The translations under genes were made by a program, and so were the position numbers. The notes below the pieces were generated by a model. The model made no database searches and was not told the origin of the DNA. It was given only the letters and a program-made list of their open reading frames with translations. A DNA stretch of 64,000 bases from Malus domestica. Lineage: Eukaryota > Streptophyta > Magnoliopsida > Rosales > Rosaceae. The DNA lies in contig NC_091673.1 of NCBI RefSeq assembly GCF_042453785.1, positions 1,185,501-1,249,500 of the forward strand, written 5' to 3'. Below, piece after piece: positions 1 to 64,000 of this stretch (positions are counted from its first letter, which is position 1; every line of letters starts with the position of its first letter).

Positions 1-95
1 TTCTAAAAAGTCATTTCTGGTACTATTCACTTACAACACATATTTGTCATTTTAATTAAAACTCAAAGTTTTCAAGTCATTTTCATTAGTTTTTT
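1..95. repeat. Partial copy of the GGTACTATTCAC-type MITE-like repeat
   Basis: The window opens inside a repeat whose words (TTCTGGTACTATTCACTTAC, AACTCAAAGTTTTCAAG, TCATTTTCATTAG) recur near 27.34-27.51, 35.50-35.66, 44.57-44.72 and 51.55-51.66 kb. I recognise the same phrases as a very common small repeat of apple-tribe genomes. The left end lies outside the window. Confidence 0.6.
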
Positions 96-1799
96 ATTTA
101 TTTATTCATACTGCTTATTTTAGACATATTAAGAGCGTTTGAAAAGTCAGAAATCTATTATTTTTCATAAAAAAAATAAATATTTATTTTGAAGATTATA
201 AGATTCAACTCTTATATGACAAAAAGTGCATAGATTAAGTGGTTAGGAACTTACATCTTCGGTTCGATTCTCACATCCCCTTGTAATATATAAAAAATAA
301 AAGTTCATTGTCGATAATAGATATAATAACAATTTATCTTTGGATGCACTCAAGGCTTATTTGGTGGGTTGGATAGAATATGTTGTGACCAATTAAAATG
401 GATTTGAGTCCAGTTCGTTGGTTGTTGTGTCAAAATGTGAGAGTGACCTAACTGGACATGATGACTTATGAATCCACAATAGAGTAGGTAAACTAACCTA
501 TTTTTGTACATAAACTACAAGTCCTATCTTATACATCACTGCCAATCCAATCTTATCCCTAAAGTTCAATTCTCTCTCGCCCTACAAGCAGGCCCTCAAT
601 TATCTTTCCACCATATACCAATAGATATAAATTATATTAGCAAGAGAGCGAAAGTTAGTCATCCTACTCCTTTTGTGACATTTGTAATAAAATGACATAT
701 GCTTTCTATTGGCAGTTATTAGTTATTAAGAACTACTAAACTTTGCTTCTATTTCCCTTCATTCCCACTCTTTTGGTCTCAAAAAAAGCCATGACTTTCG
801 GATTTGCTAAGCCCATATACAACGACTTGGCATTTAGATTAATCATAGTAATGAGAGTAAAAAATGTCTAGGACGTCCGCCAATCGAATGGGTTTCCGAT
901 CTTTATTGGTTTTTGTTTTGAACAATGATGGTCTTCCTTGTCCTCATTAGGCGTGAATAGCAATGCTAGGGGGTGACGCTTCCACTTGGTTGTAGCGTCC
1001 CGTTCTCTGTACCTCCTTTCACTGCCTTATTTGCTTTATCAAGCTTGTTGTTTGCCTCTTCGTATGCTTTCTTGTATTTTCTTTGGCCTCTGTGCCCTGG
1101 AATGCTTTTCCTTGTTCTCCAAAAAAAACAAAAAAAATCATAGTAATGAGAGTAAAAAATGTCTAGGACGTCCGCCAATGGAATGGATTTCCGATCTTCA
1201 TTGAGGAACCAAACTATTGTTAATGTCCTTAATAATGTGGCGTTAAAAACCGACATAATGCATAGAGAATTTCTACGACTGTACATCTGAAGTCTCGCGT
1301 TTAGATACTCCCCTCGCCTCATAGAACTTGAAGCATCTAAACCATGGATTTCTATAGATTTGGACGTGACCAACACCAAAAATTGGGAAGGAACCTGGCA
1401 ATTAACCATCATTTCTTGTCTGAATCCAGGGCCTACTAATCTTGCAACACACGGCCTTCGATTGAATCCGAAGGGCCTAGCTAGCATGCACCACTAACTT
1501 ATAATGGGACTCAACTGTAATCTTATGATTATGAATTTTTAGTCCTTCACTCGAGGTTTTAGATTTGGAGTGTACTAAGAACGGCCACATGATGTTATTA
1601 TTATTATTTTTTTTAAATTATAACATGTAAATTTGTATTTTTATTAATATATCATAAAAATAGGATATATACTCAGGATCATCTCAGAGATTTTGGGAGC
1701 CATGTGCGAAATTTGTAAAATGGACCCTCCTTAAGATAGTTTTAAGTATTAATAAAAGTATGACAATATATTGATACTAGAAAACATTCACTTAAATCA
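96..1799. other. AT-rich gene-free stretch with a duplicated 68-bp block
   Basis: No gene is supported here. A 68-bp block is present twice in direct orientation (841-908 and 1136-1203, a few mismatches). Between and beyond the copies a minus-strand reading frame (1487 down to 966) stays open for 173 codons; its end is rich in Lys, Glu and Asn and looks coil-like, but I recognise no family. A tRNA-like B-box word (GGTTCGATTCTCAC) sits near 260-275. The rest is AT-rich sequence without recognisable content. Confidence 0.4.
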
Positions 1800-1807
1800 A
1801 AACAAAA

Positions 1808-1983
1808 TCACTTAGTACTACGGTATAGTGGTATTCCTCTTCACTTGGAAGTGAGAGGTCTTAGGTTTAATTATCGTCAAATGCGAATTTGAACCACATT
1901 ATTATTAGCCTATTGTGAGGCTTAACCCACTCCCCCACCTCCTTAGTGTATATAATATTCGTTTGTTAAAAAAAAAAAAAAAC
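1808..1983 (+). mobile_element. tRNA-derived SINE with poly(A) tail
   Basis: An A-box-like segment (TACGGTATAGTGG, about 1819-1831) is followed about 35 bp later by a decayed B box (GGTTTAATTATCG, about 1864-1876; expected GGTTCGATTCTCG), a tRNA-unrelated body and a 15-base A tract at 1968-1982. This is SINE architecture, and the wording matches a SINE I recognise from apple-type genomes. Target-site duplications are not clear. Confidence 0.7.
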
Positions 1984-2051
1984 TTAAGCACTCACTGATT
2001 GCATGTTTACAAGTGTCATTAATGATAAGCAAACAAATCTACAAACATATG

Positions 2052-2281
2052 GCTCGTTTGGATGTGCTTTTAAAATGGCTGAAAGCGCTTTTAGATAAAG
2101 TGTTTATGGGTTTGAAAAGCACTTTAAGTGCTTTCTGCAAGAAACATCAGTTATGCGCTTCTTCCAGGAAGCACTTTAAATGTTTTTTATGGATTTATTT
2201 GCATTTTTACTGATAATTGGTTTCAAAAACATTTTCACCAAAAACTCTTTCAGTCATTTGAAAAACACATCCAAACGAGCT
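2052..2281. repeat. MITE copy, GCTCGTTTGGATGTG family
   Basis: About 230 bp bounded by inverted ends (GCTCGTTTGGATGTGCTTTT and its complement ending CATCCAAACGAGC), with internal inverted motifs GAAAGCGCTTT and AAGCACTTTAAGTGCTTTCT. Non-coding. Further copies lie near 5.25, 6.35, 13.28, 35.28, 51.93 and 53.70 kb. Confidence 0.8.
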
Positions 2282-2422
2282 CATAACCTTCACTAAATAA
2301 TCAAAAGCAGTTTTATCTTAAACAATCAACACATTAAAAAAAACTTCAAACATCTAACTTTAAAGTTCTACTTGAATATATAACGTTGTTATATAATAAA
2401 ATTAAGAAACTTTCGTTTTTAA

Positions 2423-2536
2423 GGGTGTTATTAGACACTCAAAATATCTCATTGTACTCCAAGTTTTTATATTTAGAAAGAAAAAAAATCTTTAATAAGG
2501 AGTGCACAATGCGGTTTTAAAGTGCTAACAAAAGTA
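2423..2536. repeat. Decayed MITE related to the one in VAC14 intron 15
   Basis: Begins GGGTGTTATTAGACACTC and contains GTACTCCAAGTTTTTATATT, paralleling the element at 32911-33026 (GGGTGCTGTTATTGGCACTC, then TGCACTCCAAACTTCTATG). The right end is diverged (AGTGCTAACAAAAG), so the inverted terminus is imperfect. Confidence 0.5.
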
Positions 2537-3658
2537 ATTTTTTAAAATATAGAACATTGTTACATGATGTTAGATGGCAAAAATTTATGGATCCCTTCAA
2601 ATTTGGTGCCCCGTGCGATTGCACATTTCGCTCCGCCTCAACGCCCTTTCTAATACTATGTCGTCCACTCTTATTATACTACACGAGAATTTAGTCCTCA
2701 ATTACCAAATTTATATAGAATTTTATTTTAAAGCAATGCTCAAAACAATGACTGCAAACAATCACACAGTGTGCCAATTGGATTGTAGGAGTGAATATTC
2801 AAATGGATCCCATCGTTAAATCTTCATCGTAGATGAAATTTTTCAGTATGTCAGAATTACGGTGTGGTACAACAAGTGTCATAATACAATTAGTTATATT
2901 TTTTTCTTCTTTAAGTTTCCAATTAATTGTACACTTAATATACGAAACTATGTTTTCAACCTGATGAAAAATCTCTCTTATTGCAGGCCGCATAGGTGGT
3001 CGGTACATAGTCCGCATCACTGTGCCGTTGAACCCCCCAACCCCAAGCAGCAAATGTGGAAGTGTCACTATGTGTTTATTGTCAAGTGTTACTTTTAAAT
3101 TTTCAAATCAGAAAAGCATAGTTGAGGTGGTTGAGGGGACACAAAACCCATACACTCACTTTCCAATCCCCTATGTTATGCCAATGAAATCCCATATTAA
3201 GAGCCTTTTTTTTTTTTTTTTTTTTTTTTAAGAAATAGAGCTTTTTTAAATATTTATTGGTAATATTAAAAATGTTAATTAATAAAATATACTAGTTTTT
3301 TTTTTGTCAAATAAAAAAAATATTAATTAAGTAAACTAAAACAGTTTGTTTCGATATTTTAAACTATTGTAATGTAAAATATGTATATTAGCGCTTGTAT
3401 CAAAATACTAACAATACCTTTTTTGTCAGCAATTAAACTTTATGTTTTAAGTTGTGATTAGAAAGCTTTAATTAGTTAATATTATTAATAAATTTTATCT
3501 AAAAAGGAGAGGAAAAATGATAATATCTTAGTCGACCTTCAATTTCATGTTGATTCTTTAAAGGGAACAGAAACATTATCAAAGGGCCAAGGCAACAACT
3601 TTTTCTTCCTTTTCGAAATCCTTTATCTTATCACATCCTATTTTTCTCCAAAAATTAT
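2537..3658. other. Gene-free AT-rich stretch
   Basis: No coding signal. Contains a 20-base T tract near 3208-3229. A stretch around 2900-2975 (TGTACACTTAATATACG, then GATGAAAAATCTCTC) has a diverged relative near 52.6 kb, so it is probably an old dispersed repeat. Nothing else is recognised. Confidence 0.4.
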
Positions 3659-3799
3659 CCTCGCAGTACTATAACACCCATATCAGATATAACCATCCAG
3701 CTCACATACAACTTTAATGGGTGAACAGCCCAACCCCTGGAGGTACTACAAGCCTCAAGTGGCGAATAGCCGACATCAAGGTGCCAAACCTTTCCGTCA
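3659..3799 (-). pseudogene. Decayed plastid 23S rRNA fragment (NUPT relic, domain V)
   Basis: Read on the minus strand, this 141-bp stretch follows the conserved domain V region of bacterial/plastid 23S rRNA: the words GGTTTGGCACC, GATGTCGGCT, TTGGGCTGTTC, CCCATTAAAG and GTGAGCTGG occur in the right order. Substitutions are mostly C-to-T or G-to-A, and about 25 bases expected after GTGAGCTGG are missing. The last part (GGGTGTTATAGTACTG) fits the plastid gene better than the mitochondrial one as I remember them. The overlapping 76-codon ORF reads [10 protein letters not shown], a typical spurious translation of this rRNA. It is a non-functional nuclear insertion of organelle DNA. Confidence 0.8.
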
Positions 3800-5249
3800 C
3801 TCCGTCCATCCAAGGGCTTGTTTTTTTTTTTTTTTCTTTTTTGGGTGAACTCTAAAGGCTTGTTTGGCTGCATGCAAAACCTCAAAGAACCACCCTAATT
3901 CCTACATGATTAACTTGACGCTTGGCAGGACTAATTGGTTAATCCTACATATGGTGCAAGTCGGCAATGGCTTTTGGGCAGGTTGGTGAAAGTGAAAGTA
4001 AAAGATTTATACTGCCTAAACAATATCATGATATGGAGTTTAATTTTGTGCCTAATTAGTAAAACCAAGACTTGACATGTCTCTTACTTGGCTTGGGAAA
4101 ATGTCTAATTAGACCTAACTATGCTTATTCCATTCATTGAAACTTCTCGTACCAGACAAGACGAGAACATAAAATCAGATGTTATGTTGTTTGAGCTATT
4201 ATATAAGTAGTAGTTTACACATTTTACGAACTACTGACGTGAGTTAGATACAAAAAAAATCATATATAAGATGATATTTCGTTGAATGATCATTATCATG
4301 AAAATAATAACTTATATAACTTGAATAAAGATGAACACAAGTTTAATGTTGTTTGCAGTGTTTTTCAGGAAATTCAAGTTCTTTCATATTCTTTATTTAT
4401 CATGTGACAAAGACATGTCTACAAGTAATAATGTTAATTTTCTACTCCTTAGTACAATAATTGTATCCAATATTCTTTTTATCAATAATTAATTGTATCC
4501 ATTAGTAACAATAAATCAATTCATATCTATGCAATTTAAGTGCTATGCACATGAAATGAGTTGTTGTTTGTTTAAGAGTCAAACAAATACACACCGATTC
4601 AGAATATTCACTTGGACATCCGGATCAAGACGTGCTGGCCTTCAAGTTTAGGTATTAACAATCACATCTTAATTCAGATGTCCAAAAACACATTACAGAT
4701 CGAAATGTGTCAAAGATTAAAGCTCCAACAGAGCCAACGTCCAAAGATCAATGCTCCGATATCACTTAATTTATAGCTTTTTGGTTTATTTCTCAAATTT
4801 TGACAATGACACTCCCTCCCTTCAATTTGCAAATCATTTTATTAACTAATTTTATGTTTCTGGTCCCGTTAGACACTGCACCCGTGATATTCGTATCTTA
4901 TGTGCATTATTTGTTTCCTTATGACCCATGAGACTGTTAGAATTTGGATTGATGCAAACGGCTCATAACATCTCCCATCCATTTGTTCAAAAAGAGGTTT
5001 ACGGTACAAAATCTTTATATGCATGCCCTACATATGTTTCAAAAAATCGAGTGTGCCTCATCTTGGCAGTATGCAACGATACGTTTTTGAGTGTGGCGAT
5101 CATATTATCATGTAATGTCATTAAATTATGATTTATAACAAAGGTTAATAAAGATAGTACATAACATGTAGGCATGTATAAATACACATGTACAATATGA
5201 GTGAAATCATAACACTATATGATATTGAGATAACCGTACTAAAACATAA
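3800..5249. other. Gene-free stretch
   Basis: AT-rich sequence with T and A homopolymers (for example 3820-3840). I see no coding region, RNA gene or bounded repeat. ORFs of 62-67 codons at 4.9-5.2 kb overlap on opposite strands and show no family features. Confidence 0.4.
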
Positions 5250-5409
5250 GAGCTCATTTGGAAGTGCTCTTAAAATGATTGAAAGCGCTTTTGGTGAAAA
5301 TATTATTGAAATCAATCCTTAGTAAAAACGGAAATGAATTGTAGAAAAGCACTTGAAACAAAAAAATATTTTCTTTAAAAGCATTTTTAATCATTCCAAA
5401 CAAACTCTA
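5250..5409. repeat. MITE copy, GAGCTCRTTTGGA family
   Basis: Starts GAGCTCATTTGGAAGTGCTC and ends CATTCCAAACAAACTCT, with internal GAAAGCGCTTTTGGTG and AAAAGCACTTGAAAC. Shorter (about 160 bp) than the 2.05-kb copy because the centre is reduced. Confidence 0.75.
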
Positions 5410-6348
5410 AATCAAATGCAACATATCCTCCCATTCACCAAGAAAATGATACCTTCCAAATTAGATTAGACGATGGCCAACTTGTATATTTTTTGTGAGA
5501 TGGGATAAGTGAAGTTTGGGAATATCATCATTTATGTAAGACTTGGGCCATCACCAGTAATGACCCAAATGTTTTATTTTTTTATCTTTTAAATTAATGG
5601 AATGATAAACATACATCTTTTTCTTCTCACATACATCACTTTTTTAATATTATTAATCTTGGGTTTCGCTAGAATCTCATTGCTAAAATTTGGAGCATCT
5701 TTTTGGGACTACGACTTTTATAGATTCAACGTTTTTTGGTGGTGTCTGATTTTGCAATTGTTGTTTAACTAATATCACATGGTTCCATTGCTAATCATTT
5801 TATTAGTGAATTGATTAAAACTTATCATGTGATGTTATTGCGTGATTAGAAATGTAATACTCGGCATATCTATCGTGAGAATTTTTTTGTTGCTGATGAG
5901 TTGGCCAACCAGAGCCTCTCTCATCCTTCAGGTCCAGTCTATTTTGAGCAAACTTCATCTTCTAGTAAGTAGTTATTATTATCTGATTTATAAGTTTTCT
6001 CAACCTTGTGACATTATTTTGTAATTTCTCTTTTGTCGGACTATTATCCCATTTGTTTAACCAAAAGAAAAAATAAATTACAAACTTAAAAGGTTGTTTC
6101 TTAAACACCAAAAAATTGTTTGTTAAAAACACCTCCCTTAAATGAAATTTCCAAAAAAAGATTATTTGGACTCAAATTTAAGTATATAAATGCTGCTACC
6201 ATGCGCAAGTCATATTCTGTGCGTATCCGGTACCCAGGAAGGGCTTTCTTTCTCTTTGCATGAGAGTGCGCATTACGCGCTGGACCAAAAGGCCCAATAC
6301 CCAAAAGAAAACCGAAAAGAAAAGAAAAAAATAAATCAACTAAAAGTA
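5410..6348. other. Gene-free stretch upstream of MAP70
   Basis: AT-rich spacer. An ORF of 147 codons on the minus strand (6101-6544) runs through the neighbouring MITE and is low-complexity Phe/Lys/Leu, so it is not a gene. Nothing else recognised. Confidence 0.4.
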
Positions 6349-6552
6349 GAATTCGTTTAGACGTGCTTTTAAAATAATTGAAAGTATTTTTAAAGAAAAT
6401 ATTTTTTTGTTTCACAAGTATTTTAAGTGTTTTTGCAAGAAGCACTTTAAATGCTTTTCTAAATTTAGTTATATTTTTAATAAGAATTAGTTTAAAAAAT
6501 ATTTTTATCAAAAATATTTTCAACAATTTTAAAAACACATTCAAACGAGGTT
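6349..6552. repeat. MITE copy about 0.4 kb upstream of MAP70
   Basis: Ends ATTCGTTTAGACGTGCTTTT and AAACACATTCAAACGAG, with the family's internal AAGCACTTTAAATGCTTTTC. It lies about 420-620 bp before the MAP70 start codon and may sit within or next to the promoter; an effect on expression is only a possibility. Confidence 0.75.
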
Positions 6553-6969
6553 GTAATCAAGTATTGTTAACAGTTCGAAACGAGTTCATTCAGTTAATAG
6601 TACTGTGAGGAGAGAGAGAGAGTGATGCAGTAGCAGTGTTATGCTTAACAGCAAAGCGCTGCCACTCCCTCTCCAGCATCCTTTATTTAATTAATCAAAA
6701 AACTAAATCTAATATCTCTCTCTCTAGCAGCTACCAGATTTAAATCACAGTCTAGAGAGAGAAAATCAAACCCAAAGAGCAAATCCCACTCCCTTTCTCT
6801 CTAAAAAATCACACGATTTTGCCAGAACTCTGAACACTCTCTCGTTTTCTCTCCCTATCTCTATGCACATCGGCGCGTCTGTGTATTTATCTGCGATTTG
6901 AAACCCTAGGCATTTCGGATCCCGAGCTACATTTGGATGTGAAGGACCGTGCGCTGCTCAGATCGGGAT

Positions 6970-9900
6970 ATGGAGGAGGCTTTCGGCGACGGAGGTTATG
7001 CTCCGATGACGGAGTACAGTAACGGACCGGTTCATGGGGGTGCGCCGACACCGCCGCCGCTGATGGTGTCGGGATCGTTCAAGGAGGGGAAGAGCTCATC
7101 GCGGAGGAGAGGATTCAGGAGGCCGAGTATGGACGGCGACGAGCTCATAAACCTCTTGCACGGCTCGGATCCGGTCAAGGTCGAGCTCAATCGGCTCGAG
7201 AATGAAGTCAGAGGTGCGAATGCGGCTCGATCCGCTGCTTTTCTCGAGATTTGCAGTCGGTTTTGCGAGATTTCCCGGTGTCGTTTCACCCTTCTTGACT
7301 GTCGTTTTTGTGTGTGGTTTGCAGATAAGGACCGGGAGTTAGGAGAGGCACAGGCTCAGATCAAGGCTCTCAAGCTCTCTGATAGAGCCAGAGAAAAGGC
7401 TTGTGAAGAGGTTATTTTCGTAATTTTATTCGATCACCAACACAACAAAAAATCTGTGCGCGCGCTCTGTCAATCATTTTAGTCTTAATTTTTCCTTAAT
7501 TGTAGAACATTAAATTTAGGCCAATATTTCCCATAAATTTTGTGGTATATGTATTGGGAATTTTCGGAGAAGACGACTTAGATGAATTACTTTGGTTAAT
7601 TAATATGGAGTTTATTTTTTTATTAATTGATGGGCTATGGTTATTTGATTAGGATCCCATTTCTGGAGGACTGGGCTACATGTTCATGCTATGCCTTGCA
7701 TATTAGTTGCCTATTCAGAATTTAACTTGTTCTCATTCCTTTTTTGGTTCTGGGGTAAACGTATTTTAATTAGACCGAGTTTATGGAATGTGTAGCAATG
7801 CATACGTGTATGGTAACCGCCCATTTAAGCTTATATGGAATGTTGGAAACTATAAATGTCGTTAAATTGGTCGCTGAATTTTCTTCTTGTCTATGTTTTC
7901 GTTACATTGCAGCTCACTGATGAGTTGTCGAAGGTGGAAGAAAAGCTGAAGTTGACAGAATCACTTCTAGAAAGCAGAGTATGATTTGAATCTGAATCTT
8001 TTATGAACTTTTTATTAAAATATTTCTAACTTACTTTGGCTTCTGTAATATATACTTTTTGTCACTATTTTACATCACAAAAAAATGTTTTGCAGAATCT
8101 TGAAATTAAGAAAATCAATGATGAGAAGAAAGCTTCCATGGCTGCTCAGTTCGCAGCTGAAGCTACTCTACGGAGGGTTCATGCTGCGCAAAAGGATGAT
8201 GATATGCCTCCTATTGAAGCCATTCTTGCACCTCTGGAGGCAGAGCTCAAGCTTGCCCGGCAAGAGGTACATTCTGCTTACCCAAGGTGAAGAAGAATTA
8301 TTGTGTTACTTGTAGGTGTAATTAATTAGTTACATTTAATTCTTACAGATTGCAAAACTTCAAGATGATAACAAAGCTTTGGATCGCCTTACCAAATCAA
8401 AAGAAGCAGCTTTACTTGAGGCTGAGAGGACTGTTCAGGTTGCCTTGGCTAAGGCCTCCATGGTGGATGATCTTCAGAATAAAAACCAAGAGTTGATGAA
8501 ACAGATAGAAATTTGTCAGGTATGTGCAAGATAATGCATGATATTCCTTTCTTTAAGTGGATTAGACATTTTTTCCCCATCTGGGAGCAGTGTTTGGCAT
8601 TGTATATTTGTAGTTCTCGCTGTCTTTGTTTGACTAGTATGATTTATTTGGTATTTCTGCTGCTTCTGTGTGTTAGGAAGAAAATAAAATTTTAGACAAG
8701 ATGCATAGACAAAAGGTTGCTGAGGTTGAAAAGCTTACTCAGACTGTGCGGGAGTTGGAAGAGGCTGTTCTTTCGGGTGGTGCAGCGGCAAATGCTGTGA
8801 GGGATTATCAGCGGAAGTTTCAGGAGATGAATGTAATATGCCAACCATATTTAAATGCGCAATCTTGGCAGTTGCTTATAGTTTACCTGTAATGTGTAGT
8901 TGAAAGCATTCTTAAGATTGAAGAGGTTTCGGTTTTCTTATCTCAGGAGGAAAGGAAAACTCTGGACCGGGAGTTGGCCCGTGCAAAAGTAACAGCAAAT
9001 AGAGTAGCTGTAGTGGTAGCAAATGAGTGGAAAGATGCTAATGACAAAGTGATGCCTGTAAAACAATGGCTTGAAGAACGGAGATTTTTGCAGGTAGTGT
9101 TTTCTGTCTTCCTTTTGGGGTTAGCTCTTCTTACTGGCTTTCTGAACTCAGTGTTTGGCTTATACTGTTTAGTAATGACAAACTGTGTTCTTACAGGGAG
9201 AAATGCAACAACTTCGTGACAAGCTTGCCATAACTGAGCGAGCTGCCAAGTCTGAAGCTCAGTTGAAAGTAATAATCTGGTTCCACAACCGATGCCAAAT
9301 CTGTGTTCAGTTAAATTTACGGTGTCATATTTAGTAAAAGTTGTCTCTCTTTTTAACAGGAAAAATATCACATGCGACTTAAAGTGCTTGAGGAGAGTGT
9401 GAGAGGTAACAGTATTAATCGCAGCACAGTAGAGGGAAGAAGTACAAGCAATGGGCCCTCGCGACGTCAGTCCCTGGGTGGAGCTGATAACGCTCCAAAA
9501 TTAAGCTCCAATGGGTTTTCATCCAAGAGAACTCCCGTCAGGTCTTTGTCCTCCAGCACCAGTTCAGTGTTAAAGCATGCTAAGGGCACATCAAAATCAT
9601 TTGATGGTGGTACAAGATCATTGGACAGGGGTAAGGTTCACTTGAACGGTACAAGCCCCAGTTTCTCTGTCAACCAATCTTGTGAGGGAACAAAGGATGG
9701 TGAAGCTCAAACTAACTGGAAAGGAAATTCAGATGATAAGCCTGAGTTCTCGACAGTGGATACGGAGGATAGTGTCCCTGGGGTTTTGTATGATTTGTTG
9801 CAGAAAGAGGTTGTAGCGTTGAGGAAAGCTGGTCATGAGAAAGATCAAAGCCTGAAAGACAAGGATGATGCTATTGAGGTCGGTACTCTTTTCTATCAGT

Positions 9901-10385
9901 TTTATTATTCTGTAATGTTACCCTCGGTTAAGTGTTTGGTTATAATTATCGTCTTTCAGATGTTAGCCAAGAAGGTAGATACCTTGACTAAAGCAATGGA
10001 GGTTGAAGCAAAGAAAATGAGAAGAGAAGTTGCTTCCATGGAGAAGGAGGTAGCTGCCATGCGTGTGGACAAAGAGCATGAGAATAGGGCCAAGCGGTTT
10101 GGTCATACCAAAAGTTCTGTCAGCAGTGCTCAGGTTCTCTCTGGAAGGTACTTAGTCTCAATCTCTTACCACCTGTGATGTCTCGGACCATTTAATTGTT
10201 CGGTTGTACTATTTATTGAGTGCATTCTTACAATCATTATTTTTTGGGTACAAATGCTCATAGTGACCGCCGACGGTGTGACCTCTGTTGTGATTATTGT
10301 TCTCACAAAACTTGTAGAGATTTACATGTTCCACATACTGTGCAGGGGTCTCGCGCGAAGTGGGTTAACCCGCAGCACCCAATAA
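6970..10385 (+). CDS. MAP70: Microtubule-associated protein 70 (MAP70) family, 11 exons
   Basis: Exons: 6970-7213, 7325-7410, 7913-7978, 8096-8266, 8349-8519, 8677-8832, 8947-9093, 9197-9268, 9360-9878, 9960-10147, 10346-10385; 1860 nt, 619 aa. All junctions are GT-AG and keep frame; the short last exon restores the family tail ending GLTRSTQ. MAP70 proteins are plant-specific coiled-coil proteins that bind cortical microtubules and help shape cell walls and secondary thickenings. The translation has a Gly/Pro-rich head, the LHGSDPVKVELNRLENEVR segment, long Glu/Lys-rich coiled coils (about residues 60-390), a Ser-rich linker in the large exon 9, then a second coil (EVVALRKAGHEKDQSLKDK onward). 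The start is the first in-frame ATG; an upstream ATG at about 6938 is followed directly by TGA. The 5' leader has GA/CT tracts (6609-6730). A MITE lies just upstream. The family is certain; the specific paralogue is not. Confidence 0.97.
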
Positions 10386-11099
10386 CAAAAATCCTAATTT
10401 GGAGCTGCAGAAAGGCATTAAACCGCAGAGAGGCGCCTTGTTCCTCCTTCCGTTTTCCACACTTATTTTATTTTATCCTGTCCTTTCCTCCCTACCGCGA
10501 TTGATTATAAGATAGTAGCTGGCATGCCGATGAAACCGTGTTCACCAAAAGCTGGTCAAGGGGAGCAACATCTGAGAAAGAAGTTGTCGGTATGCCTGCC
10601 TCTGACGTAGATTGTTATTCCCGTGCTTGTTAGAGAGATGAGCAGAAGAAAAGAGAAGGGGAAGAAGAAGAAGATTATTGACTTTTGGGCTAACCTACCT
10701 TTTGTGGCGTGGTCTCGTGAGTGGGCAATGGTTGTGTTTGTATAGGTAGCTTATTGGGTTTTGTTACAATGTTCTATGTTTTGCAGTTTATATTTGTAAT
10801 TGCAGAAGCTAGTGTGGTTGTTGTTGGTTAAGGGGTTTGTTAATATTCTTGTAACCAGATCAAGATCAGATCTTTTGTTGGTTGTGTTAATTCCTCTATA
10901 GTCCACTGTTGGTTTATGTATCTCTCTCTCTCCCACACCACATCATGTCACGTTCCTAGCTAGATTTTAGGGTTCTCTTTTTGTTTTTCTAGGAGCAGGT
11001 CGCAATTGAAGATAAGATAAGAGAAAATTGGTTAATGTGATTTGGGTATGTGAACTGAAGATTCACCGATGTTTGGGGTTAGAAAATGTAACCATGAAA
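10386..11099. other. MAP70 3' flank and spacer
   Basis: Contains the probable MAP70 3' UTR (T-rich, to about 10.95 kb with a CT tract near 10921-10934) and spacer. No further gene is seen. Confidence 0.4.
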
Positions 11100-11268
11100 T
11101 AGAGGCTCATAGCAAAAGAGGTAGAAGACAAAGGCTTAGGAAGATTAGAAAAGAAACTATAAAAAAGTATAGAGTACTTTGAGCTAATAGAAAACTTGAC
11201 GCAAAACGGAGCGCAATGACGTGTTAAGATTCATATAGCCACTTAATGGAATAAGGCTTAGTTGTTCA
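11100..11268 (+). mobile_element. Old RTE-type LINE 3'-end remnant
   Basis: The run GGTAGAAGACAAAGGC, AGAGTACTTTGAGCTAATAG, GGAGCGCAATGACGTGTTA, GATTCATATAGCC, ACTTAATGGAATAAGGCTTA parallels, word for word but diverged, the LINE end in NUP155 intron 6 (24391-24608). Both carry the CCACTTAGTGGGA-AAGGCTT-(G)TTG signature of plant RTE-clade non-LTR elements; here the TTG tail has decayed to one unit. Confidence 0.65.
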
Positions 11269-11756
11269 CTTGTTCTCCTTTTTTTTATTTTTATTAGATG
11301 GTATGTTAAATTAGGGAGTTAACGAGATTCGAACCCATACTAAAGTAAGAGCAACACCATCTATCTCCATCAATATATGGTAGCCGGCCACACGCATTTT
11401 AAACTCCTAATTAAATACATCACCTTAAAAAGGAATTAAATATACCGAAATTGAGATAAAAGGAGAAACATACTAAACGGAGGAGTCTATGTACGGAAAA
11501 TTACCAAAAAACCAGCATAAACCTTCATCTACCATTCAACCAGCGCACACGGCCTCGTGGAGACTGAGACTTCGAGACCTCGCAGCCTATGAAAATTCCC
11601 AAATTGTCCCTCACCTTCTTCTTGAACTCACTCTTCAGCGAACTCGATTCATTCTTCACACCACAAATTCTTTTTCAAATTTATAAATTAATCGTCATGT
11701 CCTTCTTTTTCTCCCAATAGTAATCGCCAATTGAATTTCAATTTCCATCACAAAAC
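11269..11756. other. Spacer and probable RING-gene promoter/5' UTR
   Basis: About 490 bp before the RING-gene ATG. Contains a reversed tRNA-B-box-like word (GATTCGAACCC, 11327-11337) that may mark a SINE remnant. A plus-strand ORF at 11489-11686 lies in the expected 5' UTR and shows no family features. No clear TATA element was picked out. Confidence 0.35.
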
Positions 11757-14679
11757 ATGTCATCGGAATCGTCAACTACGGCGGCGGCGGCGGCGCCCGA
11801 GTCACGTGCGCCGCTTCTTCTCCCCCGCCAGGGGAGCAACGGCCGGGACTCGTCCGACCTCGGCTCCCCGACCGCCCGGACCGGCACGCTGGCGATGCTG
11901 CTGGGACGGGCCACCGGGCGCAGGGGGGCGTCGATGCTGGTGCGGGAGACGGCGGCGCGGGAGCTGGACGAGCGGCGAGCCGACTGGGGGTACTCGAAGC
12001 CGGTGGTGGCTCTGGACATGATGTGGAACACGGCGTTCGTGGTGGTGTCGGTGGTGATGCTGATATGGACGGAGGACGAGCGCCCGAACACGCCGATCCG
12101 GCTGTGGATCTACGGGTATGCGCTCCAGTGTTTTGCACACGTGGTGCTGGTGTGGGTGGAGTACCGGAGGAGGAATAATATTGCTTGGAGGCTTAGTAGG
12201 AGAAACCAGGAGGCCCAGCAGGAGGAGCACCAGGTGGATATCGATGCTGTCGATACCGACGATGAAGAAGCAGCTAGGGAATTGGCGACTTCCACTCGCT
12301 CCAGGTACATATTATTTTCCATTTTTAGTAACTACTTTTTTAAGAATTCATGGAGTTCAATTTGGACAGTAGAAAGCAGTTTGACTAGTAATCTTTGATT
12401 AATGGGCTGCTCTTTCACAAGATTATGTATTACATAGGAGATTAGTGGATATTTAGAGTACTTTATTTCCATTTGTTTGAAGAAATGGGATTGAAACTTG
12501 ACCCAAAAGAAAGAAGAAGAAATTTGAATAGCTCCTTAAACTGGAAACGGGAGTCGAACTAGATTAGTGCAAGAAAGTCCCGTAATCCAATTATTTGTAT
12601 CATTCTATGTCGCCCGACTTAGTATCTTTACTGCATAGCTCAATATGGAACATTGACATCGTTCGCGTGTCTTAGAATTTGGTAGTTTTAAGGAATGGCA
12701 GTGTGAAACCGTGTGGACATGATAGTTATGATTCTAACATTACTCGTATCTTCACAGCTACCATTCACTTTTTTCCCTTACATATGGCAGCTACCATGGC
12801 TATCTCTGTGTTTGTTGTGAAAACCCAACTTCACTCGACCATCAAGGCTTTAATCTTTACATTATTCACATTTTTTGTGATCTAGTTTTCATATAGTTTG
12901 GGGATGATGCAAGCAAAATATGTATCCTTGTTCAATTGACCAAGGTGTTATGAAAACTTGCTATAGCATTTCCAGGCTTTAGCCGTATTTGCAGTTAGAG
13001 TTTTCATCATGTGCTGTCTTAATACTGTGCTGGAAAGGTTTATAAATTACTGACTGACTCTGTTTTATATGGCCTAGTGTCTCTAAACGACTTGAAACGA
13101 TGAATACAATGGCATCATTTCTCTGGTGGATAGTTGGCTTCTATTGGGTAGTTTCTGGGGGTGAAGTTCTTCTGCAAAATGCTCCGCGTTTGTACTGGTA
13201 TTTCTATAATCAATCTATCAAGACTTGTTCCTTGATCTGAAAATATAGGCATCACGTGTGTTTGGCTGTTTATGGAGATATTGAGCTCGTTTGGATGTGC
13301 TTTTAAAATGACTGAAAGTGTTTTTAGAGAAAATATTTTTGAGTTCCAGAAGCACTTTAAGTGCTTTCTACAAGAAGCACCACTTATATTCTTCTTCCAG
13401 GAAGCACTTTAAGTGTTTTTTTCATGATTTATTAGCATTTTTATTAAAGATTGTTTCCAAAAAGATTTTCACCAAAAGCGCTTTGAGTCATTTTAAAAGC
13501 ACATCCAAACGAACTCGTTCTTTCTTTCCCTTTTTATGACTTAGTAATTTTATTTGTTTCAACAAATTGTACATTAGGAATTTTATTAGTTTCACCATAG
13601 GGTAGTTATGACATTATAATGTTAGTGATGAATACAGAAGCTGGGGGAAGGCAGATCACGTTCAAAACCTTGCTTTTGAGTACTATAATGACCGGTAGCT
13701 TTAACACAAGTCACCCTGAGCTGTGCATGATAACTCAATACATATTTTGTAACTGCTAGAATAAAAGAAAAATATCTGATTCCGAATTTGTGCAGGTTGG
13801 CTGTGGTTTTTCTGGCATTTGATGTCTTCTTTGCCATCTTTTGTGTTGTCCTGGCATGTTTGATTGGAGTTGCTCTTTGTTGCTGTTTGCCATGCATCAT
13901 TGCAATTCTTTACACCGTTGCAGGACAGGTATGAAGAGAGAACCTATAACTATGATTCAACGTTTTCTTAACAAATGATGGAGTTGTCACTGCTTATTCT
14001 TGGCTGTTTTTTTTTGGGTGTGACAATGTAGGAAGGTGCATCCGAAGCAGATCTCACTATTCTGCCAAAATACTGGTTTCGAGCGAACAGTGAGGAAAAA
14101 CCTAGTGTTGGAGCAGGGAAAATGATTCCGGCAGAAACAAGCAGCGGGTACCTAGCAGTTGAGCGTGTTCTTTTACCTGAGGATGCGGTATGTTATGGCA
14201 TGTGATCATGCATTGCAATTACGTTTCAGTATATTAATGAAAAAATCCATTTGCCCTACTAGAAAATGAATAATACTTGCATTCCCCCTTTTGGCGAATG
14301 AGCTCATTCTCCCACTTGCAATAACGTATTTTCATCATACAAATATCATAATCGAAAACATTAAATGTCTCAATTTTCATCTGAAGATAATCCTTCCAAA
14401 ACATCATTCAGTCAGATACATGTCTGCATATACGTCTTATTGCATTTGCAACATTTTAATTTCTGACGGATTTTTATGCTTTAAAGATTTATGGTCGTTC
14501 GGTTTTATTCCTTTCAGGAATGTTGTATATGTCTCAGCCCGTATGAGGATGGGGCAGAGCTTCATACGCTTCCCTGTAATCATCATTTCCACGCTACGTG
14601 CATTGTGAAATGGCTTAAAATGAATGCAACATGTCCTCTCTGCAAGTACAACATTCTCAAGGGAAATGATCCGGTTTAA
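11757..14679 (+). CDS. Membrane-anchored RING-H2 E3 ubiquitin ligase, At1g12760/At1g63170-like, 5 exons
   Basis: Exons: 11757-12304, 13078-13197, 13796-13928, 14032-14187, 14518-14679; 1119 nt, 372 aa, frame conserved at each GT-AG junction. The protein has an Ala/Arg-rich soluble head, two hydrophobic segments in exon 1 (around [20 protein letters not shown] and [20 protein letters not shown]), one in exon 2 ([16 protein letters not shown]), a long one in exon 3 rich in Cys, then a C-terminal RING-H2 finger (residues about 321-360): [13 protein letters not shown] and CPLC supply the eight zinc ligands in C3-H2-C3 order. RING-H2 proteins recruit E2 enzymes for ubiquitin transfer; substrate is unknown. 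Exon 1 is strikingly GC-rich. Intron 2 holds a 236-bp MITE. The gene converges on LPXC. Confidence 0.95.
13283..13518. repeat. MITE copy inside RING-gene intron 2
   Basis: Full-length family member bounded by GAGCTCGTTTGGATGTGC and GCACATCCAAACGAACTC, with AAGCACTTTAAGTGCTTTC in the centre. Lies wholly within the 598-bp intron, so it does not disturb coding sequence. Confidence 0.85.
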
Positions 14680-15222
14680 AGGATCGATAGGAAACTGCAA
14701 GTACCGTATGTACAGAAAATGTGATGACTGCAAAGCTTTTCAAATAGTTATATCGATATTGACTTACAGCTTACCAAACTGTACCCCATTGTGTCTGTTT
14801 TCCGGCCATTTGGAGTCGCCTTTGATTCTTTCAGTTTTTGTCTGTGCTGTTTCATGCCTGTGCAAAAATGGAGATAGAGATAACAGGCTTCAAAATCTTG
14901 TTAATCTGTTACGTAGCTTTCCTTTCCTAGCAAGGAAAAACGATTGTTTTGCGTATCTATGTATTCGTGTTATTGATACGAGGTTGCTAAGAGTTCATCT
15001 TGTAATTCGGCTACTTTGGCATAGCGACAGGGTTTTTTGCGGGTCATCGATAAACAACGTTTTATTTTGCTTCGTTAAGAACATAATGTTACACTGTTAA
15101 GCCTTGATGGATTACACAAGCTCTGATTCTGCGCACTTCCTTCTCTATTTTTCTGCAACTGCATTTCCAGGTTGGTGCAACGTTACGACTTCAAGAGGAC
15201 CAAAAGATAATCCGTGATCCTT
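14680..15222. other. Convergent 3' region between the RING gene and LPXC
   Basis: About 540 bp between two stop codons on opposite strands, presumably the two 3' UTRs. A 158-codon frame at 14624-15100 only overlaps the RING stop in another frame. No other feature is recognised. Confidence 0.4.
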
Positions 15223-17380
15223 TTATATAGTTCCCGACAGCCGGCGAACTAAATCGGAATGCAGTGCATGGCCACCCTGCGTGACATGCCACGAAACAAA
15301 CAAAGGAATTGATTGAATATCCCATAACCATTTTATCCCAAGCACTGCGTGGACATAAAAACGAGCCAGACTTATGGAATCCGCACAACGAATACCTTGT
15401 ATGCCACTATATGTGCCACTGGAAGCCCTTGGCTTCCAAACCTTGCGAAAAGGGAAAGGTCGCCGATAAGATCTAAGACCTTGTGTCGACAAGGTTCATC
15501 TGGAAAACGCAGCGGTGGGTTCAACCAACCCTTACTAGCACTGCATGAGGAAAACAGGATGAAGTTTCAGTGGGGAAAACAAGTAAGAACCGAGAGATTC
15601 TTCGAACTTTATACCATTTTCTGCCTGAACTCGTTGCTTAACGTGTATAAAATCAAATCCAACCGGAAACTCTCGTGTCAGTTCAGGTCAATCCATATTT
15701 GATCACCCATGTCACCCCCTATCGAGTTCAAATCAACATAAATCCGAGCATCTTACCTGCAAACAATTGCGTTTTCTAACCCACCACCTTTTATGAGTCC
15801 TGCCTCGCGCATTCGCTCCACCTGTTAGAACACGGATTCAAGCATTAACGTAATAACTTGAACAATACATTACTAATCTAAAACCAAAAACAGAGTAATG
15901 GCAAGACTACTGATGGAGAACAATTCAGTACCGACCTCCTCGTAAATGCAAAAGGTTCTTGACAAAGCAATCTGCTTGGAATAGAAAGAGTTATCCAAGG
16001 AGGTGACAGAAAACCACTGGCAGCCAATAGCATCCACCTACAGGAAGTGTCAAACAAGTAACCCGAAAATCAGCCCACAAATTCCCACATTTGGACAAAG
16101 AAGTTGAAGAAAAACAAAATAATGTGTAGATATTTGATAGCCATTCCTCTCATTAACTAACCAATCTCTTTCAATTGATGATGATTAAAAAGAATAACTA
16201 TTTGCTTCACATTCCAATTCCATGCTGTTAGTACAGACAGTTTTCAATCCGGGAAAATGTGTACCTGCGGAAAGTCAATCCCGTAAGTGATACGGATTTC
16301 TGGTGATGGGAAAGCAGCTACAAAAGAATTATTCCTCCAGACATGAACTGGCTCGTTCATATGTGCCGCCATCTTTTCACAACAGTTGCCATGCTCATCT
16401 GTTGCCTCTTTTAGACCAACTTGTTTTATAGCCTCCACCCATTCTCTTGCTGACCCATCAAAAATAGGAACCTGCACGACTTGATTTTGAGCATGATCAT
16501 TTCTCCTATGTCATCTTCGATAACCAGTAAGGATAGCGATTTTGACACTCCTTTTTCAACCATCTACACTCTAAGCTGAATATTTTACAATTCTTCTGCA
16601 TTAACACGAGGAGTGCTAAGGGAGGAGTGTCCCCGTTTGCATTTGGGAATGCTTCTGAAAGGGCTAAGAGTACTTTGACAACCAAAAGCACTTCTGAGTT
16701 CCGACTAAGTTTGAATTTCCGGTCAAGCACTTGGAAGTCTTTTAGAAGCAATTCCAATCGAGTCCAAAAGCTTTAAACCATCAGTAATTCTTCATGTTCT
16801 AAATTATGATTGCCTCAAATTACTTGGAAGTGGCAATTACACAGTTCAAGTTCCCAAAAAAACCTACCCAAGTCCTCATACAAATCGAAAAAATTCACAA
16901 CTTTATGGTACCAACCTCAACATCGATATCTTCGGGGTCCGAGTTCTTGACCTCAATCCGGCAATTGTCAACCTCCATAGCTTCCAAAGCCGAAAGCAAA
17001 TGCTCAACTGTCCGAATTTTGACCCCATCTTTACAGAGAGTGGTGCAGAGAGGCGATTCCTCGGCAAACTCAACCGAAGCTCGAATCGCATTTGACCGGC
17101 AAACAAAGTATCTCCCTTTGCCGGCGTGATCCGGCCACAATTTCACGGCGGAGACCTTGCCGCTGTGCAAGCTCTTCCCTTTCCGCTCTATGCATCCCGC
17201 TAAGGTCTGCTGAAGCCTACCGGTCTGTAATCAAATAAGAAAAAAACACACTCAGACACATTTTCCCGCGATTTTTCCGCTTGGTTGCTGAGAAAATGCA
17301 TTCAGAGAGAGAAATTATACAGATTTCCAGAAGATGGATTTGGAGGACTTGAATGCGTTGAAGGCACTGGAGAGTGTCAT
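15223..17380 (-). CDS. LPXC: LPXC: UDP-3-O-acyl-N-acetylglucosamine deacetylase, 7 exons
   Basis: Minus-strand exons in transcript order: 17380-17321, 17224-16916, 16471-16265, 16037-15936, 15821-15757, 15540-15396, 15276-15223; 942 nt, 313 aa. LpxC is the zinc-dependent deacetylase of the lipid A pathway; plants keep a nuclear-coded, mitochondrion-targeted version making lipid-A-like precursors. Visible landmarks: LHSG motif (about residue 39); the first zinc ligand His in VEHLL (about 95); His and Asp ligands in [11 protein letters not shown] (about 267 and 271); the late active-site His in GGHALHSDL (about 299). The hydrophobic, Ser/Lys-rich first 20 residues fit a short mitochondrial presequence. 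The chosen ATG is the first in frame. Intron 2 contains a decayed MITE-like segment. It lies head-to-head with NUP155, separated by a Pack-MULE-like element. Confidence 0.96.
16625..16765. repeat. Decayed MITE-like segment in LPXC intron 2
   Basis: CCCCGTTTGCATTTGGGAAT at one end and AATTCCAATCGAGTCC at the other, with GAAAGGGCTAAGAG, AAAAGCACTTCTG and CAAGCACTTGGAAG between. The plan resembles the GAGCTCGTTTGGA family but identity is low, so it may be a related family. Confidence 0.4.
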
Positions 17381-18003
17381 AGCTTGCTGGATTGACGGCG
17401 AGTGTCGAAACGCCGTCGTCTCGCGCCTTAAACTAGGGATTTCGCGGTGGATCTTTGGCGGGACTGTGTGCGAGCTAGGGCTTTCTACTGGTTTTGCCCG
17501 ACTGACTGGAGACTAAATTTTGGGTTCCAATTTTTAGGCTTTCAAAAAAATAATTGTTAATGGCATTTTAAAAGTTTACTTTTTATCTTAAATTTTTTAT
17601 AACTCAAAAAATTAATAAGGATGTAAAATGAGATTTTTGAATTGTTAATAACAATTTTTTATAAAAAAATAAAAGAAAATTGGAGTTTATTTGTTTATTT
17701 TGTGACAGGATAATAAAAGCATCTCAAATTGCAGTTTTATTTAATTAATTCTGTTATTTAAGGAAAAATATGTTATTTTTTGTGACAGGATGTTTAAACT
17801 TCAGATGCAGGACAATTCGCCATCTACAAATGTTAAGGAATAAAAGATGAAGGCAAATTTCTATAAACATAATAGTCCAACTTGAGTTTACGGATTTCCA
17901 AAATATTATTAAGGTCTAACTCAATTGAGGTTTTTTGTTTTTGAAATATAATAGCTTCCTTAATTTTTGTAATTTGTGAGAATCAATTCAAATATGGTAA
18001 ACA
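17381..18003. other. LPXC upstream region
   Basis: GC-rich first 130 bp (probable LPXC promoter/5' UTR), then AT-rich sequence. The words TTTTGTGACAGGAT occur twice (17698 and 17779 areas), a small duplication. No other gene or bounded repeat. Confidence 0.4.
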
Positions 18004-18012
18004 AATTTTTTT
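18004..18012. repeat. 9-bp target-site duplication, left copy (AATTTTTTT)
   Basis: Identical to 19422-19430 and directly abuts the first base of the inverted arms of the 18013-19421 element. Low complexity weakens the evidence, but the position is exact on both sides. Confidence 0.7.
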
Positions 18013-19421
18013 GGGTTAATCTCTGTTTACTAACCTGAAGTTTCGTGGTTTTCAACATTTGGTACATGAAGTTTTTTTCATCCCAGAGTTATACCTCAAG
18101 TCTTAATTTTGGGACAGTTTCGTACATTCCGTTAGTTTTTCTGTTAACTGATGACGTGACGCTCACGTGGGCAATGACTTGGCGCCACGTGGATATTAAA
18201 AAAATTAAAAATAATAAAATAACAACAAATTAAATTTAAAAAAAAAAAACTCCATCTCTCTCTTTCTTCCCCCTCTTCGCCCTCTCTACCAAACCCTAAC
18301 CCTAAATTCCAACCTCCCACACTTCCTGCAATCAACCCTCATCGCCAGCCACACTCCAATCCAACCCCCATTGCCTTCTTCTTCAATCATCGTCGCTATC
18401 CCCGTGACCGCGACTGCAACTGAATTGCTCCCGACGTAAAACCACCGATCGTGATCGTATTTTGACATCGTCCTCACCAGATTCTCCACGAAGAACACCG
18501 TGTCATCGTCACCAAACACGAACCACCTCACATTCGGCTCGCCGCGATCGACGACCTCCTTGACCATGCATGCCACGCGGATCGCGGAACGGCGCCCTCC
18601 ATTGAAAGTGTACGGAAAACAGGAGGTATCACCGGAGACGACGACAGGAGCGATGGACTTCTCGCCGGAGGAGTCGATTGGTGCACGATCAAGAAACGCG
18701 AAGGCGTGGATGGAGGCGGGGGAGCACCAGAGGCGGAGGTATGGCTCGCGGCGGGACCAGGAGCGGGAGGAGGACGTGACGGCGAAGACGAGGTGGCTGC
18801 GTGTGGTGGGGGAGGAAGTGTAGCGAGAGAGAAGGGCTGGCAGCGTGTGGAGGAAGAGGAAGTAGAGGTTGAGGAAAACAGAGAGGAATAACATGAGGGC
18901 TTTGAAGTGGGCGAGGGTTAAGGTTCTGGGCATTACAGACAGGAAGGGGAAAGAGATATCGGTATCGAATTGCTTTGCCGGCGGGGTTGGTTTTTCGTTT
19001 GATTTTCTGGTACATTTAAAAAGTTACAGCGAAGATGATGAACTAGTTGCAGTCGAAGGCGATGGGGTTGGATTTGAGGGTGGCTGGCTATGAGGGTTGA
19101 TTGCAGGAAGTGTGGGAGGTTGGAATTTGGGGGTTAGGGTTTGGTTGAGAGGGCGAAGATAGGGAAGAAAGAGGGAGAGAGGGTGTTTTTTTTTAAATTT
19201 TAAATTTTGTTATTTTATTATTTTTAATATCCACGTGGCACCCAGTCATTGTCCACGTGGGTGCCACATCATCAGTTGACAGAAAAACTAACGGAAAACT
19301 TAACAAATGTACGAAACTGTCCCAAAATTAAGACTTGATGTATGACTCTGGGATGAAAAAAACTTCATGTACCAAATGTTGAAAACCACGAAACTTTAGG
19401 GTAGTAAACAGAGATTAACCC
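18013..19421. mobile_element. Pack-MULE-like element with long inverted arms and captured gene fragment
   Basis: 1409 bp. The ends are inverted repeats: left GGGTTAATCTCTGTTTAC, right its exact complement, and the arms align for about 365 bp (18013-18377 against 19053-19421) with small differences, sharing words such as CAACATTTGGTACATGAAG, TTTTGGGACAGTTTCGTACA and CCTCCCACACTTCCTGCAAT. A 9-bp direct duplication flanks it. Nine-base duplications plus long terminal inverted repeats are the hallmark of Mutator-like elements. The centre is not transposase but a host-gene fragment, so this fits a Pack-MULE. It sits between the divergent LPXC and NUP155 genes. CACGTG-type G-box words near both arms could carry regulatory activity, which is conjecture. 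Confidence 0.88.
18395..18933 (-). pseudogene. Captured fragment of a DUF604 (fringe-related) glycosyltransferase
   Basis: The minus-strand frame (start 18933) encodes a hydrophobic stretch followed by VFAVTSSSRSW, VVVSGDTSCF, then RWFVFGDDDTVFFVENLV and YDHDRWFYVGSNS. These are landmarks of the plant DUF604/galactosyltransferase-like family, including the Asp-rich sugar-nucleotide motif. Homology stops at about 18395, where the frame reads into the inverted arm and gains an unrelated tail, so the catalytic domain is truncated. It represents roughly the first 180 codons of the source gene and appears intron-free in this part. Expression is unknown; product function is unlikely without the rest of the domain. 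Confidence 0.8.
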
Positions 19422-19430
19422 AATTTTTTT
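19422..19430. repeat. 9-bp target-site duplication, right copy (AATTTTTTT)
   Basis: Matches 18004-18012 exactly and directly follows the final C of the right inverted arm. Confidence 0.7.
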
Positions 19431-20012
19431 ATTTGACAATCTTAATAAACTTACCTGATTCTACATTTAAAATTGACGTAAAAGAGGAATGTTTAAGCTC
19501 AAAACATTATAAGAGAAATATGCCCAGATTAAATTCCTCTCACTATTTGGTTTACAATTTCCCAATCAAGCAAGGGCTCTTTTGATGCTAGGATAAATAC
19601 ACTCACTAACAATCCAAGGTATATGCTATTACTTTGAGCAAGAAAAACAAAATAATAACAAAATTAAAACGAACGAAGGAAAAAAAAGAAAAAAAGAAGG
19701 AAGAATCAAAATTTAGGCGCTCCGGTGAACCGAGCCGTTCAGCGAACCGGACCCTCCGGGTTATCCCCAAAGCACCTTTTAATTTGCCCGCCACAAACAA
19801 AACCCTCCCCAAAACCCTAATTTACGAATCTCCCCCACTTCCCTACTCTCTCAGTCGTAGCCGTGTGAAAATTTGCTCTCCAATCCAAAGACTTTCCCTG
19901 TTTGGTTCCCGAGAAAGGGAGGGAAAACCGACTCAAGATTTCAGTTTTACACCCCGAAGGGCTTCAATTTTTTTCAATTTTGCCCGTTCGGAGTTCTAGG
20001 GTTTTGAACGCC
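19431..20012. promoter_or_regulatory. NUP155 upstream region and 5' UTR
   Basis: About 580 bp between the Pack-MULE and the NUP155 ATG. AT-rich to 19690, then rich in C and purines (AAAACCCTAA, CCCTACTCTCTCAG), typical of plant housekeeping leaders. No TATA element is obvious. The exact start site cannot be read. Confidence 0.4.
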
Positions 20013-23000
20013 ATGTCCTGGGAGGACGAAGTCGTTATGCGTGATGTCACCCATGCGGGTATCGTCGTCGGCGACCGCATTGGCCGTGAAGTCGCGTCGC
20101 AGCTCGATCTTGAAGAAGCCCTAGAAGCGTCCCGATACGTTAGTCACCCCTATTCTACTCATCCCAGAGAGGTAATTTCCGTAATTTATGCGAATTAAAA
20201 GCTTTGATTTTTGTTGTAAAAGTTTGATATTTAGGGCTCAGATTGCAATGTGTTAATTTTGGGCTCATTGTTTCTCTCTTGTAAGATTTCTGGCTTTGTT
20301 ATTCGATCTTTGAGAAGTATATATTCACAAGTATAATTTCATTCCAATCATTGTTAGTATAACCTTCTTGAACTGGATCATTGTTCTTGAACTGAAGTAT
20401 CGGCATTTACCGGTGTACTGGGTAAATGATAGGACTTCATGAATTTGTTGTATTTCCTTGGTTTTTCAGCACTACCGCACTGGTGGATCACTAAGTATAT
20501 TATTTAGGCAATGTGTGTGAGAGTTGCGTAGCACATATGGTATTTATCATGTGTGCCATTTTAGTTGGCAATCTTCTGACAGTCAATGGGTATCGTTCTT
20601 TCTAAATGACTTGATCTCAACATTAGTAATGTATTATATTATTTCTAATAAATTAATTATGATAAAATTCATTTTTGATGTGTTATTTACACTTGTTTTC
20701 TGCTCATAAGTAGTGCCATATTTCATGTTATTGTTTAACAATCTGATATTACAGTGGGATCATATTTTTGTTTAGATTGTATGACTTGAATTCAGTTCTG
20801 TTCTCTAAAGCTTTACAATGATGTTTATTCCATTGCAGTGGCCACCTTTGGTTGAGGTGGTGGATACTTGGGAGTTGCCTCTCGTACTTATTGAAAGATA
20901 CAATGCAGCTGGTGGGGAAGGAAATTCATTATGTGGGATTTTTCCCGAGATTCGTAGGGCATGGGCATCAGTAGATAACTCCTTGTTTCTCTGGCGTTTC
21001 GACAAGTGGTGAGTATATAGTCATAAGATGATAATACTACTAATAGAAAACCTATGAAAATAAATAATTTCAAGATGCGGATATCATAACTAGTACCATA
21101 CTTGTAGCTTTTTGACCACTGGTCCATGGGTTTCATCTCCACGCTTTCGATTAAATCCCTCTGACATTCTCTATTTATCAGGGATGGACAATGTCCAGAA
21201 TATAGCGGGGAGGATCAAGCTATTTGTGCTGTTGGCCTTGCTAAATCTAAACCTGGTGTTTTCATTGAAGCTATTCAGTATCTTTTGATTTTGGCAACCC
21301 CTGTTGAGGTATGTTGGTTATTATCTCCTTTGTTTATGTCTATATCCCCATGGGTACAATTCTGACAATTGAAAACAAAATTTCCAGGCATTGCCTGGTT
21401 GATCCCACATAGATTGTGGTGTTAAGATTAATTGCTGCTTTAGAATTATTTTTCATTTTTTTACCTTTTTCCTGTGAAGTTAGTGATGACTGCTTAAAGT
21501 TGTGACCAGTGGGTATACATTGCTCTTAATCATACTTGGATATTTTTATAAGTTGGATTAAGACACTTATTTTATCTAAACTAAGGATAGAGTTTTCCCT
21601 AAGCAAGTTGGTGCCCGCAGTTCGAGTCTTGGAAAAAACTATCTGGAGACGGGTATGGCTTGGTAGAAGCCTCCAGTATTGGTCTGCCTTTCTCTTTAGA
21701 AGATATTTAACTTGAGAATTGAATATTCAGTCATAATTAGTTGCAATTTTTTTAATTTTCTGTATTTGACTTTGTTGACTTTTGTTTAAGCTGTATCTTC
21801 TGTTTGATACTTGCCATAAGGGTTTCTTTTAATTTGTTTGCAGCGTAGAACTTTTAACAATTTCTAGTTGAAGTTTGTAGTTTTCCTTAATGGTCTCTGT
21901 CTTTTATCAGTTAAGTCTTGTAGGTGTATGTTGCTCTGGAGGGGCTGGTGGCACAGATCCTTATGCAGAGGTCTCACTACAGCCATTGCCAGAGTATACA
22001 GTACCATCTGACGGAATCACAATGACATGTATCACGTGTACTGACAAGGGTCGTATTTTCCTTGCTGGGCGTGATGGCCACATTTATGAGCTACATTATA
22101 CGACTGGATCAGGCTGGCAAAAGCGTTGTCGGAAAGTTTGTCTGACTGCTGGTATAGGAAGTGTTATTTCAAGGTTGGTTGGACTATCTTATTTTTTCCT
22201 TCTTTGCTCTCTTCAAAGTTGTAATTATTCTGGTGGTTTTTCCAATTGGTGGGTTTTCCAATTTCCACCTAAAAGTTTGAAGTTGGATATTCTTTTTCTT
22301 AGATAACATATTCACATGACATGTTTTGTTTCGTTTGTTTTCAGATGGGTAGTACCTAATGTTTTTAAGTTTGGAGCTGTTGACCCCATTGTTGAAATGG
22401 TTTTTGATAATGAAAGGCATATCCTGTATGCACGGACTGAAGAAATGAAACTTCAGGTGTATATTGTGGGGCAAAATGCTGATGGGCCATTGAAGAAAGT
22501 GGCAGAAGAAAGGAATCTGATAAATCAGAGGGATCATTATGGGGGTAGACAATCAACTGGACCTAGAGGTCCAAATCGATTGCCAAAGTCATCAATAGTC
22601 TGCATATCACCATTGTCTACACTGGAATCCAAGTCTCTACACCTTGTTGCTGTTTTGTCAGATGGCAGAAGGATGTATCTTACCACTTCTCCTTCTAGTG
22701 GAAATCTAGGTGGGTTCAATACAAACCATTATAAACCTACCTGTTTAAAAGTTGTGACAACAAGGCCTTCTCCTCCACTAGGGGTCAGTGGTGGACTTGC
22801 CTTTGGAAGCGTGTCTCTTGCGGGTAGGTCTCAGAATGATGATCTCTCCCTAAAGGTTGAGGCAGGACATTATTCTGCTGGAACTCTTGTCCTTTCTGAT
22901 TCATCTCCAGCAACCACAACTTCTCTTCTTATTGTGAGCCGTGATTCAACAGCACAATCAACTGGGTTAAGTACTTCAGGGATAAGTTCCAGGAGTTCTC

Positions 23001-26000
23001 GGGCACTGCGGGAATCTGTATCTTCTTTACCAGTTGAAGGTCGAATGCTTTTTGTAGCAGATGTTTTCCCCTTGCCTGATACTGCAACAACTGTACTGTC
23101 TCTATATTCAGAAATCGAATATGGTGGATATGAAGGCTTGGATGAGTCCTGTGAAAAGGTATCTGGAAAGCTTTGGGCCAGAGGTGACCTGTCAATCCAA
23201 CATATATTGCCAAGAAGGCGCGTTGTTGTTTTCAGTACTATGGGAATGATGGAAATAGTTATCAATAGGCCTGTGGACATTCTGAGGAGGTTGTTTGAGG
23301 CCAACACCCCCAGGTCAATCTTAGAAGAATTCTTCACTCGTTTTGGAGCTGGTGAGGCTGCTGCAATGTGTCTAATGCTTGCAGCTAGGATAGTACATTC
23401 AGAAACTCTTATAAGCAATGTTGTTGCACAGAAGGCGGCTGAAGCTTTTGAAGACCCAAGATTAGTTGGAATGCCACAACTTGAGGGTAGCAGTGCATTA
23501 TCTAATACTAGAACCGCTGCTGGGGGATTCAGCATGGGGCAAGTTGTTCAGGAGGCTGAGCCTGTGTTTTCAGGTGCACATGAAGGGCTCTGTTTGTGCG
23601 CTGCAAGGTTGCTATTTCCTTTGTGGGAACTTCCAGTCATGGTTATAAAAGGTGATTCTATGTCAGAAAATGGGTTAGTCGTATGCAGACTCTCTCTTGA
23701 GGCTATGCAAGTCCTTGAAAACAAGATTCGTTCGCTAGAGAGTTTGTTGAGGTCCAGAAGGAACCAAAGGAGGGGACTTTATGGCTGTGTTGCTGGTTTA
23801 GGAGATCTAACTGGTTCTATTCTTTATGGAGCCGGTTCAGAATTAGGTGGTGGTGACCGTGGTACGGTGAGGAACTTATTTGGTGCTTACTCAAGGAACA
23901 CTGAGTCTAGTGATGGTGGTGTGTCTAATAAAAGGCAGAAATTACCATATAGTCCCGCTGAACTAGCAGCAATGGAGGTAGTTTTTGTATATCTTAAATG
24001 CATCAAGGTGTTTGTTTATACAGTACTTTTCCTCTCCTTTTCCTAATTTTTGTTTATCTTTTATCCTGCAGGTTAGGGCGATGGAATGCATCAGGCAGTT
24101 ACTTCTTAGATCCAGTGAAGCCCTGTTTCTGCTCCAGCTTCTTTCACAGCACCATGTCACACGGCTGGTTCAGGGGCTTGATGCTACCGTACGACAGAAA
24201 TTAGTTGTAATGACATTTCATCAGTTAGTTTGTTCGGAGGAAGGTGACCACCTTGCTACAAGGCTTATATCTGCTCTTATGGAGGTAGTGCTATTTTAGA
24301 TTTAACATTGAGGAATGTCACTTTAGCAAAATTTCCTTTTCTTTCCCTCTATTGTTTGTTCGGAGGAAGGTGACCACCTTGCTATTGATGCTCTGGTTAG
24401 AAGATGCAATTACGGGACAGAGGTTCAGGGCCAAAGGGGTAGAGGAAGACCTAGGAAGAATTCGGAAAAGACTCTAAGAAAAGACTTAGAGTACTTGGAT
24501 CTAACGGAAGACGTGGCACAGAATTGAGCGCAATGGCGTTTTAGGATTCATACAGCCGACCCCACTTAGTGGGAAAAGGCTTTGTTGTTGTTGTTGTTGT
24601 TGTTGTTGTTCCCTCTATTGTTTATCAGGTTTTTTTATGTATTTATCTTTTGCAACTCTTCATTCTGATATTTTCTTGTTATTCATTGCTCCAGTATTAT
24701 ACTGGTCCTGATGGCAGGGGGGCAGTAGATGATATTAGTGGGAGATTACGGGAAGGCTGTCCAAGCTATTATAAGGAGTCTGATTACAAGTTTTTTCTAG
24801 CTGTGGAGTGTCTTGAGAGAGCTGCTATAGCTCCAGATCCTGACAAGGAGAGTCTTGCTAGAGAAGCCTTCAATTTCTTAAGTAAAGTTCCAGAATCTGC
24901 TGACTTACGAACTGTTTGCAAACGGTTTGAGGATTTGAGGTCAATTTCTTGGGACAAAGCCCAGTGCTGTTTTGTTTGGTTGTCTGTAGTTAGGTTGTTA
25001 TGTCTTAGACATAAAATTGATTATGTTGCAGGTTTTATGAAGCAGTGGTTCGCTTGCCTTTACAAAAGGCACAGGCTCTTGATCCCGCAGGTGATGCTTT
25101 TAATGACCACATTGATGCAGCAGTTAGAGAGCATGCGCTTGCTCAACGTGAACAGTGCTATGAGATTGTCATCAGTGCATTGCGTTCTCTGAAAGGCGAG
25201 CCTTCTCAGAGGGAGTTTGGTTCTCCTTTGAGGCCTGCTGCACGATCTGTCCTTGATCAGGTCTCTCGGAACAAATATATTTCCCAGATTGTTCAGCTGG
25301 GCATTCAGTCTCCTGACCGATTATTTCACGAGTATTTGTACCGTGCTATGATTGATTTGGGCCTTGAAGATATATTGTTGGAGTATGGAGGTCCTGATTT
25401 GGTGCCGTTTCTAGAAAGTGCTGTTTCTGGGGTAACATCATCCAGTTCTCCAATTGGTCACTCAGGAACAAGCATCCCATCCAATCAAGCCAAATATTCT
25501 GAACTGTTGGCACGGTATTATGTCTCAAAGAGGCAGCATCTGCTTGCAGCTCGTGTATTACTAAGACTGGCAGAGAGGCGCTCAAGTGACACGGTGGATG
25601 TTCCTACTCTAGATCAAAGGTAAGCATATTTGTCCCTTCAGTCTTCTTTAGTTCTCTCTGGAGACTCGAGTTGTTGTGGTGCCTTTCCAAACACTGTACC
25701 AGGGTTTTATATTACTAGAAATTATAGCTAAATAGTTTGTGAGGTTTTTCTTTGGGTATCTCTTTGTGTTTTTGTGGGAGTTTTTAGTGCAAGCCGTCCT
25801 AAGTAATGATTTTTGTCAACTCCAGGTATCATTACCTGAGTAATGCAGTCCTACAGGCAAAAAATGCAAGTAACAATGATGGCATGGTAGGTTCTGCTCG
25901 AGGCGCTTATGATGATGGGTTGTTAGATTTGCTGGAAGGAAAGCTTTCTGTCCTTCGTTTTCAGATAAAGATCAAGGAGGAACTTGAGGCTTTTGCCTCC

Positions 26001-27190
26001 AGGATAGAAGCTTTGGCTGATGCATCGGAGCCTGTCCAAAGTGGAACTTCTGGTGATGCCAATCTTGCAATTATTGCACGAGAAAAGGCCAAGGAGCTAT
26101 CATTAGATTTAAAGAATATAACTCAGCTCTACAATGAATATGCTCTTCCATTTGAACTTTGGGAGGTACTTGGTTTCTTCTGCTCGTCAATCACTCTGTT
26201 ATTTCGAATTGCTCCTTACTGCTTAATGGGTTGGGGAATTCTCGTTTTCATTTATAACTGAATCTTTGTTTTTCCTCTCGTGCACACAGATATGTCTAGA
26301 GATGTTATACTTCGCATACTATTCTGGTGATGCTGATAGCAGCATCGTACGAGAGACGTGGGCTAGATTGATTGATCAAGCTCTTTCAAGGGGTGGCATT
26401 GCTGAAGCTTGTGCAGTATTGAAGAGAGTTGGTTCTCACATTTATCCTGGAGATGGAGCTGGTTTACCCTTAGACACATTGTGTCTCCACCTCGAGAAAG
26501 CTGCAATGGTACGTTGGAGAGACACGCACAAACTCTTAACTCATAAATGTGTGTGAGCGCACAAACAAAAGTCGTTACAAAAGTTGATTACTTAAAAATT
26601 AAAGAGTTACCTGATTTTTCATTTTATTTTGTTTCATATCTATTTGTAGGATCGACTGGAATCAGGGGTTGAATCGGTTGGAGATGAAGATGTGGCAAGG
26701 GCTCTTCTTGCTGCATGCAAGGGTGCAACCGAGCCTGTACTGAACACTTATGACCAGTTGTTGACAAGTGGTGCTATTTTGCCATCACCAAACCTTAGGT
26801 TACGCCTTCTCCGATCAGTGCTGGTAGTACTTCGAGAGTGGGCAATGTCTGTGTTTGCACAGAGAATGGGTACTAGTGCTACTGGAGCTTCGTTAATTTT
26901 AGGTGGAACTTTCTCGATGGAGCAAACGGCAGTCCTCAACCAAGGGGTTCGAGATAAGATCTCAAGTGCAGCAAACAGGTGAGCTTTCTTCTCTAAACAT
27001 CCTTAACAGTTTTCAATGTACGATTATATTCCGAGATTAAGCTCTTTTGTTCCTGTTGTACTGGACTTTCAGGTACATGACCGAGGTACGAAGGTTGGCC
27101 CTTCCACAAAGCCAGACTGAAGCTGTTCACCATGGCTTTCGAGAACTTGAAGAGTCGCTGACCAGTCCCTTTTCTTTTGATCGTTTTTGA
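20013..27190 (+). CDS. NUP155: Nucleoporin NUP155 (Nup155/Nup170 family), 12 exons
   Basis: Exons: 20013-20171, 20839-21008, 21182-21308, 21911-22173, 22345-23977, 24072-24284, 24695-24939, 25032-25619, 25826-26165, 26290-26508, 26650-26978, 27073-27190; 4404 nt, 1467 aa, in frame throughout. NUP155 is a structural scaffold of the inner ring of the nuclear pore, linking membrane to Nup93-complex proteins. The N-terminal half (through exon 5) is the beta-propeller nucleoporin domain, with WELPLVLIERYNAAGGEG, CTDKGRIFLAGRDGHIYELH and RWVVPNVFKFGAVDP as landmarks; the C-terminal half is the alpha-helical Nup133/155-type solenoid, ending EESLTSPFSFDRF. Length fits the roughly 1460-residue plant protein. 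Exon 5 is unusually long (1633 nt). Intron 6 carries a chimeric LINE insertion. The ATG is in GCCATGTCC context and begins MSWEDEVVMRD. Confidence 0.98.
21585..21715 (+). repeat. Possible degraded SINE-like segment in NUP155 intron 3
   Basis: A B-box-like word (AGTTCGAGTCTTGG, 21621-21634) is followed by GGAGACGGGTATGGCTTGG. The layout recalls tRNA-derived SINEs, but there is no clear A box, tail or duplication. Confidence 0.25.
24343..24623 (+). mobile_element. 5'-truncated RTE-type LINE insertion in NUP155 intron 6, with target-site duplications and a captured exon patch
   Basis: Two 15-bp direct copies of TTCCCTCTATTGTTT (24343-24357 and 24609-24623) flank an insert at 24358-24608. The insert's right part (24385-24608) is an RTE-type LINE 3' end (CCCCACTTAGTGGGAAAAGG, then a TTG tail at about 24582-24608). 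Its first 27 bases (24358-24384) are instead an exact copy of NUP155 exon 6 (source 24232-24258); counting the 4 shared bases GTTT at the junction, the match is 31 bp (24228-24258 against 24354-24384). The exon itself is intact, and splice sites of exons 6 and 7 are preserved. Confidence 0.9.
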
Positions 27191-28014
27191 TTGTTCAGTG
27201 TACGAGATTTTTCTTGTTACTTGTTGCATTTAAAAATTAAATTATCTTGTAACTTCAAGCATTGGATGTGTCGTGTAATTTTCTGCAAAATCGATATCGA
27301 AAGTCGTCTTGTTTCAGCCAAATAAATGCAATATTTTTTTTTAAGGGACTTTAACTAAAAGTTTTTGGTGATGTTTATTTTAACAAAAAAAAATCATATT
27401 TTTACATTAAAAAATTAATTCTGGTACTATTTACTTTACCTTTTATTTTGTCTTTATCGATAAAATTCAAAGTTTTCAAGTTATTTTGATTATTATTATT
27501 TTTTACGCAATTTGATGCAACGATGAACAGGGAATGACAATATAGTTTCTTTAACTTTTTATTTAAAAAGAAAGCATCATTTTTGAAAAAATAAAGGCGA
27601 ATTATATAGTGTTCTTTTTCCATGTTGCACTTTGTGATATCGGGCCTTGCAACAAATTTGTCCACTAATTTTGTACTCTAAATAATTATTAATCAAATTC
27701 CAATTTGAATTAAAGTAAAAATTTGATTGATGACAATTATTTGATGCGCGCAAATTTAATAAAACTAGTATTTTTTAATGATATTAACCAACTTAAATTT
27801 AGCGTTAAAAGTTTAGCATACAAATTTGATACACCTAACATTGTGACGAAATAGATGAGATTCACGTTAAAAATTACAACTCACAGCCGATCATCCATCA
27901 TCCATCATCCATCACCATAAAAAAAAAAAAACGAGGGTACATCCGTCTTTTCGAGCAACAACCAGACTTCCAACCTCTGTTACTGTTAGCCCCTTCCGTG
28001 ATCGCCCCAATAGT

Positions 28015-28056
<42 letters not shown>

Positions 28057-28418
28057 CCACGACTGAGAGTAGAAAGCACAGACAAGCAGCCAGAAACCAA
28101 ATAAATAAAAAATTAAAGGAAAAAAAGAAGAAGTAGAAATTAGAAGTGAAAAAGAAAAACGAAAAGGAAAGCAAAAACTTCCGTAGAAATTTTGCTTTGC
28201 AGTTTTCTTCCGTTTCCCATTCGTTCCCAAATTTCTGCAGATCTGATTTTCCATTGGAATTTTCGGATTCCCGAAGTCTTCGATTCCGGCGAAAACCCTA
28301 GAGAAATGTTCCGATTCGAGCAGGAGAAGATCCGGAAACGAATTTGACGCCCGAATTCTGTGTCCTTCGATCGGTGAATTCGTTTCTTTTGAAAATTTTG
28401 TAATTCCTAGGGTTTGAC
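27191..28418. other. Spacer between NUP155 and VAC14, including VAC14 5' UTR
   Basis: NUP155 3' UTR runs from 27191. A GGTACTATTTACTTTA-type repeat copy lies at about 27340-27510. The VAC14 leader region contains a pure (GA)n tract (28023-28052) and a 5' UTR ending AATTCCTAGGGTTTGAC before the ATG. Minus-strand frames through here are low-complexity shadows of the GA tract. Confidence 0.5.
27340..27510. repeat. GGTACTATT-type MITE-like repeat
   Basis: Reads AATTCTGGTACTATTTACTT, TTTTATTTTGTCTTTATCG, AAATTCAAAGTTTTCAAG in the same order as the copy at 1-95, with additional left part (GGGACTTTAACTAAAAG). Non-coding. Confidence 0.65.
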
Positions 28419-31400
28419 ATGGCCGACGGTATTTCAGTGATTCCCGCGGGCGTCCTCCGCAACCTCGCGGACAAGCTCTATGAGAAGCGCAAGAATGCCG
28501 CTCTTGAGGTCTCTTTCTTGCGTCGATTGATTCTGTTGCTAGGGTTTCGAGTTGTTGCAATTAGATCTTGAAGTCTTATTGTACGATTTTATTGTATGGT
28601 TATGTGCTGGCGTTCATGTGCAGGTTGAGGGAATAGTGAAGCAGCTCACGACGGCTGGGGAGCATGATAAGATTACGGCGGCGATCAATTTGCTCACTAC
28701 GGAATTCACTTACTCGCCGCAAGCCAACCACCGGAAGGTATTGGTGTTATTAATGTTAATTTGCCAGTTGGTTGTTGTATTAAGTCATTAGACTAATTTG
28801 AAGTTACAATTTGCGTGCTTCTTCTTTTCCATGTTGTTAAAAGTTTCACATGCAGAAAATTTGAATATATTTGTTGAATTTTGTATAGGGAGGATTGATA
28901 GGATTAGCTGCTGCAACAGTTGGGTTGACCAGTGAAGCGGCTCAGCATCTTGAGGTAAGGCATTGGGTACAATTGATCATTTTTTTTAAAGAAAAAATGG
29001 TATGGACCTTCGATATATGTGGCAGGGATGGTTTAAATTTTGGTAATTACGTGTGTAATTAAGCTTCCGAAGGTAAGTGTATAGCAAGGGCTACAAATAG
29101 GATGCTTAGTTTTGCTAATTAAAATTAGCAATTAACATGGGCACAGTGTGCTGAGCTCTCACTCTAGATGACTAAATCACTGATCGTTTACCCACCATAA
29201 TGTTGTTGTAGTGTGGAAGATGCAATCAAACTAAGATGAGGATATCTAGACTTAGCTTGATGAACCTAAGTGAATTATCAAAGATTCATGTAGAAATATG
29301 TGTTAATTGTAAACTTGTAAGCCTCTCGAAAGTTCTTAGTATGCATCCCGTAATTGAGTTGAATGCCAGCTGAATACGGAGTATATACATATCTAAGCCT
29401 GAAATGAGTAGTGATAGCATGATGCCAAATTTTGGATCTTTCTCTTTCTGAAAAATATTGAGTTTCATAGCTAATATATGCATTTCTGACTTGATTTAAA
29501 TGCCAAATTCTTCTTTAATGGTATTGAATATTTCTTTTGCTTCTGATTCACCCTGCCAGCAAATTGTGCCCCCTGTGCTTAATTCCTTTTCGGACCAAGA
29601 TAGCAGAGTTCGTTATTATGCTTGTGAAGCTCTATATAACATTGCAAAGGTGAGCAGATTAGGTGGCTGAATTTTTAAGTTATTATTCTGTTTTTCTCAC
29701 CTGACCTATATTTAATTTAATTTAATTTTTACTGGTTGGCAGGTTGTAAGAGGAGATTTTATCATATTCTTTAATGATATATTTGATGCCTTGTGCAAGC
29801 TTTCAGCAGACTCAGATGCTAATGTACAAAGTGCTGCTCATCTTTTAGATCGGCTTGTAAAGGTGTATAACCATCAAAACATTAGCGTGTGTCTATCCCT
29901 CATACATCAGATTTTCTCAATTGTTTGTCTTCCAAATAGGCATTTAATTCTGTTATATTAACTTCAATTTTTTAATTTGGAAGCAGGATATTGTTACTGA
30001 AAGTGATCAATTCAGGTGTGTAATATTCTTGATCTGGATTTGTCTCTCAAAACATTTGTACAACACTTACAATGTACCTTTTTTTTTTTTGTTCTTTCCC
30101 TACCACAGCATTGAAGAATTTATTCCACTGTTGAGGGAGCGTATGAATGTCCTGAATCCCTATGTCCGTCAGTTTTTGGTTGGATGGATCACTGTCTTAG
30201 ACAGTGTTCCAGATATTGACATGCTGGGATTTCTTCCTGATTTTCTTGATGGTAATTGTTTATACTATGAAAGATTGACATGCTTCACGTATTTCTCATC
30301 ATTTCTGATAATTGCATATGAACTCATAGTTTGCTAATAAATCTCAGGCTTGTTCAATATGTTAAGTGATTCAAGCCATGAGATTAGACAACAAGCTGAT
30401 TCAGCACTTTCAGAGTTTCTCCAGGAGATCAAGAACTCCCCAGTAAGGCTTCTAACTGTTGATGAATTAATCCTGCAATGATGTTTGTATTATGTGTTTC
30501 CCTAGTTACTTTTGGAGAACCTGTGCCAGTCTCTTCCATACGGCCAGTTTTCTCCCTGTTTCTGAGCTGATAAAGTATATATCTTGTTCATTTTAATTTT
30601 CTGACTCGAACAGTGCTACTCTTGAAGTCTGTAGATTATGGTCGCATGGCTGAAATACTGGTACAGAGAGCTGATTCACCGGATGAATTTACTCGGTTAA
30701 CAGCTATCACATGGGTAAGTAAGAGTAAACTAGAGTAGTGTTTACTCATTGGTATCATTATCCACTGGTATTCTTATTAGTTTGTTTGACCTGTATTATA
30801 TTGAATAGTCTTACACATGTGATTCTCTGCTGTGCAGATAAATGAATTTGTAAAACTTGGTGGGGACCAGCTTGTTCCCTATTATGCTGATATTCTGGGA
30901 GCAATTCTACCCTGCATATCTGATAAAGAAGAGAAAATTAGAGTGGTAGGTTGACTGTCCTCTTCCTATATATATCAGGTTTCACTGCCTCCATGGGTTT
31001 CTTCCACTGAACTCCCTTTTCCTCTCTCAACTAAAGGTTGCTCGTGAAACCAATGAGGAGCTTCGTGCCATTAAGGCTGATCCAGCTGAAGGATTTGACG
31101 TTGGAGCAATCCTCTCTATTGCAAGGAGGTGTAGTTTTTCTAACCAAAACCCTATCAGAATTTACCCTTTTTATATTATGGGTGTACATAGAGATTCTGT
31201 TTGTTGTGGAGCTACTGTCCATTCTGAAGTTGCGTTTTCTATTGTTATGATAAAACATTTATTATGCTTTAGTTTTTTTGTTTTGATATGAGAATATTTT
31301 GCGATCAGGCAATTATCTAGTGAATGGGAGGCTACTAGAATCGAAGCACTGCACTGGATTTCAAACCTTTTAAACAGATATCGCGCTGAGGTAATTAGGC

Positions 31401-34400
31401 ACTTCTCGAGTTCTGTGTACTTCAAGTTGATTGTTTCTTACCTGTCTTCCCATAATGTTTAATCAGGGGAGGAGGTACCACAACTGGGTTAATAGTGTTA
31501 GGCAATTTCTCTAAATTCTGATTTTAGTTAGTGTGGGCAATGTTTATTTGTCATATCATGGGTTACTGTTTGTCTGGGCCTGTATTTTTTTGTTACAAAG
31601 ATTTGATTTTAAAATTTACTTTGAACAGGTTCTAACTTTTCTGAACGAAATATTTGACACCCTTTTGGGAGCACTCTCAGATGCATCTGATCAGGTAATC
31701 CTTTTATTCTCATGAATATTTTTCTCTTTTTGTTTCAAGTTGTATTTTATAATCTTTCTTTAGTTGTCATTTTCATTTATGGTGTTATTGTCGACTCCCA
31801 CTGTTTATGTGGTATCTGTATTTTCACACTTATTGTGTTCCACATATAAGTCGTATGGATCTGTTGTTAACTATTAATTAAGGGGTCATTTGATAACATT
31901 TCATTTTTCAGTTTTCAATTTTTTGAAAACTGAAATCTTGTTAGGTAACTGCTTTCAGTTTTCAAAAAACTGAAAACTAGTTTCTCTAGTTTTCAAAATT
32001 TGGCCTTGAGTTTTCACCTTTTGGAAAACTGAAAGTAGTTACCAAACAAGATTTCAGTTTTCAGAAAACTGAAAACCAAAAACTGAAAACGAAATGGTTA
32101 TCAAATGGCCCCTAAGGTTGTCATGCACTAATGTTGCTACTTTCGTCTATTATAACTCTCTGTGATTTGCCAGGATCATCTGCTGACTTATGTATATTAT
32201 ACTTTTCGTTCTTAGTTACGTACTTTTCCAGAGGCATTTTTAACTTTGTAATAAGACGTTATCGAGTTATCATGTGATCTTTTATTTAGTATGCCAGAAT
32301 GCAGCTTATTTATTGCTTTATGGTGTCCAGAAACATGCATAATGAAAAAGCTAACTGACCCTACATGTTGAACGGCATTTATGAGTGTATATAATGTTGC
32401 AAGTCTGGATTATGTCCAGGTGGTTCTCTTGGTCCTAGAAGTTCATGCATGCATAGCAAAAGATCCACAGCACTTTCGCCAGCTTGTTGTGTTCCTTGTG
32501 CATAATTTTCGTGTGGACAACTCTCTTCTAGAGAAGTGAGTCTCTCCCTCTCACTCTCCCCTCCCTCCTTGTGCTTTAGCTAATTTTAAATCTGTGATAA
32601 TATGTTTCTTGTTTTAACTATGGTCTTTATGTTTTTTTTTTCCCCAAGACGTGGTGCGTTGATTATTCGCCGACTTTGTGTGCTTTTAGATGCTGAAAGG
32701 GTCTACCGAGAACTGTCTACCATACTAGAAGGAGAGTCAGACCTGGATTTTGCATCTATTATGGTTCAGGTTGTTATTTATCACACTACATAAAATAATG
32801 CGTGCATGAGTGACACAAATGAAGCAACAGTCGCATGGGGCATGATAAATGAGCTCTACATTCTAGTGCCCAGAATTAAAACGTTTTATCAGGACTGAGG
32901 CGTTTAAAAAGGGTGCTGTTATTGGCACTCCAAAAACCTCTTGCACTCCAAACTTCTATGTTTAGAACGAAAAATACACTTGATGGAGTGCACGACGAGT
33001 TTTTTGGAGTGCCAATAACATCACCCTTTCAAAATACCAATTTAATTGTATGCTTGTGTTCTTTATTCAAGAGTTCTTCTGTGTTCTGTGTAGCCTAATC
33101 TTTTTTATCCCTTTGTTCCTTTTCCTTGTTCAGGCTTTGAACTTGATTTTACTTACATCCTCCGAGTTGGCTGAGCTTCGAGATCTTTTGAAAAGGTCAC
33201 TTGTGAATCCTTCTGGGAAAGACTTATTTGTTTCCTTATATGCTTCATGGTGCCATTCACCCATGGCAATTATAAGCCTCTGCTTATTAGCTCAGGTGAG
33301 GTTCTAGAGCTTTGTCACCCATGGTCGCCCTTTCACTTAAAAATCTGTGTTTGCGTGTGAGCATTTGTTTTCTTTTCTTGAACATGTTGTGTATGTTTTT
33401 TCATGACAGACATATCAGCATGCAAGTACTGTGATTCAGTCTCTGGTTGAAGAAGATATTAATGTCAAGTTTTTGGTCCAGCTGGATAAATTGATTCGGT
33501 TACTAGAAACTCCAATCTTTGCGTATCTTAGATTACAGGTGCTGTATTGAAATGTATTTCTCCTTTTAGTATTGGAGTCCTACTATAGCATCCTTATCAT
33601 GTTTTCCCCTAAACTGTCATTTTGTGTTTTCTGCCTTGCTTTCTCAAACTGGCAAATTAGTTTGAGTGCCTGAGATCGTATTTTGATTCTTGCAGCTTCT
33701 TGAACCTGGAAGACATATATGGTTGTTAAAAGCCTTATATGGTCTTCTGATGTTGCTTCCTCAGGTATAAACTAAATGCTCTTTTTATACTATTTGAGGA
33801 TGAATTTTGCTGTGAGATTGCGTGCATAAATCATTGAGATCAAAATCTATCTGAGTTTTTGGAAACTCCTTCAATATGTTCTTTGCAAGAGTTTTTGTTT
33901 TTGTGATTGGTAATTTTGTGTGTTTAAGTTTCGTTTCATGCTTGATTGCAGCAAAGTGCCGCCTTTAAAATTCTGAGGACGCGTTTAAAAACTGTACCTT
34001 CATACTCATTCGACAGTGAGCAACTCAGAAGAACTTCTTCAGGGAATCCCCATCAGATTCTACATCACATGCCAAGTGCCAGTAGTTCGCAGATCATTGA
34101 AGACGGTGACATAAACCAGGCCAGTAAGAGTTCTCATAATGGAATTAACTTTACTTTAAGACTACGGCAGTTTGAGCAAATGCAGCAGCAACATCGTCAA
34201 AATGCAAAGCTGCAGGCACAAACACAAAGAACTTCCACAGCTTCTTCAACACCGAAGGTTTGTTGAGTTTCTTCCATCTGGGGAATATTTATGTTGAGAT
34301 AAGTAGCGTTTCGACGAGTGTTGTTGGCAAATGTTTATTTTGGGGCAGTATTGGCAGGCAGGATTCGTCATGTGCCTGTTGCAAACATCTTTGACAGTCC

Positions 34401-34588
34401 ACTGTCACTGTTCGTTTTAGATTATTACTCGTTATCGTCATATACGGTTTAGTTGGAATTACATTGCTGCCTTGTTGTATATGCAGGATGTGCAGAGACC
34501 AGAAGAACAAAGCCATAGCCGATCTGCATCAGACGTGATTAGGGCGCCTTCCAGATCTCGGAGGGCCCCGGGGCAGTTACAATTATAA
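28419..34588 (+). CDS. VAC14: VAC14 homologue, scaffold of the PI(3,5)P2 kinase complex, 20 exons
   Basis: Exons: 28419-28508, 28624-28737, 28889-28954, 29560-29649, 29743-29862, 29987-30015, 30109-30251, 30348-30442, 30628-30714, 30838-30945, 31037-31128, 31309-31390, 31629-31694, 32420-32535, 32649-32769, 33134-33295, 33410-33538, 33696-33764, 33952-34257, 34487-34588; 2187 nt, 728 aa. VAC14 is a HEAT-repeat protein that holds the PIKfyve/Fab1 kinase and Fig4-type phosphatase together on endosome or vacuole membranes. The N-terminal Fab1-binding region ([33 protein letters not shown]), the [13 protein letters not shown] segment and the C-terminal Fig4-binding region ([20 protein letters not shown]) are all present. 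The tail is Ser/Gln/Arg-rich. Exon 9 uses an unusual AAG acceptor at 30627, needed for the conserved SVDYGRM. Introns 13 and 15 contain MITEs. Confidence 0.98.
31882..32112. mobile_element. Harbinger/Tourist-like MITE in VAC14 intron 13
   Basis: 231 bp with inverted ends GGGGTCATTTGATAACATTT and (right, complemented) GGGGCCATTTGATAACCATT, flanked by the 3-bp duplication TAA (31879-31881, 32113-32115). The interior consists of repeated CAGTTTTC / GAAAACTG words able to fold into a long hairpin. Three-base TAA duplications are typical of PIF/Harbinger elements. Confidence 0.8.
32911..33026. mobile_element. Short palindromic MITE in VAC14 intron 15
   Basis: 116 bp. Left end GGGTGCTGTTATTGGCACTC and right end (complement) GGGTGATGTTATTGGCACTC differ by one base, followed on both sides by CAAAAA and CTC. 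Internal GCACTCCAA words are also inverted. Target-site duplication is unclear. Confidence 0.75.
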
Positions 34589-35283
34589 CGTTGCTGCATC
34601 AGGACACTGGCCGAGGCTAATATGTTCTCATCTCAGGGAGGAGGAAGCATCGGAGTCGTGGATGACGGGATCCGGTATAGTTTGTAAAGTTGTATATCGT
34701 AGTAGTTTGTTGTTAAAAGCTCGTGGCGGCCGGGATGGTAAAAATTTGGTTTTAAATTGAGTCGAGCTCAGCTGTAAGCTCGAGCTATTCTTTCGGACTT
34801 GTGCAAGCGAGCGGGGAAGTGCCCTACGTGGTTGTGTTATTTTTTTATCGAAAACCACGCGGGGGTAGGAGGAGGGAGATACTCTGATTTAGAAGACGCA
34901 GTCTGTTTTATTAATACTGCCTGTTACAGCAATCTTATAAAAACTAAGTCCTTCATCTTCATGTACACCTTCGATCCTGAAAAATGGAAAAAAGAAAAGG
35001 AAAGTTTAATGTGTAGTATTTCAACTTGTTTTTTCCCCAAACTCTCGCGTATTCTTTCATATTTATGTGCTGCTAATTAAAAAGAAAAAATATAAAAATA
35101 ATAATTAAAAAAAAAAACTTGTGGCAAGAATTTTACATTCGCTTTATGAAAAATCTCTTAAGCTGTTTGAAATTGAAATAGGTCTTACCATTTATTGAGT
35201 TTTATAAGTAATTAGTATTCGGTTCTTAACCAATCGAAAATAATTAAAAAGTAATTTGGTCACAACAAAGTTTCGCCAGTTAT
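34589..35283. other. VAC14 3' UTR and spacer
   Basis: The first 300-400 bp are probably the VAC14 3' UTR. The remainder is AT-rich with no gene signal. Confidence 0.4.
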
Positions 35284-35448
35284 TAGATTCGTTTGAAAGT
35301 GTTTTGTAAGTGCTTTTGGTGAAATTCATTTAAAGAAACACTTAAATGCTTTTCTAGAATTCTTTGAATTTTTACTAATGATTGGTTTCAAAAATATTTT
35401 CACAAAAAGCGTTTCAGTCGTTTGAAAAACACTTCAATATGAGCTCAT
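35284..35448. repeat. MITE copy, GAGCTCGTTTGGA family, diverged
   Basis: ATTCGTTTGAAAGTGTTTTG at one end, AAACACTTCAATATGAGCTC at the other, with GCTTTTGGTGAAA and CACAAAAAGCGTTTCAG inside. About 165 bp, older than the 13.3-kb copy. Confidence 0.65.
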
Positions 35449-35499
35449 AATGTCTTCAAAATGTGCAAGATGAGTTTTAACAAATTTGTGATGGAAAAA

Positions 35500-35660
35500 A
35501 AAAAGGAAAACTAACGAAAAACCCTCAAAAACTTTAGCTTTAATCAAAATGACAAAATAAAGATGTAAGTGAATAGCACCAGGAGTGACTTTTCAAGGTA
35601 AAAATGTCTTTAACGTTAAAAGTGAACAGTACCAAAAATATTTCATTAAGATACCAAAAA
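35500..35660. repeat. GGTACTATT-type MITE-like repeat, reverse orientation
   Basis: Reads AAAACTTTAGCTTTAATCAA, GACAAAATAAAGATG, GTGAATAGCACCAGGAGTGA, GTGAACAGTACC, the complement of the wording at 1-95 and 27.4 kb. Confidence 0.65.
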
Positions 35661-36062
35661 AATAAACCCATGAAAGAAGCTTTTATAGGCTATGGATTTT
35701 ATAGATTTTTGCAAAATTGTTAAAAATCATGAGTTATGGCTCACAAATTGTTCTTGGAAAATTCGAAATTTAAACTTCTCACAAGAGCTTTTGCAAGCAC
35801 ATTATGAAGTTTTTACAAGCCATTGAGACGGTCGGGTGCATACAACAATTTCTCCTGAACAGACCAAAACGAAATTAAAAAAATAAATAAAAATACCATT
35901 AAGACAATAACAGAAATAATAAAAGAAGGGAGAAATATCCAAACAATACAAGGGAAAGGGAGAAATATCCAGAAATTCAGAGCCCTCTGATGCACCGTGA
36001 ACCAGAAGTAGTGCACCCTGAATCGAATCGAATCCTCGTTCGATGACCATGTTTTCGAGTTC
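35661..36062. other. F-box gene 3' flank
   Basis: About 400 bp, AT-rich, presumably including the 3' UTR of the minus-strand F-box gene. No other feature. Confidence 0.35.
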
Positions 36063-37325
36063 TCATTTCACGGGGGCAATCGTTTCATCATAACAAGAAA
36101 TAACGTCCCATCTAATATTAGCATCCTTCCTACATAGCCATTCAGGCACAACGATTGAACTTTCCCGGAAGCTTTGATTCTTCATATCGTAAAAATGAAG
36201 AAATGCTTGGGATAGTGCTCCGGATTCGATCAAGATCTCACCGGTGTGGATTGCACATAAGCAACTGTAAGGGTATGTTGTAAACGAATGCAAAGAATAT
36301 GTAACGGCGAAAACCTCCTTAACCCATACTTGATCTTGATAGTCCTTCAAAATCCACAACTCTAACCCTGCTAAATATGAAGTTGAAGTCGTCTCCTTGT
36401 CATATGTGAGCGCTAGACATCCGCCCACATCAACAATTGCCCAAAAATGATGGCTGTTACCATCAAATTCTGGAGGAAATGGGATGACTCTGAATCTTTG
36501 CTCTCCAAGGTCATATACCACTACACATTTCTCTTCGTCATGTGTCCAATGTATGGCTCCATGGAGGCACACACTTTTCATGTCAATGCGCCAAAAAGTA
36601 TGATCAAATGGGAGATCATCGTGCTCCACCTCTACGCGCCTCCACGGCTCTGCACTACCCAGTGTGAAAACCTGGAGGTTAATACTTGCATCAACCCTGT
36701 AAAAATTCGCAGGCTCTTGGTGTAAAAACCTGCATAGCTCGAGTTGAACAACCATATACTCGTCTGTAGTGGGACTAAATCCAAAGCCATATCCAATCTC
36801 GGCTCCCCAGGGTTTGACGTCCGGTGAAGTAGATTGGTAGCTGGTGGGTGAATTGGAAGTGGAGGGAAGGGTTATGGACTCTCGGGTGCAGGGATTAAAT
36901 ACGCGAATGCGGTGCTCATGAATAAAGATAAAACAAGCCAAGCCGTTGGTACACAGTACATTGGGGAGACTGTACTCTTGGGGCTCTAGTGTTAGAAGGT
37001 GGGTGGCGCCGGCGGGTGAGGGACTGCCATCTTGGTTGATATGGAGGGACATAATGTGTTGCTGCTTCGTGTCAATGTTCCTGAGATCGAGGAGGAGGAG
37101 ACTGGTGTTTCGATTGGAATGCAGGTTTCGGTAGGCGCTGAGAAAGGAAGGGTTTCGGGTGATGAGAGCGAACCACGCCTTGGAAACACATTTGAACCGC
37201 ATCAGAGACTTGGCTGGTAGCTTTGGAAGTATCTGAAACCATATGATTTCATTTGGGAGCTCCGTAAATAGTGATGGAATTTTCGGAACATCATCGCCTT
37301 CGTCTTCAGCTACTTCCATGTTCAA
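36063..37325 (-). CDS. F-box protein with F-box-associated (FBA-type) C-terminal domain, single exon
   Basis: Intact 420-residue frame. The F-box spans about residues 23-65 (LPNEIIWFQILPKLPAKSLM, FKCVSKAW) and would bind Skp1 as part of an SCF ubiquitin ligase. The remainder carries FBA-type features: GYGFGFSPTTDEYMVVQLEL, the GAIHW motif in VCLHGAIHWTHDEEKCVVVY, and FRVIPFPPE. This C-terminal region would select the substrate, which is unknown. Translation may start at the first Met or at Met3; both are in frame (MNMEVAEDEG). Length is normal for this large, fast-evolving plant family, which includes CPR1-like regulators. A broken relative lies 2 kb away. Confidence 0.93.
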   Translation of the reverse strand: MNMEVAEDEGDDVPKIPSLFTELPNEIIWFQILPKLPAKSLMRFKCVSKAWFALITRNPSFLSAYRNLHSNRNTSLLLLDLRNIDTKQQHIMSLHINQDGSPSPAGATHLLTLEPQEYSLPNVLCTNGLACFIFIHEHRIRVFNPCTRESITLPSTSNSPTSYQSTSPDVKPWGAEIGYGFGFSPTTDEYMVVQLELCRFLHQEPANFYRVDASINLQVFTLGSAEPWRRVEVEHDDLPFDHTFWRIDMKSVCLHGAIHWTHDEEKCVVVYDLGEQRFRVIPFPPEFDGNSHHFWAIVDVGGCLALTYDKETTSTSYLAGLELWILKDYQDQVWVKEVFAVTYSLHSFTTYPYSCLCAIHTGEILIESGALSQAFLHFYDMKNQSFRESSIVVPEWLCRKDANIRWDVISCYDETIAPVK

Positions 37326-37679
37326 TTTTCGGGCGGAGATTCCGAACCCCGACCAAATTTCCGACTCTGAGAATATATATAAACTAAAACTAGTTCGTCA
37401 AACGTCAGTTTTAGAAATATTGAACAAATGCAAAAATGTAAACGAAAGGATTGTCGAACGAACAGATTAAAGTTATTACTTTATGGAGTTTTCAATGAGA
37501 TCGAATTTAGTGACTGACATATGAACAAGAAAAGATCGAAACAGAGAAACAGAGAGATCGAACAATTACCAAATCCCTTCTCTCTGGTTTTCTGCCCGCC
37601 GTGAGGATAGCCGTCTGCCGCGGCGAGAATCGCTTCTGCGCTAGCAACAATCCCAGGAGAGCTTTTTGCTGTACAACGA

Positions 37680-37692
37680 AATATATATAGAC
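37680..37692 (-). promoter_or_regulatory. TATA-like element upstream of the F-box gene
   Basis: Minus-strand CTATATATAT about 355 bp before the F-box ATG; the intervening leader is CT/GC-rich and contains a possible donor (TTTGGTAATTG), so a 5' UTR intron is conceivable. Confidence 0.4.
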
Positions 37693-37889
37693 ATGTATTC
37701 TTTTTCTCAAGGGATGCGTGGCCGGCCCGCTAAGTTAAGGTCATCTTCAACCGACCGTCAGGGGTTGTAAGGTTAAAAATAGTTTGGAATGATACGAAAA
37801 TTGTCTCCAATCGAGTGGTAGACGAAAAGGCTTCTGGACTCCATCAGGTTCAAACCCCCAAATCAAGTCAGCGGGCTAGCCATTTCCAT

Positions 37890-38012
37890 CCAGCCCTCCA
37901 GCACCATAATGTCAAGCTTGACATTTTGCCAGCCCTTCAGAGCTCCAGAATGTCAAGTTTGACATTTTGTGAACCCTTCAGCTTGCCAGAATGTCAAGCT
38001 TGACATTTTACC
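37890..38012. repeat. Three 41-bp tandem units built around an 18-bp palindrome
   Basis: AATGTCAAGCTTGACATT is perfectly self-complementary and occurs at 37908-37925 and 37990-38007; the middle copy at 37949-37966 has one change (AATGTCAAGTTTGACATT). The starts are spaced exactly 41 bp. CCAGCCCTTCAG-type words fill the spacers. Confidence 0.9.
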
Positions 38013-38270
38013 AGCCAACTTAGCCCATTTAAATGCTAACGACTACCTGGCTTCAGCATGATGTTAGCTAGCAACGACTAGCTAGCGTCATGCTGCCGTC
38101 AAGTTACCATTGGAATTTAAATTTTTTTTTTTGGATGAATTTAAAAAAAAAAATCTAAGTTTTTTTCCTATAAATACCTATATCATTCCTACAATATTAA
38201 AAGCTGAAGATAAATAGTGTCACATAGATAAGAATCATATCTAAAATTTGCTCAACCAATTACATCTCAA

Positions 38271-38535
38271 CATGTGGCACTCAAAATCCAATCCGAAAAA
38301 TTATTAAGATTACATAAAGATAAGAAATATGGAGAGTTACTCACTTTAGCAACACGTGTCAATCGAAATCTTATCTGAAAAATTATTGAGATTACGTAAA
38401 GTTAAGAAATCTGGAGAGTTATTCACGTTAACGACACGTGTTACTTGAAATCTTATCCAAAAAATTATTGAGATTATATAAAGATAAGAAATCCGGAGGC
38501 TTATTCATTTGGCGACAAGTGACACTCAAAATATG
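38271..38535. repeat. About 82-bp tandem repeat, three units plus a partial
   Basis: Units begin near 38271, 38353, 38435 and 38516 (CATGTGGCACT, CACGTGTCAAT, CACGTGTTACT, CAAGTGACACT), each continuing with AAATC(T/C)(T/A)ATC, GAAAAATTATT(A/G)AGATTA and AAGATAAGAAAT, spaced 82, 82 and 81 bp. Confidence 0.85.
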
Positions 38536-38774
38536 TCTGAAAACCTTATTTTAATATGGTAGTTTAATTTAATTAAAATAATAAATTATGTTTAGCCTAT
38601 GACCCTTTGGCCCCTTCGGTTGGAGATGGTTTTTTGTCAAAAGGCTATGTTTGGCCCCTTCAGTTGGAGATGGTATAAAATATGATCTAACATTGTTCAT
38701 TAAAATATAATTTCTTGCAGGTACATAGGGCTAAAGGGAGCCCTTTCGCCCTCCTTTGGTTGGAGATGGCCTAA

Positions 38775-39260
38775 ATTGATGGAGGCATCGGCCGGTTGGA
38801 TTTTCATACCAAACTGAGTAGACTAATATTTTAAATTAAATTTGTAAATCAGGTGATGCGTTATCAACATAAAATAAGCACGTTAGTCAATATTTAAATA
38901 AATTTAATTATCAGCAACCACGTCATCTAATTTATAAAAATATGATTTAAATGATTTCTCTAACATTATTTACACTTATTTTTATGATTAAACTTTGAAA
39001 GAAATTATCTTTTATTCAATAATTTTTATATATGTTTTCTTTTTTGGCAAGACATATGATATTATTCATAAAGATACTTTCACAACACATCGATAACATT
39101 TTGCAACATAAAATCACAAGGCCATATCAAACCGCTACAAATACATAATATTGTCGTGAGCAAAGAAATCACACGGAAAATTGACACGATTAGAGGAAAC
39201 AAGAAGAAGATGTTCAAAAGCGTGATCAACGATTGCAACAACAGCACAAGTCCAAATCCT
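38775..39260. other. AT-rich spacer
   Basis: No coding or repeat boundary recognised between the Harbinger-like element and the F-box pseudogene. Confidence 0.35.
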
Positions 39261-39267
39261 ATTTCCT

Positions 39268-39635
39268 TCATATTATGTTTACGCCATCTTCTCTTGCAAC
39301 TAAACTCAACCGAGCATCATCCTCCTTCAGGCATATCTGTTCAGGCAACACAATTGAACTTCTACCAAGATTATTGATCATCGTATTATAAATATGAACC
39401 GTTGCCTGGATTCGCGGCGGAGAAGACTGAATGCAGAGCTTGCCCGTGTGGATCGTATGCCAAGGACTGATATGGTAAACTGACTTCGGCCAGTGAGGGG
39501 GAAAGTGGCAGTAGCCTGTGGTTGTAAAGGACCAGGACTTGCAGACGCACTTGAAGTGCATCAGAGACTTGGTCGGTAGCCATGGAAGTATGTGAAACCA
39601 TATAAAATGGTTTCGTTAGGGAGCTGCGGAAGTCT
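39268..39635 (-). pseudogene. Broken F-box gene: head joined to tail, with frameshift
   Basis: On the minus strand, LPNETI (about 39633) is followed after a frameshift by WFHILPWLPTKSLMHFKC and VCKSW, matching the F-box of the intact gene at 36063-37325 (LPNEIIWFQILPKLPAKSLM). About 20 codons later the frame reads IHTGKLCIQSS, VHIYNTM, SSIVLPEQICLKEDD, matching the extreme C-terminus of the same gene (IHTGEILIESG, LHFYDMK, SSIVVPEWLCRKD). The middle roughly 300 codons are absent. It is a partial, deleted and frameshifted duplicate in the same orientation. Confidence 0.88.
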
Positions 39636-39805
39636 TGATCGAATGTGATCAGTAGTTACAAGTACAATATACATAATCTTCAATCAACTGTTTATTACCG
39701 TTGGCGCGCGCAAAGATTACAGCCGAGCACCTCTTCAAATATGAACATTAACTGCTACTTCGACAGATAAACAAGTAAACAACTCCCCACATGGTGTATC
39801 CGTGT

Positions 39806-42548
39806 TTACAAAGCGTAGATTTTTTCACGGTCGGAGTTATATTCATCATCAAGATCTGAGATATTTGCCGAGTAGAAGGACCGCGAGAAGGACTTGCTTC
39901 CACTGGCCCGTTTGATGCGCCTCTGAGAGTCCCGCCGGAAAGCCCCAAAGTGATGTCTGAAAACAAAGTAGCACATGCTTGCAAGAGTTCCAATAAGGAT
40001 GGGCACTCCCACAACGGTTATGGTAATAGCCATCCATGAACTCCCTTCTCCGACCACCACAAAAGCTATCGACAGAAATGCCCCGCAGGTGCAAGCACAG
40101 GCAGCCCACATTAGTTTGTTCACCACTGACACGACTTGCTTCTGAGCCCCAGTTTCCCAGGCCACCAAAGTGATCTGAACCACAACAACTGCTAGCGAGA
40201 TGAAAAGAGATGTGGCATTCAACAGGTAGAACAATTTGAAACCAACTTCATCGGCTATGTTAGCCTTCCCTGCTTCCGTTCCAGACTTTACATATTGGCC
40301 AGGCAAGTTAAAAATGGCCAAGAAAGCTATCGATGCAAACAGAACAGCAACTACTGTGATAGAATTGGTAGTGTTCTGGACAGCTTCCCTATGAAGCTTC
40401 TTTAGTTCTTTGGCAATGCCAGAAACTCGCCGCTGAGTTGTTTCATTTTGCATGAGCTGTGAGTGCACCTCATGCTTGATATCGCTCACAGTTCTCTTCA
40501 GCTCCATTGCTTCATCCACTTGGCCAACATGTTTTGCATATTTGGCACCAGCTTCCGCTAGTGCTTCTGTAATTTCTAATCTAGATTCTCCGTACGGTAG
40601 TTTATCTGCCAAATCCCTTGCAGTTTCGTAATGATTATTTATGGCGTTGACATCAATAGACCTATAGCTCAGCAAAACACTCACTATCTGAAAGAAAGAG
40701 GATAAAACATCATCACAGGAGGAGCAACAGAAGTATGAATATACACACAGAAAGACAAACATATGAAATTGGATTCACCACTTTTGAGGATGTAATACCA
40801 TACTTCCTGGTTCCTCATCAAAGAAGAAAAGACGAACTTTATCAACAAAATTTTCATCGACTCAAAAACAAGGTCCCAATATAAAAATTTTAACTGATAT
40901 ATCCTCACATTACTTATTATCCATCATAATTCTCTTGCATCTCACATCTTCTCCATAATCCCCACACATGTAGATAACCCACACGTCCAAACAAGGCATG
41001 GCCATTATCTGTCTTGGGTAGTAGTAAAGACGACTCAAGCAGGGACTCCTCGGCAAGTTGCCACAAGAGGAATCTCCATGTAAAGAACTAGCTCCTAACC
41101 CAATTTAGACTTACGGTTACCCAGTAAGTAAAGCAAAGCAACTGATAAATCCAATGGAAGGGATAATAGTTAATGACAAGGTTTTTACGAGCTGATATTT
41201 TCATCCTACGTAAAATGTCAAACATAATGATGTGGATTTTATGATTAGATGTTTTTTCATAAATAGAATGTCAGTATGAAGATACCTCTGGACGGCATTT
41301 TCTTGTGGCTATATGCACAGCTGTGTTGCCCTTCTTGTCACGTTCATTCAGTATAGAAGTGTCAGCATCCAATATCTCCTCTACAACTGGAGTGCACTGA
41401 CCTTTTACGGCCATATGAAGTGCAGTTTGACCTTTCTTATCCTTTATGCAGACTATTCCTCGATCTCGTTCTATAAGTGCTTTCCCAATACGGGGCAAGC
41501 CATACCTTGCAGCTGTATGTAATGCAGTTTTACCATTTTTCCTTACGATCCTCAGTGAGCTGATGTCGGCATCCAAGATGGCGCTGACTACATCTAAATG
41601 GTCCTGAACGGCAGCTGAATAAAGAGGGCTAGTGTTTGACGAGTCACACAGCTTACAAAGCTCAGGCCAGATTCCCAATAGTGCCTTCACAATACCTGAA
41701 TAAATAACAGTCAATAACATATTTCCAATGTAAAATACGAAATGAAAAAGAAATCCTTTCACCACACTGAAGATTGCATATACACATCTACATATACCAC
41801 GGAAAAAACACACAACTCGACCTCAAATGGCCAAATGTTGTAAACTTCTCATATGTTAAACCCTCTGCATATCCAGTCAATGTAAAGCAGATTAAGAAAA
41901 GGGCTTACAAGCTTAGCAACCGATTCCGAGTTTCGGTTACATGCGAATCAATCCTTTCATATAACCGAAAAGTATTTCGGTCGCATCGCAGAGCAAGAAT
42001 TCAGCTTGCAGTACAGACAATCCGATTATCTTATTTAATCCATCAAACATTGTCTTTTAGGAAGGAAATTCTCACTAATTACTGAACTTGCACATAAAAG
42101 ACCAGTAATTATTACGATCGTCCAGCACATACAAGGATCGATTCCAATTAATGAAGTTAAAATCCAAACAAAAAACCAATGAATTCAATCCCCAAACAAA
42201 AGCTTTAAGAAGAGTGAAGTCAGTAATCAATTTACCCAAGTGGCCACGCTTAGCTGCGACATGAAAGGCGTTCATATCAAGCTTGGACCTGATCTTGACA
42301 ACCTCGACACCGCAGAGCTTGAGCAAGTAACCAAACACCTCCTCCAGATTATTGTACGCGGCCATGTACAGCGCAGTCTCACCGGCGTCGTTCTGCATCG
42401 CCATCAGATCAGATACCAGCGACCCATTTGAGGAGGGCTCGTCCTTGGCGAGCTTCTCCACCACCCGACTCAGCGCCGCAAGGTCGCCGGATCGGACGGC
42501 GGTGAAGAAGGATTGGTGGGTCAGGAAAAGCACGGACTTTGAGTCCAT
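39806..42548 (-). CDS. Ankyrin-repeat membrane protein with PGG domain (ITN1/At5g02620-like), 3 exons
   Basis: Minus-strand exons: 42548-42236, 41695-41286, 40687-39806; 1605 nt, 534 aa, in frame. The N-terminal two thirds hold about seven ankyrin repeats (for example DAGETALYMAAYNNLEEV, KNGKTALHTAARYGLPRIG, KKGQTALHMAVKGQC, KKGNTAVHIATRK). A linker (YAKHVGQVDEAMELKRTVSD) leads to the PGG domain with NSITVVAVLFASIAFLAIFN and LPGQYV, followed by three more membrane segments and a basic, Ser-rich cytosolic tail. Plant members sit at the plasma membrane and act in salt, ABA and defence signalling; partners here are unknown. The start ATG opens MDSKSVLFLTHQSFFTAVRS, the usual first repeat. A single large third exon containing the PGG domain is typical. 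Confidence 0.96.
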
Positions 42549-42855
42549 CGTGATTGAAAAGATTCAGTCTTTGGATAAGTCTCTGTTTGGGTTCATCAAT
42601 GGAGGGTGGAGGAGGAGGAGCCGACCAGGTATTCCTGTAAACGAGTACCAGGTGTGATTGATTAATGATGTTTATTAATATGTCCAGAGATTAATCTGAA
42701 GGTGTAGGACTGTAAAGTGGGAGGGCATCATGTGGATTTGTGGAGGGTGGGAGGGGGTTGACTGGGGAGCTTAAGATTCCTTTTTATTTCAAGTCAATTT
42801 AGGAAGTGTATTGGTATCACATCATCCTTACTCATCATTAACATATATATTTTTT

Positions 42856-42998
42856 TCTTTTAAAATATTCAGTCTCCCTCTGATCACAAGTCTGGCTTCT
42901 ACACCAGCAACGAGTTTCGAATTCAAAACCTTTTGTTTTTAATTTAAAGGAAGTCTCATAATATGCCCTTTACCATTGCACCATCGGCTCGTGGTTAT
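42856..42998 (-). mobile_element. SINE-like element, reverse orientation
   Basis: On the minus strand: GAGCCGATGGTGCAATGGTA (A-box-like), then GGTTTTGAATTCGAAACTC (B-box-like), then GTAGAAGCCAGACTTGTGAT and an A-rich tail beyond. This order fits a tRNA-derived SINE. Target-site duplications were not resolved. Confidence 0.55.
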
Positions 42999-43540
42999 CA
43001 TTAACATATTTTAATCATGCTTATTTAGATAATTAGTTCTAATTAAAAAATGTGTGACACTCGGCATGATTTGATTGTAGCCTTTCCGCCGGGAATTACG
43101 TGCCTCTTATCACGGACTTTTACGCGTTATGCTGAAGCGGGCTGGTGTAGCCTAGGGCACGCCGACACCTAATTTAAGTCTGTTTCAATTGGGTCGTAGA
43201 TATAGTCCCAATTCAAATTCAGGTTTGTCTCAAACCGGCCCCTAATTATGTTAGGCCCGAATGGCCTACCTACGCGAAAGTGATATGGGTAGGAGGAGGC
43301 TGTTGAGTGGGCGACGCGTGGCTAGCGTGGCTAGCGTGGCGTGCAACGAGTCATTGAGTTGGTGTGCACTGGTAATTACTGTGTTAAATTCACGCGCTAA
43401 TCCTTCTCTCTCTCTCTTCCAAAATTAGCAACAAATCATCAGAGTAAAACTGAACAGAAAACAAAGATAGAGATTCAGGTGGATTCCGTTTTGTTTGCCG
43501 CATTCAGTTATTATTTTTCATCCAATTCCCCCTCCCTAAC

Positions 43541-43546
<6 letters not shown>

Positions 43547-43579
<33 letters not shown>
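43547..43579 (+). repeat. (CT)n microsatellite in the CML 5' UTR
   Basis: Uninterrupted CT dinucleotides about 180 bp before the ATG. CT tracts are common in plant leaders; this one is likely length-variable. Confidence 0.85.
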
Positions 43580-43585
<6 letters not shown>

Positions 43586-43754
43586 CTCTCTCCTCACACA
43601 TTTTCCTCGCTCCAATTTCATATATAATCCCCAAAACCAAAACCAAAAACAAATCCCAAATTCCCCCAATTTTCAAATTCAGAAACCCACAAATCTGAAT
43701 CTCGAATTTTGGTTCTTCCAATTGGTTTCGGTTTCCGGTTGCTTTCTGATCCAG

Positions 43755-44333
43755 ATGGGTTTCAAATCCCTCTTCTCCCGGAAGAAGAAATCCAGTCCCT
43801 CCTCCGCCGCCGCCGCCGACGCACCCCACCCCGCCTTCGCCCCCACGCACTCGCGATCCCCCTCCTTCCACTCGCGCGCCCAGATCGCCGAGCTCGACCA
43901 GGTCTTCAAGAAATTTGACGTCAATGGCGACGGCAAGATCTCGTCGTCCGAGCTCGGAGCAATCATGAGCAGCCTGGGGCAGCCGGCCTCCGACGAGGAG
44001 CTCAACGGCATGATCTCCGAGGTCGATTCCGACGGCGACGGCTTCATCAACTTCAAAGAGTTCGTTGAGCTCAACACCAAAGGGATCGACCCGGACGAGG
44101 CGCTCGAGAATCTCAAGGACGCCTTCTCCGTCTACGACATTGACGGGAACGGCTCGATTTCGGTGGAGGAATTGTACAAAGTTCTCCGGAGCTTGGGGGA
44201 CGAATGTTCGATGGACGAGTGCCGGAAGATGATCGGTGGCGTCGACAGTGACGGCGACGGTATGATCAATTTCGAGGAGTTTAAGGTCATGATGATGACG
44301 GGATCGCGTTACACTGATCCGGTTTCAGGTTGA
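43755..44333 (+). CDS. Calmodulin-like protein (CML) with four EF-hands, single exon
   Basis: 192 aa. A 40-residue basic, Ser/Ala/Pro-rich N-terminal extension (MGFKSLFSRKKKSSP) precedes four canonical EF-hand loops: DVNGDGKISSSE (residue 55), DSDGDGFINFKE (91), DIDGNGSISVEE (128) and DSDGDGMINFEE (164). Every loop has Asp at position 1 and Glu at position 12, so all four should bind calcium. CMLs are cytosolic or membrane-associated calcium sensors relaying stress and developmental signals; the partner is unknown. The basic extension could favour membrane attachment (inference). The frame is open far upstream (to 43479), but that part is 5' UTR-like with a CT tract; the ATG at 43755 gives the family's usual length. 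CML25/26/16-like; exact orthologue undecided. Confidence 0.96.
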   Translation: MGFKSLFSRKKKSSPSSAAAADAPHPAFAPTHSRSPSFHSRAQIAELDQVFKKFDVNGDGKISSSELGAIMSSLGQPASDEELNGMISEVDSDGDGFINFKEFVELNTKGIDPDEALENLKDAFSVYDIDGNGSISVEELYKVLRSLGDECSMDECRKMIGGVDSDGDGMINFEEFKVMMMTGSRYTDPVSG

Positions 44334-44564
44334 TCATCAACGTCAAATTCATTGATGAAACTCCACTTTTTTGGATTGGTTCATCTCATCTGTGATTTAA
44401 TTGTTTTGTTTTTCTATCAGTTAATTAACGGGAACGGTGATTCGAACTTGAGAATATAATGCTTATGGTTTATGTGGTTGCGCCCAATTTGTGTTTTTTC
44501 AAGTTACCTAATTGAGGATGCTCAATGAATTTTTCACATCGGGTTAAAAATTTTGAGTTTGATT

Positions 44565-44720
44565 TAAGGATGTTTTGTCGAAATACTCTCAGTACTATTT
44601 ATTTTAACGAAAAATGATATTTTTATTATAAAAAGTCATTTCTGATACTATTTATTTACAATACATTTTTGTCATTTGATTAAAATTTAAAGTTTCAAAT
44701 CATTTTCATTCATTTTTATT
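44565..44720. repeat. GGTACTATT-type MITE-like repeat
   Basis: AGTACTATTTATTTTAACG, AAAAAGTCATTTCTGATACT, TTGTCATTTGATTAAAA and TCATTTTCATTCATTTT follow the order of the 1-95 copy. Confidence 0.65.
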
Positions 44721-44723
44721 TTA

Positions 44724-44820
44724 TATAAAGTTTGGTAGTGAGTCGGAAACTTATTTAAAGTTTTGTAGTGAGTCGGAAACTTTTTATTTTATTTAAAGTT
44801 TTGTAGTGAGTCGGAAACTT
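44724..44820. repeat. Three copies of a 30-bp unit (GTAGTGAGTCGGAAACTT)
   Basis: The unit ATTTAAAGTTTTGTAGTGAG plus TCGGAAACTT occurs at about 44724-44752, 44753-44782 and 44791-44820; copies 1 and 2 abut and copy 3 follows after an 8-bp AT spacer. Confidence 0.85.
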
Positions 44821-45059
44821 GACACCAATAATGGTGATTGTATCATTGAGATTAATGTATGTTTTATAAGTTTGATTCTCATAAACGAAAAAGAGAACTA
44901 GATAAAGTAAATGAGAGCTACCAATAGTTGGATAGTCTTTGTCACACTTTATAATTTAATAAAGCGAAGAAAATAGCGTGCAAAAATATCGTTTGTTAGA
45001 ATTACTAAAATGTTGAGTAAATCTTACATCTTTAAGTTGAAGAGTTAACTAGTATTTTT

Positions 45060-45255
45060 TTAGAAAAGTGAACTACCTGGTGGTTTTGTCACGGTAGTTC
45101 ATCCTGTCGAGGGCCTAGAAGACTCACATAAGCATTTCAACCTCTCTTTGACCACCATCGTGTGATTCACAAGTGCTAAGAATCATACTTAGGACGTGCC
45201 GTGTGAAATATAGACCTGAAATTTGTCTCTAACTATTAGACAATCCCGTAGTGAT
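45060..45255 (-). mobile_element. SINE-like element, reverse orientation, sharing a family with 52995-53165
   Basis: Minus strand reads AATCACTACGGGATTGTCTA, ATATTTCACACGGCACGTCC, ATGATTCTTAGCACTTGTG and GATGGTGGTCAAAGAG. The plus-strand copy at 52.99-53.17 kb reads CATCACTAGGTGGTCTTGTA, TATTTCATACGGCACGTTTT, GGATTCGATTTCTGACACTG and ATGATGGTTAGAGG in the same order. A- and B-box-like words suggest a tRNA-derived SINE. Confidence 0.6.
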
Positions 45256-45690
45256 TAAGAGTTAATTAGTATTTGAGTAAAAGAATATATCCTTGAAATG
45301 TGGTCATGTGTTTGATAGATAACGTTTTCAATGTAACTGAATGGATTTGAAGATAATAAAACCTGTGAGTCCTACAATTTAAGCAAAAGAATATGTGATA
45401 AACTTCGGCATGGAATACCGAACTTTTCAATGTCGGTGCTGAACTTGATTTCCTTCGGTAGACATCCACCGAACATCCGGCACTCGCAGCTCTAGTTTGA
45501 GTTCAAATGAAATCTCGAAATTGTCCCCGTCAAAACTCGGCAACCATGACCTTCCCTTATTTTTGGTTGGGCTAATGTGGGAACTTCACCATAACTTTTC
45601 ATGGAAATTAGTCCATGACCAAAACATCGAAAACTCTCTCAAAAGTATCCTTAGCAGCACTTGGAAGGAGGACTGGAGTGTGGCACGACC

Positions 45691-48437
45691 ATGGCAGCTT
45701 CCAAGATGTTATTGGCTTCCTTCACCGCCTTCCGCCCTCTAACTTGCGCTGCCTCCGCCTCTTATCCTGCGCGCTTGGCCCCACACCCGCCGGACCTGAT
45801 CAAGTGGGTCCGTCGGGAAGGAGGATTTGTGCACGAGGGCGTGAAGATAGCTCAAGACAGTTCCTTTGGTCTTGGATTGGTGGCTTCTGAGGAAATCCCA
45901 AAGGGTTCCGAACTAATTGTCCTTCCGGAGCACGTACCTTTGAGATTTGGCTTAACTGAATCGGAAGGCGGGGATGGGGTCGACTCTGTTCTCGACAATT
46001 TGGCTCGCCAAGTTCCTGGTAGGTGTTTTTGGCTATCCGACTTTATTGGTTTTGTGATCATGATTTGGTGTATTGTATGCTGTTTAGTTAATGGGTATTT
46101 CGCATTTGGCTATTTTTTTTATTCATTTGGTTCAAAAGAACGGCAAAGGTTTGAACTTTGATGTTCATATATACTAAATTCGATTGGAGTTGAAGTATCA
46201 TGTCCATGGGATTTTGAATGCTTAGTGACATGCTGTGTTTATTTTTAGATTTTAAATCGCAATGCGGGTTAGATCAGTTGGTCGCGGCAAGTGTGCTACA
46301 TCCCCTGCACCCAACTTTGAATCTCTATCCCCGTAGTTTAGAATATCGCCTTCTCAAAAGAAAAAAGATAAGATGTTTTCAATTAGCAGTAGCTTGCCTC
46401 ATCAAAATGTGTCCTCAGTTGTAGACGAGCTTCATTAGCAGGTACATTTGTCGTGTATGAAATATTTTACATCAGATGTTTGCTAACATAAAAACCTACT
46501 ACATTTCTATAGGATTTAGGTTTTATTTTCTCTGCCTAGGTTGGTAACTTAAAGTTTTGTACATTAGGCTGTAGTGAGTTTTGAATATGAGTAAACCGAA
46601 CACTGGAAGCATTTGGCAGAGGAACTATGGGCAATGAAATTGGGTTTGAAGCTTCTGCAAGAAAGAGCAAAAACTGGATCCTTCTGGTGGCCATACATCA
46701 GCAGCCTCCCTGAAACGTTCAATATACCCATCTTCTTCCCTGGCGAGGACATAAAGAATTTGCAGTATGCTCCACTTCTTTACCAGGTACCTTATCACAA
46801 CTTCTACTACTGAGTTAGTCTTGCATACGAAACCATTTAAGAGCTGGGAACCATCTCTCTCTAGTTTGGGTTGTGTTTAAAATCTAGCATAGATATTCTG
46901 ATATCTCAGATAAAATGTGGGTTGTAGTTATGGTTGGATATTGCCTCGGAGAGGGTTGGCTGAATCCAAACTTGGGACATTTTTGTAAATTGCATTCAAT
47001 AATTGGGATAGCATAGACGCTCTTGTGCAGGACAGAGAAATAGCATAGATACTCTTGTCCTCTGATATGGGCAACAAATGCCCATGTTGGGCATATGCAT
47101 GAATTTTGGATACATAAACGTTCAACACCATGATTTCAAGGGGCCTTGTAATATAGCTTGTGTTTAGATTCTTATCTTGACCTTGACAATCACTTGATTC
47201 CCACATCAAGATTTGAAGGTTTAGTGATTTCCTGTTGCAGGTAAACAAGAGATGCAGATTTCTTCTTGATTTTGAACAAGAAGTCAAGCGTGCTCTGGAA
47301 AATCTGAAACCAAATGATCACCCTTTTGGTGGCCAAGCTGTAGATGCATCTTCTCTTGGATGGGCAATGTCAGCTGTTTCGTCTCGGGCATTCCGTTTAT
47401 ATGGTAGAAAACTTCCAGGCGGGAACTACAATGATATTCCGATGATGCTTCCTCTCATCGATATGTGCAACCACAGTTTCAACCCAAATGCTGCAATAGT
47501 TCAGGACCAAGATGACAGGAATATGAAGATGCTAGTAAAGGTTTTATTTTCCTTTTTGTTTCTTTAATTTCATTCAGAAAATCTCCAATAGATATCATAG
47601 TTGAAAACTTAAAATCGCATTTTCATTTACTTGTCAAGATTCTCTCTCAATCCAGGTTGTAGCAGAAACAGAGATCAAGGAGAACGATGGTTTAGTACTC
47701 AACTATGGATGTTTAAATAATGATCTTTTCCTTCTGGATTATGGATTTGTGATACCTTCAAACCCCTATGATTGTATTGAACTCAAATATGATGGAGCAC
47801 TTCTGGATGCTGCAAGTATGGCTGCCGGAGTATCATCGCCCAACTTCTCTGCACCATCTCCATGGCAGAAAGAAATCTTATGCCAGCTAAAGTTAGATGG
47901 AGAAGCTCTGCTTCTTAAGGTTTCTGTTTCCCTGAAACATATATAATTACTATCGGATTGATCATGGTCGTTGTGCTAAAATTATGAAAGACTTTTTTAG
48001 ACTTTCTCGTATATAAACTGTAATATTTAATCTTGTTCTTCTCTTGTCTTGCTTAATAGGTATGCTTAGGGGGCTCAGAACTGGTTGAGGAGCGCTTGTT
48101 GGCAGCCTTAAGAGTTGTTCTGGCTGATGACAAAGAAACAGTTCAGAAGCACGATTTAAACAAACTTAAATCTATATCAGCTGAAGCTCCCCTTGGTATT
48201 GCAAATGAATTAGCTGCTTTTCGCACCGTTATTGCATTATGTGTGATTGCACTGGGACATTTCCCAACCAAAATCATGGAAGACGAATCCCTGTTGAGTA
48301 AAGGTGTTTCAGATTCTACTCAGCTGGCTATCCAATTCAGAATTCATAAAAAATCGGTGATTATAGACGTGATGAGAGATCTCACAAAGAGGGTGAAGTT
48401 TCTTGCATCAAAAGAAACCGTCGCCACTAAAGGCTGA
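45691..48437 (+). CDS. SET-domain protein methyltransferase, Rubisco LSMT-like (At1g24610-type), 5 exons
   Basis: Exons: 45691-46018, 46620-46786, 47241-47540, 47656-47919, 48060-48437; 1437 nt, 478 aa, in frame at all GT-AG junctions. The N-terminus (MAASKMLLASFTAFRPLTCA) looks like a chloroplast transit peptide. The SET domain is split as in Rubisco methyltransferase relatives: HEGVKIAQDSSFGLGLVASE near residue 50, then the cofactor motif NHSFNPNA (about 242) and LNYG (about 280). The C-terminal helical region (from VCLGGSELVEERLL) is the Rubisco-substrate-binding-type domain. Such enzymes trimethylate lysines in Rubisco large subunit or chloroplast aldolases; the substrate of this subgroup is not established. 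Intron 1 holds a SINE. The ATG lies in the good context GACCATGGC. Confidence 0.95.
46266..46371 (+). mobile_element. tRNA-derived SINE in intron 1 of the SET gene
   Basis: A-box-like GGGTTAGATCAGTTGGTCGC and B-box-like ACTTTGAATCTCTATCCCC, followed by CGTAGTTTAGAATATCGCC and an interrupted A tail (AAAAGAAAAAAGATAAG). I recognise this wording as a common plant SINE type. It does not touch the exons. Confidence 0.7.
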
Positions 48438-49189
48438 ATTGCTGCAGTAAAGGTGGCTGTTTGCGCACAATACTCTCTTGTCATGTTTGTTGCCTCTTTC
48501 GTTTTAGCTACTTTGTTTTGCACTATCTTTCTTCTGCTCTTTAGTAATTTGAGCATTATCATCTGTAGAATGCTTGAAAATATTGTATTTTTTGGTTTTA
48601 ATCACAGATTCTTTTGTTCTTCTCGAATCGTTCTGCTTACTGGATGAATCAACGCAACTCCATTTCGCTGTTTTTTCGGTTTTCTTAGGAAGGTCGAACT
48701 GGACGTGACGGGCGGTTTTCTTACAGGCCATGAGTTTTACCGGTTGAATCATGCTTGAACATGTCAGCAAGTTGAAAACGACTCTTTCTAATCATCGATG
48801 ATATGATGAGATATTTGACACATCGATGAAGAATGTTCTCCGATGATATGATGAGAACAAAGACAATTTGATGTCTGATCATCCTCCTAAACCGCAAAAT
48901 TTTCAGACAAAAATAAATTTTCTAATCATAAAATTAAAGTGCGAAACGACAAGACCAGACAGTAGAAAATTAAGATTAATTTCACTATTCCTTAAATTCC
49001 CGACAAAACAGAAAACTGTACAACTAACATGGTAGAACCCCAAAAGACCAGAACTGTCGTAGTTGGCGCGGTGAAGAAACAGAAAAGCAAGAAAAACAGT
49101 AAGGAAAAAAACCAGAAAAAAGTTAACTCTAAAGCGTCGCCACCATAACCATGCAGATGCAGGCAGGGCAACCCCTACGAGGCTTATCC
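48438..49189. other. SET-gene 3' UTR and spacer
   Basis: The first 200-300 bp are probably 3' UTR. The word ATCGATGATATGATGAGA recurs in close variants near 48795-48855. No gene is seen. Confidence 0.35.
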
Positions 49190-49453
49190 CTATGCAGCCA
49201 ACCCGAGCCGCGAACGCGAGCGCTGGCGCGTACTCTCGCGAAGAAGCACCCTTCTCAGCCTCGTCTCTGCAGGCTGCTGCAGAGACGGGTGCTTGATCCT
49301 CTCAAACTCTTGCTTGATCTTCATCACTTGGCTGTGAATTGGGACAGCCATGTAGCTGTATGTCCCCTCTTCGTCCATGCTCCCGTTGTCGTCGTTGTTT
49401 TCGCCCGTCGCCTTGGTGGTGATGTTCTTGTTCTCCATAAAAAGACTCAGCAC
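49190..49453 (-). CDS. Small uncharacterised plant-type protein, 87 aa (or 82 aa from Met6)
   Basis: The frame starts MLSLFMENKN; Met6 (49438) may be the true start. It has an acidic Asn/Asp/Glu head (GENNDDNGSMDEEGTYSY), a hydrophobic-helical middle (MAVPIHSQVMKIKQEFERIK) and a basic Arg/Ser tail (RRVLLRESTRQRSRS, then LGLAA). The GC-rich coding sequence stands out from the AT-rich surroundings, and the layout resembles short plant proteins with a VMKIKQEFE core and an RQRSRS tail, but I cannot name the family or a function. It is intronless and isolated; a CT/GA-rich spacer lies around it. It could alternatively be one exon of a longer gene. Confidence 0.6.
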   Translation of the reverse strand: MLSLFMENKNITTKATGENNDDNGSMDEEGTYSYMAVPIHSQVMKIKQEFERIKHPSLQQPAETRLRRVLLRESTRQRSRSRLGLAA

Positions 49454-51811
49454 AAGAAATTAACGCTCTTTTTGTTTTCTTAGGGCGTTAAGAAATCACA
49501 CCTTCGGCCTTGCGCATCTGTTTTTACTTTTTGTTTATTGGAGAGTCATGAACGTTTTGAAAGCTATAAATATTGGGAAGAAAGAAACGAAAGGGGACAC
49601 TATTTGTTCATGAATAGTGAGAGAGAAAGGAAGGTGAGATATTTCGAAAAGGGAAGAGTAACTTTCTCTATATGAAATCAATTTGAGATGACACTTATCA
49701 GATGTGTTTATACAAGATTGTCGTTGAATTAGAAAGAAAAAAAAATATAAACACAATGAGAACGCAAAAAGCACCATCTTTTCTACTCAACTTGCCATTT
49801 TTAACTTGGGGTCGGAATTATTATTTTTGTCATGTTGGTTGGAGGCACTTGACCATTTTTATCATTTTTGTGCATTCATTTGTTTAATTATTTATCATCT
49901 CATTGGCTGAGACGGTCAATGCCACTTTGGTTTCTTTGTCCCTATTGGATTGTAGGTATCCTCATTACTCTACTAATTTGATTAGTAGCTTAATCCATAC
50001 ATTATTTGGGTCACGATGTGGTCAAAGAACAAGGGCAAAGTCCTAGTGAGAGAGAGAGAGAGAGAGAGGTAGAGAGAGAAAATTGGGCGGCTGGCCAAAC
50101 AAAGCCACCGGTCTTCCACGCTTTCCTTCCTTTTACTTGATAATTAAGTATAATCATGCACCAAATCAAGGTATTTAATCCAGGTAACTTGACTTTCATG
50201 CCTTTCTCAGATATTCTAGGCAATATTTGAGTCTCACCAATCAGGATCCTAAATTTTTATTCAAGGACGTCAATAATAATGAAACATATATTTTTATGAT
50301 TATTAAAAATTAAGGATCGTGAATCAGTTTGTAGTCTTTAAAAAGATGATAACAAGTGGTACATGTATTGAATAAGAATATAGGGCTCGCTTACCTATTA
50401 GTAACGGAGAAATAAGGAATATGATAACTTCGAAATAGAAGAAAATAAATAAAAAAAGGAATGAAACAACCTATTTTGTTTGTTTTCATTCTCATTACTG
50501 ATAAATAAACGAGCCCTATATAATGTCTTAACTGGTCAGAACCCAAGTATTATTCAAGAATCTAGAGAATGAAGATGATTCTTGTGGAACTCGAAGAAAA
50601 TGACTGTGGAAAGCTTAATAGGAAAGATATAACCCTACTTTTCAAATACGAGTGATTGAAAAGAGATTGGCTTTGTGAGTGCGTGTAAATGCTTGCATTG
50701 TTCCTACTTGCAACGCAGTTCTTCTAGACTTCTTTCTACCCTTTTTGTGTCTCAAGGGTTTAAGCAACCTACTTTATACAATTTTTCAACCTTTTCTTTT
50801 CCTTCTATTTTCTTCCTTTTTAGTTGAGAATATGGTAAAACAGTTTAATTTGGAGACGGACTACAATTCTTATATATATTGATGTGACTTTATGAATATT
50901 AGATTTAAAAAAAAATATACTTGTTAGTGGAAGGTTCCGTATGAATAGATGGTTCCGTTCATGATTATGAATTTTCACTCCATTATCATTATATTAAAAA
51001 AAATTAATTCTGCACCTAAATTTAAAGTCGAATTATACTAATAGGATATGTAGTTTATTTGGGTTTTCGCTTTTATTCTTATAGCTTTTTGTTGCAGTTT
51101 CGTCTTTGTTGTTTCGATTTCGTTAGCATTGTTAGTCCAATTCTTCAAATTAGGCAACATTCCTACCAACTTAAGTTTATCAATTGACAATGTGTACCAA
51201 AAAAAAAATGTTGAACAAATATAGAGAAAAAAACTTAAAATTTAGAAAACCTAGAAAACCACAAAATACTATAGAGACAAAAATGAAAAACTAGAAAACC
51301 AAAGGGGCAATTAGAGCAAGGCCCATTCCGCATTGAATCCGTAAGCATGATCTCAAGCCCAGTTCAGTGTAACTCTAGAGAGAGCCCAATAGGAACATGC
51401 AAGCGAGTGCTGAGAATTTCCGGTTTTAGGATTTAGGCCCAGAAGGAGCAGCTCAAGCCCAAGTGCAACCCTAGACGGATGTCTTGAGCCAGAAGGAAAA
51501 TGGAAATGATTTTTGCACTCTTTTTTACGACCCTGCACTCTTTTTTTTTGGAGTTTCAACAAAACACTTTCGGTATTGTTCACTTTTAACGAAAAACCAC
51601 ATTTATACATTTCCCTGGTACTATTCATTATACCTTTAAAAATGGCTTTTCATTAAAAGATAAATTTTTTTGGACTTTTGGTTAATTTTTCTTTTTTGTT
51701 TTTTTTATATATCCATATGATTGAATCAATAAACAATGGACTAAGGGACCATCAGGAACAGTTGGAAAAGGGCGAATTGCCAAAACAAGTGTGAAAACTG
51801 TTCGAGATTTT
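49454..51811. other. Gene-free repeat-rich stretch
   Basis: Contains a (GA)n tract (50049-50068), AT-rich sequence and a partial GGTACTATT-type repeat (51545-51660). ORFs here are short and without family features; none is called as a gene. Confidence 0.45.
51545..51660. repeat. GGTACTATT-type MITE-like repeat, partial
   Basis: GTTCACTTTTAACGAAAAAC, CACATTTATACATTTCC, TGGTACTATTCATTATACC and TTTTCATTAAAAG follow the family wording. Confidence 0.6.
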
Positions 51812-52130
51812 TGGCTCATGTTGACGTGTTTTTTAAATTACTGAAAGTACTTTTGATGAGAACAAATTTTTAGTATAAATACAAGTGAATTCTAGAAAAG
51901 CACTTGAAGTGCTTCTTGCAAGAAGAACATGAGCTCGTTTGGGAAGTGTTTTTAAATAAATGAAAACTTTTTTAGAGAAAATATTTTTGAAACCAATCAT
52001 TAGTAAAAATGGAAGTTAATCTTGGAAAACTACTTGAATTGCTTCCTGCAAAAAGCACTTCAAGTGCTTTTGGAAAAAAATAATTTAACCAAAAATATTT
52101 TCAGTCATTTTAAAAGCAGTTCAAAACAAG
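51812..52130. repeat. Two adjacent GAGCTCGTTTGGA-family MITEs, the first truncated
   Basis: A left-half copy (GGCTCATGTTGACGTGTTTT through CACTTGAAGTGCTTCTTGC, to about 51928) ends exactly where a second, fuller copy begins (GAGCTCGTTTGGGAAGTG, 51931) and runs to AAAGCAGTTCAAAACAAGC (about 52130). The order suggests one inserted into the other, with the remaining half lost or unrecognisable. Confidence 0.65.
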
Positions 52131-52994
52131 CCTATATTACAATGTTCTAGTACATCAAGCACATTGTTTTGTGTTGGCTTAATGTTCGCCTTGTGAACAA
52201 AAAAACAAAAATTTGAACTCTCTTCTTGGAAGATTTGGATGGTATGAATTTAGTGATGGAATTAACTATGTATGGAAACAAGTCTTTTTAATTAGTCTTG
52301 AGTTTTTTCGTGTCTAGCTTCTAGCAGTTAGAAAAATGTACGCTAATAGTGATTAGTGAGTCTATTTTAGCCGTCACTTAAGTATGAAGTTTGAAACCAA
52401 ATTGCAACAAACAAATGGTTGAATGAATCGACATTAAATATAAAAATAATAGAAAAAAAAAGTAGTTGAATGAATGGACCATGATTAGTTAATAACTTAA
52501 TTATACGTGGATCTTGATGCATTTTATAACTAGTTTATGACGGTGCAATAAATGAGAAATTTTTATTGCGCAAAAAATACAGTTTCGTACATTAAATGTA
52601 ATAATATAATTAATTGAAAATTTAGTGTACACTTGATATATTAGTCATGTTTTCGACACATTGAAAAACCTCTAGCAATCAATAGAAACTTCTTATATTT
52701 TGAGCATGGCCATGTGAATTTTCATGTTGAAAAATTAACCTATCAATGGTCTAATTTAAGTTTTTAGCAATGTTAATACATTTGATTGAATATTTTACAA
52801 AAATATATATATTTTAGCGAATAATGATTGCCCTTGCTACTCAGTAAGATTCTCAATCTTGCATGTGAGCTGTTGGGGAAAGAAAATTTAAAACTAAATC
52901 GATTTGCGAGTCTTTATAATATAATTAAACTCATCTCCGACCGACTTAAGTATGTGAATTAGTTGGTGTTTCAAACACAACATACAATTAACCA
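52131..52994. other. AT-rich spacer
   Basis: No gene. The segment near 52615-52675 (TGTACACTTGATATATTAG, then CATTGAAAAACCTC) resembles the one near 2.93 kb, suggesting an old dispersed repeat. Confidence 0.35.
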
Positions 52995-53165
52995 TCACTA
53001 GGTGGTCTTGTAGTTGACAACTAATTTTAGATCCGTATTTCATACGGCACGTTTTGGATTCGATTTCTGACACTGATGCATAATGATGGTTAGAGGAAAA
53101 TTGATATGATTCTGTGAGTTTTTTAACCTTCGAAATAGTAGAATGTTGTGGCAGAGCCACCATCT
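52995..53165 (+). mobile_element. SINE-like element, forward orientation
   Basis: Same family as the reverse copy at 45060-45255: CATCACTAGGTGGTCTTGTA, CATACGGCACGTTTTGG, then a B-box-like TGGATTCGATTTCTG. Diverged, with no clear tail. Confidence 0.55.
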
Positions 53166-53382
53166 GATCTCTTTTTTCTTTAAAACAAAACACGCCATAC
53201 AATTCTCCCATCCAAACTAGTAATTAACTATCATATATCATATCCACTTGTGGATATGGTCGTTAGGAAACTTCCCATGTGACCTTATCACCTGCGATGC
53301 AACATGAGGGGTCAAAGTTATTAGGGTTAGACTTTCGTGGTTTTATATACATTCAATATTGACATGCCCCATTGTTTAATTA

Positions 53383-53605
53383 AGGGAACGAGGATCCTCT
53401 CCGGATCCTCTAGACACCTATGTTCATCATACATCGTGTAGTCATCAATTATTGTAATTTTTTTTTATTTAAAATTGAATATAAATAATACTTAATGAAA
53501 ACTGGCCGAACAATGTACGATGAATGAATGTGATTGGAGGATCATCGGGATTCTCACAAAGAGGATATGTAGAAGATCCTCATTCTAATTATGGCCCTCA
53601 CCTAA
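53383..53605. repeat. MITE-like element with GAACGAGGATCC ends
   Basis: Left AACGAGGATCCTCTCCGGAT, right (complement) AATGAGGATCTTCTACATAT; GGAGGATCATCGGG near the right end repeats the left-end wording inverted. AT-rich, non-coding centre. Limits approximate. Confidence 0.5.
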
Positions 53606-53702
53606 TAAAATTTTGGTATTATCCAAATCCCAACCGTCTTAATCTTCAGACTATATTATGGGCATTATTATGCTAAAGCCAAATAGCATACACAAGAGTT
53701 AT

Positions 53703-53910
53703 GACTCATTTGGAAGTACTTTTAGAATGACTGAAAATACTTTAGATGAAATACTAAAAACACTTGAAGTGCTTCCTACAAGAATCACCAGTTATAAGTG
53801 CTTCAGTTGCTTTTCTAGGATTTTTGAATTTTTATTAAGAATTGATTCCAAAAGCGCACTTATCGAAGCACTTTCAGTCATTCTAAAAACATTTTTAAAC
53901 AAGTTATAAG
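53703..53910. repeat. MITE copy, GAGCTCGTTTGGA family
   Basis: ACTCATTTGGAAGTACTTTT at the left, AAAACATTTTTAAACAAG at the right, with AACACTTGAAGTGCTTCC and AAAAGCGCACTTATCG inside. Confidence 0.7.
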
Positions 53911-54007
53911 ACAAAAAAAAAAAATAGAGAAATTATGTTTCCATCCCTCTTTTTTCAACTTCATTTATTAAAACCTTATTTTTGTTTAATTTTTTTATTA
54001 TGATCCT

Positions 54008-56318
54008 TGACACACCCTGACCGGAATCGAGGCATGCTGGCCGTCACGTGAGGGTGATGTAGTCATGTGCGCAGTGCGGAAGTGTTAATATTATGTAAAT
54101 GTGGGTGAACAAAAACCAAACTAGCTAACTTACACTAGACAAATATATAAGTGTGAGTGAAGATATTTAAAGAGTAGATACATATATTCAGATCATAGGT
54201 AACCTAAGTGCAGTCCAACATGCTAAATATTAATTATACAGGACATGAAATAAAGTTCATACATTAATTGAAGTCTGTTAGAACCACCGTAGAGTCCTCG
54301 TAAGCCACCAACACGAAAGTCTAACTAGAACCTAGTGGGGCGCAAAACAGAAAACATGAGTGGGTAAAAACAAAACTTTTTAAAACCATTTCTCTTTCAA
54401 AAAATAATAACCCCTCACTGTAAAACCCGTATAATTTCCCATAAAATAGTAATACATACATATGTAGAAATCATGCTCAAGAGTAGTGAAAACCAAGTAT
54501 AAGCCATGTCAAGTATCTCAGCAATGAAATAAGTAAGTCAAGTGAAATAAATCAATGTAAACTGATATGTCAGCCGGAGTCACCTAACATGACATGTACG
54601 GCTGAGCCTATAGCTTATCTACCAATTCCTGCACAAGAGTCGGAATCACCTAATGTGGTATATACGACAGGCTGGGTGTAAATAGATACGCTCAAGTGCT
54701 ACGATCACGTGAAGGTTGTGCAAAGTATCGCAAGTCAAATACGAGTCGAGACCACTTAATGTGATTTGTACGACAGGCTGGCACCTGCCTTGGATCCAAG
54801 GTAAGCGTATGGTGTGGGAGGTGAACAATCATGTGAAGGCAAAACCCTGGCCTCAAGCGGAGCACTAACACCGGTGTGCAATATAATGAGCACTAAATGC
54901 ATCTAAACATAACCATACACATTGCAATTGTCATCATTAATATGCACTCGCCTGAAGCTTACCTAGGCGTCCGCAGCGTCATGCAATAACATACATATCT
55001 ACACTAATGCATATACCAAAATGTAATGCAATTGACATGACGTTTAAAAACATAAATCCATTTAAAACCATTTCTAGGAAAATGGAAAACATATATACGT
55101 ATATATAGAAAACCAAAAGCCCACTCACTAGTATGTAGCAGGGTCGTAACCCCCGAGTCTCACCAGGCTACACTCGTCCTCCGGAAACGTCTCACCTATA
55201 TGCGAAACAACTAATTTAATGTTAATTTTAAGCACATAACCAAAACCGTGTACTAACTTCTCATACGTTGTTCAGTTGGGGTGCTTGAATATACCATCGT
55301 GGCCTACTTAACACCATGAGCATCCCTATATTTTTAGAAAAAATTTCTGGTGTCTCACGCGCCGGCCACGCGCAGGCACATGTTTGGCACGCTAACGGAA
55401 TCCCTAATGGCGTTAGGGAATATTTAGTTAAAATTACCTGACATCGTCAATATATTCCATCAAAGTTGACTGAATATTCCCTTTCCTTCTCCGATGACTC
55501 GCCGAAAACCGACGCTGGCCGCCGTCTGCAACGCTAAATTCTGGAAAAATCTAAAACTTCATTTTCTCATTCATTTTTCAACCAAATTCCATAAATCTTA
55601 TATGGATTTGAAGCTTTCAACAAGGAGAACATAACCTTACCTATTTGAAGTCCTAAAATCGATGAAAAGTAGTCGGAAAATCCTTCGAAATTCCGGCAAG
55701 GTCTGCAACTCTGCGAACTAGCCTATCTGACATCCAAGTCACTTCAAAACTAACCTAGGGTCCCAATAGAGTCGGTGAGGACCTTTTTTGGACCTTAAAA
55801 CCTTGAAAAATCTCGATGATCACATTGGAGTAACTTCTACCCCACCGAAGCTCGCGAGTTTTCAGGTTCTCAACGTCATTTCTTCAAACCAATGGTACCA
55901 CCAGTCTTGTGGAGTCAATAGAAGAGTGATGATGGTCTTAGAAAGGTTCATCCGTGAGGTTTAGAAGGTTTTCTGCATAATTGGTCTACGGTTGTACGGA
56001 CGAGAGAGGGGGTTCGAGAAAGAAGGAAAGAGGGAAGGGTTTGGCACGTGTGTATGTGTGTGTATGTCACAGGATAAGTAAAAATAAAAGGGTCTTAAGC
56101 CCTAGTTGGGCTACAATGTTTAAGGCTCAAACAATTGAGTCCAACTTATTCTTTAGTAACATTTTCGCTACAAACCCGATTCGGCCCTAACTCGCATCAA
56201 CGCTATCGTGGCGTTGAGTACAATTTGATCACATTAGCGGGAAAAATAATTTAAAACTATATACATACATCCACATCACCAAGCCAATGAGGGGATAATC
56301 GTCATTTTCACACATTCT
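54008..56318. repeat. LTR-like repeat, copy A (about 2.3 kb)
   Basis: Begins TGACACACCCTGACCGGAAT and continues GGCATGCTGGCCGTCACGTG. Its body aligns segment by segment with copy B (56319-59521): TCTGTTAGAACC, GGCGCAAAACAGAAA, GAGTGGGTAAAAACAAA, a recurring CGGAATCACCTAATGTGG / GTACGACAGGCTGG motif, CCACTCACTAGTATG, GGTCGTAACCCCCGAGTC and CGTATTTTTAGAAAA. No coding frame is present. TG start and CA end of the pair suggest a long terminal repeat, but no primer-binding site or gag/pol is seen. Confidence 0.6.
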
Positions 56319-58777
56319 GGCACACCCCGACCCGAATAAGGGCATGCTGGCCGTCACATGAGGGTGACGTAGCCATGTGCACAGTGTAGAAACAATAATG
56401 ATAATAGAGAATACGAATAAATGAAAACCAACTCATAAGAGTACTAGTTAAGACAAGTGCTAGAATATGTGTGAATACATAATCAGAGCGTAAGTAGCCT
56501 AAGTTCAGTCCAGAAAACAAGTACTAATTAAACGACACCCAAAGATGCCCTACATTTGCGATAGTCTGTTAGAACCTCCAATCAATCATCGTGAGCCACC
56601 AACGAACAAGCTTATCTAAAACCTAAAAGGGCGCAAAACAGAAAGTGTGAGTGGGCAAAAACAAAGCTTTTAAAAAACATTTCATTTATCAAATGCTCTA
56701 ACCCATCGCCGTAAAACATGTATAACTTTCCCATAAATGGTATATATATATATTTCAATTCATGCTTCACATATCCATATTCATAAGTATGCTATGCCAA
56801 AATATAAAACATAATAAGTAACTCAGGTGAAAATAAATTCATGGAAAATAACATATTAGCTGGAACCCCAGCAGAGGTCTGTATGGCTGAATTCATAGCT
56901 CATTAGTCAATCTAGCCGGAGTCACCATAAGTGACCTATACGGCACTACACTGGACATGAGTCGGAACCACTGCAAAGGTCTGTACGACAAGATTAGGTA
57001 TAATATAGTTATGCTCAATGTTGCGCTCTCATGATAGCTGTGTGATAAATCGCTAGTCACTACGAGTCTGAACCACCTATGATGGTCTGTACGACAATAT
57101 TGTGCACCTAAATTGGATCCAATGTGAGCATATGGTGCGGGAGATGACATTATATACAGGCATGTGTTATATATATATGGCTAAATCACTAACACTGGGG
57201 TGCAGGTTTATGAGCTAAATGTTTCTCAATTAATCACAACTTTTATTCACATTCACAATTCATAAACTCACCTAGAGCTTACCTGAGCGTCCACAACACC
57301 ACAATTATATATATATGCAAACAATTCTAACTCATGGTTTAAGCATAATTCAATAGGCATGGCATTTTCAAAGCATACTTTCATTTAAACACATTTTCTG
57401 GGAAAATATCAAGTATATAAATATATACTGAAAACCAAAAGGCCACTCACTAGTATGCCGAAGGGTCGTAGCCCCCGAGTCGCCCTTGATTGCGCTCATC
57501 CTCTTGATAAGTCTCACCTATATACGAAATAATTGAATAAATGTTATTTAAAGCACATAGACAAAAACTAGTTAATAACTTCTCATACATTGCTCAAATG
57601 AGATGTTTGAATATACCAACGTGATCTACACAACCTAGGAACATCCCCGTATTTTTAGAAAAATTTTCCGACCACTCACGCGCCGGCTAAGGCACGGCCA
57701 GACGCGTCCCCACGCGCGAGTAACCCTAATGGAATCCTAACCGCCGTTAGGAATATTCCATTAAAAAGCAACAGAAACCGTTAAGTTTACCTGACGGCGT
57801 TAGAATATTCCGTCAAGTTTGACGGAATATTCTATGTCTTCTTCCTTCGAACTCCGGCGACCGTCGCTATCATCGGAAACTGGAAAATCTTAAAATCTTT
57901 ATAACTTCTTCATTTTTGCACCAAAACTCATGAAACTTATACCAAATTGAAGCTTACAATGAGTATAACACATTCTTACCAATTTCAAGCTCAAAAATTA
58001 TGAAATCACGCCGGAAAATTCCTCGATAATTTTGCCAAATTGCAACTCGTCGAAACTAGGTCTCCCGACGTCCAATTTGCCTGGTTTTTCTTCTCCGAGT
58101 TTCGTAAGAACGTCCTAAAGCTTCCTACGAGCTTAAAATTCCCTAAAACATCCATAATTACGACCATGTGAACATTACTCAAATCGGGGGTGATGGTTTC
58201 TCAGGGTTTTGAGGGTTTCACGATCTAAAAATGGCATATATGAACTCATAGACTTGCAAGGAGTTCAAATCTTACATTCTTGACGTTGATCCGTGCGTGT
58301 ATGGTTGGTTCCAAAGTTCGTCTGTACAATCGTACGGATTTTTCAGAAAAATCTGTGAGGGAGGAGAGAGAAAGAGCACGGGTGTGGTGTGCGGGTGTGT
58401 TATGTGGTCCTAGTTTGTCCCCAACAAACCAAAACAAAACACTTAGGGTGCGTTAGTTGCACCGGACTGTCTCGGACTGGACTAGTTTTAGGGACTAAGC
58501 TGGACTGGCTTAGACTAGACTAAGCTGGACTAACTTAGTGAAGCGTTTGGTGCAGTATCGGACTAAGAAGCAGAATAATTAACAAACTCTAAAATTATAT
58601 TATTTAATCCCTATCTTTTTTAATATGTTTTTATAAATTATCAAATTATAATATTATACTATTTAATCTATATGTTTTTTAATACTTTTTTTTTCTTTTA
58701 TTTTCATTTTCATTTTCTTTTTCTAGAATTCTCGTCTCCTTCCCCAAATCTCTCCACTTTCCCATCCATCTCCCTCT

Positions 58778-58814
<37 letters not shown>

Positions 58815-59521
58815 GCAATTCTATTCTTTTCACACATTCTCAGAAAGTCGGGTGAGGAAGTCGACAAGTATCCGACGAGTGAGGAAGTCGGGTAAAAAAC
58901 CCACCTCACCTTCAATTCGATTACTAATCAGTCGGGTGAGGAAGTCGACAAATATCCGACGAGCGAGAGAGAAGGCAGTTTGGTAATTACTGGACAACCA
59001 TGGCAGCAGATCCTGTATCAAACAACAAACCACCGTCATCTTCCAAGGCCCCAGATCTAGCCAACCCAGACTCTTCTCCGAGCTGGAGCCCAGCGATTTG
59101 AGACCCGTTGGGAAAGTTGGCGAGCGAAGCAGACAAACGAAGAAGACAAGTGAAGCTGACGAACAAAGCCGGTCTTAGCAGTCCTGTTGTTTTCGGGGGG
59201 TCTCTGTAAGACCATCTAAGGAGGTTGCTAGTCGAGGCGAGTCCCTCGTAGTACCATTAAAAGTAGTCCGTGTTCCAAACAAACACTGGACTATACTCCA
59301 ATCCAGTCCAGTGAGACTTAGAGAAGCCAAACAAACGGGCCCTTAAGTCCTAAGTATTCCAAAACTTAGGAAAAATTAAGAATGAAACTGTAACCAACAT
59401 ATCACACACCATAAGGTTAAAGGGTATAATTGTAATTTCATGCCATCGAAAATAATACTCCGGGATGGGCTATGACACATTCGGGGAGAAAACATATATT
59501 TATTCGGGACGGGTCGTCACA
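56319..59521. repeat. LTR-like repeat, copy B, interrupted by an 897-bp insertion
   Basis: Starts TGGCACACCCCGACCCGAAT one base from the end of copy A and ends GGGACGGGTCGTCACA (59521). Without the inserted element (58446-59342) and its duplicated TTA it is about 2.3 kb, the same length as copy A. The final 80 bp (CCATCGAAAATAATACTCC to GTCACA) have no counterpart in copy A, which therefore appears 3'-truncated by, or fused to, copy B. Confidence 0.6.
58446..59342. mobile_element. PIF/Harbinger-type non-autonomous element inside copy B
   Basis: 897 bp flanked by TTA (58443-58445, 59343-59345). Left end GGGTGCGTTAGTTGCACC; right end (complement) GGGCCCGTTTGTTTGGC. Subterminal repeats of CTGGACTAG / TTAGACTAG and, at the right, CTGGACTATACTCCAATCC are typical for this class. 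Inside are a (CT)n tract (about 58778-58809) and a direct repeat of GTCGGGTGAGGAAGTCGACA (58849, 58933 areas). No transposase frame. Confidence 0.78.
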
Positions 59522-60478
59522 ATGCCTTGGTTTTAATAAACGTCGTTTATTATTTCAATACTAAAATATTTTACATGTCAAGACAATTAAATTTTATTTC
59601 TAAATATATTCATTTAGTGTTATAAACGTAACATTTGATATATATATATATATATATATACCCACACACACAAACACACACTTTGTATCAAATATTTTTA
59701 TTTTTAGTTTGTACCCATTTAATTTGCAACCTTTTTTTTTTAAACTGTACCATATATATATAGACACACACACACTTTGTATCATATATTTTTATTTTTA
59801 GTTTGTACCCATTTTAATTTGCAACCTTTTTTTTTAAATTGTACCAATTTTCTTTTCAATTTTAGTTTGTACTAATATATTAATTTCTTTTTGTGTCCAT
59901 TTTTCAAACTTTTATTTGTACTCATTTTTTTAAATCTTTTATTTGTACCAATAATTTATTAATAATGTACCCATTTGTCTTTAAAAATGTACCACTTTGT
60001 TTTATGTAAAATGTACCAATTTTTGTTTTTGTAAATACCTTTTTTTTATGTACCATGTACCTATTTTTTAATGTAACGCCTATTTATTTTAATCTAAAAT
60101 GTACCCATTATTTTTTTATATAAAATGTACCCATTGTTTTTTTTTTATATAAAATGTACCAATTTTTTCATATAAAACATACCACATTTTTGTATGAAAT
60201 GTACCAACTTTTTGTATGAAAAATGTACCGTCCAAAAATTACCATGTTTCTATATGTAAAGTGTTATTAATATAAGTAATGACAAAACATGGGTTTTATT
60301 TAAATGTAATTTATCGTAATGACAAATCATGTTATTAGGAAAAATTATATATTTTTTTAAATAAGTATAATTTATTTTTTAATATTTTCAATCCCACAAA
60401 TTATGAATTTTTATTTAAAATCTCATTAATATAAATAACTACAAATATCAAATTTTAATTCAAATTATAATAACCTAC
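59522..60478. repeat. AT-rich region with irregular TGTACCAATTT repeats
   Basis: After a (TA)n/(CA)n tract (59639-59680), the words TTTGTACCCATTT, ATGTACCAATTTTT and AAAATGTACCCATT recur more than fifteen times to about 60235. Two longer units (TTTATTTTTAGTTTGTACCC with TTTGCAACC) at about 59695-59750 and 59788-59850 duplicate each other. Nothing coding. Confidence 0.75.
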
Positions 60479-62047
60479 TGTTGACCCTAGAAATTACAAA
60501 GCCTACGTGGCGCGCAGGCCGAGTATATTCTAAGCTAACTACGTCCTTCGGTGATTGCGGGGCGTGCCAACTCGTCGGCCGAGGCTCGGCCGAGGAGTAA
60601 ATTTGATGATGTTGCGTTGGGTCGCGCTACTGACTTCTGCGTCTTGCGATTGCGGCCGAGAAAGGAACACGTCTCGGCCTCTTGGGTTCTCGAGCCTGAA
60701 GACAAGGCTGCTACTCTTACAAAGTTCACGAACCGAATTCGGCTTTCAATGTGCCGAATGTAATAACTGTAACACCTCACTTCGCCGAGAAGGCTAATGA
60801 GATGACCTCGACCAATAAGGATTCGAAAACCCTTCTCGACCAAGACTTGGATAGGTAATTGACCGTTCTCGCCGCAGTGCTGTTGATGCCAACGGAAGAT
60901 ACTGCGAGACCGACCAATTCTACGGTGACAGAGCTATCTATGCCGACTTAAGATATCACCGGTTGCTTCCACAGTGCTGTTGATGCCAACGGAAGATGTG
61001 TCAGCGAAAAAGGAAAAGAAAAAGATCTCAAGTTGTGAGAGTTTGCGCAGGGCAATTTTGTGTTGATTTTGTGGGGCTTTTCCTGATGCACAACTTCCGC
61101 TATTTATAGCACTGGACCCTGAATCTGAGATAGAATCCTATTCGGACTAGGTTTTCCCTCTCCGGATCAATATCACCTCGACCAGTCCTATTTTCATTAG
61201 GATTGTGAACCTAGTCCTTATTCGAGCCCTATCCGCTTCTAGGTTGTTAATCCTGCCGAGACTCCCTATTGTATCAGGACTCGGCTTGTCATTGCATTTT
61301 GACCTAACCGGCCTAGGTTTGGAAGCCCACAAGCTGAACGATCCATGGTCTTCTTGTCGCAAGGCCTTCCGGGCCGAGAATGATTCTACACTCGGCCTAA
61401 ACTATTATTTTGGGCCCAAACATTGCCCCCTCGCTTCTGAGGTCCTCGGCCTGCAATCTTCGGCCGAGTTCCGGCCTTGAAGAAGCGAATCTACCATTCA
61501 GAATCCTCATACCCGAGTTCCAAGGCGCATTTATTGAGCACGATCGCACGATCTTGATCCTGCTAACCTACTCGCCACGTGGCGTCCTCTAACATGGCCA
61601 ATCCCACATAATGACGTCTAAGGCGTGCGGCAGCCTGAACCGTCTTGCCATCATGACCATTATCTCAATCCGCGAGCCACTACCTCAGTCCGTGAGCCCA
61701 TTTGTCATCGTGCGATCGTCGAACCGTCTTTTCGTCATTAATTTAGCCGTCACACGCAATCGTGCGCCCCCAAAACCCTAAAACCTTCGGTCTTCTCAAC
61801 CGCATTTCCCAAATGTTCATCATGATCAACAATTCCTTCGGTCGATTTTGCCCTTTGTTTTGAATTTCGAACGATTGCTCTTCCCCCCACAACCTCTATA
61901 AATACCGAAATTTCCTCATTTGTACTTCTACGCTCTCAAACTTCCCGAAATTCTCTGCCATTGATTTCTAGTGCCTCTCCTATTCCGAGTCTTCGTCTTT
62001 AAATCCCCAACCCAGAAAACCCTTTTACTTCGTGCTTCTTTCTCATA
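60479..62047 (+). other. 5' region of the PMD transposon gene, possible LTR
   Basis: Base composition shifts sharply from AT-rich to GC-rich at about 60480, where TGTTGACCCTAG begins; a TG start is LTR-like. The sequence is studded with CGGCCGAG/TCGGCC words. A 26-bp direct repeat (CAGTGCTGTTGATGCCAACG and 6 more) lies at 60875-60900 and 60972-60997. I found no primer-binding site and no second LTR in the window, so the class stays open. No gene frame is supported before 62048. Confidence 0.5.
61896..61904 (+). promoter_or_regulatory. TATA box of the PMD gene
   Basis: CTATAAATA about 145 bp before the ATG at 62048, at a normal promoter distance with a pyrimidine-rich leader after it. Confidence 0.55.
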
Positions 62048-64000
62048 ATGGCATCCTTCATCTCCAAGCTTTCCAGGGAATGTGACCAACATCAGAAGAT
62101 CCTTGATCGGAGCTCGATCAAGACCATCCGGTTTGAAAACGACATGAACACCCAGTACCAAATCCTGGGTCCTCTCTTCAAGGCTACAATACCGCCGACT
62201 ATCATCGGCCTTCTACAGGAGCACTGCCTAAAACCCTTGCTTCAAGGGTTTGAATGGTCGCGATGGGATGCGGCTAAACCCCAGGGCTCCTGGCCCTCGA
62301 CGACCACATCCTGGGCAGCCTGGGTCGTTCGAATGGAACGACTCTTCGGCGAGCAATGGAAGGCCCTTGGCATCTACGACGCCATCCTCCTTTCGTCCAT
62401 GGAAATCGTCCCCGACAAGGAACTTCTCCAAGCCGCTCTGTGCTTCTGGTGCTCGGCCACCAACACAATGGTCCTCCCTCTGGGTCCCATTGGTCCCACC
62501 ATCCTGGATATTACTGCCATTCTGGGGACTTCGGCGACCGGGATCCCTGTCGACGCGACCCTCTCTGGGCATCCGTCGAATATCGACCTGAAAACGCTCT
62601 TCGACCGTCGGGCCTTCGAGACCTTGAGCCGTGACGGTCATATCCCGTCGAAGGAAGATATTCAGAAGCTCCACAAGAACTTCTGTAATTACAACACCCT
62701 CTATCTTCACTTCGCCGGCCGAGGAGAAGAGGACCTGCGAGAGGGAGAACATGAAGCCTTCCTCTTCTACTGGTACAACAAATACATTTGTTGTACCAAG
62801 TTAAACAAGTGTTTGGTCGAGAACATGCCGGTAGCCGAAGCCCTGGCTAGTGGTCACGTCTTGGCGCTGAGTTCCAACATTCTCGCCCAACTTTTCCGCT
62901 GCCTGGCCGAGGCGACCCTCCAAAAGGTCGACCCGCACCAGAATGGTCCTCTCTGGGTCTTCCAACTCTGGTTGCAGGTATACTTCGCCTCCCTTCGGCC
63001 GGCCATAGCCGAATTCTCACCAACAGAGGCGCTTGGGTCTCAACTGGCCTCTCGACCGACACCTCCCCATCAAGCCGAAGAGGTATTTCGGTACCTCTTC
63101 GCTCTCGACGACTTCTCCAACGACGAGTTCCTAATATGTCGTCGTCGAAACTATCCTTCCTCCATCAGGCTGCCTATCTCCCCATGGAGCGCGGAGGAGG
63201 ACGCCGATCTCCGTCAGACCTGGGGGTCGTTTGTGCTTGCCCGCGACCTCCCTCTCGGCTGCGATGGGAAACGGTCAGGATGGGAAGTATATCATCCGAA
63301 CTTCCTCGCCCGACAACTCGGCTACCTTCAAGGCTGCCCTATCCCCCTTCTCTCCTCCCGAACGGTCCTAAGCCGTGGACGCGAACCTCGTTCCTCTGAG
63401 AAGGAATGTAGAACCGCCGTGAAGGAGTTCCAAGAGCGCTGCCAAAAATTCCGCCTTCGACCAGCCACCCCGGAAACCCAATGCACCGACACCTTTGGTG
63501 AGTGGTGGGAGAAATACACCCAGGAATTCTTTGGTGCGCCGGTCGAAGACGTGCTTAGCAGACTCTTCAGTGACCGGCCTAAGAAGGCCTCGACCCCTCA
63601 TCCTCAAGGTACCGGTTTCATTTTCTTCCTTTCCATCAACCTTGCATATTGAGTTGCCTTACTGAATTGTCTATCTTTTTAAGTAGTCGGCCTTTGAGAA
63701 AGACGGAGGCAGTTGCCGCTGCCACGACCGGGAAAAAATCGGTCGTGGCCCAAAAGGACAAACCCGCTGGTAGGGCCGTATTGATCAAATGGCCTCGCCA
63801 AGAGGCCGAGCCGGCTGTCGAGCCTTCCCCGCCAGCCAAGCGGGTCAAACAAATGGCGAAGAAGGGTGCCCGGGAGATCCACGTTATCTCCAATCACACG
63901 ACAACTCCCAGTGCTTCTTCTCCCGCCGCCGGCCATTCTGGGGTCGAGAAACAACCGGCCTCGGCCGCAGAGACGACCCCAGCGCGGCCTGCCTCTGTGG
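62048..64000 (+). CDS. Transposon-associated plant mobile domain (PMD, aminotransferase-like) protein, partial
   Basis: A 534-codon open frame from ATG 62048; the coding exon probably ends at about 63608 (CTCAAG before GTACCG). PMD landmarks: WAAWVVRMERLFGEQWKALG, a hydrophobic PLGPIGPTILDITAILG segment, EAFLFYWYNKYICC, and a late FGEWWEKYTQEFFG. PMD proteins are a plant family carried widely by MULE and LTR elements and related to host MAIN-type silencing factors. Downstream, from about 63690, a Lys/Ala/Pro-rich frame (KKSVVAQKDKPAG, WPRQEAEPAVEPSPPAKRVK) stays open to the window end and is probably the next exon, though its phase does not match the simplest acceptors (TAG at 63684-63686). 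GC content is far above the neighbours. The frame shows no stop, so this is a young element copy. Confidence 0.82.

Follow-up and report, generated by a model that had tools for sequence, protein, structure and literature searches.

The window analyzed here, a stretch of 64,000 bp (C13:1185501-1249500), carries between LPXC and NUP155 what is, with very high confidence, a non-autonomous, long-TIR Mutator-like element (MULE) holding a piece of a DUF604/Fringe-like donor gene now on C9, and represented at at least nine loci of the same genome. The element spans positions 18013-19421 (1409 bp) and has defined boundaries, an identified donor, sibling copies and target-site duplications. A fully bounded Pack-MULE is found in one genome together with its donor, a likely homeolog of the latter and graded sibling copies, making capture, spread and decay readable in a single family, with an unusually readable series of junctions. 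With the same confidence, the element is read as having captured the 5'UTR and the first 171 codons of the glycosyltransferase gene now on C9 and as having spread by transposition to at least nine loci, one of them the interval separating LPXC from NUP155, where it produced a 9-bp target duplication; it was probably mobilized by a MULE transposase whose gene lies at another place in the genome.

The 9-bp duplication that the original prediction placed at both edges of the element was recovered as an exact repeat (Table 1). The flanks are AT-rich, and 9/9 identity was observed in three of 186,592 left/right 9-mer pairs from the local flanks, which sets the chance level. The outermost 18 bp (GGGTTAATCTCTGTTTAC) are exact at positions 18013-18030 (+) and 19404-19421 (-), and no further such termini were found in the window at up to three mismatches (0.03 expected). 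Alignment of the two arms gave 346 identical columns out of 372, with nine gaps, and a score of 554, where none of 200 shuffles exceeded 41.5. Arms of roughly 365 bp with exact outer ends had been proposed: the exact ends stand, while the length is refined to approximately 360 bp for the transposon's own part. The alignment itself extends inward to about 18397 on the left and 19028 on the right, and donor-derived sequence occupies the inner left segment (18374-18422) and, on the right, begins at 19061 going inward. GC content was 58% in the captured coding part (75% at third positions) and 40% in the arms. The window gave no Rfam or tRNA matches, and exact end and arm patterns had none in viral and prokaryote contigs, two sets in which plants are not expected.

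Table 1. Positions in the window of the parts of the element, of motifs within it and of a short repeat family.
Feature	Position	Strand	Basis or remark
Left 9-bp target-site duplication, AATTTTTTT	18004-18012	.	Identical to right copy
Left terminal inverted repeat, transposon's own part	18013-18373	+	Arm alignment; recurs in other genomic copies
CACGTG sites, left arm	18164, 18186		Motif scan
Open frame, 215 codons: 171 donor codons (18421-18933), then continuing into left arm	18286-18933	-	
AAACCCTAA, left arm	18291		Motif scan
Donor 5'-end piece, about 49 bp, inverted relative to main capture, at its 3' junction	18374-18422	+	44/49 to L012:4513->4465
Segment captured from donor: 5'UTR, then codons 1-171 counted from MPRTL start	18422-19061	-	blastn to C9/C17 genes
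GDDDTVFF motif	18490-18513	-	Counted within ORF 18286-18933
Right terminal inverted repeat	19062-19421	-	Arm alignment; genomic copies
AAACCCTAA, right arm	19134	-	Motif scan
CACGTG sites, right arm	19232, 19254		Motif scan
Right 9-bp target-site duplication, AATTTTTTT	19422-19430	.	Identical to left copy
GAGCTCGTTTGGATGTGCTTTT-like repeats	2047-2282, 5241-5351, 6353-6549, 13278-13516, 35335-35450, 51929-52127		

The longest open frame of the element (215 aa) contains, as predicted for the captured piece, GDDDTVFF, which we take to be a glycosyltransferase motif. The frame matched the Fringe family (PF02434; E 3.4e-8, 33.6 bits, cut-off 21) over profile positions 3-133 of 250 only, and the sole other Pfam family listed for the fragment, DUF2826 (E 0.19), remained under its cut-off. 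Its description as a DUF604 glycosyltransferase fragment proved correct for the donor gene, which matches the DUF604 profile PF04646, but not for the fragment itself, which gave no match to that profile and matched PF02434 alone, because the capture (ending in ...VGSNS, 171 codons in) stops some five residues short of the DUF604 match; the DUF604 domain lies in the uncaptured part of the donor. A PDB search gave one weak glucosyltransferase match (E 9.2e-4) and one at chance level (E 0.57). No transposase was found inside the element, where neither of two further ORFs scanned gave a family match at E 0.01. Transcription from the right arm would read the captured piece in sense; an antisense transcript would arise only from the left arm.

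The parent DUF604 gene whose existence had been anticipated was located on C9 (L012:3835-4476), with 91.1% identity to the captured piece by blastn and 91.4% in the multiple alignment (640 columns) without gap columns. The corresponding values for a gene on C17 (L013:3800-4446) were 84.3% and 85.4%, and the two genes were 90.2% alike across the captured region. The first open exon of the C9 gene matched PF02434 (E 3e-15) as well as the initial portion of DUF604 (PF04646, E 6.9e-31), the remainder of which was matched by another open exon farther on (PF04646, E 5.4e-64); in the C17 gene the first exon is open and similar to that of C9, and the later exon matched PF04646 (E 4.5e-63). Judged by their open frames, both DUF604/Fringe-like genes are apparently intact, and the C17 gene is likely the homeolog of the C9 donor. 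The Ka/Ks ratio between them was 0.17, and therefore both look functional. In the literature, a single table line labels an Arabidopsis protein fringe-like (DUF604).

The window copy and the C9 gene differed by a Ks of 0.187, the C9 and C17 genes by one of 0.332. Taken without an outgroup, these values and the identities suggest that the capture was made from the C9 lineage after the C9/C17 split. In the unrooted tree the C9 and C17 genes stood together apart from the elements (94/96), no branch being strongly supported, and the C9 branch was very short (0.016) and the C17 branch long (0.11); capture before the split would also be compatible with this tree. A related MULE with ends GGGCAAAAGATTGTTTAC (arms 339/365) is situated upstream of the C9 donor gene, at L012:4672-6074, and no arms of this type were found in the 9-kb region around the C17 gene. 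A simple end bypass from this MULE is not favored, because its end differs and it starts about 160 bp past the capture edge of the window copy.

A search for the arms in the window's own genome (651 Mb, 19 contigs) gave at least 115 matches, an arm found on both strands counting twice and scoring being limited to the top 40 candidates. Twenty regions were fetched, so that 21 loci, the window included, were scanned for ends. Paired termini were present at 15 of these 21 loci, 11 with exact 9-bp duplications, in agreement with the prediction of other copies sharing ends and duplications, three with 8/9 identity (L023, L026 and L028) and one, L020, without a duplication, which was also absent from two additional end pairings at L011. 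These ends and duplications recur and are therefore those of a mobile family. The six loci without paired termini were the donor genes L012 and L013 and the damaged copies L014, L015, L017 and L018. The target duplications were AT-rich, and two sequences occurred at two loci each (L010/L022 and L016/L021).

The DUF604-derived piece was found at no fewer than nine loci (window, L009, L010, L011, L014, L015, L016, L017 and L018), L009 being nearest to the window element (96.9%). The same fragment is flanked in L009, L010, L011 and L016 by an exact 9-bp duplication that differs from one copy to the next. The L010 member (C12, 2607-6427) is flanked by an exact 9-bp duplication and contains the DUF604 piece; of its 3.8 kb, about 2.4 kb is other sequence lying within one arm. 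Ten members without the DUF604 piece were fetched (L019-L028), and three ORFs from two of them were scanned, giving hits to other genes, namely PPR repeats in L020 and a Ppx-GppA piece in L023, while one L020 ORF had no family match. The MULE-transposase family PF10551 had at least 151 matches in the genome; no autonomous element with the present ends was identified among the matches listed, which, compared by eye with the TIR copies listed, were all more than 50 kb from any of these, the nearest lying about 56 kb away on C15.

The junctions retain traces of how the capture may have been built. The inverted piece at the 3' junction of the window copy aligned to the 5' end of the C9 donor with a score of 73, against a maximum of 26 in 300 shuffles, and an inverted donor 5' piece of about 50 bp was present in 7/7 copies examined at this junction (window, L009, L010, L011, L014, L016 and L018; L015 and L017 left out). 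On the 5' side, a shorter arm is joined directly in L016 and L017 to donor sequence that extends to L012:4541; the inverted piece ends at 4513-4519, so that the donor junction of these two copies lies 22-28 bp farther upstream. A longer inner arm was found on this side in L011, the window copy, L009, L010 and L015, the last four being without a further stretch of about 30 bp present in L011. The state of L016 and L017 is taken as the older one, because lost donor sequence is not easily regained. A fold-back template switch during capture would have placed the donor 5' end at one junction in inverted orientation. Arm-to-arm conversion, anchored in this inverted donor piece, may later have absorbed donor DNA and lengthened the TIR in several copies. 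We put forward this series of steps tentatively, as one possible course that falls short of an even chance, and its template-switch part leans mainly on L016 and L017.

According to the available extracts of PMC3310237, acquired sequence may form part of extended TIRs, and the mechanism by which MULEs acquire sequence was, as of 2012, yet to be understood. The same situation is met here: in the window copy, L009, L010 and L011 the arms include captured donor DNA. Unlike the cases in those extracts of PMC3310237, the L016/L017 junction type is preserved alongside, and the arm holds its donor piece in the orientation opposite to the main capture. If true, the step series bears on the open question of sequence acquisition, and the junction series constitutes a concrete, testable clue to the capture of host DNA by MULEs.

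The predicted position between LPXC and NUP155 was confirmed through the Pfam families of the neighboring exons, the gene names following the earlier sequence-only reading: exons on the minus strand matched LpxC (PF03331, E 9.8e-23 and 2.6e-13), and those on the plus strand a nucleoporin, Nup133-N-terminal-like family (PF08801, E 4.1e-24 and 5.6e-7). The element is upstream of both starts, read from the frames at 17380 for LPXC (about 630 bp from the element) and 20013 for NUP155 (about 590 bp). Neither an empty site nor a collinear second locus was found, the NUP155 homeolog on C16 aligning only from window position 19744 onward, and an LPXC-side query (16898-18003) retrieved from the genome only itself and a repeat in its flank.

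This placement raises the question of whether the insertion alters the regulation of LPXC or NUP155, via promoter-like motifs or spreading methylation. Both the short distance to the two starts and the presence in each arm of two CACGTG and one AAACCCTAA (which we take to be a G-box and a telo-box, respectively) would be in line with such an effect; however, CACGTG is found elsewhere in the window too (28 records, of which 8 in the element correspond to four sites, the palindrome being counted on both strands), and we consider altered regulation possible but unlikely. At the same locus, part of NUP155 exon 1 (window 20006-20144) is carried by a second, different Pack-MULE-like family with ends GGGTAAATTACATTTTA, 0.75-0.96 kb in length and present at seven other loci (L046-L052). 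Its duplications of 9-10 bp were exact at 5/7 loci (with ends shiftable by 1), 8/9 at L046 and not found at L047. The locus therefore hosts one Pack-MULE and has donated to another.

The copies of the element bear a mutation footprint. Over sites identical in the C9 and C17 genes, the copies had 148 distinct C>T/G>A column changes vs. nine T>C/A>G, and 56 transversions, while the C17 gene, polarized by C9 and the element majority, had 17 C>T/G>A vs. 15 reverse changes (Fisher p 5e-8). The window copy alone showed 27 vs. 3 (p 0.002). The C9 gene had nine private changes, four of them C>T/G>A and none reverse, which are too few to judge and compatible with general GC-to-AT drift. Pooled element rates decreased from CG (0.172) to CHG (0.106) and CHH (0.074), in copies that share ancestry and are not independent, compared with 0.050, 0.017 and 0.057, respectively, in the C17 gene; L015 (119 bp) was excluded from this context count and included in the 148. 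The CG-first order points to cytosine methylation, and from this footprint the copies have probably been methylated at cytosines, although part of the excess could stem from selection on the genes and from GC-biased conversion ceasing once the piece had left its GC-rich gene. The usual state of a copy would then be that of a silenced element, not a gene, and the inverted arms could form double-stranded RNA; folding predictions for the minus-strand RNA give a long hairpin in which they are paired.

A hairpin of this kind, if transcribed, might also act in trans, with small RNAs from the element's transcripts silencing the DUF604 genes on C9 and C17. Apart from the predicted hairpin and the methylation footprint of the copies, this possibility is favored by the matches of captured-piece 21-mers to the C9 gene, 94/620 being perfect and 470/620 having up to two mismatches. 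Perfect matches to the C17 gene were only 34/620, though, and the Ka/Ks of 0.17 is that of two genes that look functional, leaving silencing in trans possible but unlikely.

The 215-codon frame might represent a domesticated chimeric gene for a membrane-anchored, truncated Fringe-like protein, driven from the right arm and kept by selection: the window copy has an open frame and an unaltered GDDDTVFF, its private changes are five synonymous to one nonsynonymous (P 0.0095-0.057, depending on the mutation model), and in neutral simulations such a frame stays open with a probability of 0.006-0.05, or 0.23 at half rates. These simulations, however, presume a capture as old as the divergence of the arms, and the Fringe match is partial. 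Moreover, the sister copy L009 is likewise open, yet has three synonymous to seven nonsynonymous private changes and a motif altered from GDDD to GDND, with loss of the second D. The frame contains stops in L010, L011, L014 and L017, with frame-shifting deletions in addition in L010 and L014 and loss of the start codon in L011; L016 and L018 are open across the 105 and 86 codons that they keep, and L015 is without the coding part. Ka/Ks to the donor was 0.32 for the window copy and 0.48, 0.39, 0.33 and 0.46 for the stop-bearing L010, L011, L014 and L017, respectively. Since ratios in stop-bearing copies are similar, the value of the window copy is no sign of selection, and a domesticated gene on Ka/Ks grounds was rejected. 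From the sequences compared, a coding role for the frame appears not to be supported and domestication is very improbable; in annotation, the open frame should not be named a glycosyltransferase gene.

The idea of an ordinary processed or segmental pseudogene with chance flanking repeats, to which the intronless captured piece and the several broken copies might lend themselves, has a negligible probability given how these ends, arms and 9-bp duplications reappear at other loci of the genome, and no splicing is implied because the first open exon of the donor alone covers the captured piece.

The exact 9-bp duplication of the element falls within the 9-11 bp given as a MULE criterion in PMC3310237, and its long arms (346/372 columns) agree with the TIRs of typically 100-500 bp, at least 80% alike under the search criteria, described there. 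As in a Pack-MULE, a cellular gene fragment is carried without a transposase and copies occupy different target sites. The closest likeness is to Pack-MULEs of rice, tomato and Arabidopsis, for instance the tomato PM-ZIBP family (PMC3310237), which is also a non-autonomous MULE with long TIRs, a 9-bp AT-rich duplication, a cellular gene fragment and several copies. The PM-ZIBP rows available give 944-1372 bp and an outer TIR identity of 87-95%, against 1409 bp and 93% here (PMC3310237); the present element differs in TIR family and donor, and its TIRs are single, not tandem. Animal Pack-TIRs, for which the portion available of PMC8277862 offers gap-filling and FoSTeST models, share the multicopy element and template-switch-like junctions, whereas the family described here is a plant MULE. 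Pack-CACTA and other Pack-TYPE elements are likewise TIR elements with coding DNA (PMC8903248). The present one has a 9-bp duplication and long TIRs, unlike the duplication lengths and ends of the other superfamilies. The element thus belongs to a known kind, as a small family in this genome, and the inverted donor 5' piece is a new detail. Among the best matches of the literature search no work combined Pack-MULE with DUF604, the matches listed for the end and arm strings included no MULE-titled work, and in the available parts of the Rosaceae literature on Mutator-like elements and Pack-MULEs the latter are merely cited.

Other repeats and one further mobile-element-related frame were observed in the window. 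A short repeat family, several copies of which start like GAGCTCGTTTGGATGTGCTTTT, occurs at six places (Table 1) and is probably a MITE. A near-palindromic repeat of 190 bp, foldback/MITE-like, was found at positions 31899-32088, and a 534-codon open frame at 62048-63652 matched the plant mobile domain (PF10536, E 1.4e-38).
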